Source of the DNA: Chitinophagales bacterium
GTDB lineage: Bacteria > Bacteroidota > Bacteroidia > Chitinophagales > Chitinophagaceae
Reading direction: 5' to 3'
DNA: 54,563 nucleotides
Assembly (NCBI GenBank): GCA_025353485.1
Contig: JANXQO010000004.1
Location: forward strand, 1-54,563
In this document: piece by piece, positions 1 through 54,563 of the stretch
Layout: every line of letters begins with the position of its first letter
Position numbering within the stretch: the stretch's first letter is position 1
Program-made: the position numbers and the translations under genes
Notes under the pieces: generated by a model
Seen by the model: the letters and a program-made list of their open reading frames with translations, nothing else
The model's database searches: none
Told to the model about the DNA's origin: nothing

Positions 1-1059
1 ATATTTATTGGCTACAAAAAGATCCATTTTATCAGAAGGTAATCTAAGGTCGAATGGTTCGCCTGAAGACATTACCATATCAAAGCCTGAATTTAAGCGG
101 TTAAATTCTATGATATCCATAGAAAGGTTTTTTGCAATAATCACTGAATTATATTTTCCGGAAATATTTAAAACATCAGTATTAGTAGCATCTTCCAACG
201 AAACAGTTGATTTAAAAATAGTATTGCCAGCTTTTAAGGTTGTATGGTCCATATTGGCGGAAGTGTTATTATCAACAGCTTCCATAATATAATGCGTAGC
301 AATAAATTTCTTTACATGATTCCTTGATTCTGTCGGCAAATAATATTGCAATGCCCAAAAATTTCTCGATCCGCTTTGCCTTATAGCGCTGTAAACTCTG
401 CCTGGGCCGCCATTATACGCTGCAATTACAAGCAACCAATCTTTTAAATCTTTATACAAAGTGAGCAAATATCTTGCAGCAGCATTAGTGCTTTTAAAGT
501 AATCTGTTCTTTCATCAATAAAGCCATTAACCTGTAAACCATAATCTTTTGCTGTGTAACTCATAAATTGCCATGGTCCTTTGGCGCCTACCCAGGATTT
601 TGCATTTGAATTTAAATCGCTTTCAATAACTGCCAGGTATTTTAATTCTTTTGGTAAACCATATTGAGAAAAGATATTATCAATGAAATTAAATTTTAAA
701 GTTGCTGTACTTTTTAATTTTTGAAGATAGCTGCCATGTGCCTGCAAATAATCCTGCATATATATTTCTGCGTATGGATTTACCTGAGATGAATAAGGCA
801 TTGTAGAATTATAGGAATAATTTTTAAAAAGATTTTTAAAGCCATATTTAGTTTCCTGACTTAGGTATTGGATCTTTTCTTTTTTAGGGAGTTCCCGTGA
901 TTTTAAAATTTCATTAATAGTTTCATCCCCGGCATCAGAAGATTTAACAATGGTATCCGCAGGTATTTTTTGCAAAAGATTTTTACCTTCAAAATTTTTT
1001 GCAGAAGAATTGTACTGAAATACAATTAATAAAAAAGATATGGATAGTATTTTCCTCAT
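1..1059 (-). CDS. Membrane-bound lytic murein transglycosylase (MltD-like), 3' end beyond window
   Basis: Cleaves peptidoglycan glycan strands in the periplasm, by family. The frame is open from the start codon at 1059 to the window edge (353 codons). It begins with a signal peptide (about residues 1-20). The SLT domain shows ESDLNSNAKSWVGAKGPWQF, with Glu146 as the expected catalytic acid, then AAYNGGPGRV and the TESRNHVKKF segment typical of MltD. LysM repeats usually follow, but that part lies outside the window. The start overlaps the gatA stop by 4 bases (ATGA), so the two are probably translationally coupled. The family call is firm; the full length is not visible. Confidence 0.93.
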   Translation of the reverse strand, partial: MRKILSISFLLIVFQYNSSAKNFEGKNLLQKIPADTIVKSSDAGDETINEILKSRELPKKEKIQYLSQETKYGFKNLFKNYSYNSTMPYSSQVNPYAEIYMQDYLQAHGSYLQKLKSTATLKFNFIDNIFSQYGLPKELKYLAVIESDLNSNAKSWVGAKGPWQFMSYTAKDYGLQVNGFIDERTDYFKSTNAAARYLLTLYKDLKDWLLVIAAYNGGPGRVYSAIRQSGSRNFWALQYYLPTESRNHVKKFIATHYIMEAVDNNTSANMDHTTLKAGNTIFKSTVSLEDATNTDVLNISGKYNSVIIAKNLSMDIIEFNRLNSGFDMVMSSGEPFDLRLPSDKMDLFVANKY

Positions 1060-2492
1060 GCTGTTTTATGATCCCTTAATATCCTGTCAGAAATTTGAAG
1101 TAAAGTTACTTCATTGTATTTATCTGACATAATCTGAACCCCGAAAGGCATGTTATTACTATGTTTAAATAATGGGATAGAGATAGCCGGAATACCTGTG
1201 AGATTTGCAAATACGGTATAAATATCAGCCAGGTACGTTGCTACGGGATCTTTTTCCATTGCGCCAATACTTAACGCAGTGGCAGGTACTGTTGGTATAA
1301 GGATGGCATCAAAATCTTTGAATATTTTTTCTGTTTGGTTAACCAATAGCCTTCTTATCTGCTGGGCTTTGGTAAAATATGCCTCATAATAACCTGAGCT
1401 TAAAACAAAAGTTCCCAGCATTATTCTGCGTTTCACTTCTTTTCCAAAACCCTTTGTACGGGTTTTAGTATACATATCTGTAAGATCGGTACCGGATGTT
1501 TCCCTTTTACCAAAACGTACCCCATCGTACCGGGACAGATTGCTTGATGCTTCTGCAGTGGCTAAAACATAATAGGCAGGCACAATATAATCCAACAATT
1601 CAAAATTAATTCCCTTTACTTCATGACCATCTGCGCTTAATTTTTTAATAAGATCTTCAATGTTTTTTTTTATATCCTGATCAAGAGAAGGATGATCCAA
1701 AGCATTTTTAAAATAGGCAAATTTATATTTTGAATTATTATGAGAGGATGCATTAAATTTTTCTAACTTTTTATTGGATACCGTACTATCATATTCATCT
1801 GCTCCCGAAATAATTTCTAATACTAAAGCCACATCTTCAATATTATTTCCAAAAATTCCGATCTGGTCAAAAGAGGAGGCGTATGCAATTAATCCATGCC
1901 TTGATATTCTTCCATAAGTAGGTTTTAAACCAATTATTCCGCAAAAATCTGCAGGTTGTCTTACCGAACCACCTGTATCACTTCCAAGGCTTATCATACA
2001 CAAACCCGCCTGAGCTGCAACAGCTGAACCACCCGAAGATCCGCCCGGGACCTTTGTTTCGTCCAATGTATTTAATACTTTTCCATAAGCAGAATTTTCA
2101 TTAGTGCTGCCCATTGCAAATTCATCACAATTACAATTGCCAATGATTATTGCATCTTCAGCCAATAATTTTTCTACTGCAGTTGAACTATAAACAGAGG
2201 TAAAGTCTTTTAAAATATTGGAAGCAGCACTTATTTTATGACCCTTATAACAGATAACATCTTTAAGTGCTACAATAACTCCGTGAAGTTTTCCTAACGA
2301 TTCTCCGTTATTTCTTTTCGTATCTAAAGCCTTCGCTCTTTGTATACTTTCTTCTGTATATACTTCAATAAAAGCATTCAGATGTTTGAAGGCTTCGATC
2401 CTGTTAAGAAAATATTTTACAACATTCTCACAACCGTTTTTATCGTTTGCAAGTTGCTGAAAGTATTGTAGTATAGTTTTGTTTTGGTACAA
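1056..2492 (-). CDS. gatA: Asp-tRNA(Asn)/Glu-tRNA(Gln) amidotransferase subunit A
   Basis: The glutaminase subunit of GatCAB, which converts Glu-tRNA(Gln) or Asp-tRNA(Asn) to the amidated form. The 478-residue length is normal. The amidase signature is complete: Lys77 (in VALKDVIC), Ser152 (in PGGSSGGSAVAA) and Ser176 (in SDTGGSVRQP). Their spacing matches the catalytic Lys-Ser-Ser triad known for this family. It follows tatA after a hairpin and overlaps the downstream transglycosylase by 4 bases. No gatB or gatC is in the window, which is usual when these genes are dispersed. Confidence 0.97.
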   Translation of the reverse strand: MYQNKTILQYFQQLANDKNGCENVVKYFLNRIEAFKHLNAFIEVYTEESIQRAKALDTKRNNGESLGKLHGVIVALKDVICYKGHKISAASNILKDFTSVYSSTAVEKLLAEDAIIIGNCNCDEFAMGSTNENSAYGKVLNTLDETKVPGGSSGGSAVAAQAGLCMISLGSDTGGSVRQPADFCGIIGLKPTYGRISRHGLIAYASSFDQIGIFGNNIEDVALVLEIISGADEYDSTVSNKKLEKFNASSHNNSKYKFAYFKNALDHPSLDQDIKKNIEDLIKKLSADGHEVKGINFELLDYIVPAYYVLATAEASSNLSRYDGVRFGKRETSGTDLTDMYTKTRTKGFGKEVKRRIMLGTFVLSSGYYEAYFTKAQQIRRLLVNQTEKIFKDFDAILIPTVPATALSIGAMEKDPVATYLADIYTVFANLTGIPAISIPLFKHSNNMPFGVQIMSDKYNEVTLLQISDRILRDHKTA

Positions 2493-2510
2493 TTTATCAG
2501 ATAGTTATTA

Positions 2511-2566
2511 ATAAAAATCGGCTGAAATGCAGGAAAATCCAGATGGATATCGAACACTTCAGCCGA
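2511..2566 (-). terminator. Hairpin with T-run after tatA
   Basis: TCGGCTGAA (2518-2526) and TTCAGCCGA (2558-2566) form a perfect 9-bp stem. The 31-base loop holds a small inner stem (ATCC/GGAT). On the minus strand the stem is followed by TTTTT. It fits an intrinsic terminator or attenuator between tatA and gatA, though the loop is larger than usual. Confidence 0.6.
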
Positions 2567-2584
2567 ATCTATTTTAAAAATAAT

Positions 2585-2917
2585 TTATTTAGGCAATTCA
2601 GTTTGATATTGCGTTTGCTGTGCCTGCTGTGCCTGTTGCACTTTTTCCTGTGCCTGCAATACTTTTTCCTGTGCCTGTTTTAATTCAAGTTCGGCATCTT
2701 GTTCTTTTTTATCTTTATCGCTCATGCCGGCTTCAATCTCATTTTTTACATTCGTTTTAGCATCATTAAATTCACGAACGCCGCGTCCAATTCCTCTCAT
2801 CAGATCAGGAATTTTTTTGCCTCCAAAAAATAATAAAACAACTAAAAGAATTAATATCCATTCAGAGCCGCCAGGCATGGAAAGAAGAAAATAAGTGTTT
2901 AAAAATGTAAGTAACAT
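2585..2917 (-). CDS. tatA: Sec-independent translocase protein TatA
   Basis: Pore-forming subunit of the twin-arginine translocase in the inner membrane. The 110 residues begin with a short periplasmic end, then one membrane helix ([12 protein letters not shown], about 20-32). The hallmark hinge [20 protein letters not shown] and an amphipathic helix follow. The C-terminal third is a low-complexity [12 protein letters not shown] repeat, longer than needed for function. A TATCTTTG promoter box lies 20 bases upstream. TatC is not in the window. A possible client, the DUF1501 protein with an RRDFI signal, is encoded at 16355. Confidence 0.95.
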
Positions 2918-2936
2918 AGTTTTAAAATTATAAGTT

Positions 2937-2944
2937 CAAAGATA
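2937..2944 (-). promoter_or_regulatory. Bacteroidota-type -7 box before tatA
   Basis: Minus-strand TATCTTTG exactly fits TAnnTTTG, the -7 consensus read by the Bacteroidota primary sigma factor, and ends 19 bases before the tatA ATG. No clear TTG-type -33 box was seen. Confidence 0.65.
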
Positions 2945-3035
2945 CAGTATTATTAAATAGCGGGTTTATAGATCTATTTAAATACAAATCGTTTAATAAC
3001 TTACGGAAAATTTAAAGTGCAGGATGCAGGGTAAA

Positions 3036-3158
3036 TTATTTTATATACGTTTTGCCGCATTTTGCTTTACCGTTTGCAGCTTCATAAGGAGAAATTCCCC
3101 GGGCACAACTGCCTAAGATTAATACTATGAGAATTGTGATAATTAGTGATTTTTTCAA
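3036..3158 (-). CDS. Tiny lipoprotein (40 aa), TTG start
   Basis: A 40-residue frame starting at TTG (3156-3158) and ending in TAA. It opens with two lysines, a hydrophobic stretch (LIITILIVLIL) and a lipobox LGSC. The mature part would be about 23 residues (CARGISPYEAANGKAKCGKT), with a second cysteine. This is a classic lipoprotein signal, so the frame is probably real despite its size. It lies between the rplS terminator and the tatA promoter. Small CARGxxxxxAAxGKAKCG lipoproteins occur in related genomes as far as I recall; their role is unknown. No ATG lies in frame upstream. Confidence 0.6.
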   Translation of the reverse strand: MKKSLIITILIVLILGSCARGISPYEAANGKAKCGKTYIK

Positions 3159-3189
3159 GGGCGTCAGGTTTAATAGAGGTCAATATTAA

Positions 3190-3220
3190 ATAAAAAACCG
3201 AAAGCCTCATAGTTTTCGGT
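3190..3220 (-). terminator. Intrinsic terminator of rplS
   Basis: ACCGAAA (3197-3203) pairs with TTTCGGT (3214-3220) around a 10-base loop. On the minus strand the stem is followed by TTTTTTATTT, just after the rplS stop at 3247. Confidence 0.75.
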
Positions 3221-3246
3221 GCAAATTTTATAAATCCATTAAGATA

Positions 3247-3597
3247 TTATTTCATTCTTTTTTCCCTTATACGGGCACTTTTGCCACTTCTTTCACGCAG
3301 GAAATACAATTTTGCACGGCGTACTTTACCAACTTTATGCAGTTGTATGCTGTCAATATTAGGAGAGAATAACGGGAACAAACGTTCAACACCAATACCA
3401 TCGCTTATTTTGCGCACAGTGAATGTTGCAGTACCGCCTTCGCCCTGGCGTTTAATAACATCTCCTTTAAAACTCTGGATACGCTCTTTAGTACCTTCCT
3501 GAATTTTATAGTTAACCGTGATATTGTCGCCGGCTTTAAATTTTGGCAGTTCTTTTTTTACAGTTAATTGTTCGTGAACAAAGGCTACAGCATCCAT
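3247..3597 (-). CDS. rplS: 50S ribosomal protein L19
   Basis: Structural protein at the 30S/50S interface of the ribosome. The 116 residues match the family length. The whole chain carries the conserved L19 pattern: [13 protein letters not shown], then [32 protein letters not shown] and [20 protein letters not shown]. It is monocistronic: its own promoter box lies 20 bases upstream and a terminator follows. The usual partner trmD is not adjacent. Confidence 0.98.
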
Positions 3598-3616
3598 GAC
3601 TTTTATTTTAAGAGCG

Positions 3617-3624
3617 CAAAGGTA
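3617..3624 (-). promoter_or_regulatory. -7 box before rplS
   Basis: Minus-strand TACCTTTG (TAnnTTTG) ends 19 bases before the rplS ATG. Confidence 0.65.
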
Positions 3625-3637
3625 AGGAAAAGTTTAT

Positions 3638-5200
3638 TTATCTCGCCATGTTTACAGCTCTCTTTTCTCTAATTACCGTAACCTTAATCTGTCCGGGATA
3701 CGTCATTTCAGTTTGAATTTTTTGTGCTATCTCAAAACTTAACTTATCACTATCGCCGTCAGATACTTTATCTGCTTCAACAATTACCCTTAATTCACGA
3801 CCTGCTTGTATGGCATAGGCTTTTTCAACTCCGGGATATGCTAATGCAAGATTTTCAAGATCCTTGATGCGTTGCAGATATTGCTGCATTATTTCCCTGC
3901 GTGCGCCTGGTCTTGCGCCACTCATGGAATCACATGCTTGAACAATCGGCGAGATAACATATTGCATTTCTACCTCATCATGGTGAGCGCCGATAGCATT
4001 ACAAACTGCAGGGTTTTCTCCATATTTTTCTGCCAGCTTCATCCCCAGTAAAGCATGGCTTAATTCTGTTTCTTCATCAGGCACTTTGCCTATATCATGT
4101 AAAAGACCGGCACGTTTGGCAAGTTTTGCATTCATGCCCAATTCCGCAGCCATAATTCCGCAAAGATTTGCAACCTCACGACTATGCATTAATAAGTTTT
4201 GTCCATACGAAGAACGAAAACGCATCTTACCAACTATACGAACCAACTCTTTATGCAAACCATGAATGCCTAATTCAATTACCGTTCGTTCACCAATCTC
4301 AATAATTTGATCTTCTAATTGTTTACGTGTTTTTTCTACTACTTCCTCAATACGGGCAGGATGAATTCTTCCATCAGTAACAAGGCGTTGTAAAGAAAGC
4401 CTGGCAATCTCACGGCGCAATGGATCGAATGATGAAAGAATGATCGCTTCAGGCGTGTCATCAACAATAAGATCTACGCCGGTGGCCGCTTCTATAGCAC
4501 GGATGTTTCGTCCTTCACGGCCAATGATTGAGCCTTTTATTTCATCGCTTTCAAGATTGAAAACAGTGATAGCATTTTCAATTGCCTGCTCTGCCGCTGT
4601 ACGTTGTATGGTTTGAATAATTAATTTTCTTGCTTCCTTATTTGCCCTGAGTTTTGCATCGTCAATTATTTCCTGCTGAATACTGAGTGCCTGGGAATGT
4701 GCTTCCTGTTTAAGGCTTTCTATTAATTGTGCCTTTGCTTCTTCAGCAGAAAGACCTGCAACTTTTTCAAGCCTGCGGATGTGTTCTTCCTGGTGCTTTT
4801 CAAGTTCAGTACGTTTAATATTTACCACTTCAGTTTGGCGGGTAAGATTTTCTTTTATAACCTCATTGTCTTTAATGAGTTTGGCAATACCCTGATCTTT
4901 TTGATTTACGGATTGTTCTTTTTGCTTAAGGCGGTTCTCAGCTTCACTCAATTTCTGGTTGCGTTGAAGCGCTTCTTTATCATGGTCAGCCTTTAATTGA
5001 ACGAAAGACTCCCTTGCTTCCAGCAGTTTTTCTTTTTTTAATGTTTCGGCCTGTGTTTTTGCGTCGGAAATAATTTTTTGTGCCTGTTGGTCTGCTTCTT
5101 CTATCTGTTTTTTTGTGTTTTTTGCAAATAGGAATTTACCCAGTAGAATGCCTATTATTAATGCGGCTGCACCAATTATTATTGGAATTATTTGTGTCAT
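3638..5200 (-). CDS. rny: Ribonuclease Y
   Basis: Membrane-anchored endoribonuclease that starts mRNA decay. The 520 residues show an N-terminal membrane helix (about 4-22: [20 protein letters not shown]), then a long charged coiled coil (about 30-200). The KH domain has the [21 protein letters not shown] pattern. The HD domain has [21 protein letters not shown] and GAHHDEVE metal ligands. Length and order match the family. A near-consensus promoter box lies at 5277-5284. Confidence 0.97.
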
Positions 5201-5276
5201 TGATAGTTAATTTTTTAAAACGGTTCATAATCTTTTACTACTTTATCCGCTTACTCAAATGAGAATCGTGATGAAA

Positions 5277-5284
5277 CGAAGATA
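5277..5284 (-). promoter_or_regulatory. Near-consensus -7 box before rny
   Basis: Minus-strand TATCTTCG differs at one base from TAnnTTTG. The same variant lies before pyrD (12927-12934). It is 76 bases upstream of the rny ATG. Confidence 0.4.
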
Positions 5285-5325
5285 AATAAAAACTGTGGAA
5301 ATTAATTGACAACATCAAGAGGGCA

Positions 5326-5613
5326 TTAGAGAGCCTTATCTATTTGTTGCTCTATGCCCAATAGTATTTTTTCAAATTCACTTTCCATTTGCTGGTTGTT
5401 TCCGCCTGCCGCAGCCAGGGTGGCGTACCATATTAAAACCATTGCAATATAATCCTGCATATCTTTTCCGGCAAATTCAGTTTTAAATTCAATTATTTTA
5501 TCATTGATTATTTTTAAGGTCTTCCGGATTATTTCTTCGTCTTTGGCCAGGCTTTTTATACGATACGTTCTGTCGCCGATGAGAATATTTATTGGTATTA
5601 GTTGTTCGTCCAT
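5326..5613 (-). CDS. zapA: Cell division protein ZapA
   Basis: Stabilises FtsZ filaments at the division ring, by family. The 95-residue protein starts with IPINILIGDRTYRIKSLAKDEE, the ZapA N-terminal fold that wraps FtsZ. A helical region that dimerises follows (about 40-95). It sits 2 bases after a 95-residue coiled-coil gene, which itself overlaps the pheT stop, so pheT and both division genes probably share one transcript. Confidence 0.88.
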   Translation of the reverse strand: MDEQLIPINILIGDRTYRIKSLAKDEEIIRKTLKIINDKIIEFKTEFAGKDMQDYIAMVLIWYATLAAAGGNNQQMESEFEKILLGIEQQIDKAL

Positions 5614-5615
5614 AA

Positions 5616-5903
5616 TTAATCACTTAGCAATCCAATGCATTTATCAATCTCTTTTATATACTGGTTAATCCGTTTTTCAAATTCTTTTTGATCAGCTTCA
5701 GTCATTTGACCGGAGGAGGCTTTTAAAATATCAACTTTTTGATCAAGCTCTTGCAAGGTTGTTTTATAGTTCTCTTCTTTTTGTAAAAGCTTTTTTAGTT
5801 CTTCCTTTAAATTGTCGTTCTCTTTTTTTATAGCCGCATATTTTTTTAATAACTGCTGGAGTTTTTCAGTAACTGATTTTATATGTGCTTCCAGATTATC
5901 CAT
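5616..5903 (-). CDS. Coiled-coil protein, ZapB-like (unnamed)
   Basis: A 95-residue protein that is almost entirely heptad-repeat helix (AIKKENDNLKEELKKLLQKE), with no signal peptide or membrane segment. The ATG overlaps the pheT TAA by one base (TAATG), and zapA follows after 2 bases. ZapB of enterobacteria is also a small coiled coil that binds ZapA, so this may be an analogue at the division site. That role is inference from shape and position only. Confidence 0.75.
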   Translation of the reverse strand: MDNLEAHIKSVTEKLQQLLKKYAAIKKENDNLKEELKKLLQKEENYKTTLQELDQKVDILKASSGQMTEADQKEFEKRINQYIKEIDKCIGLLSD

Positions 5904-8320
5904 TAGGAGGTTCTTATTTCTGCGGCTAATTCTTTTTCATAAGATACAATTATTTTATTCATCATACTGTCAATTTCTTTATCTGTAAGTGTTTTTTCTT
6001 TATCAGAAAAAGTAAAACTGATTGCAAGAGACCTTTTATCTATTCCTAATTTTTCACTTTCAAAAATATCAAACAATTTAATTTTAACCAGCCTGGCGAT
6101 AGTTAAACCCTTCGTCAATCTTTCCACATTTTCGTAAGAAATGTTTTTGTTTACAATCATGGAAATATCTCTTTGTGCTTCAGGGTATTTTGATATTTCA
6201 GAAAATTCAATTTTTATTTTTTTTGCGGCAGAGGTTAGTTTTTCCCAATATATATCAGCAAAAAAAACAGGCTGTTTTATTGAGAATTGTTCAAGTTTAT
6301 TTTTGGCTACTGAATTTAGTTGTGCAACCAATTCATCGTTAATAAATGCATTTACAGAAGAATTAAAAACTTTAAAATCTGTATTACCAATCTCTGATAA
6401 CTGAAATATTTTTTCGCAAACGCCTTTCACAAAATAGATGTCTGCTTTGGTTTCTTTTTCTCTCCAGCCAGTCTGATTTTTATTTCCGGAAGCATATAAA
6501 CATAAATGTTCTTCTTCATGGTATTCTCCTATGGCTGAAGTTGAATACGCTTTTCCAAATTCAAATAAAATCAGGTTATTGTTTTTATGATTGATATTAT
6601 GTGCCAGGCATTCCAAACCCGTTTCTAAAAGAGATGGCCGCATAACATCCAGTTCTACACTAATATTGTTAAGAAGATTTACGGTAGATTGTAAAACATT
6701 TTTTTCATAATAGGCACTGTTGGTAATTGAGTTAGTAATAATTTCTGAAAACCCCAACCCAATTAAATAGTTGGCAATTTTTTCTTTATGTGAAACTTCA
6801 AATCCTGTAGTTTCCACTGCCGGTGAAATGGTAATAGCCGATGGAATTTCAACATTATCATACCCATCTATCCGCATTATTTCTTCAATAATATCTGCTG
6901 GTAAATTAATATCCGGTTTACTGAAAGGCACTGCAATGCGTAAGTCATCCAATCCTTCTTTCCGTATCTCAAAATCAAGGCTGGTTAAAATATTTTTTAT
7001 GGTATCAGGGTGATAATTTTTTCCACTGATTTTTTTCAGATAATGATTTTTTAAAACAACTTCTGTTTTCTCTTTCGGGTTTGGATATATGTCAACAATA
7101 CCGGATGATATTTCTCCACCAGCTATTTCTTTTATCATCATCGCTGCTCTTTTAAGAACAGTAACTGTATTGCTTATATCTACACCTTTTTCAAAACGGC
7201 TTGATGCATCAGTTCTTAAATTATGCCGCAATGAAGTTCTTCTGATTGACTTCGGTTGAAACCATGCGCTTTCTAAAAAAATATTTTTAGTTAATTCTTT
7301 TACACCACTTTTAATTCCGCCAAAAACACCACCAAAGCACATGGCCTCTTCGTCTCCGTTACATATCATCAGATCTTCAGTATTCAATTTTCTTTCTTTC
7401 TCATCTAAGGTTATAAAAGAAGCTCCCTCTGAAAGATTTTTTACAATTATTTTATTTCCTTTTATTTCCTCAGCATCAAAAGCATGTAGAGGTTGCCCCG
7501 TTTCATGCAGAATAAAATTAGTAATGTCCACTATATTATTAATTGGACGAATACCAATGCTTTTTAATTTTTGCTGCAGCCATTTAGGGCTTTCCGTAAC
7601 TTTAATATTGCTGATACTTACGCCTGAATAACGCTGACAGGCTTCTTTGTTTTCTATGATAACTTCAATTGGCAATGAATGGTTATTAACTTTAAAATTA
7701 TTTTTAAAAGGAGATTTTATGGGAGCACTCTTTTTATTATGGTGGGATAAATAAGCATACACATCTTTAGCCACACCCAAATGGCTCATTGCGTCCATCC
7801 GGTTTGGAGTAATCCCCAATTCAAATATCCAGTCTGAATAAGTATCAAAATATTCGGAAGCTTTACTGCCAACTTCAACATCATCCGGTAAAACTATAAT
7901 TCCTTCATGGCTTTCTCCAATTCCTATCTCATCTTCAGCGCATATCATCCCCTGGCTTTCATAACCACGGATCTTTGTATTCTTCATTGTAACCGGATCT
8001 CCTTTTAAGGGATGTATTGTTGTACCCGCTTTTGCTACCACTACCTTTTGCCCTGCTGCAACGTTTGGTGCGCCGCAAACAATTTGAAGTGCTTCACCGT
8101 TCCCTGTATTTACCTTTGTTACCTTTAATTTATCTGCATCAGGATGTTTTATACATTCAATTACCTCGCCTATTACTAACCCTTCTAATCCTCCTTTTAT
8201 ATCTTCAAATTTTTCCATGCTTTCTATCTCAAGCCCTACAGAAGTCAGGATGGTGCTTAATTTATGGGGGTTCGGTATCTCCGATAAATATTCACTAAGC
8301 CAATTGTAACTAATTTTCAT
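5903..8320 (-). CDS. pheT: Phenylalanine-tRNA ligase beta subunit
   Basis: Editing and tRNA-binding subunit of the alpha2beta2 PheRS. The 805 residues are the normal length. Visible parts, in order: N-terminal region with NWLSEYL; OB-fold tRNA-binding domain (about 40-155, IGEVIECIKHPDADKLKV); B3/B4 editing domain (about 210-390, with HETGQPLHAFDA); B5 domain (about 400-475); and C-terminal FDX-ACB domain (about 710-804, FSEISKYPEAQRDISMIV). The promoter TATTTTTG lies at 8345-8352. The pheS gene is elsewhere. The stop is shared with the start of the coiled-coil gene. Confidence 0.98.
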   Translation of the reverse strand: MKISYNWLSEYLSEIPNPHKLSTILTSVGLEIESMEKFEDIKGGLEGLVIGEVIECIKHPDADKLKVTKVNTGNGEALQIVCGAPNVAAGQKVVVAKAGTTIHPLKGDPVTMKNTKIRGYESQGMICAEDEIGIGESHEGIIVLPDDVEVGSKASEYFDTYSDWIFELGITPNRMDAMSHLGVAKDVYAYLSHHNKKSAPIKSPFKNNFKVNNHSLPIEVIIENKEACQRYSGVSISNIKVTESPKWLQQKLKSIGIRPINNIVDITNFILHETGQPLHAFDAEEIKGNKIIVKNLSEGASFITLDEKERKLNTEDLMICNGDEEAMCFGGVFGGIKSGVKELTKNIFLESAWFQPKSIRRTSLRHNLRTDASSRFEKGVDISNTVTVLKRAAMMIKEIAGGEISSGIVDIYPNPKEKTEVVLKNHYLKKISGKNYHPDTIKNILTSLDFEIRKEGLDDLRIAVPFSKPDINLPADIIEEIMRIDGYDNVEIPSAITISPAVETTGFEVSHKEKIANYLIGLGFSEIITNSITNSAYYEKNVLQSTVNLLNNISVELDVMRPSLLETGLECLAHNINHKNNNLILFEFGKAYSTSAIGEYHEEEHLCLYASGNKNQTGWREKETKADIYFVKGVCEKIFQLSEIGNTDFKVFNSSVNAFINDELVAQLNSVAKNKLEQFSIKQPVFFADIYWEKLTSAAKKIKIEFSEISKYPEAQRDISMIVNKNISYENVERLTKGLTIARLVKIKLFDIFESEKLGIDKRSLAISFTFSDKEKTLTDKEIDSMMNKIIVSYEKELAAEIRTS

Positions 8321-8344
8321 TCTATATTAATTATAACACTTTTT

Positions 8345-8352
8345 CAAAAATA
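8345..8352 (-). promoter_or_regulatory. -7 box before pheT
   Basis: Minus-strand TATTTTTG fits TAnnTTTG, 25 bases before the pheT ATG. Confidence 0.55.
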
Positions 8353-8690
8353 AGGAAGATGAATGTAAAGACTTGAATTGGTTTTTTAGGAAGGTTTCTC
8401 TATAACAAATAAAATGAATTCAATAACAGGAAATTAGTATTATTTTTCTTCACCTAACTTTGTGAATATCATTAAAAAAGAAACGGAAAAAAAAATTAAA
8501 TTGTGGAGAAACTTAAAATATGTGTTAATAAGCGTGGTTAAATGAGGAAAACTTAGTGAACAGCAATTTGAATAACTTAAGGATAAAGTCTTTATTTTTT
8601 TTAAAATTTTCTCAATTACCTTAGCCGCCCTGTATTCATTTTTTTGCCGGATGAAGCAGTTTATTAACCCTAATAACTTGCAAATTAAAC
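8353..8690. other. Intergenic spacer between pheT and dnaB
   Basis: AT-rich spacer between two divergent genes, with no credible coding frame. A plus-strand TAACTTTG box (8455-8462) fits TAnnTTTG and could drive dnaB with a leader of over 200 bases. TACCTTAG (8619-8626) is a weaker, closer alternative. No riboswitch-like structure was recognised. Confidence 0.4.
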
Positions 8691-10256
8691 ATGGATCTTA
8701 CAAATCTTAATAAGGATAGAAAAGCCCGTCGGAAAAGCGGTTCTCTCGACCTGGGAACAATGATGTATGGCAAAGTGCCACCACAGGCTAAAGACTTAGA
8801 GGAGGCTGTACTTGGTGCCATCATGCTGGAAAAAAGTGCTTTTGATACTGTTGTAGAAATTTTAAAACCTGAATGTTTTTATGTGGAAGCCAACCAGCGT
8901 ATTTACAGAAGCATGCAGGGATTGCAGCAGAAAAATTTACCCATTGATTTGCTAACGGTTGTTGAAGAATTAAAATTTCGTGAGGAACTGGATGTTGTTG
9001 GTGGTCCTTATTATGTTTCAAAGCTTACCAATGCAGTTGTTTCATCTGCAAACATCGAAGCCCATGCAAGAATTATTCTTCAAAAATTTATTCAAAGAGA
9101 ACTTATAAGGATCAGCGGAGAAATAATTGGCGATGCTTATGAAGACAGCACTGATGTATTTGAACTCTTAGATGAATCAGAAAGTAAACTGTTTGAAATT
9201 ACTAATAATCATCTGCGTAAAGATTATGCAAGCATTGATACTATTCTGGTAAAAACAATTCAGCGGATTGAAGATCTGCGTACACGCCAGGATGAAATAA
9301 GCGGCGTACCTACAGGCTTTCCTTTGTTAGACAGGATAACGTATGGATGGCAGCCAACAGATCTTATAATTTTAGCTGCACGTCCTTCAGTTGGTAAAAC
9401 AGCATTTGCGCTTAACCTTGCACGCAATGCGGCTTTGCATCCAACAAAACCAACTGCAGTAGGTTTCTTTTCTTTAGAGATGAGTGCGGGGCAACTGGTG
9501 CAAAGAATACTAAGCGCTGAGAGCGAAATTTGGTTAGAGAAAATTGCAAGAGGACGCCTGGAAGAACATGAAATGAAACAACTCTACAAAAAAGGAATTG
9601 AAAGATTAGCATCTGCGCCAATACACATTGATGATACTGCAGCGTTGAATATTTTTGAGCTAAGGGCAAAATGCCGCCGGTTAAAAAATAAACATAATGT
9701 TGGATTGATAATTATTGATTATCTGCAATTGATGAGCGGCACAAGTGAGAACCGCAATACCAACCGTGAGCAGGAGATAAGCCGAATTTCAAGAGATCTG
9801 AAAGGGCTTGCAAAAGAATTAAATATTCCTATTCTTGCGCTAAGCCAGTTAAGTCGCGAGGTTGAAAAACGGGGTGCAAAAGAGGGACAAAAAATTCCGC
9901 AGTTAAGTGATTTGAGAGAATCCGGTGCCATTGAACAGGATGCTGATATGGTAATGTTTTTATACCGCCCTGAATATTACGACATCACTGCAAATGAAAT
10001 GGGCGAAAGTAACAAAGGCGAAACACATGTACGTATTGCAAAGCACAGGAACGGACAATTGGATACCATCAAATTAAAAGCGTTACTGCATATTCAAAAA
10101 TTTATTGAAGAAGATGGAACTGATGCCAGCAGCCATCTTCCGGCGGGTGGAAACTGGAAACCTGTTAGTGATATTGATGGTGATGGCGCCAAACTATACA
10201 TCCAGAAAGGAAGTAAAATGAATGATGGAGAGTTTGATGATGAGACACCGTTTTAA
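8691..10256 (+). CDS. dnaB: Replicative DNA helicase DnaB
   Basis: Hexameric 5'-3' helicase of the replication fork. The 521 residues have an N-terminal domain (about 30-135, PPQAKDLEEAVLGAIMLEK) and a RecA-like motor. The motor shows the P-loop ARPSVGKT (230-237), the Walker B segment GLIIIDYLQLM, and LSQLSREVEKR. The DLRESGAIEQDADMVMFLYR block near the end is also present. No intein is present at the P-loop, a common insertion point. The C-terminal tail is acidic (NDGEFDDETPF). rsmE follows after 54 bases. Confidence 0.98.
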   Translation: MDLTNLNKDRKARRKSGSLDLGTMMYGKVPPQAKDLEEAVLGAIMLEKSAFDTVVEILKPECFYVEANQRIYRSMQGLQQKNLPIDLLTVVEELKFREELDVVGGPYYVSKLTNAVVSSANIEAHARIILQKFIQRELIRISGEIIGDAYEDSTDVFELLDESESKLFEITNNHLRKDYASIDTILVKTIQRIEDLRTRQDEISGVPTGFPLLDRITYGWQPTDLIILAARPSVGKTAFALNLARNAALHPTKPTAVGFFSLEMSAGQLVQRILSAESEIWLEKIARGRLEEHEMKQLYKKGIERLASAPIHIDDTAALNIFELRAKCRRLKNKHNVGLIIIDYLQLMSGTSENRNTNREQEISRISRDLKGLAKELNIPILALSQLSREVEKRGAKEGQKIPQLSDLRESGAIEQDADMVMFLYRPEYYDITANEMGESNKGETHVRIAKHRNGQLDTIKLKALLHIQKFIEEDGTDASSHLPAGGNWKPVSDIDGDGAKLYIQKGSKMNDGEFDDETPF

Positions 10257-10310
10257 TTTCGAATTTTTGGGGTTGAAGATTATTTTTTAGATGTTGATTT
10301 ATTTTGTTGA

Positions 10311-11003
10311 ATGTCTTTACCAATTTTTTTTCAGGAGAATTTTAATCAATCTTCTTTTATTTTAAGTGAGGATACATCAAAACATATCATCCAGGTTTTA
10401 CGGATGAAACGGGGAGAGCAACTTCAACTCACGAATGGTAAAGGAGAAATAATTACTGTCGAAATAATTGCAGAACATAAAAAAGCTGCTGAAGTAAAGG
10501 TGCTCGCAACATCAAACATCAAACCCCTTACATCAAACATTACTATCGCCATCTCTCTTATAAAAAATGCAAATCGTTTTGAATGGTTCCTCGAAAAAGC
10601 AACAGAGATAGGCATTTCAGAGATCATCCCTTTAATTTGTGAGCGAACTGAAAAGCAAAATTTTCGTAATGATAGAATGCAAAATATTTTGGTAAGCGCA
10701 ATGTTACAATCGCAACAGGCATGGTTACCTATACTTCATGAACCAATAAAGTTGAAAGAAATAATTAAAACTTCCACGCATCAAAATAAATACATCGCAC
10801 ATTGTATCGAAGGGAAAAAAAAACAATTGAGCAATGAAACAATTGAGCAATCATCAATAATCCTCATTGGTCCCGAAGGCGATTTTACAAAAGAAGAAAT
10901 TGATCTTGCTATTGTAAATAATTTTATCCCTGTTACTTTGGGAGATACCAGATTAAGAACAGAAACAGCAGGAATGGTGGCTTGTGTTTTATTAAACAGG
11001 TAA
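10311..11003 (+). CDS. rsmE: 16S rRNA m3U1498 methyltransferase RsmE
   Basis: Methylates U1498 in the 16S rRNA decoding region using SAM. The 230 residues contain an N-terminal PUA-like part (HIIQVLRMKRGEQLQLTNGKG) and a C-terminal SPOUT knot (LIGPEGDFTKEEIDLA, then LGDTRLRTETAGMVA). Between them, the TSNIKPLTSN stretch (about residues 68-77) is encoded by a tandem repeat and looks like an in-frame insertion. The gene converges with the TerC gene, leaving 2 bases between the stops. Confidence 0.95.
   Translation: MSLPIFFQENFNQSSFILSEDTSKHIIQVLRMKRGEQLQLTNGKGEIITVEIIAEHKKAAEVKVLATSNIKPLTSNITIAISLIKNANRFEWFLEKATEIGISEIIPLICERTEKQNFRNDRMQNILVSAMLQSQQAWLPILHEPIKLKEIIKTSTHQNKYIAHCIEGKKKQLSNETIEQSSIILIGPEGDFTKEEIDLAIVNNFIPVTLGDTRLRTETAGMVACVLLNR
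10509..10542 (+). repeat. AT-rich tandem repeat inside rsmE
   Basis: Three copies of a unit close to ACATCAAAC, the third separated by CCCCTT, in frame within rsmE. They encode the loop TSNIKPLTSN. It resembles the low-complexity tandem stretches inside pyrD. Confidence 0.6.
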
Positions 11004-11005
11004 AG

Positions 11006-11818
11006 TTATTTAGCGGTATCGCTGTAATTTTCAGGAGGTTCTTCTTTATAATATGCTTCATGCAACTCTACCTTTTTTACAATCCTTTTTTGTTTTTTGC
11101 GCATATACATATTCAGCATTTCTACACCAAAAGAAAATGCCATTCCGAAATAAATATAATTTTTTAATTCCAGTTTATGTGCAGCTTCTGAACTCCATCC
11201 TTCCATAACAAGGCTTAAGCCTATCATTACTAAAAAAGAAAGCGCAAGCATTTTTAAGGTGGGATGTTTATGAATGAAAGAAGAAATTTTTGGACTGAAT
11301 AAAAACATGATGATCATGGCAATGATCACTGCAGCTATCATTATTTCAACAAACTTTGCGGTTCCTCCTGCTGTTATAATACTGTCAAAAGAAAAGACAG
11401 CATCAATTAAAATTATTTGCCCGATTGCTTTGCCAGGTGATAGCCCTTTTTGATTTAATAATTCATCATTGGGGTTATCTCCCTCAAGCTTTTCATGAAT
11501 TTCTTTAACCGATTTATAAATAAGAAATAATCCGCCGCATATCATTACAAGACTTGCCAGGTCAAACCCTTTACCAAAAAGTGAAAATAAATATTTTCCT
11601 TTTTGAGCGAGCAGCCAGCTAAGCCCTAATAATAATAAACTTCTCGAAATAATCCCTGTTATCATCCATGTTCTGCGGGCACTCTTTATATTTTTTTCCT
11701 CTTTTATCCTATTTAAAATTATGCTTACAAAAATTACATTATCAATTCCCAATACTATTTCTAACACCACAAGAATTAAAAAACTGATAATACTTTCGCT
11801 TGTAAATAAATGTTCCAT
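11006..11818 (-). CDS. TerC family integral membrane protein
   Basis: A polytopic inner-membrane protein of 270 residues with about seven hydrophobic segments. The family hallmarks are two acidic membrane motifs, VLEIVLGIDNVIFVS near the N-terminus and IDAVFSFDSIITAGG in the middle, both present. TerC/Alx-type proteins are linked to metal (manganese) export and tellurite resistance in other bacteria; the substrate here is unknown. It ends convergent with rsmE and follows pyrD by 16 bases, so it may be co-transcribed with pyrD. Confidence 0.9.
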   Translation of the reverse strand: MEHLFTSESIISFLILVVLEIVLGIDNVIFVSIILNRIKEEKNIKSARRTWMITGIISRSLLLLGLSWLLAQKGKYLFSLFGKGFDLASLVMICGGLFLIYKSVKEIHEKLEGDNPNDELLNQKGLSPGKAIGQIILIDAVFSFDSIITAGGTAKFVEIMIAAVIIAMIIMFLFSPKISSFIHKHPTLKMLALSFLVMIGLSLVMEGWSSEAAHKLELKNYIYFGMAFSFGVEMLNMYMRKKQKRIVKKVELHEAYYKEEPPENYSDTAK

Positions 11819-11834
11819 TAATTAAAAATTATTT

Positions 11835-12917
11835 TTAAAGATAAGTAAGGCTCTTACAAATATTTTTTATAATGCCCGGGCCTTCATAAACAAAGCCTGT
11901 CCAAACCTGCACCAATGATGCACCTGCATTTATTTTTTCTTTAGCATCATTGACTGCAAATATTCCGCCACTTGCAATGATGGGAATTTTATTTTTTATT
12001 TTTTTACTGATGTATTCAACTATTAGTGTTGAAGATTGTTTTAAAGGCATCCCACTTAAACCGCCTGCACCTATAGTTTGTAATTTGTAATTTGTAGTTT
12101 GTAATTGTTCTCTCTTTATAGTTGTATTTGCTACTACCAGGCCATTTAATTCTATTTCAACAGCAAGGTTAGTTATATCATCAATCTCTTCTTTAGTTAA
12201 ATCAGGAGAAATTTTTAATAAAATTGGTTTGGCATGTTCCTTCCTGTTATTTAAATTTTGCAAATGAGATAAAATTTTTCTTAAAGAATCTTTTTGCTGA
12301 AGAGCTCTTAAACCGGGTGTATTGGGTGAACTTACATTCACTACAAAATAATCAACAAAGTCGAATAATTCGAGAAAGCATATCTCATAATCTTTCCAGG
12401 CATCTTCATTTGGCGTGTTTTTGTTTTTACCAATGTTGCCACCAATTATAAGTTTGTAGTCCCGATAGCTATCGGGGGTTTGTGGTTTGTGGTTTATACT
12501 TTGTTGCTCTTTATTCTCTTTCCATTTCTTTACTCTGCCCGCAACAACTTTTACTCCATCATTATTAAATCCCATTCTGTTTATTAATGCTTTGTCTTTT
12601 GGCAAACGAAATAGTCTTGGTTTATCATTTCCTTTTTGCGGTAATGGTGTAACAGTTCCAATTTCAATAAAGCCAAACCCCAGTGCTTCTAATTCAGAAA
12701 GATATTTTGCATTTTTATCAAACCCTGCGGCAAGACCAACTGGATTTTTAAATTGTAAGCCAAAGACATTTACAGGAGAATCTTTGGCTTTATATTTCTT
12801 ACTGATTATTTTTTTTATAAGATTAATCTTACAAAAAAGCTTTAAAAAATTCATTGAAAAATAATGAACCTGTTCTGCATCAAACCAAAATAAAATATTA
12901 CGGAGCAGCTTGTACAT
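11835..12917 (-). CDS. pyrD: Dihydroorotate dehydrogenase (quinone), class 2
   Basis: Oxidises dihydroorotate to orotate with FMN, passing electrons to the quinone pool at the inner membrane. The class 2 N-terminal helices (residues 1-40) are followed by a TIM barrel with NPVGLAAGFDKNA, the NVSSPNTPGLR active-site loop (catalytic Ser) and IIASGGIF. At 360 residues it is about 20 longer than usual. The excess lies in two low-complexity stretches: roughly SINHKPQTPDSYRDYK near residue 150 and QLQTTNYKLQT near 275. Both are encoded by tandem or palindromic DNA. A TATCTTCG box lies 10 bases upstream. Confidence 0.96.
   Translation of the reverse strand: MYKLLRNILFWFDAEQVHYFSMNFLKLFCKINLIKKIISKKYKAKDSPVNVFGLQFKNPVGLAAGFDKNAKYLSELEALGFGFIEIGTVTPLPQKGNDKPRLFRLPKDKALINRMGFNNDGVKVVAGRVKKWKENKEQQSINHKPQTPDSYRDYKLIIGGNIGKNKNTPNEDAWKDYEICFLELFDFVDYFVVNVSSPNTPGLRALQQKDSLRKILSHLQNLNNRKEHAKPILLKISPDLTKEEIDDITNLAVEIELNGLVVANTTIKREQLQTTNYKLQTIGAGGLSGMPLKQSSTLIVEYISKKIKNKIPIIASGGIFAVNDAKEKINAGASLVQVWTGFVYEGPGIIKNICKSLTYL
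12071..12110 (-). repeat. Tandem TTTGTAA-type repeat inside pyrD
   Basis: About four copies of a 7-8 base unit (plus strand TTTGTAA/TTTGTAG) sit in frame in pyrD and encode the QTTNYKLQT stretch before the IGAGGLSG phosphate-binding loop. Confidence 0.65.
12461..12497 (-). repeat. Palindrome CCCGATAGCTATCGGG plus tandem repeat inside pyrD
   Basis: A perfect 16-base palindrome (12461-12476), flanked by two copies of GTTTGTG, sits in frame in pyrD. The 14-base core CCGATAGCTATCGG recurs at 47269-47282 and, with one change, at 44545-44558. Confidence 0.75.
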
Positions 12918-13023
12918 GAAGTGCTGCGAAGATAATTGACTTTAGCATTTTTGAAAGTAATCATCTCCCTGATAATATCTAACTTTATAATTCTTAATTT
13001 ATACACTTTAAATTCATAATCAA

Positions 13024-14202
13024 ATGCAGGAAGCATATATAGTAGCAGGATACAGAACAGCAGTTACTAAATCAAAGAGAGGTGGTTTTAGATTTTATCG
13101 CCCTGATGATTTGGCGGTTGATGTTATTAAAGGTTTAATGGCAACTGTTCCGCAATTAGACAGTAAAAGAGTAGATGACCTTATCGTTGGCAATGCTGTA
13201 CCTGAGGCTGAGCAAGGCTTACAGGTTGGCCGGATGATAAGCGTAAGAGCTTTGGGAATTGAAGTGCCGGGCATGACGGTGAACCGTTATTGTGCCAGCG
13301 GACTTGAAACAATTGCTATTGCAACTGCAAAGATCAGAAGCGGACAGGCAGAATGTATTGTTGCAGGCGGAACTGAAAGTATGAGCATGGTACCAACCGC
13401 AGGATGGAAAACTGTTCCCGCATATTCGGTTACTTCCGATACACCGGATTATTATTTAGGAATGGGATTAACTGCGGAAGCAGTGGCTAAAGAATATTCT
13501 ATCAGCAGGGAAGCACAGGATGAATTCAGTTTTAATTCTCACAGAAAAGCGAAGGAGGCGATAGAAAAGGGGTATTTTAAAAATGGAATTCTGCCGGTGA
13601 ATGTTGAGGAAATTTATGTAGATGAAAAAGGAAAAAAGCAAAAGAGAAATTTTGTTGTTGATACAGATGAAGGAGTAAGAGCTGATACAACCATTGAAGC
13701 GCTGAATAAGTTAAAACCTGCATTTGCTGCAGGCGGATCAGTTACTGCAGGTAATTCTTCACAAACAAGTGATGGCGCAGCTTTTGTAATTGTGATGAGT
13801 GAGAAGATGGTGAATGAATTAGGATTAAAACCTATTGCACGGTTGGTTGCCTGTGCAAGCGCCGGTGTTCATCCACGCATCATGGGTATTGGTCCGGTGG
13901 AGGCTGTACCAAGAGCATTGAAGCAGGCAGGAATGAACCTATCTCAAATTGACCTGGTAGAATTGAATGAAGCTTTTGCATCCCAGGCTTTGGCTGTAAT
14001 AAATAAATTAGAATTGAACCCTGAAATTGTAAATATAAATGGAGGCGCTATTGCATTGGGGCATCCATTAGGTTGTACCGGCACAAAACTTACTGTACAA
14101 ATTACCAATGACATGAAGCGTTTAAATAAAAAATATGGAATTGTAACCGCCTGTGTTGGAGGCGGACAGGGTATTGCAGGGATTATTGAGAATATTAATT
14201 AA
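13024..14202 (+). CDS. Acetyl-CoA C-acyltransferase (thiolase)
   Basis: Catalyses thiolytic cleavage of 3-ketoacyl-CoA, or the reverse condensation. The 392-residue length is typical. The nucleophile is Cys90 (VNRYCASGLETIA). The C-terminal motifs NGGAIALGHPLGCTGTK and VTACVGGGQGIA supply the catalytic His and second Cys. The arrangement fits a FadA-type degradative thiolase, but a biosynthetic acetyl-CoA acetyltransferase cannot be excluded from sequence alone. It is divergent from pyrD; a TAACTTTA box (12979-12986) lies upstream. No other beta-oxidation gene is adjacent. Confidence 0.93.
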   Translation: MQEAYIVAGYRTAVTKSKRGGFRFYRPDDLAVDVIKGLMATVPQLDSKRVDDLIVGNAVPEAEQGLQVGRMISVRALGIEVPGMTVNRYCASGLETIAIATAKIRSGQAECIVAGGTESMSMVPTAGWKTVPAYSVTSDTPDYYLGMGLTAEAVAKEYSISREAQDEFSFNSHRKAKEAIEKGYFKNGILPVNVEEIYVDEKGKKQKRNFVVDTDEGVRADTTIEALNKLKPAFAAGGSVTAGNSSQTSDGAAFVIVMSEKMVNELGLKPIARLVACASAGVHPRIMGIGPVEAVPRALKQAGMNLSQIDLVELNEAFASQALAVINKLELNPEIVNINGGAIALGHPLGCTGTKLTVQITNDMKRLNKKYGIVTACVGGGQGIAGIIENIN

Positions 14203-14621
14203 AAGCCTATCCCGCCACAAGGCACATCCTCACAAACTTCCATTAGATACGAATGATTTTACTAAAACCCTTCCCGAAAGGAAGGGTAGAAAGTTAAATC
14301 TTCTTATATTCAAGTTTCCCCTTCGGGGAACAGGGGGCTTTGCAGTAAAAGCCCATCCCTTTGAATCTTTTATTAAAGTACAAGTTTTCACTAAAGCCCT
14401 TCCCGAAGGGAGAGGTGGATAGTCTATTCTTATTTTCAATCTCTATTTATTATAACTCAAGCTTAAAAAAAACTGACAAACTTTAAATGAAGAAACGATC
14501 TAAGTCCCCCCTTCGGGGGACAAGGGGCTTCAGGCAACATAATCCTTAGAAGTATCCTCTTTACTAAAACCTTTTATTATATTTAGGGCGGATAACCAAT
14601 TCCCGTTTCAATACAATTCAC
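14203..14621. repeat. Palindrome-rich spacer with four GC-rich units
   Basis: No gene seen in these 419 bases. It holds four short hairpin units in an otherwise AT-rich stretch: 14267-14287 (ACCCTTCC/GGAAGGGT), 14316-14340 (TTCCCC/GGGGAA then CAGGGGGCTT), 14397-14410 (CCCTTC/GAAGGG) and 14505-14530 (CCCCC/GGGGG then CAAGGGGCTT). Units two and four share the layout C-run, TTC loop, G-run, ACA, GGGGCTT, which also occurs at 48965-48996. They are dispersed repeats, not a CRISPR: spacing is irregular and no constant direct repeat is present. Confidence 0.75.
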
Positions 14622-16298
14622 ATGGATAGAAGAGCATTTTTACAAACACGAAAAAAGAAAATTTCTTCTCCTGATGTTTCTTCATTTAAAGTTTCCAGAA
14701 CAACCAGCGGCCTCACTCCTTATGCAGGTACATTTGGTACAAACGAAATAATTCATCTTTTAAAGAGAACAATGTTTGGCGCTGTAAAAGCTGATGTTGA
14801 TTATTTCAAAACAAAAACTTTATCACAGGCCGTTAATGAATTGCTCACAGTCCCTTCCACTCCTGCACCACCGGTAAAAAATTACGCTAATTCAGTAACA
14901 GCCGGAGACCCTGACCAGGCAATAGCTTCAGGCTCTACATGGGTTAATACAAACACCACCGACGGCGGTGTGGATTCGCAAAGAGTAAGTTCTTTTAAAA
15001 GCTGGTGGACGGGTTTAATGATAAACCAAAACAGAAGTATTTTAGAAAAGCTCGTACTATTTTGGCACAATCATTTTTCTACCGAAACAAATAATATAGG
15101 AAGGGCAATATGGAGTTATCAAAACAATGAAATTTTAAGGAAAAATGCTGTTGGCAATTTTAAGCAATTTGTAAAAGATATTACGCTGGATACAGGAATG
15201 CTCCGTTATCTTAACGGTTACCTGAATACAAATACAGCACCTGATGAAAACTATGGAAGGGAAATGCAGGAATTATTTACTGTAGGAAAAGGAATTGATA
15301 ACGGCTCACCACCCTATTCTGAAAGTGATGTAAAAGCAGCTGCAAAAGTTTTAACGGGATGGACAATTAATAATGCTACCAACGTTTCTTTTTTTACTTT
15401 TGCAAAGCATGATATTACCAACAAACAATTTTCTTCTTTTTATAATAATACTATTATTACCGGCAGAAGTGGGGCTGCCGGCGCAAATGAATTAGATGAT
15501 CTGATCACTATGATATTTGCCACTAATGAAACAGCAATGTTCTTATGCAGAAAAATTTATCGCTGGTTTGTTTATTATGATATAGATGCAACAACCGAAG
15601 CAAATGTTATTACACCACTTGCACAAATCTTCCGCAGTAATAATTATGAAATAAAACCTGTATTGGATGCACTTTTAAAAAGCGAACATTTTTTTGATGT
15701 GCTAAACCAGGGATGTCAAATAAAAAGCCCGGTGGATGCCAACATTAGTTTATGCAGGGAGTTTGGTGTTGCTTTTCCTCTTGCATCGGATTATATAAAT
15801 GCATATTACATGTGGGATTATATAAGAACCCAATCAAGCAATATGCAGCAAAATATTGGCGATCCTCCAAATGTTGCAGGATGGGCTCCTTACTACCAGG
15901 CCCCGCAGTTTTATGAAATATGGATAAACTCGGACACTTTACCAAAGCGTAATCAGTTTTCTGATACAATGGCCAACAGTGGTTTTACAAGGAATGGTAA
16001 AAATATTAAAATAGACTTTATAGTTTTTGCCAAAACGATGTCTAACCCCGGCGACCCGAATGAGCTGATAAATGATTCCATAAATTATTTATTTAGATTA
16101 CCATTAAGTCTGGCATCAAAAAATCAATTAAAAACAGATATTTTATTGAGCGGTCAAACACAGGATCATTATTGGACAGATGCATGGCTTGCTTACATTG
16201 CAAATCCAAATGATGTAACTAATGCCACAATAGTTAAGAACAGGTTACGTGATCTTTATCAATATTTCATGAGGCTTGCAGAATATCAATTAGCATAA
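14622..16298 (+). CDS. DUF1800 family protein
   Basis: A 558-residue protein of the DUF1800 family, whose biochemical role is not established. Recognisable blocks include LKRTMFGAVKADVDYF, LVLFWHNHFSTE, NYGREMQELFTVG, AAKVLTGWTI and GDPPNVAGWAPY. No clear signal peptide is visible at the start (MDRRAFLQTRKKK). It is followed by a DUF1501 gene, the partner with which this family is very often found. The two are probably an operon, although a palindromic unit lies in the 56-base gap. Confidence 0.88.
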   Translation: MDRRAFLQTRKKKISSPDVSSFKVSRTTSGLTPYAGTFGTNEIIHLLKRTMFGAVKADVDYFKTKTLSQAVNELLTVPSTPAPPVKNYANSVTAGDPDQAIASGSTWVNTNTTDGGVDSQRVSSFKSWWTGLMINQNRSILEKLVLFWHNHFSTETNNIGRAIWSYQNNEILRKNAVGNFKQFVKDITLDTGMLRYLNGYLNTNTAPDENYGREMQELFTVGKGIDNGSPPYSESDVKAAAKVLTGWTINNATNVSFFTFAKHDITNKQFSSFYNNTIITGRSGAAGANELDDLITMIFATNETAMFLCRKIYRWFVYYDIDATTEANVITPLAQIFRSNNYEIKPVLDALLKSEHFFDVLNQGCQIKSPVDANISLCREFGVAFPLASDYINAYYMWDYIRTQSSNMQQNIGDPPNVAGWAPYYQAPQFYEIWINSDTLPKRNQFSDTMANSGFTRNGKNIKIDFIVFAKTMSNPGDPNELINDSINYLFRLPLSLASKNQLKTDILLSGQTQDHYWTDAWLAYIANPNDVTNATIVKNRLRDLYQYFMRLAEYQLA

Positions 16299-16304
16299 CC
16301 ATTA

Positions 16305-16338
16305 GCCCCTCTACATGAGGAGAGGGGTTGGGTGAGGC
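16305..16338 (+). repeat. GC-rich palindromic unit between DUF1800 and DUF1501 genes
   Basis: CCCCTCT and AGAGGGG form a stem, followed by TTGGGTGAGGC. The same stem-then-TTGGGGATGAGG layout occurs inverted inside engB (43166-43218). It supplies a spurious upstream in-frame start for the DUF1501 gene. Confidence 0.7.
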
Positions 16339-16354
16339 AGAACAAAAAACAAAA

Positions 16355-17929
16355 ATGAAAAGAAGAGATTTTATAAGAGCATCAGGCACAGGAGCTGTAT
16401 TACCAGCCGTTATTAATGGGTTTTCACTAAAAGCCTTTGGCGAGGATTCGCCATTGAATACTTTGTTAGCCAGCGCAACAGAAACAGACCATGTATTGGT
16501 AATTGTTCAATTAAGCGGTGGTAATGATGGGTTAAATATGATATTGCCAAAAGATAATTATTCGGGATATTATAATGCAAGAACCAACATAGCAATTCCT
16601 GAAGCAAAAATACTTGCGCTAAATAAATTTGATAATACAGGATTGAATCCTGCTATGAAGGGAATGCAAACATTGTTCAATGATGGTAAACTTGGTATAG
16701 TGCAGGCAGTAGGTTATCCGCAGCCGAACTTTTCTCATTTTCGTGCAACAGATATTTGGATGAGTGCTGCAGACAGCACACAGGTATTAACCAGCGGCTG
16801 GGGCGGAAGGTATTTAAATTATGAGTATCCTAATTTTCCAAATGGTTATCCAACATCATCCATGCCCGATCCGTTAGGGATACAAATTGGTTCAATAACA
16901 TCACTAACTTTTCAGGGTCCCGCAGTTAATATGGGTATGAGCATTAGTAATCCCACAAGCTTTTATAATTTATTAAATGGTGTTGAAGATCCTGCACCTA
17001 ATACGCCTGCCGGTAAAGAATTAAAATATCTAAGATTAGTATCTAAGCAAACGCAGCAATACGCAACAGTTGTAAAAAATGCTGCAGCCAATGTACCTGT
17101 ACAGGGAACTTACCCTGCAAACAATTCATTGGGCGATCAATTAAAAATTGTTGCCAGATTGGTAAAAGGCGGATTAAAAACAAGATTGTACATGGTGAGT
17201 TTCGGAGGCTTTGACACGCATTCATTGCAGGTAAACCCTGCTGATACTACCATTGGCGCTCATGCTAATTTATTAAAGAACATTTCAGATGCGCTAAAAG
17301 CTTTCCAGGATGATTTGAAAAACTTAGGTGTTGAAGAAAGAGTTGTTGGTATGACGTTTTCTGAATTTGGAAGAAGAATAAAAAGTAATTCCAGCGGTGG
17401 TACAGATCATGGTGCAGCAGCGCCAATGATTTTGTTTGGAAAGAATGTAACAAACGCTGTATGGGGTAACAGTCCTGCATTGCCGGTAAATGCAACAGTG
17501 AATGATAATATCCCTATGCAGTATGATTTTAGAAGTGTTTATGCCTCTCTGCTGGAAAACTGGCTTTGTGTAAAGAACAGCGATTTGCAAACTATCATGC
17601 TTAAAAATTTTCAAAACATACCTTTTGTTAACAGCGCATCGTGCAAAAATGTTGCTCCTAATACCGGAGGAATTAATCTTATTACTAATTCTCCAAATCC
17701 ATTTACATCATCAACAACCATAACTTTTAAAACAGAAGGCGGACATACTTTGATACAAATTATGGATACCCTTGGCAGAGTGCTTTCAACACCTGTTGAC
17801 AAGGATTATACACAGCCGGGAACGTATTCTATAAACTTCAATAGTGGCGTTTTACCTTCCGGCCTTTATTATGCAAGATTACAGAACGGAACTATACAAC
17901 AGGTACGAACTATGATGAAAGTAAGGTAG
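16355..17929 (+). CDS. DUF1501 family protein with Tat-like signal and T9SS sorting domain
   Basis: A secreted protein of the DUF1501 (sulfatase-like fold) family, activity unknown. The ATG at 16355 is chosen because the sequence before it is the palindromic repeat. It opens with KRRDFIRASGTGAVLPAV, a twin-arginine-like signal. The body has LVIVQLSGGNDGLNMILP, YPQPNFSHFRATDIW, GGFDTHS and FSEFGRRIKSNSSGGTDHGA. The last ~80 residues (NPFTSSTTITF, TLGRVLSTPV, GLYYARL) form a type IX secretion sorting domain. Protein length is 524. It acts outside the outer membrane by inference. It pairs with the DUF1800 gene. Confidence 0.9.
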   Translation: MKRRDFIRASGTGAVLPAVINGFSLKAFGEDSPLNTLLASATETDHVLVIVQLSGGNDGLNMILPKDNYSGYYNARTNIAIPEAKILALNKFDNTGLNPAMKGMQTLFNDGKLGIVQAVGYPQPNFSHFRATDIWMSAADSTQVLTSGWGGRYLNYEYPNFPNGYPTSSMPDPLGIQIGSITSLTFQGPAVNMGMSISNPTSFYNLLNGVEDPAPNTPAGKELKYLRLVSKQTQQYATVVKNAAANVPVQGTYPANNSLGDQLKIVARLVKGGLKTRLYMVSFGGFDTHSLQVNPADTTIGAHANLLKNISDALKAFQDDLKNLGVEERVVGMTFSEFGRRIKSNSSGGTDHGAAAPMILFGKNVTNAVWGNSPALPVNATVNDNIPMQYDFRSVYASLLENWLCVKNSDLQTIMLKNFQNIPFVNSASCKNVAPNTGGINLITNSPNPFTSSTTITFKTEGGHTLIQIMDTLGRVLSTPVDKDYTQPGTYSINFNSGVLPSGLYYARLQNGTIQQVRTMMKVR

Positions 17930-18028
17930 TTCCTTATCCAATATTCTATTCCTAAAATTTTATTAGCTTAAATTAAGCAACCAAAATAGAAATATTTCGT
18001 ATTCATAATAAATACTGTTTAATTAGCA

Positions 18029-18601
18029 ATGAGCCTGCACGGAATAATTGACGGATGCATGCAAAATAATCAGAGAGCCAGCAGGCATCTCTATGAGCAG
18101 TATTATGGGTATAGTCTAAAAATAGTTTTCAGGTATATATACAGATACGATAAGGCTGTGGATGTAGTAAATGATGGCTTTGTAAAAATATTTACCAAGC
18201 TACATACATTTCATTATGAATCATCACAGAATGTTGAAATGATATTTATGGGATGGCTTAAAACCATAATGATACATACTGCTATTGACAGGTTAAGGAA
18301 AGATAGTTTTTTACACGAGATCGGAATGACGAATGAGGAAATATGGATAGCAGATAAATTGCAATCAGCTGACCAGGCTTTATTATACAAAGAACTTATT
18401 AATGAAGTAAAAAAATTGCCACCAGGTTATAGGGTAGTTTTTAATATGTATGTTATAGATGGTTTTACTCACCAGGAAATTGCTAATCAACTAAAAATTT
18501 CTGTAGGCACATCAAAATCTAATTTATCAAAAGCAAAAAATTTATTAAGAACTTATATTAAAAGAAACGAACTGCAAATGCAGTATGCAACAAGTAAATG
18601 A
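18029..18601 (+). CDS. RNA polymerase ECF-type sigma-70 factor
   Basis: A 190-residue alternative sigma factor. Region 2 (about 15-85) shows LYEQYYGYSLKIVFRYI and a linker to GWLKTIMIHTAIDRLRK. Region 4 (about 125-180) shows LPPGYRVVFNMYVIDGFTHQEIANQLKISVGTSKSNLSKAK, a helix-turn-helix for the -35 element. No anti-sigma factor of the FecR type follows. Instead the next gene overlaps by 17 bases and encodes a one-helix membrane protein with a barrel-like C-terminus. Confidence 0.95.
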   Translation: MSLHGIIDGCMQNNQRASRHLYEQYYGYSLKIVFRYIYRYDKAVDVVNDGFVKIFTKLHTFHYESSQNVEMIFMGWLKTIMIHTAIDRLRKDSFLHEIGMTNEEIWIADKLQSADQALLYKELINEVKKLPPGYRVVFNMYVIDGFTHQEIANQLKISVGTSKSNLSKAKNLLRTYIKRNELQMQYATSK

Positions 18602-19841
18602 CGATATGGAGGAATTATTCAGAAGAGCGGCAGAAGGTTACCCGTTAAATACAGATAGCGCTGATTGGAATGCTGTAGGTAAAAAGCTATCAGTGCAAAA
18701 ATCTGTAGCAGATAATACAGCTGCAAAAAATAAAAATTATAAATATCTTTTGTGGCTATTGTTATTACTTCCTTTGGGATTGATGTATAAAAATTATGTT
18801 TCTGATAATAAGGATACACATTCTGATATTATACTTAAAAATAGTTTAAATAAAAATTTGCCGGATGAACCGCAATCTAAAAATATAGATTCAAAATCCA
18901 ACGATGCAAAATTATTTACAGTAGCTCCAAACAAATCTTTAGCGGGTATAAATTCTTCCGTGATTAAGGGTAAGAATAAAGTAAAATTAAATTCAAAGAG
19001 TAAAGAAAATAATGACCCTGTATTTATACCCGATAAGCAATCTCTTATTGTAGATCCGGTTGCTGAATTATCTTACAAAAAGAAACGTGAATTTATATCC
19101 CAACAAGTCAATAAAAAAAATATAGCCGGGAGTAATAATGAAATACAACCTGTTAAATTAAATGATAATAAGAAAGATGAGGATAGTTTATGTAAAAATA
19201 ATATTCATGAAATAACGCAAAGCTTGCAGAAAAAGGACCGAAAACAAAAAAACCATGGATTGTATGCAGGTATCGTTTTTAGTCCTGACATTAGCACAAT
19301 AAAATTTCAATCAATAAAAAAAATTGGTGTAAGTATGGGGGTATTGGTGGGCTACCAAATAAATAAAAGAATTAGCGTGGAATCCGGTGTCTCATGGAGT
19401 ATAAAGAATTATTATACCGATGGTAAATACTTCAGCACAACAATGGTATATACAAATTCAACCGCAAAAATTAAGAATGTAGATGGGGTATGTAATATGA
19501 TAGAAATTCCACTTACTATAAAATATAATCTTACAACAGGTAAAACAAATTTTTCAACATCCGCAGGCTTATCTTCTTATTTAATAAAAAATGAAAAATA
19601 TAATTACACTATAGATAATAGCGGGCAACAATATCAACATTCTGCAACTTACAGCAACTCTTCAACTGCTTTACTGGCTGTTGCAAATTTTAGTGTTGGA
19701 TATAATAAAGCACTTAAAAAAAATATTTCCCTTCGCATTGAACCTTATATAAAAATTCCTTTAAAGGGAATGGGTATTGGAAGTTTACCAATCATGAGTA
19801 CAGGCTTTAATATTGGGATAACAAAAAAAATTACCAGGTAA
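18585..19841 (+). CDS. Membrane protein with N-terminal cytosolic tail and C-terminal beta-barrel-like domain
   Basis: A 418-residue protein whose start overlaps the sigma factor gene by 17 bases, so the two are translationally coupled. The N-terminal ~45 residues (MEELFRRAAEGYPLNTDSADW) lie before one membrane helix (YLLWLLLLLPLGLMY, about 50-64). A lysine/asparagine-rich linker (70-210) follows. The C-terminal part (from HGLYAGIVFSPDIS, about 225 on) has alternating strands like an outer-membrane PorT-type domain. The topology suggests a regulator that holds the sigma factor and senses the envelope; this is inference. A second start at 18606 is possible. Confidence 0.8.
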   Translation: MQQVNDDMEELFRRAAEGYPLNTDSADWNAVGKKLSVQKSVADNTAAKNKNYKYLLWLLLLLPLGLMYKNYVSDNKDTHSDIILKNSLNKNLPDEPQSKNIDSKSNDAKLFTVAPNKSLAGINSSVIKGKNKVKLNSKSKENNDPVFIPDKQSLIVDPVAELSYKKKREFISQQVNKKNIAGSNNEIQPVKLNDNKKDEDSLCKNNIHEITQSLQKKDRKQKNHGLYAGIVFSPDISTIKFQSIKKIGVSMGVLVGYQINKRISVESGVSWSIKNYYTDGKYFSTTMVYTNSTAKIKNVDGVCNMIEIPLTIKYNLTTGKTNFSTSAGLSSYLIKNEKYNYTIDNSGQQYQHSATYSNSSTALLAVANFSVGYNKALKKNISLRIEPYIKIPLKGMGIGSLPIMSTGFNIGITKKITR

Positions 19842-19968
19842 ATTCTAAAATGTGAGTTTTATTTTTCCTCATTACTTTTTGTCTGGAGCATTTTAATTCT
19901 TAGAGGCAACCCGCTGCTGTTATTTCCGTATTAATAATAAATAATAATTAAAAATTAATACAGTATTT

Positions 19969-20352
19969 ATGAAAAGGAAAAACATTTTATTAGCTTTTAT
20001 CTTTTGTTTCTTTTTATGTACCGCTATTGTTTCCTGCAGTAAATCTGGCAGTACACCAGCAACTATTACACCACCGCCGCCGCCTCCGCCTCCGGTAGCA
20101 GCAGGAGATGTTGGCATGGCCGGTATGTCGTTTTCTCCTTCTCCTTTTACAGTTAAAGTTGGTACAACTGTAAAATGGACCAATAATGATAATACAGCAC
20201 ATACAGTAACATCAAATGATGGAACTACATTCAGCAGCGGCACTATTGCCGTTGGAGCTTCTTTTTCGTTTACACCAACAGTGGCCGGAAGTTTTCTATA
20301 CCATTGTAATTTTCACGGTGGTATGACAGGAACGTTAACAGTAACAAATTAG
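19969..20352 (+). CDS. Cupredoxin-domain lipoprotein (plastocyanin/azurin-like)
   Basis: A small copper protein for electron transfer or copper binding in the envelope. The 127 residues have a lipoprotein signal ending IVSCSKSG, a polyproline spacer (eight prolines encoded by CCG/CCT repeats), then one cupredoxin domain (about 45-127). The type 1 copper ligands are visible: His in NTAHTVTSND, and Cys, His and Met in YHCNFHGGMTGTL. It stands alone, so its redox partner is unknown. Confidence 0.93.
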   Translation: MKRKNILLAFIFCFFLCTAIVSCSKSGSTPATITPPPPPPPPVAAGDVGMAGMSFSPSPFTVKVGTTVKWTNNDNTAHTVTSNDGTTFSSGTIAVGASFSFTPTVAGSFLYHCNFHGGMTGTLTVTN

Positions 20353-20415
20353 TTAGACTTAAAAATATTTTCTGGCTAACAGAGTACCATAAACTATAAG
20401 ATGAATTTGTAGTTT

Positions 20416-20494
20416 AATTTAAATCATCAGGATATTTATAGCCACTACCGGTATTAAGCAATAATATTTTTTCTGATAAACCAATCTTGTTGCG
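20416..20494. repeat. Direct duplicate of the threonine-synthase-like gene 3' end
   Basis: A 79-base copy of 20607-20685 with three mismatches, 191 bases away in the same orientation. It repeats the last 26 codons of the neighbouring gene and carries its own in-frame stop (TAA, 20413-20415). Between the copies lies the inverted REP-like pair. It is not translated as part of the present gene. Confidence 0.9.
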
Positions 20495-20502
20495 TAAGTT
20501 TA

Positions 20503-20565
20503 AACTTTCCAAAAGTTTAAATTAAGCATTGGCGTTAGTTTATAATTACCAACTTTTGGAAAGTT
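20503..20565. repeat. Inverted REP-like pair (RAYT-type palindromes)
   Basis: AACTTTCCAAAAGTT (20503-20517) and its exact reverse complement (20551-20565) are separated by 33 bases. Each arm can itself fold (AACTTT/AAAGTT with a CCA loop). The same 15-mer core occurs at 31181-31214, and a 14-base variant at 30928-30961, beside and inside the RAYT gene. The paired layout is that of a BIME. Confidence 0.8.
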
Positions 20566-20604
20566 CAGTAATTAGAGATGCCCTTAAAAGAGTGTAACAG
20601 TTTT

Positions 20605-21783
20605 TCAATTTAAATTATCAGGATATTTATAACCACTACCGGTATTAAGCAATAATATTTTTTCTGATAAATCAATCTTGTTGCGGCTTCGTAAATCCAA
20701 TAATGCTTTCCATGTTGCTGCTCCTTCGGGTGAAATTAATAAGCCTTCGGTTTTTGCTATTTCCTTTACTCCTGAAATAATTTCTTTATCATCCACTGCA
20801 ATTACAGTTCCGTTGGATTCCTTTAAAACTTTCAGCATCATATTCATTCCAAAAGGATAAGGCACCGCCAATCCATTGGCGATTGTAGGCATGGGAGTAA
20901 AGTTTTTCTTCCAGTTAACAGGGTCTTTAAACGCATGTAATAAAGGAGCACAGTTTTTAGATTGAACAGCGATCATTTTGGGCAAAGGCCCACTTAGCCA
21001 TCCCATTTTTTTCATTTCATTAAATGCTTTCCAAATCCCTATTAATCCTGTGCCGCCACCTGCAGGGTAAATAATAACGTCTGGCAATTCCCAATTATAT
21101 TGTTCAGCTATTTCATATCCCATAGTTTTTTTTCCTTCTAATCTGTAGGGTTCTTTTAAAGTAGAAACATCAAAGTATTTTTTATTCTTATTTAATTCTT
21201 CAATTTTTTTTGCGCAGTCATTAATTAAGCCATCAACCAATAATAACTCGGCTCCATATAATTCGCATTCCTGTTTAAAAATAGCTGGCGTATGTCTGGG
21301 CATTACTACAGTGCATTTAATATTTGCTTTTGCACAATAAGCTGCTAATGCTCCGCCGGCATTGCCTGCGGTAGGAATTATACATTGCTCAATTTTAAAT
21401 TCTTTTGCTTTGGATACGGCCACACTAATGCCTCTTGCTTTAAAGGAAAGTGTTGGATTAAAAGATTCATCTTTCATTGACAGATCAGAAAACCCAAACC
21501 GGTTACCTAATTTGATTAGCGGTAATATTGGTGTCATCCCTTCCCCTAGAGAAATAATATTTTCTTCTTTTATAACCGGTAACATTTCCGAATACCGCCA
21601 CATATTTTTTTGCCTGTATTGAAAATCAGTTTTTAATAAACCTGAAGATGTATCGTAAACAACCACTAATGGCTGACCGCAACACGGTGCGAAAGTATTT
21701 ACAGATAATAAAGAATACTCCCGGTTGCAATTTGAACACTTAAGAGTAGTGGCAAATGTGAATGGTTTTGATATAGTAAGCAT
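20605..21783 (-). CDS. Threonine synthase-family PLP enzyme
   Basis: A fold-type II PLP enzyme, most like the zinc-ribbon form of threonine synthase (O-phosphohomoserine to threonine). The 392 residues begin with a four-cysteine ribbon (CSNCNREY and CCGQP, residues 16-38). The PLP lysine lies in FNPTLSFKARG, and the phosphate-binding loop is PAGGGTGLIG. It precedes no other threonine gene, so a related lyase cannot be excluded. The C-terminus, NTGSGYKYPDNLN, is duplicated just downstream. A LysR regulator lies 58 bases upstream on the same strand. Confidence 0.85.
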   Translation of the reverse strand: MLTISKPFTFATTLKCSNCNREYSLLSVNTFAPCCGQPLVVVYDTSSGLLKTDFQYRQKNMWRYSEMLPVIKEENIISLGEGMTPILPLIKLGNRFGFSDLSMKDESFNPTLSFKARGISVAVSKAKEFKIEQCIIPTAGNAGGALAAYCAKANIKCTVVMPRHTPAIFKQECELYGAELLLVDGLINDCAKKIEELNKNKKYFDVSTLKEPYRLEGKKTMGYEIAEQYNWELPDVIIYPAGGGTGLIGIWKAFNEMKKMGWLSGPLPKMIAVQSKNCAPLLHAFKDPVNWKKNFTPMPTIANGLAVPYPFGMNMMLKVLKESNGTVIAVDDKEIISGVKEIAKTEGLLISPEGAATWKALLDLRSRNKIDLSEKILLLNTGSGYKYPDNLN

Positions 21784-21841
21784 TTATCAAAACTACAATG
21801 CTGTTATAATTTATAGGATATTAAAAGGTTATAACCCATAA

Positions 21842-22744
21842 CTATTTGTTATAGTTAAGTTTTGCAAAACGGATAAATGCTTTATTTAGTTCATTATTAT
21901 CAGCGCCATGTCTCTGGATAAAAAAGAAATCCCTCACAATTTGAAACTTTTCAATTTTAATAGAAATTAAATCTCCATCCCGCAATTCTTTATGTACAGA
22001 ACCTCTGGGCAAAAAGCCGAGACAATCATCTTCTCTTAAAAAATTTTTTAATGCTTCAGTGCCTGCAAGCCGTACGCTTACTTTTAATTCAGATAATTTA
22101 ATTCCGTTTTTTTCCAGATTATATTTTACGGCAGCCAATGTACCTGACCCCTGTTCTCTCAATACAATGGGATAATTTTTTAGTTCATGTATGCTTATCG
22201 TTTTCTTTTTTGCAATGGGGCTTTTTGCACTGCAAACTGCCACAACTTCATCGGTTATAAAAGGTGCATATAAAATAGTTGAGATCTTTTTTTTGCCTTC
22301 TACAATACCAATATCAATATCCTCATCAAGTAATGCTTTTACAATGGTATCTGTGTTTCTGTTAAGTAAACTTATTTTTACTTCGGGATACTTTTGATGA
22401 AATGCAGATAATATTTTTGGTATTATATATAACGCAACCGTTGTGCTGGCGCCTAACTTTAATTGCCCTTTTGCTTTAAACTGATTTTTTAGTGTGCTTA
22501 ATTCAAAGTCTAATTGATTTTGAATTTTCTTTGCTTCTTTTAAACGGCTGTATAATAGTTTGCCTCCGGCGCTTAAATGAATTGTGTTCCCTTTTCTTTC
22601 AAACAAAGTGGTTTTATAAAATGCCTCTAATACTTTAATATGCTTGCTTATGGCGGGTTGGCTTATAAATAATATTTCACTTGCTTTAGAAAAGCTAAGA
22701 TTTGCCGCCACTTCCATAAATATTTCATGCCGTGTAGAAAGCAT
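21842..22744 (-). CDS. LysR family transcriptional regulator
   Basis: DNA-binding regulator of 300 residues. The N-terminal winged helix-turn-helix is clear (ANLSFSKASEILFISQPAISKHIKVLE, about 13-40). The effector domain starts near 90 (KLGASTTVALYIIP) and has VLREQGSGTLAAV. It resembles the CysL/CbbR subgroup. It reads in the same direction as the threonine-synthase-like gene, not divergent, so that gene may or may not be its target. The ligand is unknown. Confidence 0.92.
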   Translation of the reverse strand: MLSTRHEIFMEVAANLSFSKASEILFISQPAISKHIKVLEAFYKTTLFERKGNTIHLSAGGKLLYSRLKEAKKIQNQLDFELSTLKNQFKAKGQLKLGASTTVALYIIPKILSAFHQKYPEVKISLLNRNTDTIVKALLDEDIDIGIVEGKKKISTILYAPFITDEVVAVCSAKSPIAKKKTISIHELKNYPIVLREQGSGTLAAVKYNLEKNGIKLSELKVSVRLAGTEALKNFLREDDCLGFLPRGSVHKELRDGDLISIKIEKFQIVRDFFFIQRHGADNNELNKAFIRFAKLNYNK

Positions 22745-22859
22745 AATAATATTTTGATTGTTTTTTTTTCTTAATTACCATCTTCATTATAAATATACAA
22801 AACCAAAGCCCATATAAAAGATGTAAATCTTATTAACTTTTTTGATGCAATGGTATCTT

Positions 22860-22867
22860 TATATTTG
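22860..22867 (+). promoter_or_regulatory. -7 box before the metal-uptake locus
   Basis: TATATTTG fits TAnnTTTG. It lies inside the upstream part of the open frame of the small protein that follows, which argues for a start codon downstream of about 22870. Confidence 0.45.
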
Positions 22868-22922
22868 CAATTCTGTTCTGAAATTATTTGTTTTATATTT
22901 ACAATTAAGAATAAAAAACCTT

Positions 22923-23258
22923 TTGCTAAGATCAGGTTACATATTAAGATTTCTTTCAGGCTTACTGCTGATGGTTTTTGCTTTAAGCATAACGCCTAAA
23001 AGATTTCTTCATAACATATTTGCAAAGCATATTGACAGCAGACCGGTAAAAAACAGTAAGAAGCCATACCAGTTAACCAATTCAGGATATAATTGTGATA
23101 GTGATAATCTTGTGGCAGAATCTACTTTTTTAAATGATCTGCCTTCCTTTGAATTTCCTCTCTCCACTTCTTTTTCTTTTTATATTGTAAAGGATATTTC
23201 TTTCACTTCCATCGCTGCCATCTATTCGCAACTTCGTGGCCCACCGGTAAATATTTAG
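22923..23258 (+). CDS. Small exported protein of unknown function
   Basis: Not recognised by function. The frame opens at 22842, but a promoter box at 22860-22867 makes a start at TTG 22923 or ATG 22971 more likely. From 22923 it encodes 111 residues: a hydrophobic N-terminus (LRFLSGLLLMVFALSI), a polar middle and the ending YSQLRGPPVNI. Small proteins ending in RGPP occur in front of metal-transport operons in related bacteria, as far as I recall. It precedes the porin and metal ABC genes here. Confidence 0.55.
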   Translation: MLRSGYILRFLSGLLLMVFALSITPKRFLHNIFAKHIDSRPVKNSKKPYQLTNSGYNCDSDNLVAESTFLNDLPSFEFPLSTSFSFYIVKDISFTSIAAIYSQLRGPPVNI

Positions 23259-23321
23259 TTTAACAAAGATGTTTAATAACATCCTGGTAATGTAATTTTT
23301 TATTACACTAAACTCATTCCG

Positions 23322-24479
23322 GTGAATTTAAATATACAATCACAAAAAATATTTTTCATTTTATTATTGAGCGCATTTTTTTTCAGTAATAAAACAATTG
23401 CACAAACTGACAGCACTGCAACAGATTCTGTTCTTCTTAAACAGATTGAGCAGCAAATGCAAACAAATACTACAACTCAAGCTGCTCCGCAACAAACCCG
23501 TTCCGGTATTTCATCCAACCCGGATATAGGTGTGGTTGCTGATTTTAGAACATCATATATTAGCCAGGGGAAAAAGAATTTTGACGCATATCTTAATGAA
23601 ACAGAATTTTCATTTCAATCGGTTGTTGATCCATATATCCGGGCAGATTTTTTTCTTTCCTTCGGTCGGGATCCGGTTACTCATAAATATGGTGTAGAGG
23701 TTGAAGAAGGTTATCTTACTACACTTTCGCTGCCTGCAAAATTACAATTGAAAGTTGGAAAATTCAGGGAAGCGATTGGCAGATTAAATCCAATTCATCC
23801 TCATGCACTTCCATTTATTGATTTGCCCAATGCTTATGTAAATTATTTTGGAGAGGGAGGACTTAATGATGAAGGTGTTTCGCTAAGCTGGTTATCGCCT
23901 GCTAAATTTTACCAGGAGTTTGTTTTTCAGGCTACATCAGGTGCAGGAGAATCTCCGAGTTTTTATAGAGGGGAAAACAATCGTTTTGTCTATCTCGGTC
24001 ATCTTAAAAACTTTTTTACTTTAAATGATAATGCTACACTTGAATTAGGATTTACAGGTATAACAGGTCCCAATGATTCTTCAAGCACTACAAATATTGG
24101 CGCCGCCGATATAACATACAAATGGAAACCTCTACAATTAAATACCTACAAATCTTTCACCTGGCAAAGTGAAATATTTTTTAGCAATGCAAAATATTCT
24201 GCAACTAAAATGTCAAACTCATTTGGTCTTTATTCTTTTTTAGAATATCAAATTGCAAAGCGCTGGTTTTTAACGGGCAGGTATGATTATGCACAAAAGC
24301 CTTATAATAAAAATATAGTTGAACAGGCAGGTTCATTAAGCGCAGGCTGGCTGGCAACTGAATTTCAAAAAATAGAATTTGAAGGAAAATTTACCACTGT
24401 AAATATTCAGCCTGATTACAACCAGTTCTGGATCCGCTGGATATTTGTAATTGGTGCACATGGAGCTCATCAATATTAA
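23322..24479 (+). CDS. Outer membrane beta-barrel protein (porin-like) of a metal uptake operon
   Basis: A 385-residue secreted protein starting at GTG. It has a signal peptide ending TIAQ (about residue 28), a polar Q/T-rich stretch, then strands typical of a barrel (ADFRTSYISQGKKNFDAYL, ADFFLSFG, LQLKVGKFREAIGRLNPIHPHALPF). It lies 31 bases before the metal-binding protein gene, so it probably serves as the outer-membrane channel for the same metal. That role is inferred from position. Confidence 0.8.
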   Translation: MNLNIQSQKIFFILLLSAFFFSNKTIAQTDSTATDSVLLKQIEQQMQTNTTTQAAPQQTRSGISSNPDIGVVADFRTSYISQGKKNFDAYLNETEFSFQSVVDPYIRADFFLSFGRDPVTHKYGVEVEEGYLTTLSLPAKLQLKVGKFREAIGRLNPIHPHALPFIDLPNAYVNYFGEGGLNDEGVSLSWLSPAKFYQEFVFQATSGAGESPSFYRGENNRFVYLGHLKNFFTLNDNATLELGFTGITGPNDSSSTTNIGAADITYKWKPLQLNTYKSFTWQSEIFFSNAKYSATKMSNSFGLYSFLEYQIAKRWFLTGRYDYAQKPYNKNIVEQAGSLSAGWLATEFQKIEFEGKFTTVNIQPDYNQFWIRWIFVIGAHGAHQY

Positions 24480-24510
24480 AACACTTAATAAAATTTTAAA
24501 GAAATAAATC

Positions 24511-25413
24511 ATGAAAAAAATAATTTTACTTTTCTCAATACTGGTAATAATAGTTTGTAGTGCAAATGCAGGCACTATAAAAATTGTTACCACAACAATG
24601 GATTTGAGAAGCATTACAGAAATGATTGGGGGCAATAAAGTTTCAGTGCAATCCATAGCAACAGGTTATCAAAATCCTCACTTTGTTGATCCGAAGCCGA
24701 GTTACATAATCAGCCTTTCTAATGCTGATCTTTTTGTAACGGTAGGGCTTGATCTTGAAACGGGATGGTCACCACAATTACTTTCCAGTTCAAGAAATTC
24801 AAAAATTCAAAAAGGATCTCCAGGTTACGTAGATGCATCTGAAGGCGTAGGCCTGTTACAGGTTCCTTCTTCTGTTAACAGGGGCGAAGGTGATATTCAT
24901 ATTTACGGAAACCCGCACTACTGGCTTGATCCATTGAATGGAAAAGTTATTGCAAGAAATATTGCCAGCGGACTGGAACGTGTTGATCCTGCTAACAAAG
25001 ATTTTTATGAAGCTAACCTTCATGCATTTTTTACGAAAATTGATTTGAAATTGAGAGAGTGGAGTGCTAAAATGGCTCCTTATAAAGGGTCAAGAATAAT
25101 TGCCTATCACAATGAGTGGGTTTATTTTGAAAGAAGGTTTGGTTTGCAAATTGTAGATTTTATGGAACCTAAGCCGGGCATTCCACCGTCGCCTTCTCAA
25201 TTAGTAAAAGTGATAAAAGAAGTAACTGCTAACAAGATCAAAGTAATTATTTCATCGCCTTATTTTACTACTTCATCATCTGATGTAGTTGCAAAACAAA
25301 CGGGGGTAAAAGAATTAACGCTTGCCACTTCTGTAGGTGCATTTAGCAGCATTAAAAATTATTTTGACCTTTTTGATTATGATATTGATCAATTGATAGC
25401 AGTGCTTAAGTAA
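24511..25413 (+). CDS. Metal ABC transporter substrate-binding protein (ZnuA/TroA-like)
   Basis: Periplasmic zinc or manganese binding protein, 300 residues with a signal peptide ending ANA (residue 20). Three histidines sit where cluster A-I proteins bind metal: His57 (NPHFVD), His136 (NPHYWLDP) and His200 (AYHNEW). The usual fourth acidic ligand near residue 275 is not obvious (TSVGA). There is no histidine-rich loop of the ZnuA kind. It is followed by its permease after 31 bases. Confidence 0.9.
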   Translation: MKKIILLFSILVIIVCSANAGTIKIVTTTMDLRSITEMIGGNKVSVQSIATGYQNPHFVDPKPSYIISLSNADLFVTVGLDLETGWSPQLLSSSRNSKIQKGSPGYVDASEGVGLLQVPSSVNRGEGDIHIYGNPHYWLDPLNGKVIARNIASGLERVDPANKDFYEANLHAFFTKIDLKLREWSAKMAPYKGSRIIAYHNEWVYFERRFGLQIVDFMEPKPGIPPSPSQLVKVIKEVTANKIKVIISSPYFTTSSSDVVAKQTGVKELTLATSVGAFSSIKNYFDLFDYDIDQLIAVLK

Positions 25414-25444
25414 TTATTAAATTAAAATTTTAAAACTAAATCTT

Positions 25445-26299
25445 ATGTTTGAGATGTTTCAATTGCCGTTCATGGTGCAAGCCTTTGCGGCAGCGGTTAT
25501 TACGGGAATATTATTATCGTATCTAGGCGTGCATGTAGTTGGCAGAGGAATCGTTTTTGTTGATCTTGCACTTGGGCAGATCTCTTCATTAGGTGTTGCT
25601 TTTGCAGCATTTATTGGTACAGGGCTTACTTCCATTCCATTAATATTTACCTTATCCGGCGCATTACTCATGTCGTTTATTAATATCAGGGATAAAAGGC
25701 TGAAGCAGGAAGCTATCATTGGAATTCTATATGCTTTTGCATCAGCACTTACGGTATTGTTAATTTCAAGAACGGCTCATGGGGATTCAGATATACAGGA
25801 AGTTCTTTTTGGAAATATTTTATCTGTAAGCTGGCAGCAAATTACATCTATAGCAATTGTATTCGGGGCTATTCTGTTTATTCAGGTAATTTTCTTTAGG
25901 AAATTTTTTGCGTTGACTGAGTCATTTGAGAATGGAGTAAATCATCTTGTAGGCATCTTCAATATCTGGAACTTTTTATTTTATATTTCCATTGGTTTAG
26001 CTATTGTTTTTGCAGTTAAAATAAATGGGGTAATTCCTGTTTTTTCATATCTTATTATTCCGGCAGTATCAGCCATTATGCTTACAAAAAATAAAGCGGC
26101 TGTTTTAATAATCGCGATAATCATCAGCATACTTGGCGGTTTTTTTGGATTGAACTTTTCATTTCATTATGATTTTCCGGCGGGATCATCAATTGTTGTA
26201 GTGCTTGGCGGAATTTTTATTGTAGCCTCCATTTATAGAATTATTAGTGGCATAGTAAATAAAAGGCAAACAGATACTATCATTAACAGGAGTATTTAA
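25445..26299 (+). CDS. Metal ABC transporter permease (ZnuB/TroC-like, ABC-3 family)
   Basis: Inner-membrane subunit of 284 residues with about eight hydrophobic segments. The family motif region DIQEVLFGNILSVSWQQI is present (about 117-134), as is the conserved HVVGRGIVFVDLALGQISSLG near the N-terminus. The gene ends the operon. No ATP-binding subunit lies on either side, so the transporter must borrow an ATPase encoded elsewhere or be incomplete. Confidence 0.92.
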   Translation: MFEMFQLPFMVQAFAAAVITGILLSYLGVHVVGRGIVFVDLALGQISSLGVAFAAFIGTGLTSIPLIFTLSGALLMSFINIRDKRLKQEAIIGILYAFASALTVLLISRTAHGDSDIQEVLFGNILSVSWQQITSIAIVFGAILFIQVIFFRKFFALTESFENGVNHLVGIFNIWNFLFYISIGLAIVFAVKINGVIPVFSYLIIPAVSAIMLTKNKAAVLIIAIIISILGGFFGLNFSFHYDFPAGSSIVVVLGGIFIVASIYRIISGIVNKRQTDTIINRSI

Positions 26300-26872
26300 C
26301 CGGGCCATTAAGTCTAAACGATTTTCTTTTGCAGTAAATTCCTTATACAATATACTACACTGGAAAGTAGATAAAATTGCTTTCCCATTGTAACTGAGTT
26401 GTATTAATTTTTTTTGGAATAATGTAACCTGAAACCGGTAATAATGAATATCCTTTACTATGTTAAGTTGAGTATGGAGAAGGAAATACATGCGATCCAC
26501 ATGATTCCTTAAGCAGGATGGGAAGTTAATTAATCAACTATTGGGGATTTTTTAAACTCATAGAATACCCATAGATAGAGTACTGTTAAAATTCCTAATG
26601 ATATATACATATCTTTTTTAATAAAAGTATATTTTATGCGAGTCATTGTAAATATAAGTTTCCCCAAGTTGTGCATAACATCGCTGAATCTATAAATACA
26701 TTGCATAAAATAAATCCTCTTCGCACTTAATCATTGCCTTTTATCAAACACTTAAAGCTATCTATAATTATTATTCAGGTGCTTATTTTTACTGAAAATT
26801 CTACATTACTTTTTCTTTCATAAGGCAAAATTTATGGCATAGGATAAAAATAATCTTGTGTAATTTTATTCC
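26300..26872. other. Long intergenic spacer
   Basis: A 573-base gap between the metal permease and DUF2721 genes. It holds no palindromic repeat family member and no sizeable gene. The only credible content is a 38-codon frame on the minus strand (26530-26646), listed separately. A frame antisense to the permease end (26189-26500) has no recognisable features. Confidence 0.5.
26530..26646 (-). CDS. Possible single-helix membrane microprotein (38 aa)
   Basis: A small frame starting ATG at 26646 (or at 26610, 26 residues). It encodes one hydrophobic helix (YISLGILTVLYLWVFY) followed by EFKKSPIVD, the shape of a membrane-anchored microprotein. No homologue can be named and there is no clear promoter. 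It is listed because the helix and charged tail are unlikely in random AT-rich sequence. Confidence 0.3.
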   Translation of the reverse strand: MTRIKYTFIKKDMYISLGILTVLYLWVFYEFKKSPIVD

Positions 26873-27328
26873 ATGTTACAAATCTCCATTAATACACCTG
26901 CTTTATTATTTCCCGCAATCACATTATTAATGCTGGCTTATACAAATCGGTTTTTGGCAATTGCAAACAGGATAAGAAGCCTGCACCAGAGCTATGCAAA
27001 AATGGAAGTGAAGCATACTGCCATTAAACAAATAAAAAGCCTTCGTGCAAGATTAAACCTGATAAAATATATGCAGGGTTTTGGCGCATTGAGTTTTTTT
27101 TGTTGTGTATTGTGTATGTATTTTATTTACAGGAGCTGGATGTATGCTGCCAATATAATTTTTGCTGCCGGCATGATAACATTGCTTATTTCTATTGTAC
27201 TTTCTTTTCTCGAGATCCAACAAAGCACAAAGGCATTGGAACTTGAGTTAAGTGATATTGAAGAATTGGGAAGGGCAAATATTTTTACAGATATGTTCTA
27301 TACTAAAGAAGAAGAAAAAAATAAATAG
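26873..27328 (+). CDS. DUF2721 family membrane protein
   Basis: A 151-residue inner-membrane protein with three hydrophobic segments (about 9-30, 67-88 and 92-115). The pattern AITLLMLAYTNRFLAIANRIRSL near the start, then a basic cytosolic loop and a C-terminal acidic helix, is that of DUF2721. Function is unknown. It is convergent with the DUF983 gene. Confidence 0.85.
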   Translation: MLQISINTPALLFPAITLLMLAYTNRFLAIANRIRSLHQSYAKMEVKHTAIKQIKSLRARLNLIKYMQGFGALSFFCCVLCMYFIYRSWMYAANIIFAAGMITLLISIVLSFLEIQQSTKALELELSDIEELGRANIFTDMFYTKEEEKNK

Positions 27329-27355
27329 ACAACGGTAAAAGTATATGATGAATTA

Positions 27356-27802
27356 TTATTCATTGATATGAAGTTCTACGGCAGGAGTGCTTTCATAATT
27401 TTCATCATAGGTAATAAAGAAGTAAATATAAACTGCCCTGCTTAACCGCATTAGCAACGGTTGCAAAACAATTATCAATATTGTATTTAAAATAAGCCAG
27501 TAAAAGATCCGGCTATCATCAGTTGATATACCAATGGCTGCCCACCAGGCCAGAAAAGTAACTCCTGATAACAGAACAGTTAATGCATAACTAACATAAC
27601 CTGTACCATACCAAAAGCCAACTTCAAGATCAAATTTTTGTTTGCATACAGGACAGTTGTCATACATGTCAAAAATATATTTAAGCTTTAATTTTTTGTA
27701 AGGATTATTATTTTTAAACATGCTGCCTCTTCTGCACCGTGGGCAGCGCATGGTTAATATGCTCCAGAAAAAATTGGGTTTAGGTTTTTTCAAATCAGAC
27801 AT
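27356..27802 (-). CDS. DUF983 family zinc-ribbon membrane protein
   Basis: A 148-residue protein with an N-terminal zinc ribbon (MRCPRCRRGSMF and CPVCKQ, about 18-55) and two membrane helices (about 68-90 and 98-120). This is the DUF983 layout; function is unknown. The -7 promoter box TACCTTTG ends only 4 bases before the ATG, so the transcript would begin at or very near the start codon. Confidence 0.88.
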   Translation of the reverse strand: MSDLKKPKPNFFWSILTMRCPRCRRGSMFKNNNPYKKLKLKYIFDMYDNCPVCKQKFDLEVGFWYGTGYVSYALTVLLSGVTFLAWWAAIGISTDDSRIFYWLILNTILIIVLQPLLMRLSRAVYIYFFITYDENYESTPAVELHINE

Positions 27803-27806
27803 GCGG

Positions 27807-27814
27807 CAAAGGTA
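27807..27814 (-). promoter_or_regulatory. -7 box directly before the DUF983 start
   Basis: Minus-strand TACCTTTG (TAnnTTTG), 4 bases from the ATG. It suggests a leaderless transcript or a start codon further in. Confidence 0.5.
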
Positions 27815-27821
27815 GCCGGAA

Positions 27822-29636
27822 TCAATTTAATGATGCAGGCTGTGTTGCAAGCTTCTTTCTTTCACCAATTTGCTGGCGCCACATGGCATAATATAAACCC
27901 ATTTGCGAAATTAAATTTTCATGCGTTCCGGTTTCTACTACTTCACCTTTTTCCAAAACATAAATTCTGTCGGCATGCATAATAGTGCTAAGGCGGTGAG
28001 CAATTAAAATAGTTATTTGTTCCTGTTGTGATGAAACCTGTTTAATAGTATTGGTAATTTCTTCTTCCGTAAGCGAATCAAGTGATGATGTGGCTTCATC
28101 AAAAATTAATAAATGCGGATGACGAAGCAATGCCCTCGCAATAGAAAGCCTTTGTTTTTCTCCGCCAGAAACTTTTATTCCACCTTCACCAATTAAAGTT
28201 TCCAGTCCATGATCTGCTCTTGCCAACAAATTATTGCAGGAAGCTTTGTGAAGTACATCTAAAACTTCTTCATCCGTTGCGTCAGGATTTACAAACAGCA
28301 TATTCTCTTTTATAGTACCGGCAAATAGTTGTGTATCCTGTGTTACAAAACCGATCTGTGTACGAAGTGTATCAAAATCAATATTATTTCCGTCAATATT
28401 ATTGTACAATATTTTTCCTTCCAGCGGACGGTATAAGCCCACCAATAATTTTACTAAAGTTGTTTTGCCCGAACCTGATGGCCCTACAAACGCAATCGTT
28501 TCTCCAGATTTTACATCAAAGCTTATATTGTTTAATGCAGGCTGGTTGGCTGTTTGGTGCTTAAATTTTACGTTCTTAAATTCCAGTTCTTCAATGCTGC
28601 CAAAGTTTTGCGGAGAGATGGGCTTTTGTTCCGGCAATTTAATCATCAGGTTATGAAAATTATTCAAAGAGGCTTCTGCTTCCCGGTAGGTAATAATAAT
28701 ATTTCCTATTTCCTGCAATGGCCCAAAAATAAAAAACGAATAAAATGTAAGTGTAAGTAGTTGTCCAGGTAAAATAATATTTCCAAAGATCAGCCACATC
28801 AGCATAAACATTATTACCTGCCGTAAGGCATTTACAAATGTGCCCTGTATAAAACTTAACGTACGTATACTTTTTACTTTTCTTAATTCAAGCCCAAGAA
28901 TTTTATAGGTATTATTATTAAGACGTTTTACTTCCTGCTCCGTTAGCCCCAGGCTTTTAACTAATTCTATGTTACGTAAACTTTCTGTTGTGGTGCCTGC
29001 AAGTGAAGTGGTTTCTTTTACAATGGTGCGCTGTATAACTTTTATTCTCTTACTTAAAAAACCTGTAAGCAGGGATAATAAAACAATGCCGCCAAAATAC
29101 ACAGGCATTATTGACCAGTGTAGTGTAAAAGAATAAACGGATACAAAGATTACACCCACCAGCAAACCAAATAAAATATTTATGAATGATACGATGAATT
29201 TTTCTGTATCAGTGCGCACTTTGGTTAGTATGCTTAAGGTTTCACCGCTGCGCTGGTCTTCAAATTCCTGGAAAGGAAGTCTTAATGAATGCCGCAATCC
29301 ATCTGTAAATAATTTAGCGCCGAATTTTTGCACCACTACATTTCCAAAATAATCCTGGAATGCTTTTGCAATTCGGGAAATCATTGCAACGCTTATCAAT
29401 ATTCCTAAGTAACCCAATACTCCCCATACAAATTGTGATTGGGAACGGTCACCGGTTTTTATAAAATCATTTTTTACATAGTGTCCTGTTTCGTGAGCAT
29501 GCACCCCGTATACCTGGAACATCTTACCAAAAAAATATGGATCAAGAAGGGAAAATACCTGGTTGATGGCTGCAAGAAAAAGAGCTAACGCCATTAAACC
29601 TTTATAGGGTTTTAAATATGAGAGTAATAATTTCAT
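27822..29636 (-). CDS. ABC transporter, fused permease/ATPase (MsbA-type exporter)
   Basis: A half-transporter of 604 residues that would dimerise in the inner membrane. The N-terminal ~330 residues contain six membrane helices with the usual cytosolic loops (TTESLRNIELVKSLGL). The nucleotide domain shows Walker A GPSGSGKTTLVK, the signature VSGGEKQRLSIARALL, Walker B LLIFDEATSSLD and the switch His in LIAHRLST. Substrate unknown; lipid A precursor or a drug are usual guesses. A GT25 glycosyltransferase lies upstream on the same strand, hinting at surface glycan work. Confidence 0.95.
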   Translation of the reverse strand: MKLLLSYLKPYKGLMALALFLAAINQVFSLLDPYFFGKMFQVYGVHAHETGHYVKNDFIKTGDRSQSQFVWGVLGYLGILISVAMISRIAKAFQDYFGNVVVQKFGAKLFTDGLRHSLRLPFQEFEDQRSGETLSILTKVRTDTEKFIVSFINILFGLLVGVIFVSVYSFTLHWSIMPVYFGGIVLLSLLTGFLSKRIKVIQRTIVKETTSLAGTTTESLRNIELVKSLGLTEQEVKRLNNNTYKILGLELRKVKSIRTLSFIQGTFVNALRQVIMFMLMWLIFGNIILPGQLLTLTFYSFFIFGPLQEIGNIIITYREAEASLNNFHNLMIKLPEQKPISPQNFGSIEELEFKNVKFKHQTANQPALNNISFDVKSGETIAFVGPSGSGKTTLVKLLVGLYRPLEGKILYNNIDGNNIDFDTLRTQIGFVTQDTQLFAGTIKENMLFVNPDATDEEVLDVLHKASCNNLLARADHGLETLIGEGGIKVSGGEKQRLSIARALLRHPHLLIFDEATSSLDSLTEEEITNTIKQVSSQQEQITILIAHRLSTIMHADRIYVLEKGEVVETGTHENLISQMGLYYAMWRQQIGERKKLATQPASLN

Positions 29637-29745
29637 TCTGTAAATTTAAGTCAATATACATTATGCTCCGATGGTCTGACTGACCCCGCCTGACCATAAA
29701 GAATGATGAAATAGATAATTTTTTAAAAGCGGGGTTAGACAAATA

Positions 29746-30492
29746 TTAAAGCAACGAATCAAATGCTGATGCTTCCCCCTGTGACAATTGTTGAAAAAGT
29801 TTTGGGTGGCTGATAAATGTATTTACTTTTTTGGATGCCGAAGCTATTGCCAAAAGATTATCTGCTACATAAGAAACAGGGGATTGTAGTTCCAGGAGTT
29901 TTTTTGCTCCTGAAAGCGTTACTGCATAAGCATCCGTATAATCATGAAACCCCGCAACCGAAAGATGTTTGCTAATTATTTTGGGATACAGGTTACCTAT
30001 TATTGTATGATCCCATTTTAATCCGCCAACAATTCTTTGTAAATGGTACCAGTATTTTTTAAAATGCCGGGGTTTTTCATTTTTACAATAATCAAAATAC
30101 AATAGTTCCCAATCATCAGGCAGATCTTTAATAATTTCTGAAAATAAATTTAATGATTCCTTCACCGGCTCTGCATCGTCTTCTAAGATCAGTGTTTTTT
30201 TATACCCCCTATTTATTATTTCTTGATAAATATTTTTATGACTTAAGGCACAACCAATTTGCCCTGCGTTCATTGGCTTACTGTACCGGTGATGTTGAAT
30301 AGCTAATGCTTCATTGTAAATATTTTTATCTTTTAATTCATTAAGAGAAAAATTATTTTTATCTGCGCCAAAAAAAAATTGATAATTTAATCCATGAAGC
30401 GCTTTGTTGATATGAACCTGCCTGTTTGTTGATCGCTCAAGCGTGATAACAAATATCTTGTCGAAAAAATTATTTAAAGAATCATAATTCAT
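29746..30492 (-). CDS. Glycosyltransferase family 25 protein
   Basis: Transfers a sugar, usually galactose, to lipooligosaccharide or another acceptor. The 248 residues fit the family. The opening is FDKIFVITLERSTNRQ, then GQIGCALSHKNIYQEI, and the metal/nucleotide site is in TLILEDDAEP. Further on, DAYAVTLSGAKKLLEL matches the acceptor-side motif. The neighbours are an ABC exporter and a RAYT gene, so no glycan cluster is evident. Confidence 0.9.
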   Translation of the reverse strand: MNYDSLNNFFDKIFVITLERSTNRQVHINKALHGLNYQFFFGADKNNFSLNELKDKNIYNEALAIQHHRYSKPMNAGQIGCALSHKNIYQEIINRGYKKTLILEDDAEPVKESLNLFSEIIKDLPDDWELLYFDYCKNEKPRHFKKYWYHLQRIVGGLKWDHTIIGNLYPKIISKHLSVAGFHDYTDAYAVTLSGAKKLLELQSPVSYVADNLLAIASASKKVNTFISHPKLFQQLSQGEASAFDSLL

Positions 30493-30551
30493 AATAGTTC
30501 CGATAGTTTTTTTGAAAGTTTTAAGTACCGAATTTTTTTAAGGTTAAATAT

Positions 30552-31157
30552 CTAAAGATCCCATTTATACTTAAGTTCTATTGGCTGTTGATGATATTTT
30601 ATAAAATATTCCTTGCTTCCAAAAACATCAAGTATTTCTTTTTTAGAAAGTTTGGTTGCAGCTTGTGATAAATAAGAATTATAGGAACTGAATTTCCAGT
30701 TGCCCATCTCTTTTACAAAACCATGGGGAACCGGATTTGCATGAATATAATGAACAACTTTACATAAACCATTTTCATCTTCAATTAAATCTGATTTCAT
30801 ATTTGGGATAAATAAACTTCCCATACGATTATAAACTTTATTTAAAGATTGAGTATAACTGCTGAATAAATTTGAAAAAAATTTGCTTATTTTTTTCTCA
30901 ATTACAGGGTGCAATTTATCGTCTGGTAACTTTTGGAAAGCTGTAAAGCTTTCCAAAAGTTTGATTTCATTAATTTCTTTTATACTTATTAAAAGATGGA
31001 AATGATTTGGCATAAGACAATAGGCATGCAGATTTGCAACAGGTAAAATATGTATAGATATTTTATCAAGAAAGAAAAAATAATTTCTTTCTTCTAAAAA
31101 TAAATTTTCATTCCCATTTGCATGGTTATAGATATGATAATAACTTCCGGGTATCAT
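30552..31157 (-). CDS. REP-associated tyrosine transposase (RAYT, Y1_Tnp)
   Basis: Single-strand DNA nuclease/transposase of the HUH Y1 group, which recognises palindromic REP hairpins. The 201 residues show YYHIYNHANGNENLF at the start, the metal-binding HFH (52-54, in LMPNHFHLLIS), and the late motif YIHANPVPHGF with FSSYNSYL. The catalytic tyrosine is probably Tyr101 or Tyr109 in the helix SSYTQSLNKVYNRMGSLF. A REP-like palindrome lies 24 bases upstream and another is embedded in the coding region at residues 66-77. The reading frame looks intact. Confidence 0.92.
   Translation of the reverse strand: MIPGSYYHIYNHANGNENLFLEERNYFFFLDKISIHILPVANLHAYCLMPNHFHLLISIKEINEIKLLESFTAFQKLPDDKLHPVIEKKISKFFSNLFSSYTQSLNKVYNRMGSLFIPNMKSDLIEDENGLCKVVHYIHANPVPHGFVKEMGNWKFSSYNSYLSQAATKLSKKEILDVFGSKEYFIKYHQQPIELKYKWDL
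30928..30961. repeat. REP-like palindrome inside the RAYT coding region
   Basis: AACTTTTGGAAAGC and GCTTTCCAAAAGTT form a 14-bp stem with a TGTAAA loop. It is read in frame as KLLESFTAFQKL within the transposase. It shares its core with the palindromes at 31181 and 20503/20551. Confidence 0.85.
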
Positions 31158-31180
31158 TTTAAATTATTTAATTGATACTA

Positions 31181-31214
31181 AACTTTTGGAAAGTTTTAAA
31201 ACTTTCCAAAAGTT
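31181..31214. repeat. Perfect 34-base palindrome upstream of RAYT
   Basis: Two 17-base arms (AACTTTTGGAAAGTTTT and its reverse complement) abut without a loop between the RAYT and comM genes. It is the likely cognate REP of this transposase. Confidence 0.85.
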
Positions 31215-31260
31215 ATAAGCCTTCGTCCCACATCAATTACATCGTACATCCCCCATTCTA

Positions 31261-32802
31261 TCATCCTGCCCAACCTTCTCTATCCAAACTTCTGTATTGA
31301 ATAGCTTCTGCAAGATGTTCAACTTTTATATCATCACTGCCAGCAAGGTCTGCAATGGTTTTGCTCACTTTTAAAATTCTGTCATAAGCTCTTGCAGAAA
31401 GATTTAGTTTTTCCATTGCCACTTTTAAAAGATTGCTACCTGCCTGTGTTATCACACAAATTTCTTTCAGCATTTTACTACTCATTTGCGCATTGCAATA
31501 AACACCCGGATTATCTTTATACCGCTCAGATTGCCTGTCCATTGCTTTGATAACTCTTTCACGAATACTCTCGCTTTTTTCTGATCGGTCGTTAGATGAT
31601 AATTCACTGAAAGCAACCGGAGTTACTTCCACATGCAGATCAATCCTGTCTAATAATGGACCGGAAATTTTATTAAGATATTTTTGAACAGCACCGGGAG
31701 GGCAGGTACATTCCTTTTCGGGATGACTATAAAAGCCGCATGGGCAGGGGTTCATAGAGGCAATCAACATAAAGCTCGCAGGAAATTCCAATGCCACCTT
31801 GGCTCTTGAAATAATAATTTTTCTTTCTTCCATCGGCTGCCTCATAACTTCCAGAACAGTTCTTTTAAATTCCGGTAACTCATCTAAAAACAAAACACCA
31901 TTATGTGCCAATGAAATTTCTCCGGGCTGCGGAATACCGCCGCCGCCAACCAGGCCTGCATCGGAAATAGTATGATGTGGTGAACGGAATGGACGCTTTG
32001 AAATCAGTGTTGCATTTTCAGGAAGCTTGCCAGCAACGCTGTGAATTTTTGTTGTCTCCAATGCTTCCTGCAAAGTAAGCGGTGGCAGTATTGTTGGCAA
32101 ACGCTTTGCCAGCATAGTTTTGCCTGCACCAGGCGGACCAATCAAAATTGCATTATGACCACCGGCGGCTGCAATCTCCAAAGCTCTTTTAATATTTTCC
32201 TGGCCTTTCACATCACAAAAATCAATTTCATAATCGCTTTGTGCATGAGCAAATTCCTCTCTTGTATTTACGATCGTTGGCTGCAAACAATTCTCATCAA
32301 TAAAAAAATTTATCACATCAGTAATATGTTCAACGCCATACACTTTTAGATTGTTAACCATTGCCGCTTCCCGTGCATTTTGTTTGGGAAGAATAAGCCC
32401 TTTAAAATTTTCTTTGCGTGCCTGGATGGCAATGGGTAGTGCGCCTTTGATAGGCCGTATAGCACCATCTAAACTTAGCTCACCCATTATTACATAGTCA
32501 GAAAGTTTGTCAGCATTTTCAAACTGATCACTCGCCGCTAATGTGCCAATAGCGATTGGAAGATCGAAAGCTGTACCGCTTTTTCTTATATCTGCAGGCG
32601 CAAGATTTACAACAACTTTAGTTCGGGGAAAATGATAACCGTTAGTTTTTATGGCGCTTTCCATTCTTTCCAAACTTTCTTTAACGGCATTATCAGCAAG
32701 CCCTACAATGGAAGTGAATTTGCCGCTGCTTACATTTACTTCTACCGTTATGGTTATTGCCTCCACACCATACACAGCACTGCCATAGGTTTTGACTAAC
32801 AT
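31261..32802 (-). CDS. comM: YifB/ComM family Mg-chelatase-like AAA+ ATPase
   Basis: AAA+ helicase that, in other bacteria, drives branch migration during natural transformation. The 513 residues have an N-terminal ChlI-like domain (about 1-190: SIVGLADNAVKESLERMESA), Walker A GPPGAGKTMLAKR (about 220), Walker B GVLFLDELPEF, and the cysteine-rich loop NPCPCGFYSHPEKECTC. A C-terminal Mg-chelatase domain follows (LSARAYDRILKVSKTIADL). Length and motifs are complete. No competence genes are adjacent. Confidence 0.95.
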   Translation of the reverse strand: MLVKTYGSAVYGVEAITITVEVNVSSGKFTSIVGLADNAVKESLERMESAIKTNGYHFPRTKVVVNLAPADIRKSGTAFDLPIAIGTLAASDQFENADKLSDYVIMGELSLDGAIRPIKGALPIAIQARKENFKGLILPKQNAREAAMVNNLKVYGVEHITDVINFFIDENCLQPTIVNTREEFAHAQSDYEIDFCDVKGQENIKRALEIAAAGGHNAILIGPPGAGKTMLAKRLPTILPPLTLQEALETTKIHSVAGKLPENATLISKRPFRSPHHTISDAGLVGGGGIPQPGEISLAHNGVLFLDELPEFKRTVLEVMRQPMEERKIIISRAKVALEFPASFMLIASMNPCPCGFYSHPEKECTCPPGAVQKYLNKISGPLLDRIDLHVEVTPVAFSELSSNDRSEKSESIRERVIKAMDRQSERYKDNPGVYCNAQMSSKMLKEICVITQAGSNLLKVAMEKLNLSARAYDRILKVSKTIADLAGSDDIKVEHLAEAIQYRSLDREGWAG

Positions 32803-33162
32803 GTATTGAAATTAGAGAAAAAATATTTATGCAGGTAATTAAGTGATGGTATTAGAGCTTCTTTCGCTGTTTATTTTAGGGCTCTCAGCATTAATACATT
32901 TCTCATCTTCAGCTCCTGCTATCCATTACAAATCCGGCGCAGAGCTTGGCTGCTTGCTCCTCCCCTTGCGGGGAGGCTGGGAGGGGCCCTCGCCGTGTTT
33001 TCCATTCCTATCAGGCAGCCAGTCATTATAAGAAATTATAGCAACAGTAAAACGTAAAATTATTTATAGCTTCTTATATTTCTTTTTTGGATTTCTTTTG
33101 TAATGATATATTGAGGAGATATAACTAACCCGTTGTCGGGTTAGTTAAAAGCATTGTTTTCA
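32803..33162. repeat. Intergenic region with two hairpin elements
   Basis: No gene seen. It contains a GC-rich unit at 32959-32986 (CCTCCCC/GGGGAGG with TTGC loop, then CTGGGAGGGGCC) of the type found in the E2 gene at 53699. It also has a perfect 11-bp stem at 33122-33147... TAACTAACCCG/CGGGTTAGTTA with loop TTGT (stem ends 22-32 and 37-47 of line 33121, i.e. 33122-33147). Confidence 0.7.
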
Positions 33163-33309
33163 GCTTCGTAGAAGCAACATATTAGTAGAAAAATTGATTG
33201 AACAAATGTAAGAAACCCCATAGGGGTGGAATATTTTTTTATATGCCGCTCCTACGGAGCTTTATTTTCTAAATAATCTCCTGCTACTAATATATCGCCT
33301 CTATGAGGC
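33163..33309. repeat. Composite element of four 5-bp hairpins
   Basis: Four hairpins share a 5-bp stem and 3-base loop but differ in sequence: GCTTC-GTA-GAAGC (33163), ACCCC-ATA-GGGGT (33215), GCTCC-TAC-GGAGC (33248) and GCCTC-TAT-GAGGC (33297). The inverted arms ATATTAGTAG (33179) and CTACTAATAT (33284) enclose the middle two. A related AGCCCT-TAC-AGGGCT lies at 34156. The last hairpin base is the first base of the antitoxin gene's stop codon. Confidence 0.75.
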
Positions 33310-33551
33310 TAAGCATTGATCATTTTATTAATTCTTTTGGTTGCCTCTGTTTCACTTACCAGCTTACCGCCATTAATATATTCTTCATCCCGGCTGTCTA
33401 ATTCTTTTTTAAATTCTTCGCTATAATCATTTGAGTTTACATCCTGGTCTTCAACAAAAGTTTTAACTACTGTTAATACAGCTTTTTTTTGATTTACTGT
33501 CAACTGGGGCAGGTAATTATTTATTTGCTTTTCTATTGATGCAGCTTTCAT
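33309..33551 (-). CDS. Antitoxin-like small protein, orphan
   Basis: An 80-residue protein starting at ATG 33551 (the frame is open further upstream but without features). The N-terminal part, AASIEKQINNYLPQLTVNQKK, followed by AVLTVVKTFVEDQD, resembles antitoxins paired with RelE/ParE toxins in Bacteroidota. No toxin gene follows. The stop lies at the edge of the composite hairpin element, so the 3' end may have been replaced. The family assignment is tentative. Confidence 0.6.
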   Translation of the reverse strand: MKAASIEKQINNYLPQLTVNQKKAVLTVVKTFVEDQDVNSNDYSEEFKKELDSRDEEYINGGKLVSETEATKRINKMINA

Positions 33552-33652
33552 AACTTTTATTTGTACAAATTTACTTTTCTTTTTTCCAAAACTTCTACGC
33601 CAGTTGCACAAATATTTTGTCTAATTCTATAAATCAATATTAGCTTAGCCGG

Positions 33653-33979
33653 ATGCCATTCTTTGCCGCTCTGCTTTTTATTATCAGCTTGACTGCAGGT
33701 ATTTATTTATTTGGATATGCCGCAAGAAGAGCCGATGCTTTATATGTTACTGCTTTGGAAATTGTTCTCGGCAGCATTTTAATTATTCCAATTGTTTTAC
33801 TTTCAGATGGCTTACATTTTTCAGAACTGTTTACAAAGCCACAAAAAGAAAACTGGCTATGGTTAGGCGCTGCAGGGATATTTAGTTTTATCGGCGGCAA
33901 TTTTTTTTCATTAATAAACTTAAGAACCGCAGGCGAAAGAATAAACAGAGTGTTTCCCCAATTTCGTAGAGGTGTGTAG
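33653..33979 (+). pseudogene. Truncated DMT/EamA transporter
   Basis: Encodes only the first ~100 residues of an EamA-type transporter (normal about 290). Three membrane helices are visible, ending in GGNFFSLINLRTAGERIN, a family motif. The frame then runs into foreign sequence (from about 33952) and stops 9 codons later. The foreign sequence is a copy of part of the MutS-like gene in the opposite direction. It is almost certainly non-functional. Confidence 0.8.
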
Positions 33980-34131
33980 AAAGAATAAATAAAGAATTTT
34001 TAATTTTTATAAGGCCTTCAATAACCACGGTGCTGCACTTCATGGCATCCTGCACATTGGTACCTTTAAAAAGTTCATCCATTAATATTAGCCATTTTCT
34101 GCCATCATTAATTTTCAGGATCGTATTTTTT
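33952..34131 (-). pseudogene. Duplicated fragment of the MutS-like gene
   Basis: A 180-base copy of 34540-34719, same orientation, 588 bases away, with 14 mismatches (about 92% identical). It encodes part of the ATPase core (DELFKGTNVQDAMKCSTVV, then LFILSTHLYEIGETL). By my reading, 12 of the 14 differences are synonymous, so the fragment probably diverged while still coding. It truncates the DMT transporter gene. Confidence 0.88.
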
Positions 34132-34376
34132 CGGTTTTACTTTCTATAAACACGTAGCCCTTACAGGGCTTAAATCCTTAACTTAATGACATTGCCAGCG
34201 GGTCTTCACAGCATATTGTTGTGCGAAAACGTGAACACGATGCTGAAAAGAATTTTTTACTATTGAAATTGCACACAAACCAAGAAGGGTTTAAAATTTC
34301 TTTCTAAATTTAAGATCTTGAAAAACCTTCTTGGTTTCTGTTATAGAATCTTTTGAAAATGGAGAAAATTTGTGAG
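34132..34376. repeat. Spacer with two inverted repeats
   Basis: No gene. It holds AGCCCT-TAC-AGGGCT (34156-34170), of the 3-base-loop hairpin type. It also holds AAACCAAGAAGG (34277-34288) with its exact reverse complement (34326-34337), a 12-bp stem around a 37-base loop. The latter lies just after the stop of the MutS-like gene and might end its transcript, but no T-run follows. Confidence 0.6.
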
Positions 34377-35693
34377 CTACAATTTTTCCAGCAACTCAAT
34401 TACCTTCTCTCTTTTTAAAATCAAGTATCCAAGCCTGTCGTTGCTTATGCCTTCTTTTAACTGGTAACTGAAATTTAGTTGTTCATCATCCACGGTTGTT
34501 TCAAAATATTTAAAAGAAATATTTTTGTGTGCTTTAAGCGTTTCACCAATTTCGTAGAGGTGTGTAGAAAGAATAAATAAAGAGTCTTTAATTTTTATAA
34601 GCCCTTCAATTACGACAGTGCTGCATTTCATGGCATCCTGCACGTTGGTACCTTTAAAAAGTTCATCAATTAATATCAGCCATTTTCTGCCATCATTAAT
34701 TTTTAGAATAGTATTTTTTACCCGCTGCACTTCATTATAAAAATAGCTTTCGCCTTTTACAATATTATCTACAACATTAATATTGCTTAGTAAGCCGTCA
34801 AATAATGTGAGCTGCATTGCCTTTGCAGGAACACCCATACCTATATGCGCAAGAAAAACTGCAGCACCAACTGATTTTATAAAAGTGCTTTTGCCCGCCA
34901 TGTTTGCACCGGTTAAAAACAAAAAATTATTTTCAGGATCAAGCGTTATATCATAAGCAACGGGTTGCGGTAGTAGAATATGGTATAAACCTGTAACGCT
35001 AACCGTGGGTGTATCACCTTTAATAAATTCAGGAAATACAAGATCGTATTTATCCATTGCCATCGCCATACCATACCATGCATCGAGTTGTGAATAGATG
35101 TCTACTAATTCAAAAATGTTTTGTTTATAATGATACCTCAGAAAATTTGCCATGTGCAACATTTCTGTCATGGAAAGGTTATCAGCTTTATCTTTTTTAG
35201 GAATAATAGCAAACTGATCTTTATCAATTATTGTTTGTGCTTTTTGCAAAAGTTTTTTTAATGGCTCCGGAGATTCATTATTTAAAAGCGTATCAATAAG
35301 TGACTGCATTCCTTTTATAAAATCAAACCCATGACCTGTTGAATATTTTACCAATGAAAAATCAGGACCGTGAAAAAGCTTATAAGCATAAGCTGCAGCA
35401 GCAGAGGGGTTAGAAGGAATCTGGTCAACAGTGGTTTCATAAAACTTTTGTATAACCATTATGCTGCCATTGCTGATAATTTCCGGCCATGCATTTTTAT
35501 TTTGCTGAATAACTTTAAGGGTTTGCTGTATTCCTGTTATTGCTTCAGTTGTATTTAGTGATTTGCTAAAAAGCTGTTTCAGTTTTTCCCTTCCGCCTGT
35601 GGTTCTTGTAAGATCAAGTTTATTAAAAATTGAATACTCTTCTTCTGCATTAAAGATTGAGAGATCGTTAAGTGTTGTTTTGTCTATTTCCAT
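34377..35693 (-). CDS. MutS-like ATPase (MutS core and ATPase domains only)
   Basis: A 438-residue relative of the mismatch-repair protein that lacks the mismatch-binding domain. The N-terminal half has the MutS clamp/lever pattern (SIFNKLDLTRTTGGREKLKQLF). The C-terminal ATPase shows Walker A TGANMAGKSTFIKSVG, then NVVDNIVKGESYFYNEV, Walker B LILIDELFKGTN and STHLYEIG. Such proteins are common in Bacteroidota, role unknown. The ATG at 35693 is preferred over an in-frame TTG because a palindrome lies directly upstream. Part of the gene is duplicated downstream. Confidence 0.9.
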   Translation of the reverse strand: MEIDKTTLNDLSIFNAEEEYSIFNKLDLTRTTGGREKLKQLFSKSLNTTEAITGIQQTLKVIQQNKNAWPEIISNGSIMVIQKFYETTVDQIPSNPSAAAAYAYKLFHGPDFSLVKYSTGHGFDFIKGMQSLIDTLLNNESPEPLKKLLQKAQTIIDKDQFAIIPKKDKADNLSMTEMLHMANFLRYHYKQNIFELVDIYSQLDAWYGMAMAMDKYDLVFPEFIKGDTPTVSVTGLYHILLPQPVAYDITLDPENNFLFLTGANMAGKSTFIKSVGAAVFLAHIGMGVPAKAMQLTLFDGLLSNINVVDNIVKGESYFYNEVQRVKNTILKINDGRKWLILIDELFKGTNVQDAMKCSTVVIEGLIKIKDSLFILSTHLYEIGETLKAHKNISFKYFETTVDDEQLNFSYQLKEGISNDRLGYLILKREKVIELLEKL

Positions 35694-35694
35694 A

Positions 35695-35713
35695 CCCAAC
35701 CCCTGAAGGGGCT
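35695..35713 (-). repeat. Palindromic unit at the MutS-like gene start
   Basis: CCCC-TGAA-GGGG (35700-35711), flanked by AA and CTTTTT, in the 26 bases between pyrC and the MutS-like gene. It belongs to the GC-rich palindrome group. Confidence 0.6.
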
Positions 35714-35719
35714 TTTTGT

Positions 35720-37060
35720 TTATAAGTTAAAAGTTAATCTCATTCCTTTTGAAGATTCATCAAACACATTGTTTCCATATACACAATTGCCATTTACAAA
35801 TGTATGCGTGATTTTCGTCGGAAATGTTTCACCTTCCAGCGGGCTCCAGCCACATTTATATAAAAGATTTTCTTTTTTTACCTGTGTTGATTGGTTAAGA
35901 TCAACAACTACAAGGTCAGCAAAATATCCTTCACGGATATAACCACGATTATCAATTTTAAAACAACCGGCTAAAGCATGGCTCATCTTTTCAACAATTT
36001 TTTCTAAAGAGATTTTTCCTTCTTTGTAATATTTCAACATTAATAATAATGAATGCTGCACAAGCGGTAAACCCGAATGCGCATTTTCATAAGGGGGCTG
36101 CTTTTCATCTAAAGTGTGAGGCGCATGATCTGTTGCAATTACATCCAAATGGTTATCTAATAAAGCTTTCCACAATGCAGCTTTATTATTGGAAGATTTA
36201 ATGGCGGGATTACATTTAATAAAATAACCATGCCTCTCATAATCATTCGCAGTAAAATGTAAATGATGAACACAAACTTCTGCCGTTATCTTTTTTTCTT
36301 TTAATGAAATTGTGTTATCAAACAAAGACAATTCCTTTTCTGTAGAAATATGCAGTACGTGTAAACGGCTGTTATATTTTTTTGCAAGTGAAACAGCGAA
36401 TGACGAAGACCGGTAACAGGCTTCTTCATTTCTTATTATAGGATGATCTGACGGCGATAAATTTCCTTTTTCCTTTTTTAATTTCTCATAATTTGTTTTA
36501 ATGATATTTTCATCTTCGCAATGTGTTGCTATCAGTAATTCACTTTCGCCAAAGATCCTGTTAAGGGTTGCTGTGTTATCAACCAGCATATTCCCTGTGC
36601 TGGAACCCATAAAAATCTTTACACCGCAAACTTCTTTTTTTCTTTCATTCATTCGCAAAACTTCCTCAGCATTATTGTTACTAACCCCCATATAGAAAGA
36701 ATAATTAGCCAAAGAATTTTTAGATGCAATGGTATATTTTTCTTCCAGTAATTTTTGTGTCAAAGCATTTGGGATTGTGTTCGGCATTTCCATAAAGCTG
36801 GTGATACCACCTGCCACTGCGGCTTTGCTTTCTGAAAATATAGTTGCTTTATGTGTCAAGCCTGGTTCTCTAAAGTGTACCTGGTCATCAATTGCGCCGG
36901 GCAATAAATGTTTCCCTTCACCGTTTATTTCAGTAACATTTTCTTTTACATTTATATTGTTACCAATTTTTTTTATTCTCCCTTTTTGTATAAATACATC
37001 TGCAATTATTATTCTTCCTTCATTTACTACCGATATATTTTTAAAAAGATATTTTTGCAT
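35720..37060 (-). CDS. pyrC: Dihydroorotase
   Basis: Amidohydrolase that cyclises carbamoyl-aspartate in pyrimidine synthesis. The 446 residues show LPGAIDDQVHFREPGLTHKA (metal site I), the carbamylated-Lys region VKIFMGSSTGNMLVD, LIATHCEDE, RLHVLHIST and the catalytic Asp in ATDHAPHTLDE. The usual HxH of metal site I reads QVH here; I recall this variant as common in Bacteroidota dihydroorotases. pyrD is also in the window, but 23 kb away. The start is divergent from the Wzi-like gene. Confidence 0.92.
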   Translation of the reverse strand: MQKYLFKNISVVNEGRIIIADVFIQKGRIKKIGNNINVKENVTEINGEGKHLLPGAIDDQVHFREPGLTHKATIFSESKAAVAGGITSFMEMPNTIPNALTQKLLEEKYTIASKNSLANYSFYMGVSNNNAEEVLRMNERKKEVCGVKIFMGSSTGNMLVDNTATLNRIFGESELLIATHCEDENIIKTNYEKLKKEKGNLSPSDHPIIRNEEACYRSSSFAVSLAKKYNSRLHVLHISTEKELSLFDNTISLKEKKITAEVCVHHLHFTANDYERHGYFIKCNPAIKSSNNKAALWKALLDNHLDVIATDHAPHTLDEKQPPYENAHSGLPLVQHSLLLMLKYYKEGKISLEKIVEKMSHALAGCFKIDNRGYIREGYFADLVVVDLNQSTQVKKENLLYKCGWSPLEGETFPTKITHTFVNGNCVYGNNVFDESSKGMRLTFNL

Positions 37061-37087
37061 ATCTTGAAATTAAATAAACAACCCCAC

Positions 37088-38815
37088 ATGCAAATTATGA
37101 AATGCTTTTTTAGACTGGCTGCTTTTCTTTGTCCCGTTTTTGCTTTTACGCAATCAACCTATATTCCGCTTGGCTCTAAGGCTTATGATTTTATTGACAG
37201 GATGGAAATTAAACTGCAGGATAACAGAAACCTGAATTTTTCTTCTGTAAAACCTTTTAGCCGTAAGCAGATAGTAAGAGAAGTAGAATATCTTGACAGC
37301 ACAAGGATGACACCTACTGATTCTGCCTTGGGCTTTAATAAATATGGTGACCGCTCTGACCTTATACTTACCCCTGTTGATGAATATAATTTAAAAAGTC
37401 TGCTGATGAATAATTCAGAGTGGGTATTAACACCACGTCCTGAATTTGAAAGTGCAACCCCGTTTTTAAAATATTTTTATAAAACAAGGGCAAACCTTTT
37501 TGAGTTAAACAGTACAGATCTATTTCTTGCAATAAATCCTGTATTAAATTTTCATGCAGGTAAAGAGTCGAATAATAGTGAAACTATATTGGTAAACACA
37601 CGTGGGATAAACGTACGTGGTTTGCTTGCTAAAAAAATCGGCTTTTATTCTTTGATAACTGACAATCAGGAAAGAGGTCCAAAGTTTTTTGAGAATCGGG
37701 TAAATCAATTCAGGGCTGTGCCGGGAAACGGCTTTTATAAGCCTTTTAGAAATCATGCTTTCGACTATTTTGATGCAAGGGGTTATATAACTTTTAATGC
37801 TGCAAAATATATTGACTTTCAATTTGGGTATGATAAAAATTTTATTGGCAATGGCTACCGAAGCCTTTACTTAAGTGATCATGGAAACAGCTATTTGTTT
37901 TTTAAGATCAATACAAGAATATGGAAGTTTAATTACCAGAATATTTTTATGGAGCTTATGCCTCAGTTTAACAAAAACGGAAAAGATTCTTTACTTAACA
38001 GAAAATATGCAGCCATGCATCACCTTAGTATGGATATTACAAAATGGCTTAATATTGGTTTATTTGAGAGTATAATTTTTGGCAGAGTAAATCATTTTGA
38101 TTTTCAATACCTGAACCCGATAATATTTTTAAGATCCGTTGAAGGCAATGTGGGAAGCCCTGATAAAGCTCACGTAGGCATTGATTTTAAGGCTAACGTT
38201 GCCCACCAGGCGCAGGTTTATGGTCAATTTTTATTGGACGAATTTGTTGCAAAACAAATAACAAAAAACAACGGTTATTGGGCTAACAAATATGCATTAC
38301 AACTTGGTTTTAAATACGTTGATGCTTTTAATATTAATAATCTTGACCTGCAGTTTGAAACCAATATGGCAAGGCCTTATACCTACTCACACAACGATAC
38401 AACTTCTAACTATACACATTACAATCAGATGCTGGCACACCCGCTGGGAGCTAATTTCAGGGAATTTATTGGCATTGCTAAATACCAGCCAAAGCCAAAA
38501 ATATATTTAAATGCAAGAATAATTTATTTTACCCAGGGGATTGATTCTGCAGGCAGGAATTTTGGTGCAAACCCTTTTGAAAGTTATCTTACAAGGCCGC
38601 GGGATTTTGGTTTTTTTATCGGTAGCGGAAATAAAGTCAATTGTTTGAATGCTTCTTTTACTGCATCTTATGAATTAAGAGAAAATTTTTTTATTGATGC
38701 AACGGCATTATACAGACGTTATAAAACCGCATTGGTATCATCTTTAAATAATAATACATCAATGCTTACTGTTGGTATAAGATGGAATATAGCAAGGAGA
38801 GATTATGATTATTAA
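37088..38815 (+). CDS. Capsule assembly Wzi-like outer membrane protein
   Basis: A 575-residue outer-membrane protein. ATG 37088 is chosen because it is followed by a signal peptide (CFFRLAAFLCPVFAFTQ); the open frame upstream overlaps pyrC antisense. The N-terminal part (YIPLGSKAYDFIDRMEIK) and later barrel strands (FDYFDARGYITFNAAKYIDFQ, GFFIGSGNKVNCLNASF) match the Wzi-like family. Wzi anchors capsule polysaccharide in enterobacteria; here the role is unproven and no capsule genes are adjacent. It converges on the SRPBCC gene with a 4-base overlap. Confidence 0.82.
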   Translation: MQIMKCFFRLAAFLCPVFAFTQSTYIPLGSKAYDFIDRMEIKLQDNRNLNFSSVKPFSRKQIVREVEYLDSTRMTPTDSALGFNKYGDRSDLILTPVDEYNLKSLLMNNSEWVLTPRPEFESATPFLKYFYKTRANLFELNSTDLFLAINPVLNFHAGKESNNSETILVNTRGINVRGLLAKKIGFYSLITDNQERGPKFFENRVNQFRAVPGNGFYKPFRNHAFDYFDARGYITFNAAKYIDFQFGYDKNFIGNGYRSLYLSDHGNSYLFFKINTRIWKFNYQNIFMELMPQFNKNGKDSLLNRKYAAMHHLSMDITKWLNIGLFESIIFGRVNHFDFQYLNPIIFLRSVEGNVGSPDKAHVGIDFKANVAHQAQVYGQFLLDEFVAKQITKNNGYWANKYALQLGFKYVDAFNINNLDLQFETNMARPYTYSHNDTTSNYTHYNQMLAHPLGANFREFIGIAKYQPKPKIYLNARIIYFTQGIDSAGRNFGANPFESYLTRPRDFGFFIGSGNKVNCLNASFTASYELRENFFIDATALYRRYKTALVSSLNNNTSMLTVGIRWNIARRDYDY

Positions 38816-39264
38816 GAACCTTCGGCAATTTTTTTTATTTCAACTAATATAGGGTTCCAGCCTTCACCATTATTGTATGCTTCTTTATACCTTTTTTCTC
38901 CATCAGCAACTTTATTGTAATCACCTTGTGTTACGGTAAAAATAGTTTGCCCATTTTCTTCTTTCAAATCATACGTTACGGTAAGATAATTTTCGGGTAT
39001 GTCTTCCATGGCAGCGTTATTGGGATCAATGGTTGTGTAAGCCAAAAATTTTCCCGGATTGATGTCAGCTATCTTTCCTTTTACAAAAACCATTTCTTTG
39101 CCTTCGTAATTCCCTTTCCATTCCAGGATGCTTCCCTGCTTCCAGTCTGAAACTGTTTCGCAGCCAAACATATATTTTTTTGTTTGATCAGGGTTCGTTA
39201 ATACATCCCAAACTTTTGAAGCCGGTGCATTAATGGTGATACTGTTTTTTACAAGTAGTTCCAT
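38812..39264 (-). CDS. SRPBCC/AHSA1 domain protein
   Basis: A 150-residue START-like fold protein of the activator-of-Hsp90 (AHSA1) group. The typical pattern is present: NSITINAPASKVWDVLTNPDQTKKYMFG at the start, WKQGSILEWKGNYEG in the middle and GWNPILVEIKKIAEG at the end. It is probably cytosolic, binding a small hydrophobic ligand; ligand unknown. The stop overlaps the convergent Wzi-like gene by 4 bases. Confidence 0.88.
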   Translation of the reverse strand: MELLVKNSITINAPASKVWDVLTNPDQTKKYMFGCETVSDWKQGSILEWKGNYEGKEMVFVKGKIADINPGKFLAYTTIDPNNAAMEDIPENYLTVTYDLKEENGQTIFTVTQGDYNKVADGEKRYKEAYNNGEGWNPILVEIKKIAEGS

Positions 39265-39303
39265 ATTATTTTAGTTGAATTTTTTATCAATGTAAAATAT
39301 AAT

Positions 39304-39795
39304 CTAATGCAGGCTTATCACCCGGGTAATTTTCCATTCGCCATTTTTATATTGCCATGTATGAACAAACTTTCCTATTCGTGACGGTGTGCCCGGCGGT
39401 TCCTGGTTATTATGAAACCTGTGACTACCCATTTGTACAGCCCCATAGCCAGGAATGGGATACACTTCTATACTGCCTTTAATAAGCTCTCTTGTTACTT
39501 TGCCACAGATGTTTTTTTTAAGAGAGGCTATCAGTTCTTTTTTTGAAGTGGTTAAGCCACCTTTATCATGATAGAATTCTATGCTATCAGAAAAATATTT
39601 TTCAAATCTATCAAGCTTGCATGTATTGTATCCTTCAAATAAAACGCTGTCAAGATAAACGATGGTATCGTATAATTCTTTTGATTCCGGTTTATAAATT
39701 TGAGTGAGGGCGCTTTTATTATTTTTTACTGTTGAGCAGGCAAAGATAAAAATAATTATTGTAAAACAGCTTACAAAGAATTTATATTTATTCAT
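39304..39795 (-). CDS. DUF4440/NTF2-like lipoprotein
   Basis: A 163-residue lipoprotein (lipobox FACS, Cys20). It has an NTF2-like cone fold of the DUF4440 type: SVLFEGYNTCKLDRFEKYF, FYHDKGG and a final strand HTWQYKNGEWKITRVISLH. Such domains bind or turn over small molecules; nothing specific can be said here. It lies 9 bases after the carbonic anhydrase gene on the same strand, so both are probably in one transcript. Confidence 0.85.
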   Translation of the reverse strand: MNKYKFFVSCFTIIIFIFACSTVKNNKSALTQIYKPESKELYDTIVYLDSVLFEGYNTCKLDRFEKYFSDSIEFYHDKGGLTTSKKELIASLKKNICGKVTRELIKGSIEVYPIPGYGAVQMGSHRFHNNQEPPGTPSRIGKFVHTWQYKNGEWKITRVISLH

Positions 39796-39804
39796 TTTGA
39801 TATT

Positions 39805-40434
39805 TTAAATTTTATCAAAAAATGTTACCTGGCCTGTATCAATATCGTGAAGCCCGCCAACGATCTTTATTTGTTTTGTCTGCTCCATTTCAAGCAGTAT
39901 GCTGCTTTGCTCTTTTATTTTCTTAACCGTTATAAAAACATTGTTTACCGTAACATTTTTAAGGAAAGATTCATTGTTTACATTTCTTTCCGTTTTGGTT
40001 TCTGTTTCCTGCTCAATAGCGGGTTTTATTTTGTTAAGTAACGCAGTTATATTTCCCAGAACAATATTATTGCACGCACCTTCAATAGCGCCGCATTTTG
40101 TGTGCCCGAGAACAACAATTAGTTTTGAGCCCGCAAGCTTACAAGCCAGTTCCATACTGCCTAAAATGTCATCATTTAAAATGTTGCCCGCAATACGAAT
40201 GCTTAATATGTCTCCCAATCCCTGGTCAAAGATCAGTTCTGCTGAAGTTCTGGAATCAATACAACTTAAAATTGCAGCGAAAGGATATTGTCCTGCCGAG
40301 GTTTCATTAACCTGTTGTAATAAATTGCGGTGAGCCTTTATATTATTTACAAATCTTTCGTTGCCTTGTTTTAAAAGGTTAAGAGCAAGTTCCGGCGTAA
40401 GTTCATCCTGTGTTTGTTTCGTGTATGTTCTCAT
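39805..40434 (-). CDS. Beta-class carbonic anhydrase
   Basis: Interconverts CO2 and bicarbonate. The 209 residues carry the zinc site Cys58, Asp60 and Arg62 (LSCIDSRTSAEL) and His111/Cys114 (VLGHTKCGAI). These are all the ligands of the beta class. There is no signal peptide, so it acts in the cytosol. A DUF4440 lipoprotein gene follows. Confidence 0.95.
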   Translation of the reverse strand: MRTYTKQTQDELTPELALNLLKQGNERFVNNIKAHRNLLQQVNETSAGQYPFAAILSCIDSRTSAELIFDQGLGDILSIRIAGNILNDDILGSMELACKLAGSKLIVVLGHTKCGAIEGACNNIVLGNITALLNKIKPAIEQETETKTERNVNNESFLKNVTVNNVFITVKKIKEQSSILLEMEQTKQIKIVGGLHDIDTGQVTFFDKI

Positions 40435-40704
40435 TAAAGTAAATAATTGTAAAGAAAAAATGAAGATACGTAAAAGGGAATTTAACCAGGAGTGAGAATC
40501 GCTTTCTTAAATCAAATCTTAAAATCCCTTAGATAGCTTTCTTCCTCAGCGGGGTTTTTAATGCAGCTCCTGACTATTTAAAATTTATTTTCTGTGAAAC
40601 CCCGATGCCGTGCAAATATTTGGATTTCAGGGTGAGGTTTTTTGCTTGTAGTAAATACTGTAAAAACCCCGATAGGACACTAATGTTGGCTGCCGTCTAT
40701 GTCG

Positions 40705-41280
40705 TCAATTTGCTGTTCTTAAATACTTTTTATACGTTTTTGTATATCTGTCGTCAAACTTTACAATCGTAATATCTAAGTGTTTGACTGCGGATAATTT
40801 GCCTTCTAAAAGCCCTGTTGAGTCATAAAATTGGATGCTGGTGCTGTTTTTTGTTACTTGTTTAATTGGTCCAATAATAAAATCTGGTTCGTCTAAACTT
40901 TCACATTCAATAATAACGTGGAAGTCTAACTTTTTTAAGTCCCTGAATATACTTTGCCAACTTGTCAAATCAATGTCTTTGTCAATGCCATAATTATTGC
41001 CAAAAATGCCTTCTGCTTTCAAAATTTTTTTGCAAGCTTTTTCATACTTGCTACAACGTATGCTGTCAAATTGGTCTTTTCTAATTATTGCATAACCGTC
41101 AAGGAAAAAGTCATTGTCGATCTGAACCAATAAAAAATCTTTTGTCATTTTTAAAATGAACCCTCTAATATTTCCGTCGTTTTCTTTAAAAGTCCTGTAA
41201 ACTTTTACCAACTCCTTCTTGTCAATATACTTTTGTAAAGTAATGTCATGCGACTTTATTTTATCTTTTGTTATTGTCAT
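40705..41280 (-). CDS. Hypothetical protein (191 aa)
   Basis: Not recognised. A soluble, lysine/isoleucine/aspartate-rich protein without signal or membrane segment. It reads as alternating strands and helices. The N-terminal half (VYRTFKENDGNIRGFILKMTK, FLLVQIDNDFF) and C-terminal half (IIGPIKQVTKNSTSIQFYD) each look like a small barrel (Sm- or SH3-like), which is only an impression. It stands alone with long spacers on both sides (270 bases downstream, without other features). It may be an accessory gene. Confidence 0.7.
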   Translation of the reverse strand: MTITKDKIKSHDITLQKYIDKKELVKVYRTFKENDGNIRGFILKMTKDFLLVQIDNDFFLDGYAIIRKDQFDSIRCSKYEKACKKILKAEGIFGNNYGIDKDIDLTSWQSIFRDLKKLDFHVIIECESLDEPDFIIGPIKQVTKNSTSIQFYDSTGLLEGKLSAVKHLDITIVKFDDRYTKTYKKYLRTAN

Positions 41281-41408
41281 ACGGAATGGTCATTTAAATG
41301 GCAGCTAACACATAAATATAAACTGCTATTTTGTGAAATTATATTGATAATCAATTCTCTTTTTAGCGCATTTTATGTTGTAACTTATTTTACAATACAA
41401 AAAAAATG

Positions 41409-42149
41409 CTACTCAACCGTTAGCGAAAAAGTGATCATCTTACTATTGATCTTATCTATTACGTTGGAATAACGTAAACTTTCATCACGGCTGTGAAGGT
41501 TAGTTATACCGCTGCTTAATTTTATTTCTGGTGTAAGTACAAATACAGGAAAGTAAAAGTGAAAGCCAAGGCCAACTTCTACACTTATGTCTCCCTTTTT
41601 TAATTTTATAAGATCCTCTGCCTGCCTGGCCCCTGCATTGCTGGCAAGGTCATAATCAAATTTAATTCCGCCGATGGTATATACTTTAAAATTATTTATC
41701 CTGTCGCTGCTGAATTTTATGTGAACCGGAAAACTTAGCGTGATTGAGGATACTTTTTTTTCTGTAAGTGATGAATCTCCTTTAAAATTCTCGCTGTATA
41801 AAAATGTTTTTTCACTAAAGGTAAGATCGAGAGGATGCAGCCGAAGATCAAAATGTTCATTGATGCGAAAGTTTACCAGCCATGCAAGGTTTATCCCCGG
41901 GTTATTTACGCTTTCTACATCCATTATAGTATCACGCTGCAAAAAATACGGATGATGTGTAAATGAAAAATGAGATTTATTGTAGCCGAGATTAATTCCG
42001 AAATGATAAGGCTTATTGTCATGATCAGGCAGGTTAGGCCCTTCTCTTAACTGGCTAAAAGCATTTGACCAACACAATACCGCGATACAGGGCACAATTA
42101 TTTTTCTCCACAATAAATGCTGCTTATTCCTAAACTCAATGTTTTGCAT
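41409..42149 (-). CDS. porT: PorT family outer membrane protein, probable T9SS component
   Basis: A 246-residue outer-membrane beta-barrel with signal peptide (KIIVPCIAVLCWSNAFSQ). The pattern YHFGINLGYNKSHFSF, the strand DLRLHPLDLTFSEKTFLY and the ending NVIDKINSKMITFSLTVE fit the PorT family. Position directly after ubiE is the typical place of the T9SS gene porT in Bacteroidota. The window also encodes two proteins with T9SS sorting domains. The start overlaps ubiE by 52 bases; no later start keeps the signal peptide. Confidence 0.8.
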   Translation of the reverse strand: MQNIEFRNKQHLLWRKIIVPCIAVLCWSNAFSQLREGPNLPDHDNKPYHFGINLGYNKSHFSFTHHPYFLQRDTIMDVESVNNPGINLAWLVNFRINEHFDLRLHPLDLTFSEKTFLYSENFKGDSSLTEKKVSSITLSFPVHIKFSSDRINNFKVYTIGGIKFDYDLASNAGARQAEDLIKLKKGDISVEVGLGFHFYFPVFVLTPEIKLSSGITNLHSRDESLRYSNVIDKINSKMITFSLTVE

Positions 42150-42841
42150 GAAGCGTTTTTATATCCAAGCTTGTTTAAAATTTGAACAAAATCTTTCCCT
42201 TCCGGAAACTTTTGTACGGATTCATTGAGATATTGGTATGCATTTTTATTTTTTGAGATCACCCTTCCAATCCATGGTGCTACCAAATTCAAATAAAGAT
42301 TGTAGAAATTTTTTATAACCGGTAATTTAGGTTTTGTACATTCCAGCACTACTAATTTTCCGCCGGGCTTTAGTACTCTTTTTATTTCACATAGCCCCAG
42401 CTCCAGGTCCTGGAAATTACGTACGCCAAAGGCGACTGTTACTGCATCAAACGAGTTGCTGCTAAAAGTTATTGTTTCACTATCACCCTTTAACAATTCA
42501 ATACGCTGCTGTAACCCAAGCTTTTCAATTTTTTTTTTTCCAATTTCCAACATCCCATCGCTTATATCAATACCAATTATCTTTTCTGCAGTAAGCAATT
42601 TGGAAGATAAAATAGCCATATCTCCTGTACCCGTTGCCACATCCAAAATATATTTTGGGCTCAGTGATCTTAATTGTTTAATTGCTTTTTTTCTCCAGCC
42701 CACATCAATGCCTGCACTTAAAAAGTGATTTAAAAAATCATACCGGTAAGCAATTTTATCAAACATTCTTTCTACCTGCTTTTTCTTACTTTCTGAAGAA
42801 TCTTTAAACGGAACTATTGTATCGTGCTGGTAAGTGGTCAT
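42098..42841 (-). CDS. ubiE: Demethylmenaquinone methyltransferase (UbiE/MenG)
   Basis: SAM-dependent C-methylation, the last step of menaquinone synthesis. The 247 residues have KQVERMFDKIAYRYDFLNHFLSAGID at the start, the SAM loop ILDVATGTGDMAI (about 66-78), FDAVTVAFGVRNFQDLE and LKPGGKLVVLE. These motifs define the family. It overlaps porT by 52 bases. The window's PyrD is a quinone-dependent enzyme that would use the product. Confidence 0.96.
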   Translation of the reverse strand: MTTYQHDTIVPFKDSSESKKKQVERMFDKIAYRYDFLNHFLSAGIDVGWRKKAIKQLRSLSPKYILDVATGTGDMAILSSKLLTAEKIIGIDISDGMLEIGKKKIEKLGLQQRIELLKGDSETITFSSNSFDAVTVAFGVRNFQDLELGLCEIKRVLKPGGKLVVLECTKPKLPVIKNFYNLYLNLVAPWIGRVISKNKNAYQYLNESVQKFPEGKDFVQILNKLGYKNASCKTLSLGISSIYCGEK

Positions 42842-42962
42842 TGAGTTGTAAAGATAACAGATAGCAAATTGTTCATTGCTGATAGTTCATAGTTAATCGT
42901 TAAAATTTTTATTAGAAGGGTGAACAGCTGATAGTTAATGGTTCATTGTTATCTTGCGAATT

Positions 42963-43619
42963 ATGATTATCAAGAAAGCCCAATATGTAATAAGCAGTCC
43001 GGATTATACAAAATGTCCTGCGCCAGACCGTGCGGAATATGCATTTATAGGAAGAAGTAATGTTGGCAAATCTTCGCTGATAAATATGCTGTGTAATAAT
43101 GAGAAGCTCGCAAAAACATCTAACAGTCCGGGTAAAACACAGATGATAAATCATTTTGAAATAACCTCATCCCCAATCCTTCTCCACAAAATGGAGAAGG
43201 GAGGAAGAAACGAAGGGAGGTGGTATCTGGTAGATCTTCCCGGTTATGGTTTTGCAAAAATATCGCAGAGAAGCAGGAGAAGATGGGAGCAGATGATAGA
43301 AAATTATTTACGTAAAAGAGAAAATCTGCAGCAGGTTTTTGTGTTAATAGATTCCCGTCATTCGCCACAGAAAATAGATATTGAATTTCTTTCTCAACTC
43401 AGGAAATGGGATGTACCCTTTACTTTGATATTTACAAAAGCCGATAAAGAAACACAGGCAACGGTAAGTAAAAATGTAAAATCTTTTTTAGGAGAAATGC
43501 GAAAGACATGGCAGTTTCTTCCACAACATTTTGTTACCAGTGCAGTAAAAAAACTTAACAGGGAAAAAGTTTTAGACTTTATTGATGAGATGAATAAGAG
43601 AGAAAATGAAAATAATTGA
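42963..43619 (+). CDS. engB: Ribosome biogenesis GTP-binding protein EngB (YihA/YsxC), with an internal insertion
   Basis: GTPase needed for assembly of the large ribosomal subunit. ATG 42963 is preferred over the in-frame TTG at 42954. The 218 residues show G1 GRSNVGKSSL, G2 region SNSPGKTQMINHFEI, G3 DLPGYGFAKI, G4 FTKADKE and G5 TSAVKKLN. Between G2 and G3, about 17 extra residues (TSSPILLHKMEKGGRNEG) are encoded by a GC-rich palindrome. The family normally has only a short turn there, so the element is inserted in frame in the switch region. Confidence 0.95.
   Translation: MIIKKAQYVISSPDYTKCPAPDRAEYAFIGRSNVGKSSLINMLCNNEKLAKTSNSPGKTQMINHFEITSSPILLHKMEKGGRNEGRWYLVDLPGYGFAKISQRSRRRWEQMIENYLRKRENLQQVFVLIDSRHSPQKIDIEFLSQLRKWDVPFTLIFTKADKETQATVSKNVKSFLGEMRKTWQFLPQHFVTSAVKKLNREKVLDFIDEMNKRENENN
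43166..43218. repeat. Palindromic element inserted in frame in engB
   Basis: CCTTCTCC (43178-43185) and GGAGAAGG (43193-43200) form a stem with loop ACAAAAT, preceded by CCTCATCCCCAAT. In reverse this is stem, then ATTGGGGATGAGG, the same layout as the unit at 16305-16338. Confidence 0.85.
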
Positions 43620-43674
43620 TGCCGTGCTTTTTTTGGTACTTATGCGAAGAAAAAAAAGTAATTAGTTATTTGCT

Positions 43675-43926
43675 TCACTCATTTTTTAATTTTTTAAATC
43701 TGAAATAGAGGGTGACTAAATAAATAATTGCAATAACAATAAATACAATTAAGGGAAGAGTTGTAAATCGATCTTTTGCAGATATAAACATTATCACAAG
43801 ACCCATAAATCCAATCAAAGAAATAATCAAATTGGTTTTAGGAGAAAGTTGTTTTCTTATATAATTAGAAACTAAATAAAAAGTAATTATAGCAACTGTA
43901 ATTAATATCCATTCCATGATTTGCAT
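43675..43926 (-). CDS. Small three-helix membrane protein
   Basis: Not recognised. The 83 residues form three hydrophobic segments (about 4-23, 32-50 and 57-76) with short basic loops, and end in RFKKLKNE. Translation could also start at the second Met (residue 4). It is convergent with engB and follows the YkuK gene on the same strand. Confidence 0.6.
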   Translation of the reverse strand: MQIMEWILITVAIITFYLVSNYIRKQLSPKTNLIISLIGFMGLVIMFISAKDRFTTLPLIVFIVIAIIYLVTLYFRFKKLKNE

Positions 43927-43964
43927 TTAGAATTGTAATGTACGCCTTATCTAATTGCTACTTT

Positions 43965-44438
43965 TTAATTCACCATTTTATTGGCGCAACTGCTGCTGGC
44001 AAAGGCTTCTGGCTTAGCTTTAAAGGCAAAACCCATTCCCAAAATGTAACCCATCGCTTCCCGTAAAGCTTCGTTACTTTTAAAATGCGGATTGGTATTT
44101 ATGTCGGCATGCACTTCCATATCCACATCGTACAAGGTAAAAAGATCGCAGAGTTCATAAGCTATCTCAATGCTTTTGGCAACTTCTACCAGCATACGTT
44201 CTTTAATACTGTAAACGTGCTTTGTTTTTTCATTATGAATAAACATAAAGCCGCCATGTCCTTCACGTAAAAAAACTATGACGGTTGCAAATTCAGTATC
44301 AGCGCCTTTAATCTGGCTGTCGGTACCAATGCAAACTTTTAATTTAAAGCCGGCGTGAGTTTCTCTTAGTATGGCTGATTCTACTGCAGTTTTGATGGGG
44401 AGCGTTATAGGGTCTCCGTTGAATCTTCTCCAGAGCAT
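43965..44438 (-). CDS. YkuK family ribonuclease H-like protein (DUF458)
   Basis: A 157-residue protein with the RNase H-like fold of DUF458/YkuK. The first strand, KLKVCIGTDSQIKGADTEFATVIVFL, carries the first acidic residue. LYDVDMEVHADINTNPHFKS and the closing GMGFAFKAKPEAFASSSCANK motif follow. Nuclease activity has not been shown for the family as far as I know. A membrane protein gene follows after 38 bases. Confidence 0.88.
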   Translation of the reverse strand: MLWRRFNGDPITLPIKTAVESAILRETHAGFKLKVCIGTDSQIKGADTEFATVIVFLREGHGGFMFIHNEKTKHVYSIKERMLVEVAKSIEIAYELCDLFTLYDVDMEVHADINTNPHFKSNEALREAMGYILGMGFAFKAKPEAFASSSCANKMVN

Positions 44439-44544
44439 AAAGTACGGTTTTTTAAAATTACCAAATAAAACCTATACTAAATCTATTTTGAGAAAAATGT
44501 TATTCGCCTGAAAGATGCCTGAAGTATTGATGTTGAACGGAGTT

Positions 44545-44558
44545 CCGATAACTATCGG
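44545..44558. repeat. Variant CCGATAACTATCGG palindrome
   Basis: One base away from the perfect CCGATAGCTATCGG found in pyrD and at 47269. It lies in the spacer after the metalloprotease gene. Confidence 0.55.
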
Positions 44559-44620
44559 AGCCAATGAAGATCACCCGGAGAACAAATGTTTGTCAACAAA
44601 ATCATTTTCTAAAAAGAAAA

Positions 44621-44654
44621 AAATAAAAAGGACCGGCCCCTAACGCCGGCCCTT
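44621..44654 (-). terminator. Intrinsic terminator of the metalloprotease gene
   Basis: AAGG-A-CCGGC (44628-44637) pairs with GCCGG-C-CCTT (44645-44654) around a 7-base loop with one mismatch. On the minus strand it is followed by a T-rich run. It lies 21 bases after the stop at 44675. Confidence 0.85.
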
Positions 44655-44674
44655 AACTTACACATGAATCTACC

Positions 44675-46270
44675 TTACTGTTTTATAATTCGTTCTGTTT
44701 GTCTTTGATTGTTGGTTATCATTTGTATTATATACATACCATCAGCCATGTTGCTGATATTTATTGTGTTTATTCCTGCATTGCTGCTTCCCGTTTCAAT
44801 CAGCCTGCCATGTATATCTGCTAATTGGTATTGATAATTTTCGGCAGCATTAATCATTATTTCGTTATGAACTAATGTTGATACTTTAAATAATTTTTGA
44901 GCCTGACCTGTAGATTTTAATGTGATAATATTTGAGAAAACTGTCTGGTTAATTACTGATGTTACTTTTAGCCTGTATAAAATATCTGCATTTATTGTTG
45001 GTGTATTAGCAAAGCCTTTTTCTTTAGTATCAACTGTTGCAATTGTACTAAAAAATCTTCCGTCTGTTGAGCTCTGTACCTCAATTGTTTTAATTGGTTC
45101 ATCAGAAATAATGTTCCAGCTTAAGTTGTGTTTGTTTTTTTCTGCTTTGCCTGTTAATGCTACATATTTTATGGGCAAAGTTCCGTTTGGTGAAAAAGTG
45201 CCGCTTATTGTATAAGAACCCAGGCTGCTGTAGGAACTTATATTTGCATTTCCTGCTCCCTGAAGAATAATATAATACACACCAGAATTTAATGCAGTAT
45301 CAATGGATGCAATTAGTGATGTTGAAGGATTATAAGTTGCAAGAGTTTGCATTGAAGAATTCAACAATGTTAGTTTAATGTCAAGACTTGCACCATCTGC
45401 TGAAAATGGAGTTGCATTTAAATGCAATGTTCCACTTTGGGGAAAATTTAATTTAAAAGCATCCTTATCTGTGTTGGTGGAAATTATACCGTTAGTTGAA
45501 AAAGTTTGATTTGCTATAGTGATTACAGCAGGGTTTGTGTTAGGATCATCACTATAATCATCCGGGCGATAAGTAAAGCCATTTGAAGTTGAAATGATTA
45601 ATAAATTATCCTCAGTATTTGTACATCCATAAGGGGTTGGTCCATTATCCCAGCCTGAAGAGTTTTTATAATAACTGTTTCCCATAACAGGCGCCCAGCC
45701 TGTTTCGCCGCTTCCGGTTCCTGTATTATAAGTAGCCACTAATGCACAACTATTATTATAGGATGATTGATGTGATAAGCCGAGTGTATGACCACTTTCA
45801 TGTGAGCAACATTCACCTACATACTTTGGACTGTAAGCAAGCCTGTCGGAGAATACAAATCCTGGTGTATCATCACCCCAGGTAAAAGATCCTGTATAGG
45901 CAACGCCGCCTACACCTGGGTACCAACTACTTGTTGTAGTAACAATTATTCTCATTCTTTTATTAAGAGGTGCTGCTAAAAATATTGTAGAATCTGTAGT
46001 GATATTTATATTAAAAGGTCTGTAGTGTTCTGATACCCGGTTAAATGCGTCAGTAATTTGTGCATCTGTCATTCCGGATGAAGCACATACCAAAGGGCTA
46101 CCATTGTTCCATGCAGATGATAGTACACTATGTCCATCGAAATCCAGAAAAATTGTAGCCGGTGCTGTAGGGAAACTGCTGAGCCGGGGTAAACTTTTTA
46201 CGTTTAGAGAGAAGAGTAATGCCCACAAGGCCATAAGAGTATAGGATTTTTTCATGTTTGTGGTTTTCAA
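44675..46270 (-). CDS. Reprolysin-like zinc metalloprotease with T9SS sorting domain
   Basis: A secreted 531-residue protease. After a signal peptide (about 1-25) the catalytic domain starts at once (ATIFLDFDGHSV), with no propeptide. The zinc motif HESGHTLGLSH spans 157-167, and the Met-turn is in APVMGNSY. A beta-sandwich region (about 250-365, ITIANQTFSTNG) follows, then a domain with WNIISDEPIKTIEVQSSTDG. The last ~75 residues (YQLADIHGRLIETG, GMYIIQM) are a type IX sorting domain. The gene before it encodes a propeptide-like protein. A strong terminator follows. Confidence 0.92.
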   Translation of the reverse strand: MKTTNMKKSYTLMALWALLFSLNVKSLPRLSSFPTAPATIFLDFDGHSVLSSAWNNGSPLVCASSGMTDAQITDAFNRVSEHYRPFNINITTDSTIFLAAPLNKRMRIIVTTTSSWYPGVGGVAYTGSFTWGDDTPGFVFSDRLAYSPKYVGECCSHESGHTLGLSHQSSYNNSCALVATYNTGTGSGETGWAPVMGNSYYKNSSGWDNGPTPYGCTNTEDNLLIISTSNGFTYRPDDYSDDPNTNPAVITIANQTFSTNGIISTNTDKDAFKLNFPQSGTLHLNATPFSADGASLDIKLTLLNSSMQTLATYNPSTSLIASIDTALNSGVYYIILQGAGNANISSYSSLGSYTISGTFSPNGTLPIKYVALTGKAEKNKHNLSWNIISDEPIKTIEVQSSTDGRFFSTIATVDTKEKGFANTPTINADILYRLKVTSVINQTVFSNIITLKSTGQAQKLFKVSTLVHNEIMINAAENYQYQLADIHGRLIETGSSNAGINTINISNMADGMYIIQMITNNQRQTERIIKQ

Positions 46271-46312
46271 AGGGTTTGGATGTAAGGATTTTTTTGCAGG
46301 AGATCGCTGTCT

Positions 46313-46789
46313 TTATTCGTGATCTTCTATCAGTTCTGCTGTTTTTATTTTGTTTATAAAATAATTACCATTTACATCTGTCTTTAGTTCAAAGGCATCT
46401 GCATATTTTGTATTGATGATCCTGCCGATATATGTTATAGAGTTATCATCATTAATTCTTTTTGAAATACCCAAAATGGAATTATCAAGATTATTCAATT
46501 TTACCATAACACTATGTAAATTATGATACCGTTGAATTGACGAAGTAATAACTCCTGTTAAACCAACATTATCACCAAGTGATAGTTTTATGGTTCTGCC
46601 TTGGGGGGTAGCAAATATTTTTTCTAATTCTGTTTTAGGAAAATTGATGGTTTTAGAAAACGCTGCAAATAGCTGTGGTCTTCTTTCGGTAACAATCTGG
46701 GCTTTGATGCTGATAAAGGAAATGAGCAAAGTAAAAAGCAATGCTGCTTTAAAAATGCTTTTCATAGTTTGGAACTTTTGGGTTTTCAA
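46313..46789 (-). CDS. Secreted propeptide-like protein, partner of the metalloprotease
   Basis: A 158-residue exported protein (signal peptide SIFKAALLFTLLISFISIKAQ cut short of the mature VTERRP). The later part (SVMVKLNNLDNSILGISKR, then DNSITYIGRIINTKYADAF) resembles, from memory, the region before the catalytic domain in other T9SS reprolysin-like proteases. The gene lies 42 bases before the protease gene, which lacks a propeptide. It is probably a separate chaperone or inhibitor. This is inference; no database match was made. Confidence 0.65.
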   Translation of the reverse strand: MKTQKFQTMKSIFKAALLFTLLISFISIKAQIVTERRPQLFAAFSKTINFPKTELEKIFATPQGRTIKLSLGDNVGLTGVITSSIQRYHNLHSVMVKLNNLDNSILGISKRINDDNSITYIGRIINTKYADAFELKTDVNGNYFINKIKTAELIEDHE

Positions 46790-46888
46790 AATAAATTACC
46801 GGACAATTATTAAACGCAGCTCTTTGTAAAAAATTGCTAACCCGTGTAAAAAAAAACAGCAGAAAACGGATGAGAAAAATACCACGTA

Positions 46889-47254
46889 TTAATACTGTCC
46901 TGTGCTAAGTAAAACCAATGTGCAGGCTTCCATTACTTCAATCCCGTTTTGTTTTGCAAGTGTATATAATTCATCATTTTCTGTACCCGGATTAAATATT
47001 ATTCTTTTGGGGTTAAGGGAGAGAATATAATCGTAATACTGTTTTTGATTTTGGGGATTTAGATAAAGCGTTATTGTATCAATGCCCTCAATTGGCTTTT
47101 GTTCTGTATCAATTTCTATATCTCCGGCTTTACCTTTTCGTTTACCTATACCAATTACAGTGTGATTAAATTTATTTAATTTATTTACAGCAAGGTAACT
47201 GTAGCGTTCGGGGTTAGATGAAGCACCCAATACCAATGTTTTTTTATTTTCCAT
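46889..47254 (-). CDS. CoA-binding domain protein
   Basis: A 121-residue Rossmann-type CoA-binding protein: LVLGASSNPERYSYLAVNKL at the nucleotide loop, HTVIGIGKRKG, and IIFNPGTENDELYTLAKQNGIEVMEACTLVLL at the end. Stand-alone proteins of this type are widespread; function unknown. It is last in the run of genes that follows the polyketide locus. Confidence 0.9.
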   Translation of the reverse strand: MENKKTLVLGASSNPERYSYLAVNKLNKFNHTVIGIGKRKGKAGDIEIDTEQKPIEGIDTITLYLNPQNQKQYYDYILSLNPKRIIFNPGTENDELYTLAKQNGIEVMEACTLVLLSTGQY

Positions 47255-47268
47255 ATTGTCATATTGTC

Positions 47269-47282
47269 CCGATAGCTATCGG
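47269..47282. repeat. Palindrome CCGATAGCTATCGG
   Basis: Perfect 14-base palindrome between the CoA-binding and DCC genes. Same core as in pyrD (12461-12476). Confidence 0.75.
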
Positions 47283-47293
47283 ATGTTGGAATA

Positions 47294-47692
47294 TCAGTTC
47301 AAAAATCTTGCCTTTAATTGGGGTGTTGGTATCATACATTCATCTTTCTTTCCAAACCATTTATAACGGTTTCTTGCTACCAAATCATATATACTATCTC
47401 TTAAAATTTTTGGTATGATTATAAAGCTGTACAGCATCGGGAATATTCCATTTAATTTTTTTGCAACCTTTAATGCACCGGTTGATCTTGTGTAAGCCTT
47501 GTTGTTTTCAATAAGGATAAAAGAATTAAGTTCATCAGGCGGGAAATTATATTGGGCTAAAAGCTTTTGCCCTGTTTCAGATTGTAAAGAGGTAAACATG
47601 AAAGTATTTTTTTTATCGTGCCTGATTATAAACTGAACTGCACCATTGCATAAATTACAAACACCATCAAATAATATGATTGGCTGATCCAT
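47294..47692 (-). CDS. DCC family thiol-disulfide oxidoreductase (DUF393)
   Basis: A 132-residue protein with the family-defining start IILFDGVCNLCNGAVQFIIRHDKK (CNLC redox-type motif, about 11-14), then FTSLQSETGQKLL. The family is thioredoxin-like by name, but its substrates are poorly known. It lies 12 bases after the FAD oxidoreductase gene on the same strand, so it may belong to that transcript. Confidence 0.9.
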   Translation of the reverse strand: MDQPIILFDGVCNLCNGAVQFIIRHDKKNTFMFTSLQSETGQKLLAQYNFPPDELNSFILIENNKAYTRSTGALKVAKKLNGIFPMLYSFIIIPKILRDSIYDLVARNRYKWFGKKDECMIPTPQLKARFLN

Positions 47693-47704
47693 ACTGTAAA
47701 GTTA

Positions 47705-48883
47705 CTAAAATGGCTTTCCATGTGTTGATGTTATTAGCCTGCGGATGATAAAAGGAAAAGGCTTTACAACAGAGATAAATATATTGGTACTAAATTCCTT
47801 TCCAAAAAGGCGTTGTATCATTCTTCCCATGCGCAGCCTGCCGCTAAATCGGGCCTTCCAATTTTTTGCATATTGGTTTTCCATTTGTTCTCTGCTTATC
47901 TTCTTTTGTAAAAAATTATCAATGCATTTAAATGCGATCTTACTTCCATGAAGTGCCATGCTCATACCATTGCCACAAAGCGGGGTTATCATTCCTGCGG
48001 CATCACCAATCATCAATGCATTATTTTCTATCTGTAATTTTTTATCAAAACTTATTTGCGAAATGGTGACAGGAAATCCCGGTAAAAAATCAGCCGAAGA
48101 AAATATTTGTTTCAAAAATTTATTTTTTTGCAAAATATTTTTTTCCATTTCACCGATTGAATTATTATTCGCTTTTAAATTTTCTGCTGTGGTAAGATAA
48201 CAGAGACAATATTTGTCGTCTTCTATTTTAGAGATTCCGCAATAGCCATCTTTAAAATTATGAAGTGCAATTGTATCTGCCGGCAGATTAGTTTGTACAT
48301 GATATTTGATACCGATATAGTTATTAAGCTTATTTGATTTTTTTTGAACAAAACCCCTGGACCATTTTATATCAATATTACTTCGCTTGCCAAATGTGCC
48401 TGCAACAACTTTTGATTTAACTGCAAAACCCGAAGTTGAAATAGTAAATAACCCATCTTTAAAAACTATATCATTCACTTTTGTTTCTTCATAAATTTTT
48501 ACACCGGCTTGCCTTGCAATTTTGCTTAACTCATTATCCAGGGTATATCTGCTGATACCAAAACCCCCTAATGGTAATGCCTGCTCAATGTATTTTCCGT
48601 TGGGAGAAGAAACAAGTAATTTTTTAATGATGGGTAAATTCATTTCGTCTAAATTCAATCCAAGATTTTTAATAAAATCCCAACTTTCCAAACTGATGTA
48701 TTCGCCGCAGACTTTATGAAACGGATATTTTTCTTTTTCAAATAAACCAACATTATAACCAGCCTTTGCTAATTGAATTGATAAAGAAAGCCCTGCAAGT
48801 CCGCCACCAATAATAGATACAACCCCCTGTCCCCCAACGGGGGAACTTAAATTTGAAATTTCATTGGTAACAAGTGACTCCAT
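47705..48883 (-). CDS. FAD-dependent oxidoreductase of the type III PKS locus
   Basis: A 392-residue flavoprotein of the geranylgeranyl reductase/aromatic hydroxylase fold. The FAD-binding GGGLAGLSLSIQLAKAG (about 27-43) is followed by GLFEKEKYPFHKVCGEYISLE, and the second FAD motif is MIGDAAGMITPLCGNGM. The first ~22 residues (up to SSPVGGQGVVSI) are encoded by a GC-rich palindrome that replaces the usual short start. It probably hydroxylates or reduces the polyketide product, as flavoproteins do in other alkylresorcinol loci; the exact reaction is unknown. Confidence 0.88.
   Translation of the reverse strand: MESLVTNEISNLSSPVGGQGVVSIIGGGLAGLSLSIQLAKAGYNVGLFEKEKYPFHKVCGEYISLESWDFIKNLGLNLDEMNLPIIKKLLVSSPNGKYIEQALPLGGFGISRYTLDNELSKIARQAGVKIYEETKVNDIVFKDGLFTISTSGFAVKSKVVAGTFGKRSNIDIKWSRGFVQKKSNKLNNYIGIKYHVQTNLPADTIALHNFKDGYCGISKIEDDKYCLCYLTTAENLKANNNSIGEMEKNILQKNKFLKQIFSSADFLPGFPVTISQISFDKKLQIENNALMIGDAAGMITPLCGNGMSMALHGSKIAFKCIDNFLQKKISREQMENQYAKNWKARFSGRLRMGRMIQRLFGKEFSTNIFISVVKPFPFIIRRLITSTHGKPF
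48820..48848. repeat. Palindromic element encoding the FAD oxidoreductase N-terminus
   Basis: CCCCC-AAC-GGGGG (48831-48843) preceded by AACCCCCTGT. In reverse it reads G-run stem then GGACAGGGGG, matching the units at 14316 and 14505. Confidence 0.85.
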
Positions 48884-48964
48884 TCTGTTATAAATCTAAA
48901 ATTTTATATTACTAAAAGGAAGTGCAATATTATATAGAGTAACTTATAATTATTACCATCAATT

Positions 48965-48996
48965 CTAAGTTTCCCCTTCGGGCGACACGGGGCTTA
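48965..48996. repeat. Palindromic element at the methyltransferase 3' end
   Basis: TTTCCCCTTCGGGCGACA then CGGGGCTT, the same layout as the units at 14316 and 14505. It encodes the last codons and stop of the methyltransferase. Confidence 0.75.
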
Positions 48997-49678
48997 CAAT
49001 TAAATACCTGAATGCCCATTTCCATTTGATAGTATAATTTTTGATAGCTGCAGTATTAAAAATATTTTCCCATTCCATTTTTTTAAACCCTCTTAAAACA
49101 GAAAGTGGTGCATCATTTTTTACCAGATACGACCTGGAGAAAATTCTTGTTGCAAGTTTAATAAAATGATATGCTAACGGATGCCGGTGAAGATCATTGA
49201 TAAAAAAACCAAGTGTTGAATTTCTTTTCATCCATTGAAGCATTGTAATTAATTCTTCATTAGTAAAATGATGACAGAATAAAGAAGCGAAAATTATATC
49301 TGGTTTATCATTTTCAAAATCAACATTTTTGTAATCAGTACTAATAAAATTTTCATCAGGTATTGACGTATTTTTTTTTGCATAAGAAATGCAATCAGGA
49401 TTAATATCAATTCCGGTAAATTTTACATGAATTTTTTTTTTACTGCAATATCTGTAAATAGCATTCAGGTTATCGCCGCCGCCACAGCCAATTTCGCATA
49501 CTGATATAGTATTTCTTTCACCAGCTAATTTTTTAAATCCTTCTATCGTTATCTCATGGCCACCGAGACGGGTATTAATAAAATCGAGTTCTTTCATGTT
49601 CTGCTGAATATCTGCAAAAGGGATATCATCTCTGTCTAATAATTCTTTTTGGTATGAGCGATTGGTGAAATCAGTCAT
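48965..49678 (-). CDS. Class I SAM-dependent methyltransferase of the type III PKS locus
   Basis: A 237-residue methyltransferase. ATG 49678 is chosen because it overlaps the PKS stop by 8 bases; the upstream open frame would lie inside the PKS gene. The SAM loop is SVCEIGCGGGDNL, then FTGIDINPDCI, and IIFASLFCHHFTNEEL. The last residues (VSPVSPEGET) come from a GC-rich palindrome at the gene end. It likely methylates the polyketide on oxygen or carbon; target unknown. Confidence 0.88.
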   Translation of the reverse strand: MTDFTNRSYQKELLDRDDIPFADIQQNMKELDFINTRLGGHEITIEGFKKLAGERNTISVCEIGCGGGDNLNAIYRYCSKKKIHVKFTGIDINPDCISYAKKNTSIPDENFISTDYKNVDFENDKPDIIFASLFCHHFTNEELITMLQWMKRNSTLGFFINDLHRHPLAYHFIKLATRIFSRSYLVKNDAPLSVLRGFKKMEWENIFNTAAIKNYTIKWKWAFRYLIVSPVSPEGET

Positions 49679-50768
49679 GAGATAATATGAATGTCTCAAG
49701 GGTAAGGCCGGGACCAAATGCTGCGCCTAAGATATTTGCTTTTTTAGTTGGAGTATTCTCTAACTCATTCATAATTTCTTTCAATACAAATAAAATTGTA
49801 GGAGAAGACATATTGCCATAATCTCTTAATACATTGTATGAATGTTGTAATGCTTCGGATGGAATATCAATACTTTTTTGAATCGAACTCAATATTTTTT
49901 TGCCTCCGGGATGTACACACCAATGGCTTATATCCTCTTTATTATAGCAGGCATGCTGCAATGCATTTTGAGTTAATGAATTAAAATCTTCTTCAATAAG
50001 ATCCGGTATATAACCGGAAAGTGTCATCAAAAACCCTGAAGAAGATAATTCCCAGCTCATATCTTTTTTACCTTTAAAAGCAACTTGAGAATAGAAATCT
50101 TTTATTCGTAGCCCATCCTCTTTATCATTATCATCTGTAACTAAAACTGCGGCTGAGCCATCACCAAATAATAAGCTTGATGTAATATTATCAGTTGAAT
50201 TTTCTTTTTGAAAATGCAGCGTACAAAGCTCCGTACACACTATAAGCACTTTTGCTTTTTTATCATTATTGCAAAATGCATCTGCCAGTTTAAGTGCATG
50301 AATAGCCGCATAACATCCCATAAAATTTACAGATGTTCTAAAAATATTGTTAGGCAGATCCATTGCTTCCATTACCTGCAGATCCAGGCCGGGAGCGCTT
50401 ATACCGGTGCACGTTACGGTGATAAGATGGGTTATCTCATCTTTATTTATTTTATTCTCAATACATTTTTCAATAGCAGAAACAGAGAGTTGCGGCGCAG
50501 CCTTGTTAAACCATTTCATTCTTAATTCAAGATTGGGAAAGGGTTCAAGATTTTCTGTTGCAGGATAAAATGCCCAGTCATTTGCAGATAAACCATAATC
50601 GGGGAGCACAGAATATCTTGTATTAATTCCGCTTTGATGATAAAGAAATTTCATTTTTCTTTTATCAACTTCATTCATTGCATATACATTCTGCATAAAA
50701 TTGAGAATGCTTGTCTGCTCATGTTTATAGGGCGGAACTGCGGTTGCTATGGAAACTATCTTACTCAA
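49671..50768 (-). CDS. Type III polyketide synthase
   Basis: Homodimeric ketosynthase that extends an acyl-CoA starter with malonyl-CoA and folds the chain into a resorcinol, pyrone or phloroglucinol ring. The 365 residues carry the complete triad: Cys152 (NFMGCYAAIHAL), His286 (CVHPGGKKIL) and Asn319 (YGNMSSPTILFVL). TCTGISAPGLDLQV and LFGDGSAAVLV also match. The start overlaps the UbiA stop by 8 bases and the stop overlaps the methyltransferase start by 8. The starter is probably a fatty acyl-CoA, by analogy with bacterial alkylresorcinol synthases. Confidence 0.95.
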   Translation of the reverse strand: MSKIVSIATAVPPYKHEQTSILNFMQNVYAMNEVDKRKMKFLYHQSGINTRYSVLPDYGLSANDWAFYPATENLEPFPNLELRMKWFNKAAPQLSVSAIEKCIENKINKDEITHLITVTCTGISAPGLDLQVMEAMDLPNNIFRTSVNFMGCYAAIHALKLADAFCNNDKKAKVLIVCTELCTLHFQKENSTDNITSSLLFGDGSAAVLVTDDNDKEDGLRIKDFYSQVAFKGKKDMSWELSSSGFLMTLSGYIPDLIEEDFNSLTQNALQHACYNKEDISHWCVHPGGKKILSSIQKSIDIPSEALQHSYNVLRDYGNMSSPTILFVLKEIMNELENTPTKKANILGAAFGPGLTLETFILSHD

Positions 50769-51630
50769 TCAGTCGTAAAATTAATAAGGTGATAAATCCT
50801 GCGTTTGTACATGTTGAAGCTAATATATTCATACGCATTGTGTTCTTAAAATTTGCTTCTTTAGTATTAATTAACACTTTGCGAAACCAAATAAAGAAAT
50901 ATACGAGTACAGGAAACATAAAGATTTGTAATATCAGAAATTGGTTCCATTCAATATTTGAAAAAAATAATATACCTAACATACAGAAAGCTAAAGCATA
51001 TACGATGCCAGTAAAAATAAAAGTGCCTTTATATCCTAATTTATAACTGATGGTTCGCACACCATCTTTCAGATCATCTTGATGCTGGTAAATTTGCGTG
51101 AGCGGATAAAAGCCACCGATCAGCAAACCTGCAGCTATAATGGCTATTACGGGAACATGAGAAGTATGGTTGCTTTGGCTCCCATGATAAACTAAAAAAA
51201 ATGTAACTGCTCCCTGGAAAATCACAACCGTGAGATAACCTGTGAGGGGGTATTTTTTTAGTCTGATCTTTCTATAACTATAAGCTCTTGATGCAAGAAT
51301 GTATAATACAATTCCCAAAGCAAAAATGGGAGTTATTAAGAAGCTTAGACTAACTGCAACCACATCCATAATTACCGATACATAGAATAATTGCTTTGTG
51401 GGTTGTAAAGGATTTTTTATTCCGCCAATACTACCGGTATCCTTATCCATATAACTGTTGTAGCCGTTGCTTGAAGGATATACCAATACATGCAGAATGA
51501 TAAATATCAAAATTGCATCACGCCAATTAATTTGATTTACCTGGCTTAATGCAAACCAAAAAACCGGCATTAAAAAAAATGAGAAATGAAAACGAAGAAG
51601 TTGTAAAGTGGAACGGAGAGTAATATTCAC
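50761..51630 (-). CDS. UbiA family prenyltransferase of the type III PKS locus
   Basis: An integral membrane prenyltransferase of 289 residues with about eight helices. The two aspartate-rich motifs that bind prenyl diphosphate are present: NGYNSYMDKDTGSIGG (about 56-71) and YQHQDDLKDGVRTISYKLG (about 187-205). It is the first gene of the tight PKS run and overlaps the PKS start by 8 bases, so its acceptor is probably the aromatic product of that enzyme. A role in menaquinone or heme A synthesis is less likely given the coupling. Confidence 0.9.
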   Translation of the reverse strand: MNITLRSTLQLLRFHFSFFLMPVFWFALSQVNQINWRDAILIFIILHVLVYPSSNGYNSYMDKDTGSIGGIKNPLQPTKQLFYVSVIMDVVAVSLSFLITPIFALGIVLYILASRAYSYRKIRLKKYPLTGYLTVVIFQGAVTFFLVYHGSQSNHTSHVPVIAIIAAGLLIGGFYPLTQIYQHQDDLKDGVRTISYKLGYKGTFIFTGIVYALAFCMLGILFFSNIEWNQFLILQIFMFPVLVYFFIWFRKVLINTKEANFKNTMRMNILASTCTNAGFITLLILRLIE

Positions 51631-51649
51631 TTCTAAAATTAACTATTTT

Positions 51650-52036
51650 CTATCCCATGGAATGAAGCGCTACTTTATTTCCTTCAGTATCTGTTATCAA
51701 GGCCCAAAAACCAAGGGTTTGTTCTTCAGAGATTTTTGTTTTTTGCAGAAGAATTTTGCCGCCTGCATTCTCTACTTTGTTAAGAACCTGTTGCAGATCA
51801 GGCTGGCAGTTTAAATAAATAAGACTTCCTTCCTGCGAAGGTTTATGCATTTCACTTTTACAAATTGCACCGCCAATTTTTCCATTTTGAAAATCATATA
51901 AAAAGAATCCCATCTTTACTTTGCCCATCCTATTCTCCGGCATCTGATAATCAAAAATTGTTTCGTAGAATTTTTTTCCTCTTTCAAAATCTGTGACAGG
52001 AATTTCGAACCAGTTTAGTGCATTGCCGAGTTGCAT
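51650..52036 (-). CDS. VOC (glyoxalase) family protein
   Basis: A 128-residue protein with two beta-alpha-beta-beta-beta halves. It starts NALNWFEIPVTDFERGKKFYETIF and ends GFWALITDTEGNKVALHS, both typical of the vicinal oxygen chelate fold. No specific substrate can be named. It lies 19 bases before the UbiA gene on the same strand, so it may be part of the polyketide transcript. Confidence 0.9.
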   Translation of the reverse strand: MQLGNALNWFEIPVTDFERGKKFYETIFDYQMPENRMGKVKMGFFLYDFQNGKIGGAICKSEMHKPSQEGSLIYLNCQPDLQQVLNKVENAGGKILLQKTKISEEQTLGFWALITDTEGNKVALHSMG

Positions 52037-52042
52037 AAAATA

Positions 52043-52784
52043 TTATTTAAATGATATCGTAATGGGTTGTTCCCTGTAGGCATTTACTTTTTTGCCTCTC
52101 TGAATTGCAGGTATCCAATCCTGGGCTGATGAAACCACTCTCAAAACTTCTTCATCAAATGCAAATTCAACTGACTTCCAAATGCGAACATTTGTAACTT
52201 GCCCTTCTTTATTAACAATAAACCTAACTTTAACTGTTCCGCCGGCTTGCAGTGCTTCTGTTCTGTCAGGAATTTTCAAATTTTTGTAAATAAAATTTAT
52301 ATTTTTTTTTCCCCCTCCTTTATAAAATGCTTCGTGCTCATCAGTAGTGTCTACTTTTTCTTTCTTCTTTTCCAATTCTAAAGAATCCAGATTGAGGGCA
52401 GCTATCAATGTGTCAAGATGATATTTGTATTCTGTAATAGCGTGGGCTGTATCATTGTATAAATACCAGCTTCAATTTTTTTTGTTATCTAAATAGTTAC
52501 CCTGACTTGCAATAGAACCTGTGGGTGAAAAATTAGTAAAGTTGCCATTTAAAATTTTTAATAAAGGATCTTTGTATGTTAAACATCTCTTCATTGGCCC
52601 TGTAAAATTGTATTCCAATCTTTCGAATGCTGTATCACCATAAGTTTTTACCACAATAAGATATTTTGCTTTTTTTTGCATCCTCAGTAATTCCCTTATC
52701 ACCAACCATAATAGCATTAATAATTTTTTGTGCAACTACAAATTGGAAAACGAAAAGGAATAAAATGGTAAGGTACTTTTTCAT
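52043..52784 (-). pseudogene. Broken TonB-like energy transducer with MORN-type region
   Basis: Three pieces of one gene. From ATG 52784 a signal peptide (YLTILFLFVFQFVVAQK) leads to GDKGITEDAKK. An 8-T run (52670-52677; A8 on the coding strand) then shifts the frame. The second piece (KYLIVVKTYGDTAFERLEY, then ASQGNYLDNKKN) ends at an in-frame TGA (52472-52474), where a glycine codon GGA would restore the MORN-like DNKKNGSWYLYN. The third piece is an intact TonB C-terminal domain (AGGTVKVRFIVNKEGQVTNV). Two lesions make it a probable pseudogene; sequencing error at the A8 run could explain only one. Confidence 0.8.
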
Positions 52785-52796
52785 AAGCAAAATAAC

Positions 52797-54101
52797 TTAG
52801 ACCAGCATCGTTACAGGATTCTCCAAAAACTTCTTAAGCGTTTGCAGGAAAGCAGCGCCTACAGCGCCATCCACGCTTCTGTGATCGCAGCTTAACGTAA
52901 CTTTCATAAAATTAGAAGTTCCAAAACCATCACCCTTTTTTACAACTGTTTCTTTAATTCTGCCCACAGCTAAAATGGCGCTGTCAGGCGGATTAATGAT
53001 AGCGGTAAATTCTTCAATATCCATCATTCCCAAATTGGAAACGGTAAAAGTATTGCCTGTAAAATCCTGGGGCTGTATCTTTTTATTTCTTGCTTTATCA
53101 TACAGATCTTTTGCATCAGCAGCAATTTGCGAAAGCGATTTCTGATCTGCAAAACGGATCACTGGAACTATTAAACCTTCAGGTAATGCAATTGCAGAAC
53201 CAATATGAATATGATTGTTCTGGCGAATAAAATCTCCCCCGTCCGATCCGGCACGGGCGGGCATCCAACTGCTGTTAACTGCAGGATGCTGGCGCAGCGC
53301 CATTGCCGCCGCTTTTATCACCATATCATTAAATGAAATTTTTACCGGACTAACTTCATTAATAGAAGTACGTGAGCTGATGGCATTGTCCATATTTATT
53401 TCCATGGTGAGGAAAAAATGCGGAGACGTAAAATTGCTTTCGCTTAGGCGGCGTGCAATTGTTTTGCGCATTTGTGTAAGTTCTATATCCTGGTAACTTT
53501 CCTGTCCTGTTTGTGCAAACGGCTGAACCGGCCTTTGTGGAGCAACAGTTTTTGTTTCAGTTTTTGCAGCAGCAGGAACATAACTATCAACATCTTTTTT
53601 TACAATTCTTCCACCGTCACCACTGCCATTTATTTGTGAGATATCAATGCCTTTATCTGCCGCCAATTTTTTTGCAAGGGGAGATGCTTTTAATCTGGCC
53701 CCCTCAAAATCTCCCCCAATAGGGGAGACTTGCGAAGACTCTGATTCTTTTGTATTTTTTTCTTCTTTTGCAGGAGCATCTTCTTTTTTGGGAGCTGAAG
53801 TTTCTTCTTTTTTTGCTTCCGGTTTTTTCTCGCCGGCATCTAATAAAGCTTTATAATCTTCACCTTCTTTTCCAACTATTGCAATCACATCATTTACTTT
53901 TGCGGCCTTACCTGTTTCCACGCCAATATATAAAAGCGTTCCTTCTTCATATCCTACTACTTCCATTGTTGCTTTATCCGTTTCCACTTCTGCCAATACA
54001 TCATCGCCTTTAACTTTATCACCAACTTTTTTATTCCATTGGATAATTTTGCCTTCTGTCATAGTATCACTTAATAAAGGCATCCGAATAGCTACAGCCA
54101 T
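52797..54101 (-). CDS. pdhC: Pyruvate dehydrogenase E2 (dihydrolipoamide acetyltransferase)
   Basis: Core of the pyruvate dehydrogenase complex, making acetyl-CoA. The 434 residues show a lipoyl domain (2-77, Lys43 in VETDKATMEV), an acidic/Lys linker, an E1/E3-binding domain (KASPLAKKLAADKGIDI) and the catalytic domain with SCDHRSVDGAVGAAFL. Two GC-rich palindromes are in frame: one in the linker (SPIGGDFEGAR) and one in the catalytic domain (WMPARAGSDGGDF, about residue 285), where about ten extra residues appear. E1 genes are not adjacent. Other 2-oxo acid E2s are possible. Confidence 0.93.
   Translation of the reverse strand: MAVAIRMPLLSDTMTEGKIIQWNKKVGDKVKGDDVLAEVETDKATMEVVGYEEGTLLYIGVETGKAAKVNDVIAIVGKEGEDYKALLDAGEKKPEAKKEETSAPKKEDAPAKEEKNTKESESSQVSPIGGDFEGARLKASPLAKKLAADKGIDISQINGSGDGGRIVKKDVDSYVPAAAKTETKTVAPQRPVQPFAQTGQESYQDIELTQMRKTIARRLSESNFTSPHFFLTMEINMDNAISSRTSINEVSPVKISFNDMVIKAAAMALRQHPAVNSSWMPARAGSDGGDFIRQNNHIHIGSAIALPEGLIVPVIRFADQKSLSQIAADAKDLYDKARNKKIQPQDFTGNTFTVSNLGMMDIEEFTAIINPPDSAILAVGRIKETVVKKGDGFGTSNFMKVTLSCDHRSVDGAVGAAFLQTLKKFLENPVTMLV
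53232..53266. repeat. GC-rich element in frame in the E2 catalytic domain
   Basis: CTCCCCCGTCCGATCCGGCA then CGGGCGGGCAT: inverted halves CCGATCCGG and CCCCCG/CGGGCGGG in an AT-rich gene. It encodes MPARAGSDGGDF. In reverse it ends GGGGGAGATTTT, as does the element at 53699. Confidence 0.8.
53699..53736. repeat. Palindromic element in frame in the E2 linker
   Basis: CTCCCCC-AATA-GGGGAG stem (53712-53729) with GGCCCCCTC at the outer end. It encodes SPIGGDFEGAR in the linker before the E1/E3-binding domain. Confidence 0.8.
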
Positions 54102-54194
54102 GTTACGTTTATAATTAATTAGATAAAAGGTTATTATTAAATCGAAATTAAGTCAATTTTGCATTAACTCGTAGTACTGTTATTTCTTTTTTAG

Positions 54195-54276
54195 TATCGC
54201 AAAGAACGCTATGAATCGCAAAGGGCGCAAAAAAAATCTTTGCAAACTTTGCGATCCCTTTGTGCTTTTTGCGATA
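54195..54276. repeat. Nested inverted repeat of CGCAAAG type
   Basis: TATCGCAAA (54195-54203) pairs with TTTGCGATA (54268-54276), and ATCGCAAAG (54215-54223) pairs with CTTTGCGAT (54247-54255), giving a long cruciform-like structure. It lies between the E2 gene and the IS982 fragment, with no gene in it. Confidence 0.75.
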
Positions 54277-54312
54277 TTAACTTAACGTGAGTTCGATTTA
54301 AGGATGTCAGAA

Positions 54313-54563
54313 TTACAGGCAAAGTTGTAATGATTGAGAATTATCTGTTTGAAAATGACTAGCTAATGAAGGTTTTTTGGGCATGAAATGATAGGCACCG
54401 ATTGCAGAAAAAATATTGATGAAAAATCCATGTATACTTCTATGTCTGGAATGTTCTAACTGGCAAATATTTTTAAGACTATCCATCACACATTCTATCA
54501 CACTTCTTTTACGTAACATAATCTTATCATAGGCGCTCATAAGTTTATTCTTCATGTTCATTA
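54313..54563 (-). mobile_element. IS982 family transposase, C-terminal part (continues beyond window)
   Basis: About 82 residues of a DDE transposase, open to the window edge. The segment IMLRKRSVIECVMDSLKNI followed by QLEHSRHRSIHGFFINI is the C-terminal signature of IS982 transposases, including the third catalytic acid (Glu in RSVIE). Full elements encode about 290 residues, so most lies outside. The end of the IS is probably within 54277-54312 (TTAACGTGAGTTCGATTTAA region), but the terminal repeat cannot be confirmed without the other end. Confidence 0.88.

Follow-up and report, generated by a model that had tools for sequence, protein, structure and literature searches.

Gene content of the locus

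On the minus strand of the 54,563-nucleotide stretch of DNA analysed here (the window) lie genes for a UbiA-superfamily membrane protein, a type III polyketide synthase (PKS), a methyltransferase (MT) and an FAD-dependent oxidoreductase, in that order (Table 1). Inspection of the sequence confirmed the open reading frames, the strand, the coordinates and both 8-base overlaps of the initial annotation, as well as its placement of an FAD oxidoreductase gene after the MT gene, the product of which matched several FAD Pfam families. The TTG start of the PKS gene was backed by orthologues starting at the same residue. The Pfam neighbours of the UbiA protein were PKS, MT, FAD, glyoxalase and TonB_C.

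Table 1. Genes and features of the locus, with positions in the window
Feature	Position	Strand	Remarks
UbiA-superfamily membrane protein	50761..51630	-	289 aa, GTG start; PF01040 67.3 bits (curated cut-off 34.2)
Type III PKS	49671..50768	-	365 aa, TTG start; PF00195 98.9 bits, PF02797 86 bits
Class I SAM MT	48965..49678	-	237 aa from ATG 49678; 250 aa from TTG 49717
FAD-dependent oxidoreductase, geranylgeranyl-reductase/QhpG-like superfamily	47705..48883	-	TIGR02032 and QhpG matches below cut-off
Overlap of UbiA stop and PKS TTG start	50761..50768	-	8 bases, TTGAGTAA
Overlap of PKS stop and MT ATG	49671..49678	-	8 bases, ATGACTGA
UbiA motif I, N58-S-Y-M-D62-K-D64	51439..51459	-	Final Asp of canonical NDxxDxxxD missing
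UbiA motif II, Y175-P-L-T-Q-I-Y-Q182-H-Q-D-D186	51073..51108	-	Tyr and Gln at two ApUbiA Asp positions
PKS triad codons	Cys152 50313-50315; His286 49911-49913; Asn319 49812-49814	-	

The PKS matched both Chal_sti_synt_N and Chal_sti_synt_C, as expected of a type III enzyme, and its triad, which had been described as intact, was invariant in 85 of 85 aligned PKS sequences. The best NCBIfam match, DpgA, was uninformative on the product, because its score (159 bits) was far below the cut-off (425 bits) and another PKS of the same genome scored alike (161 bits). The MT matched Methyltransf_25 (47.6 bits) and, under the cut-off of 243 bits, PRK06202 (125 bits); residues H149, H150, N174 and R178 (numbering of the 250-residue form) were identical in 73 of 73 sequences. 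The FAD enzyme, probably a ring hydroxylase, fell short of the cut-offs of both TIGR02032 (93.9 versus 158.8 bits) and QhpG (69.5 versus 240 bits). Among the solved structures matched by the PKS, the FAD enzyme and the MT, none pointed to a product.

Genes for a DCC protein and a CoA-binding protein are present nearby, as the initial annotation had stated, but they were rejected as members of the pathway. They occurred in 4 and 26, respectively, of 80 named loci (some of which are short) and in none of the 49 class-level loci inspected, which makes them bystanders. A reading of the locus as a defence system was also rejected, PADLOC giving just one partial match for the MT (mad2, E 5e-10) and one weak match for the FAD enzyme.

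Fold and metal-site motifs of the UbiA protein

The UbiA protein scored above the Pfam cut-off for its superfamily (Table 1), and an AlphaFold2 model (pLDDT 96.4, pTM 0.93) predicted the all-helical UbiA fold. The best PDB folds found with Foldseek were AfUbiA (4tq4) and ApUbiA (4od5), with TM values of 0.68-0.74, and the model matched AfUbiA in its prenyl-diphosphate-bound form. The 15 PDB matches at E<=0.001 comprised a UbiA homologue, DGGGP/archaeal lipid synthase, the UBIAD1 complex and a membrane phosphoribosyltransferase (PRTase), the last of which we take to have the UbiA fold as well. A structure prediction from the single sequence had a pLDDT of 47 and was uninformative.

We read the motif positions against ApUbiA (PDB 4od4) and the genome's own MqnP-like UbiA, using 84 aligned UbiA sequences. 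Both Asp-rich motifs had been annotated as intact, which proved to be wrong. The canonical first motif, NDxxDxxxD, is replaced by NSxxDxD, in which N58, S59, D62 and D64 are conserved in 82, 81, 82 and 81 of the 84 sequences, respectively, while the last Asp position (66) is variable, being Gly in the window protein and Asp in 6 of the 84. The second motif has Tyr and Gln instead of two aligned Asp and keeps one Asp (Y175 in 83/84, Q182 in 80/84 and D186 in 83/84). Three canonical acidic positions are therefore replaced, and the subfamily has a conserved variant signature, N58xxxD62xD64 and Y175...Y181Q182H183..D186, which was also present in 6 of 6 inspected members of a distant subgroup (family f90, 24-33% identity). 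R123 and K125, presumably placed where UbiA enzymes bind diphosphate, were kept in 83 and 81 of the 84 sequences. UbiA-type terpene cyclases have lost the middle Asp of motif I as their hallmark; this residue, D62, is kept here, and a terpene-cyclase reading was rejected.

With three acidic positions replaced, use of a prenyl diphosphate is not assured, and the donor and the reaction are less certain than the initial annotation assumed. The protein could act on the PKS product without standard prenyl transfer, the altered metal site serving another donor or reaction. UbiA-fold phosphoribosyltransferases use a sugar donor, Foldseek also found the membrane PRTase 8j8k, though more weakly (TM 0.52), and the replacement is conserved, even in the distant subgroup. 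However, N58, D62, D64 and D186 remain, the two basic residues are kept and the best fold matches are prenyltransferases; we consider this explanation unlikely.

Distribution of the four genes

Comparison of loci across Bacteroidota, which had been proposed as a check, showed that the order UbiA-PKS-MT-FAD on one strand is conserved. Of the 80 named loci, 72 had this order, FAD gene included, and in the remaining 8 the available sequence stops 0.1-1.1 kb past the last core gene. In a class sample of 395 genomes (PKS orthologue at E<1e-55, UbiA at E<1e-40; counts ignore kinship), PKS was found in 75 genomes, spread over 27 families, and UbiA in 78; both were found in 74, PKS only in 1, UbiA only in 4 and neither in 316. 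UbiA lay within 5 kb at 69 of 76 PKS places (51 on the same strand, 18 on the opposite one), often overlapping the PKS gene, and elsewhere in the genome at the other 7. The tree distances of the four proteins correlated (Mantel r 0.73-0.80 over 63 loci, with 0 of 999 shuffles as high), and no fifth gene was common to the class-level loci, the next commonest family occurring in 13 of 83. Two genomes were counted against a single pathway: in G537 (99% complete), UbiA was present and PKS was not found at E<=1e-30, and in G256 (100% complete) a 111-residue UbiA fragment (50% identity) occurred without PKS. Altogether, 10 of the 85 class genomes with any UbiA match had no PKS orthologue, mostly cases of weak or partial matches or incomplete genomes. 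Cultured carriers of the module are found in Niastella, Segetibacter, Parafilimonas and Ginsengibacter.

In the class sample UbiA looked obligate (74 of 75 PKS genomes), but a phylum sample of 395 genomes showed otherwise (UbiA search at E<=1e-15, then profile search; counts ignore kinship). All 58 genomes with UbiA found at E<=1e-15 carried PKS, whereas 48 of the 109 PKS-bearing genomes had no UbiA, even by profile search. The profile search added 3 UbiA genomes (total 61), but nearly all the genomes that it covered carried PKS; the dependence is therefore judged from the unselected search, with its 58 of 58. Family f90 had 45 PKS genomes, 10 of them without UbiA, which was also counted against a single pathway. 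PKS-MT-FAD-like trios without a nearby UbiA were seen at 13 of 20 loci from PKS genomes that had no UbiA, and two genomes of the same family (G062 and G069) contained PKS, MT and FAD, while neither protein nor profile search found UbiA in them. Because families that lack this UbiA can have PKS-MT-FAD as well, the trio looks like the older core, to which UbiA was added as a dedicated tailoring step. That UbiA depends on PKS, and not the reverse, indicates that UbiA most likely tailors the PKS product.

The trios without UbiA, the two genomes just mentioned and the 7 places with unlinked UbiA would also fit a methylated but not prenylated alkyl-hydroquinone or resorcinol lipid, for which we take the hierridins and Streptomyces SrsABC to be models, with UbiA engaged in a separate, accompanying process. 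We regard this as improbable, because UbiA occurred only alongside PKS in the phylum sample and lies beside it, often overlapping, in most class loci. That the protein, although a member of the UbiA superfamily, serves the cell as MenA/MqnP, heme O synthase or EboC and stands beside the PKS by chance is largely contradicted and most improbable: its score with the NCBIfam models did not exceed 29.4 bits, far under the cut-offs (MenA/MqnP and CtaB models included), gave no EboC (NF035940) match at E<=0.001 and had no ebo neighbours at the locus, the same genome encodes a separate CtaB above the TIGR01473 cut-off and another UbiA-like protein, of MqnP-type similarity, above that of TIGR01475, and most class genomes had neither PKS nor UbiA at the thresholds used. 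These separate candidates also answer the concern, raised with the initial annotation, that the protein might be the genome's sole MenA or heme O synthase. The genome further has two PF02621 matches (futalosine route) and two polyprenyl synthases.

Proposed pathway and comparison with known systems

The conserved order, the co-occurrence even when unlinked and the dependence of UbiA on PKS in one direction only indicate that the four genes act together in a single pathway. On balance, we favour a route to an alkylresorcinol-type lipid that would be methylated, ring-oxidised and prenylated by UbiA, with product, donor and prenylation as we infer them. Judging from its family, the PKS would use malonyl-CoA to extend a fatty acyl starter and would cyclise the chain to an alkylresorcinol-type phenolic lipid. 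The MT would methylate the ring or a phenol oxygen, and the FAD enzyme would hydroxylate the ring to give a hydroquinone, oxidisable to a quinone. The UbiA-fold protein would then move a prenyl group onto the phenolic lipid from a diphosphate that the housekeeping polyprenyl synthases may provide. Thus, of the prenylated polyketide predicted initially, the four-gene pathway stands, on order and co-occurrence, and the prenylation and the suggested quinone-like membrane lipid remain predictions; the idea of combining PKS, MT, flavoenzyme and membrane prenyltransferase is not new, given the actinobacterial Agq precedent. The new elements are the UbiA subfamily itself, the motif that marks it and how widely it is spread in Bacteroidota.

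Many Bacteroidota carry a four-gene pathway that probably produces and modifies a long-tailed phenol. It is possible, though doubtful, that many of them regularly contain an undescribed lipid, a prenylated phenolic one or a lipoquinone, made by PKS-MT-FAD and a UbiA with a metal site (N..DxD, Y..YQH..D) unlike that of all characterised UbiA enzymes; we found no description of such a lipid product in Bacteroidota in the open-access literature searched. If the favoured reading is right, about one-fifth of the sampled class species (75 of 395 with PKS) would make a phenolic lipid of meroterpenoid-like type, which might serve beside menaquinone as a redox-active lipid of the membrane, and the subfamily would show UbiA chemistry without the standard Asp-rich ligands. 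Both could be studied in the cultured carriers.

A type III PKS is common to this module and to BpsA/BpsB-type pyrone pairs, to which the genome's second PKS (contig C94) and the ICMT-family methyltransferase that it adjoins presumably belong. However, that PKS is 28-31% identical to the window PKS, and no homologue of the module's UbiA, MT or FAD enzyme was found in the 14 kb examined near it. The flexirubin genes darA/darB (PMC3072089) belong to a different route. The UbiA-297/EboC farnesyltransferase of marine Flavobacteria is also a UbiA-like protein of Bacteroidota with aromatic acceptors, but the passages cited place it in an ebo gene context and give it a motif similar to DxxDxxxD (PMC9235831), whereas the window UbiA has no EboC match.

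Likened by gene types, the adjacent PKS, MT and FAD genes correspond to the three-gene core of the hierridin cluster hidABC of cyanobacteria and of planctomycete MT-oxidoreductase-PKS operons (PMC10896814, PMC8086630); these are reported to make alkylresorcinols (PMC10896814) and differ in having the core without UbiA. Of the cyanobacterial hierridin-like clusters, that of Raphidiopsis is reported to be unique in encoding a prenyltransferase (PMC8086630). In Micromonospora endolithica, a UbiA family gene, a putative methyltransferase and the type III PKS gene losA share one 24-kb fragment (PMC7587189, Table 1), but an acyl-CoA dehydrogenase gene lies between the latter two and the passage cited lists no FAD hydroxylase. 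The NMR-solved loseolamycins A1 and A2, obtained when losA alone was activated in a heterologous host, are unprenylated (PMC7587189); with a UbiA gene near losA, this case counts against a prenylated product.

By description of gene content, the module resembles the Agq cluster in having all four gene types together (in order in 72 of 80 named loci), and differs in its host, Bacteroidota as against Actinobacteria. We take AgqA-D to be a PKS, an MT, a flavin enzyme and a membrane prenyltransferase. According to work by Awakawa from 2011, the cluster reportedly leads to alkyl-O-dihydrogeranyl-methoxyhydroquinones. As summarised in the passages cited, the alkylresorcinols formed by the type III PKS of Actinoplanes missouriensis are then prenylated and hydroxylated (PMC10896814), and a membrane-bound enzyme O-prenylates a small polyketide (PMC4044012).

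Conservation of the locus

The locus represents a real pathway that is widely conserved. Its coordinates held on re-checking of the sequence, and the overlaps that the initial annotation had reported between the UbiA and PKS genes (shared bases TTGAGTAA) and between the PKS and methyltransferase (MT) genes (shared bases ATGACTGA) were both found. The PKS catalytic triad, described as intact, was identical in all 85 sequences of the alignment.

Core genes and copies of a G/C-rich repeat in the window
Feature	Position	Strand	Remark
UbiA	50761-51630	-	
Type III PKS	49671-50768	-	
MT	48965-49678	-	
FAD oxidoreductase	47705-48883	-	
G/C-rich repeat AAGTTCCCCC...GGGGGACAGGGGG	48821-48849	-	within 5' end of FAD gene
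G/C-rich repeat, second copy	14501-14529	+	window match

A PKS match (E ≤ 1e-20) was present in 98 of 195 family genomes, and the 30 best PKS loci, taken with 1.5-kb flanks, contained UbiA, MT and FAD genes in 30, 29 and 28 cases, respectively. Among 40 wider family loci, hand-picked to span identities, four (L072-L075) had no PKS other than a distant one; UbiA adjoined the PKS in 34 of the remaining 36, being absent from L064 and L070, while MT and FAD were missing from L048 and FAD from L069. The named collection was scanned with a UbiA profile, and 72 of the best 80 of at least 581 candidates showed the order UbiA-PKS-MT-FAD on one strand. The other eight contained UbiA alone (4), UbiA-PKS (3) or UbiA-PKS-MT (1), and in these the sequence stops 102-1146 bases past the last core gene. 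Because the 80 loci were picked by UbiA, they test its neighbours and not UbiA itself.

Two of the distant loci, L072 (4175-10423) and L073 (4071-10327), carry FAD-MT-PKS genes (28-42% identical). Behind them lie reductase-, dehydratase-, ketosynthase-, ACP- and PPTase-like genes, an assignment made visually from the N-termini. This content suggests a link between a type III PKS and a fatty-acid-like pathway.

The G/C-rich repeat had two matches in the window and none in 100 shuffles. The copy in the FAD gene encodes an N-terminal insert (residues 11-19), where 65 of the 67 FAD proteins in the alignment have a gap. A degenerate inverted copy apparently lies at the 3' end of the MT gene (by eye only).

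A variant UbiA and its paralogues

The claim that both Asp-rich motifs of UbiA are intact proved wrong: compared with ApUbiA (4od4) and the genome's own MqnP-like paralogue, substitutions affect the last Asp in motif I and two Asp in motif II. Both motif II substitutions are conserved in turn (Y175 in 83 and Q182 in 80 of 84 sequences). A structure model built from 68 sequences (the window and related loci) had a pLDDT of 96.4 and gave 15 PDB matches at E ≤ 0.001, the top one being AfUbiA with DMAPP and Mg2+. UbiAs of f90, a family of the phylum sample, are 24-33% identical to the window protein and do not adjoin a PKS gene; the six inspected all carried the same signature, NS(Y/W)WDKDEGPIGGLK and YPxSQxxQxxED. 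Since such distant proteins share it, the signature marks a subfamily.

In the six f90 loci concerned (L223-L228), the PKS is elsewhere in the genome. UbiA is divergent from a gene for a ~300-residue protein without Pfam match in L225 and L226 (in L225 also without NCBIfam match), and a Thioredoxin_9 gene lies near UbiA in L226.

The window's genome encodes five PF01040 proteins, including the window UbiA. The others are CtaB (251 bits against a cut-off of 210), a TIGR01475 protein with MqnP-like similarity (284 against 181 bits), a geranylgeranylglycerol-phosphate-transferase-like protein below the cut-offs, and one without family assignment. Two PF02621 matches are compatible with a futalosine menaquinone route. 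A second type III PKS (locus L132, 6247-7795, contig C94) adjoins an ICMT-family methyltransferase, probably as a pyrone-type pair.

Dependence of UbiA on the PKS

The same 395 genomes of the window's class, presumably Bacteroidia, were searched separately with PKS and UbiA, at cut-offs of our choosing (E<1e-55 and E<1e-40, respectively). The PKS orthologue was found in 75, UbiA in 78 and both in 74 (Fisher p 4e-74, not corrected for phylogeny). In G245, the sole PKS genome below the UbiA cut-off, UbiA is present as two fragments adjoining the PKS. At these cut-offs, UbiA occurred without PKS in G419, G471 and G569 (61-89% complete) and in G537 (99% complete). When any UbiA match (E ≤ 1e-15) was accepted, 10 of 85 genomes lacked a PKS orthologue: these four, G256 (a 111-residue fragment, 50% identity), G507 (part of the protein, at the end of a contig), and G204, G231, G303 and G335 (30-33% identical), the UbiA of G231 (locus L129) being without the variant signature. 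Matches to more distant PKSs, in 36 genomes (E 1.6e-44 to 3.3e-33), were kept separate from orthologues. Of the 76 PKS places, 69 had UbiA within 5 kb; for the other seven, it lay in another part of the genome. Tree distances of all four proteins correlated, as expected for co-inherited genes and also under plain vertical descent.

The phylum-level result is the most telling. PKS (E<1e-55) was found in 109 of 395 genomes, and all 58 genomes with UbiA (E ≤ 1e-15) also carried PKS; PKS-negative genomes were searched with the single window UbiA only, which could have overlooked a divergent UbiA in them. For 79 selected genomes (51 with PKS and no UbiA match, 26 with distant PKS only, G062 and G069), a search by profile added three, all from f90 (G642, G650 and G662, 169-299 bits). 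A further four matches, at 48-55 bits, were left uncounted, in G686 (a PKS genome) and in G681, G772 and G817 (distant PKS only). UbiA was missing from none of the 23 PKS genomes in the window's class and none of the 3 in family f79; it was missing from 10 of 45 in f90 and from all 38 in twelve further families.

Among 20 loci from UbiA-less PKS genomes, 13 contained PKS, MT and a FAD-type enzyme (weak FAD match in six, E 1e-4 to 1e-16), four had PKS without MT and FAD (one of them truncated where its contig ends), and three had no PKS called by a crude ORF filter; no UbiA-like ORF was called in the 20. All 12 f90 PKS loci retrieved showed PKS together with a distantly related MT (20-26%) and an ORF of a different type that resembles a flavoprotein (GGGxVG motif, partly judged by eye). 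This distribution matches that of a tailoring enzyme, UbiA, added to a PKS-MT-oxidoreductase core.

Comparison with known systems

Our literature search, mostly outside subscription journals, found no description of the Bacteroidota module or its product among the matches listed. The product is one that we infer. In published work, hidABC-related PKS-MT-oxidoreductase operons of planctomycetes make alkylresorcinols and AgqA products of Actinoplanes are prenylated and hydroxylated (PMC10896814); one hierridin-like cluster has a prenyltransferase (PMC8086630); UbiA, MT and PKS genes lie close together in Micromonospora, where the products solved are unprenylated (PMC7587189); a UbiA-type enzyme O-prenylates a polyketide (cited in PMC4044012); and Flavobacteria have a different UbiA in an ebo context (PMC9235831). 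The four-enzyme idea is not new, having an actinobacterial precedent. Within the literature searched, the variant UbiA subfamily, its breadth in Bacteroidota and its one-way dependence on PKS appear undescribed.
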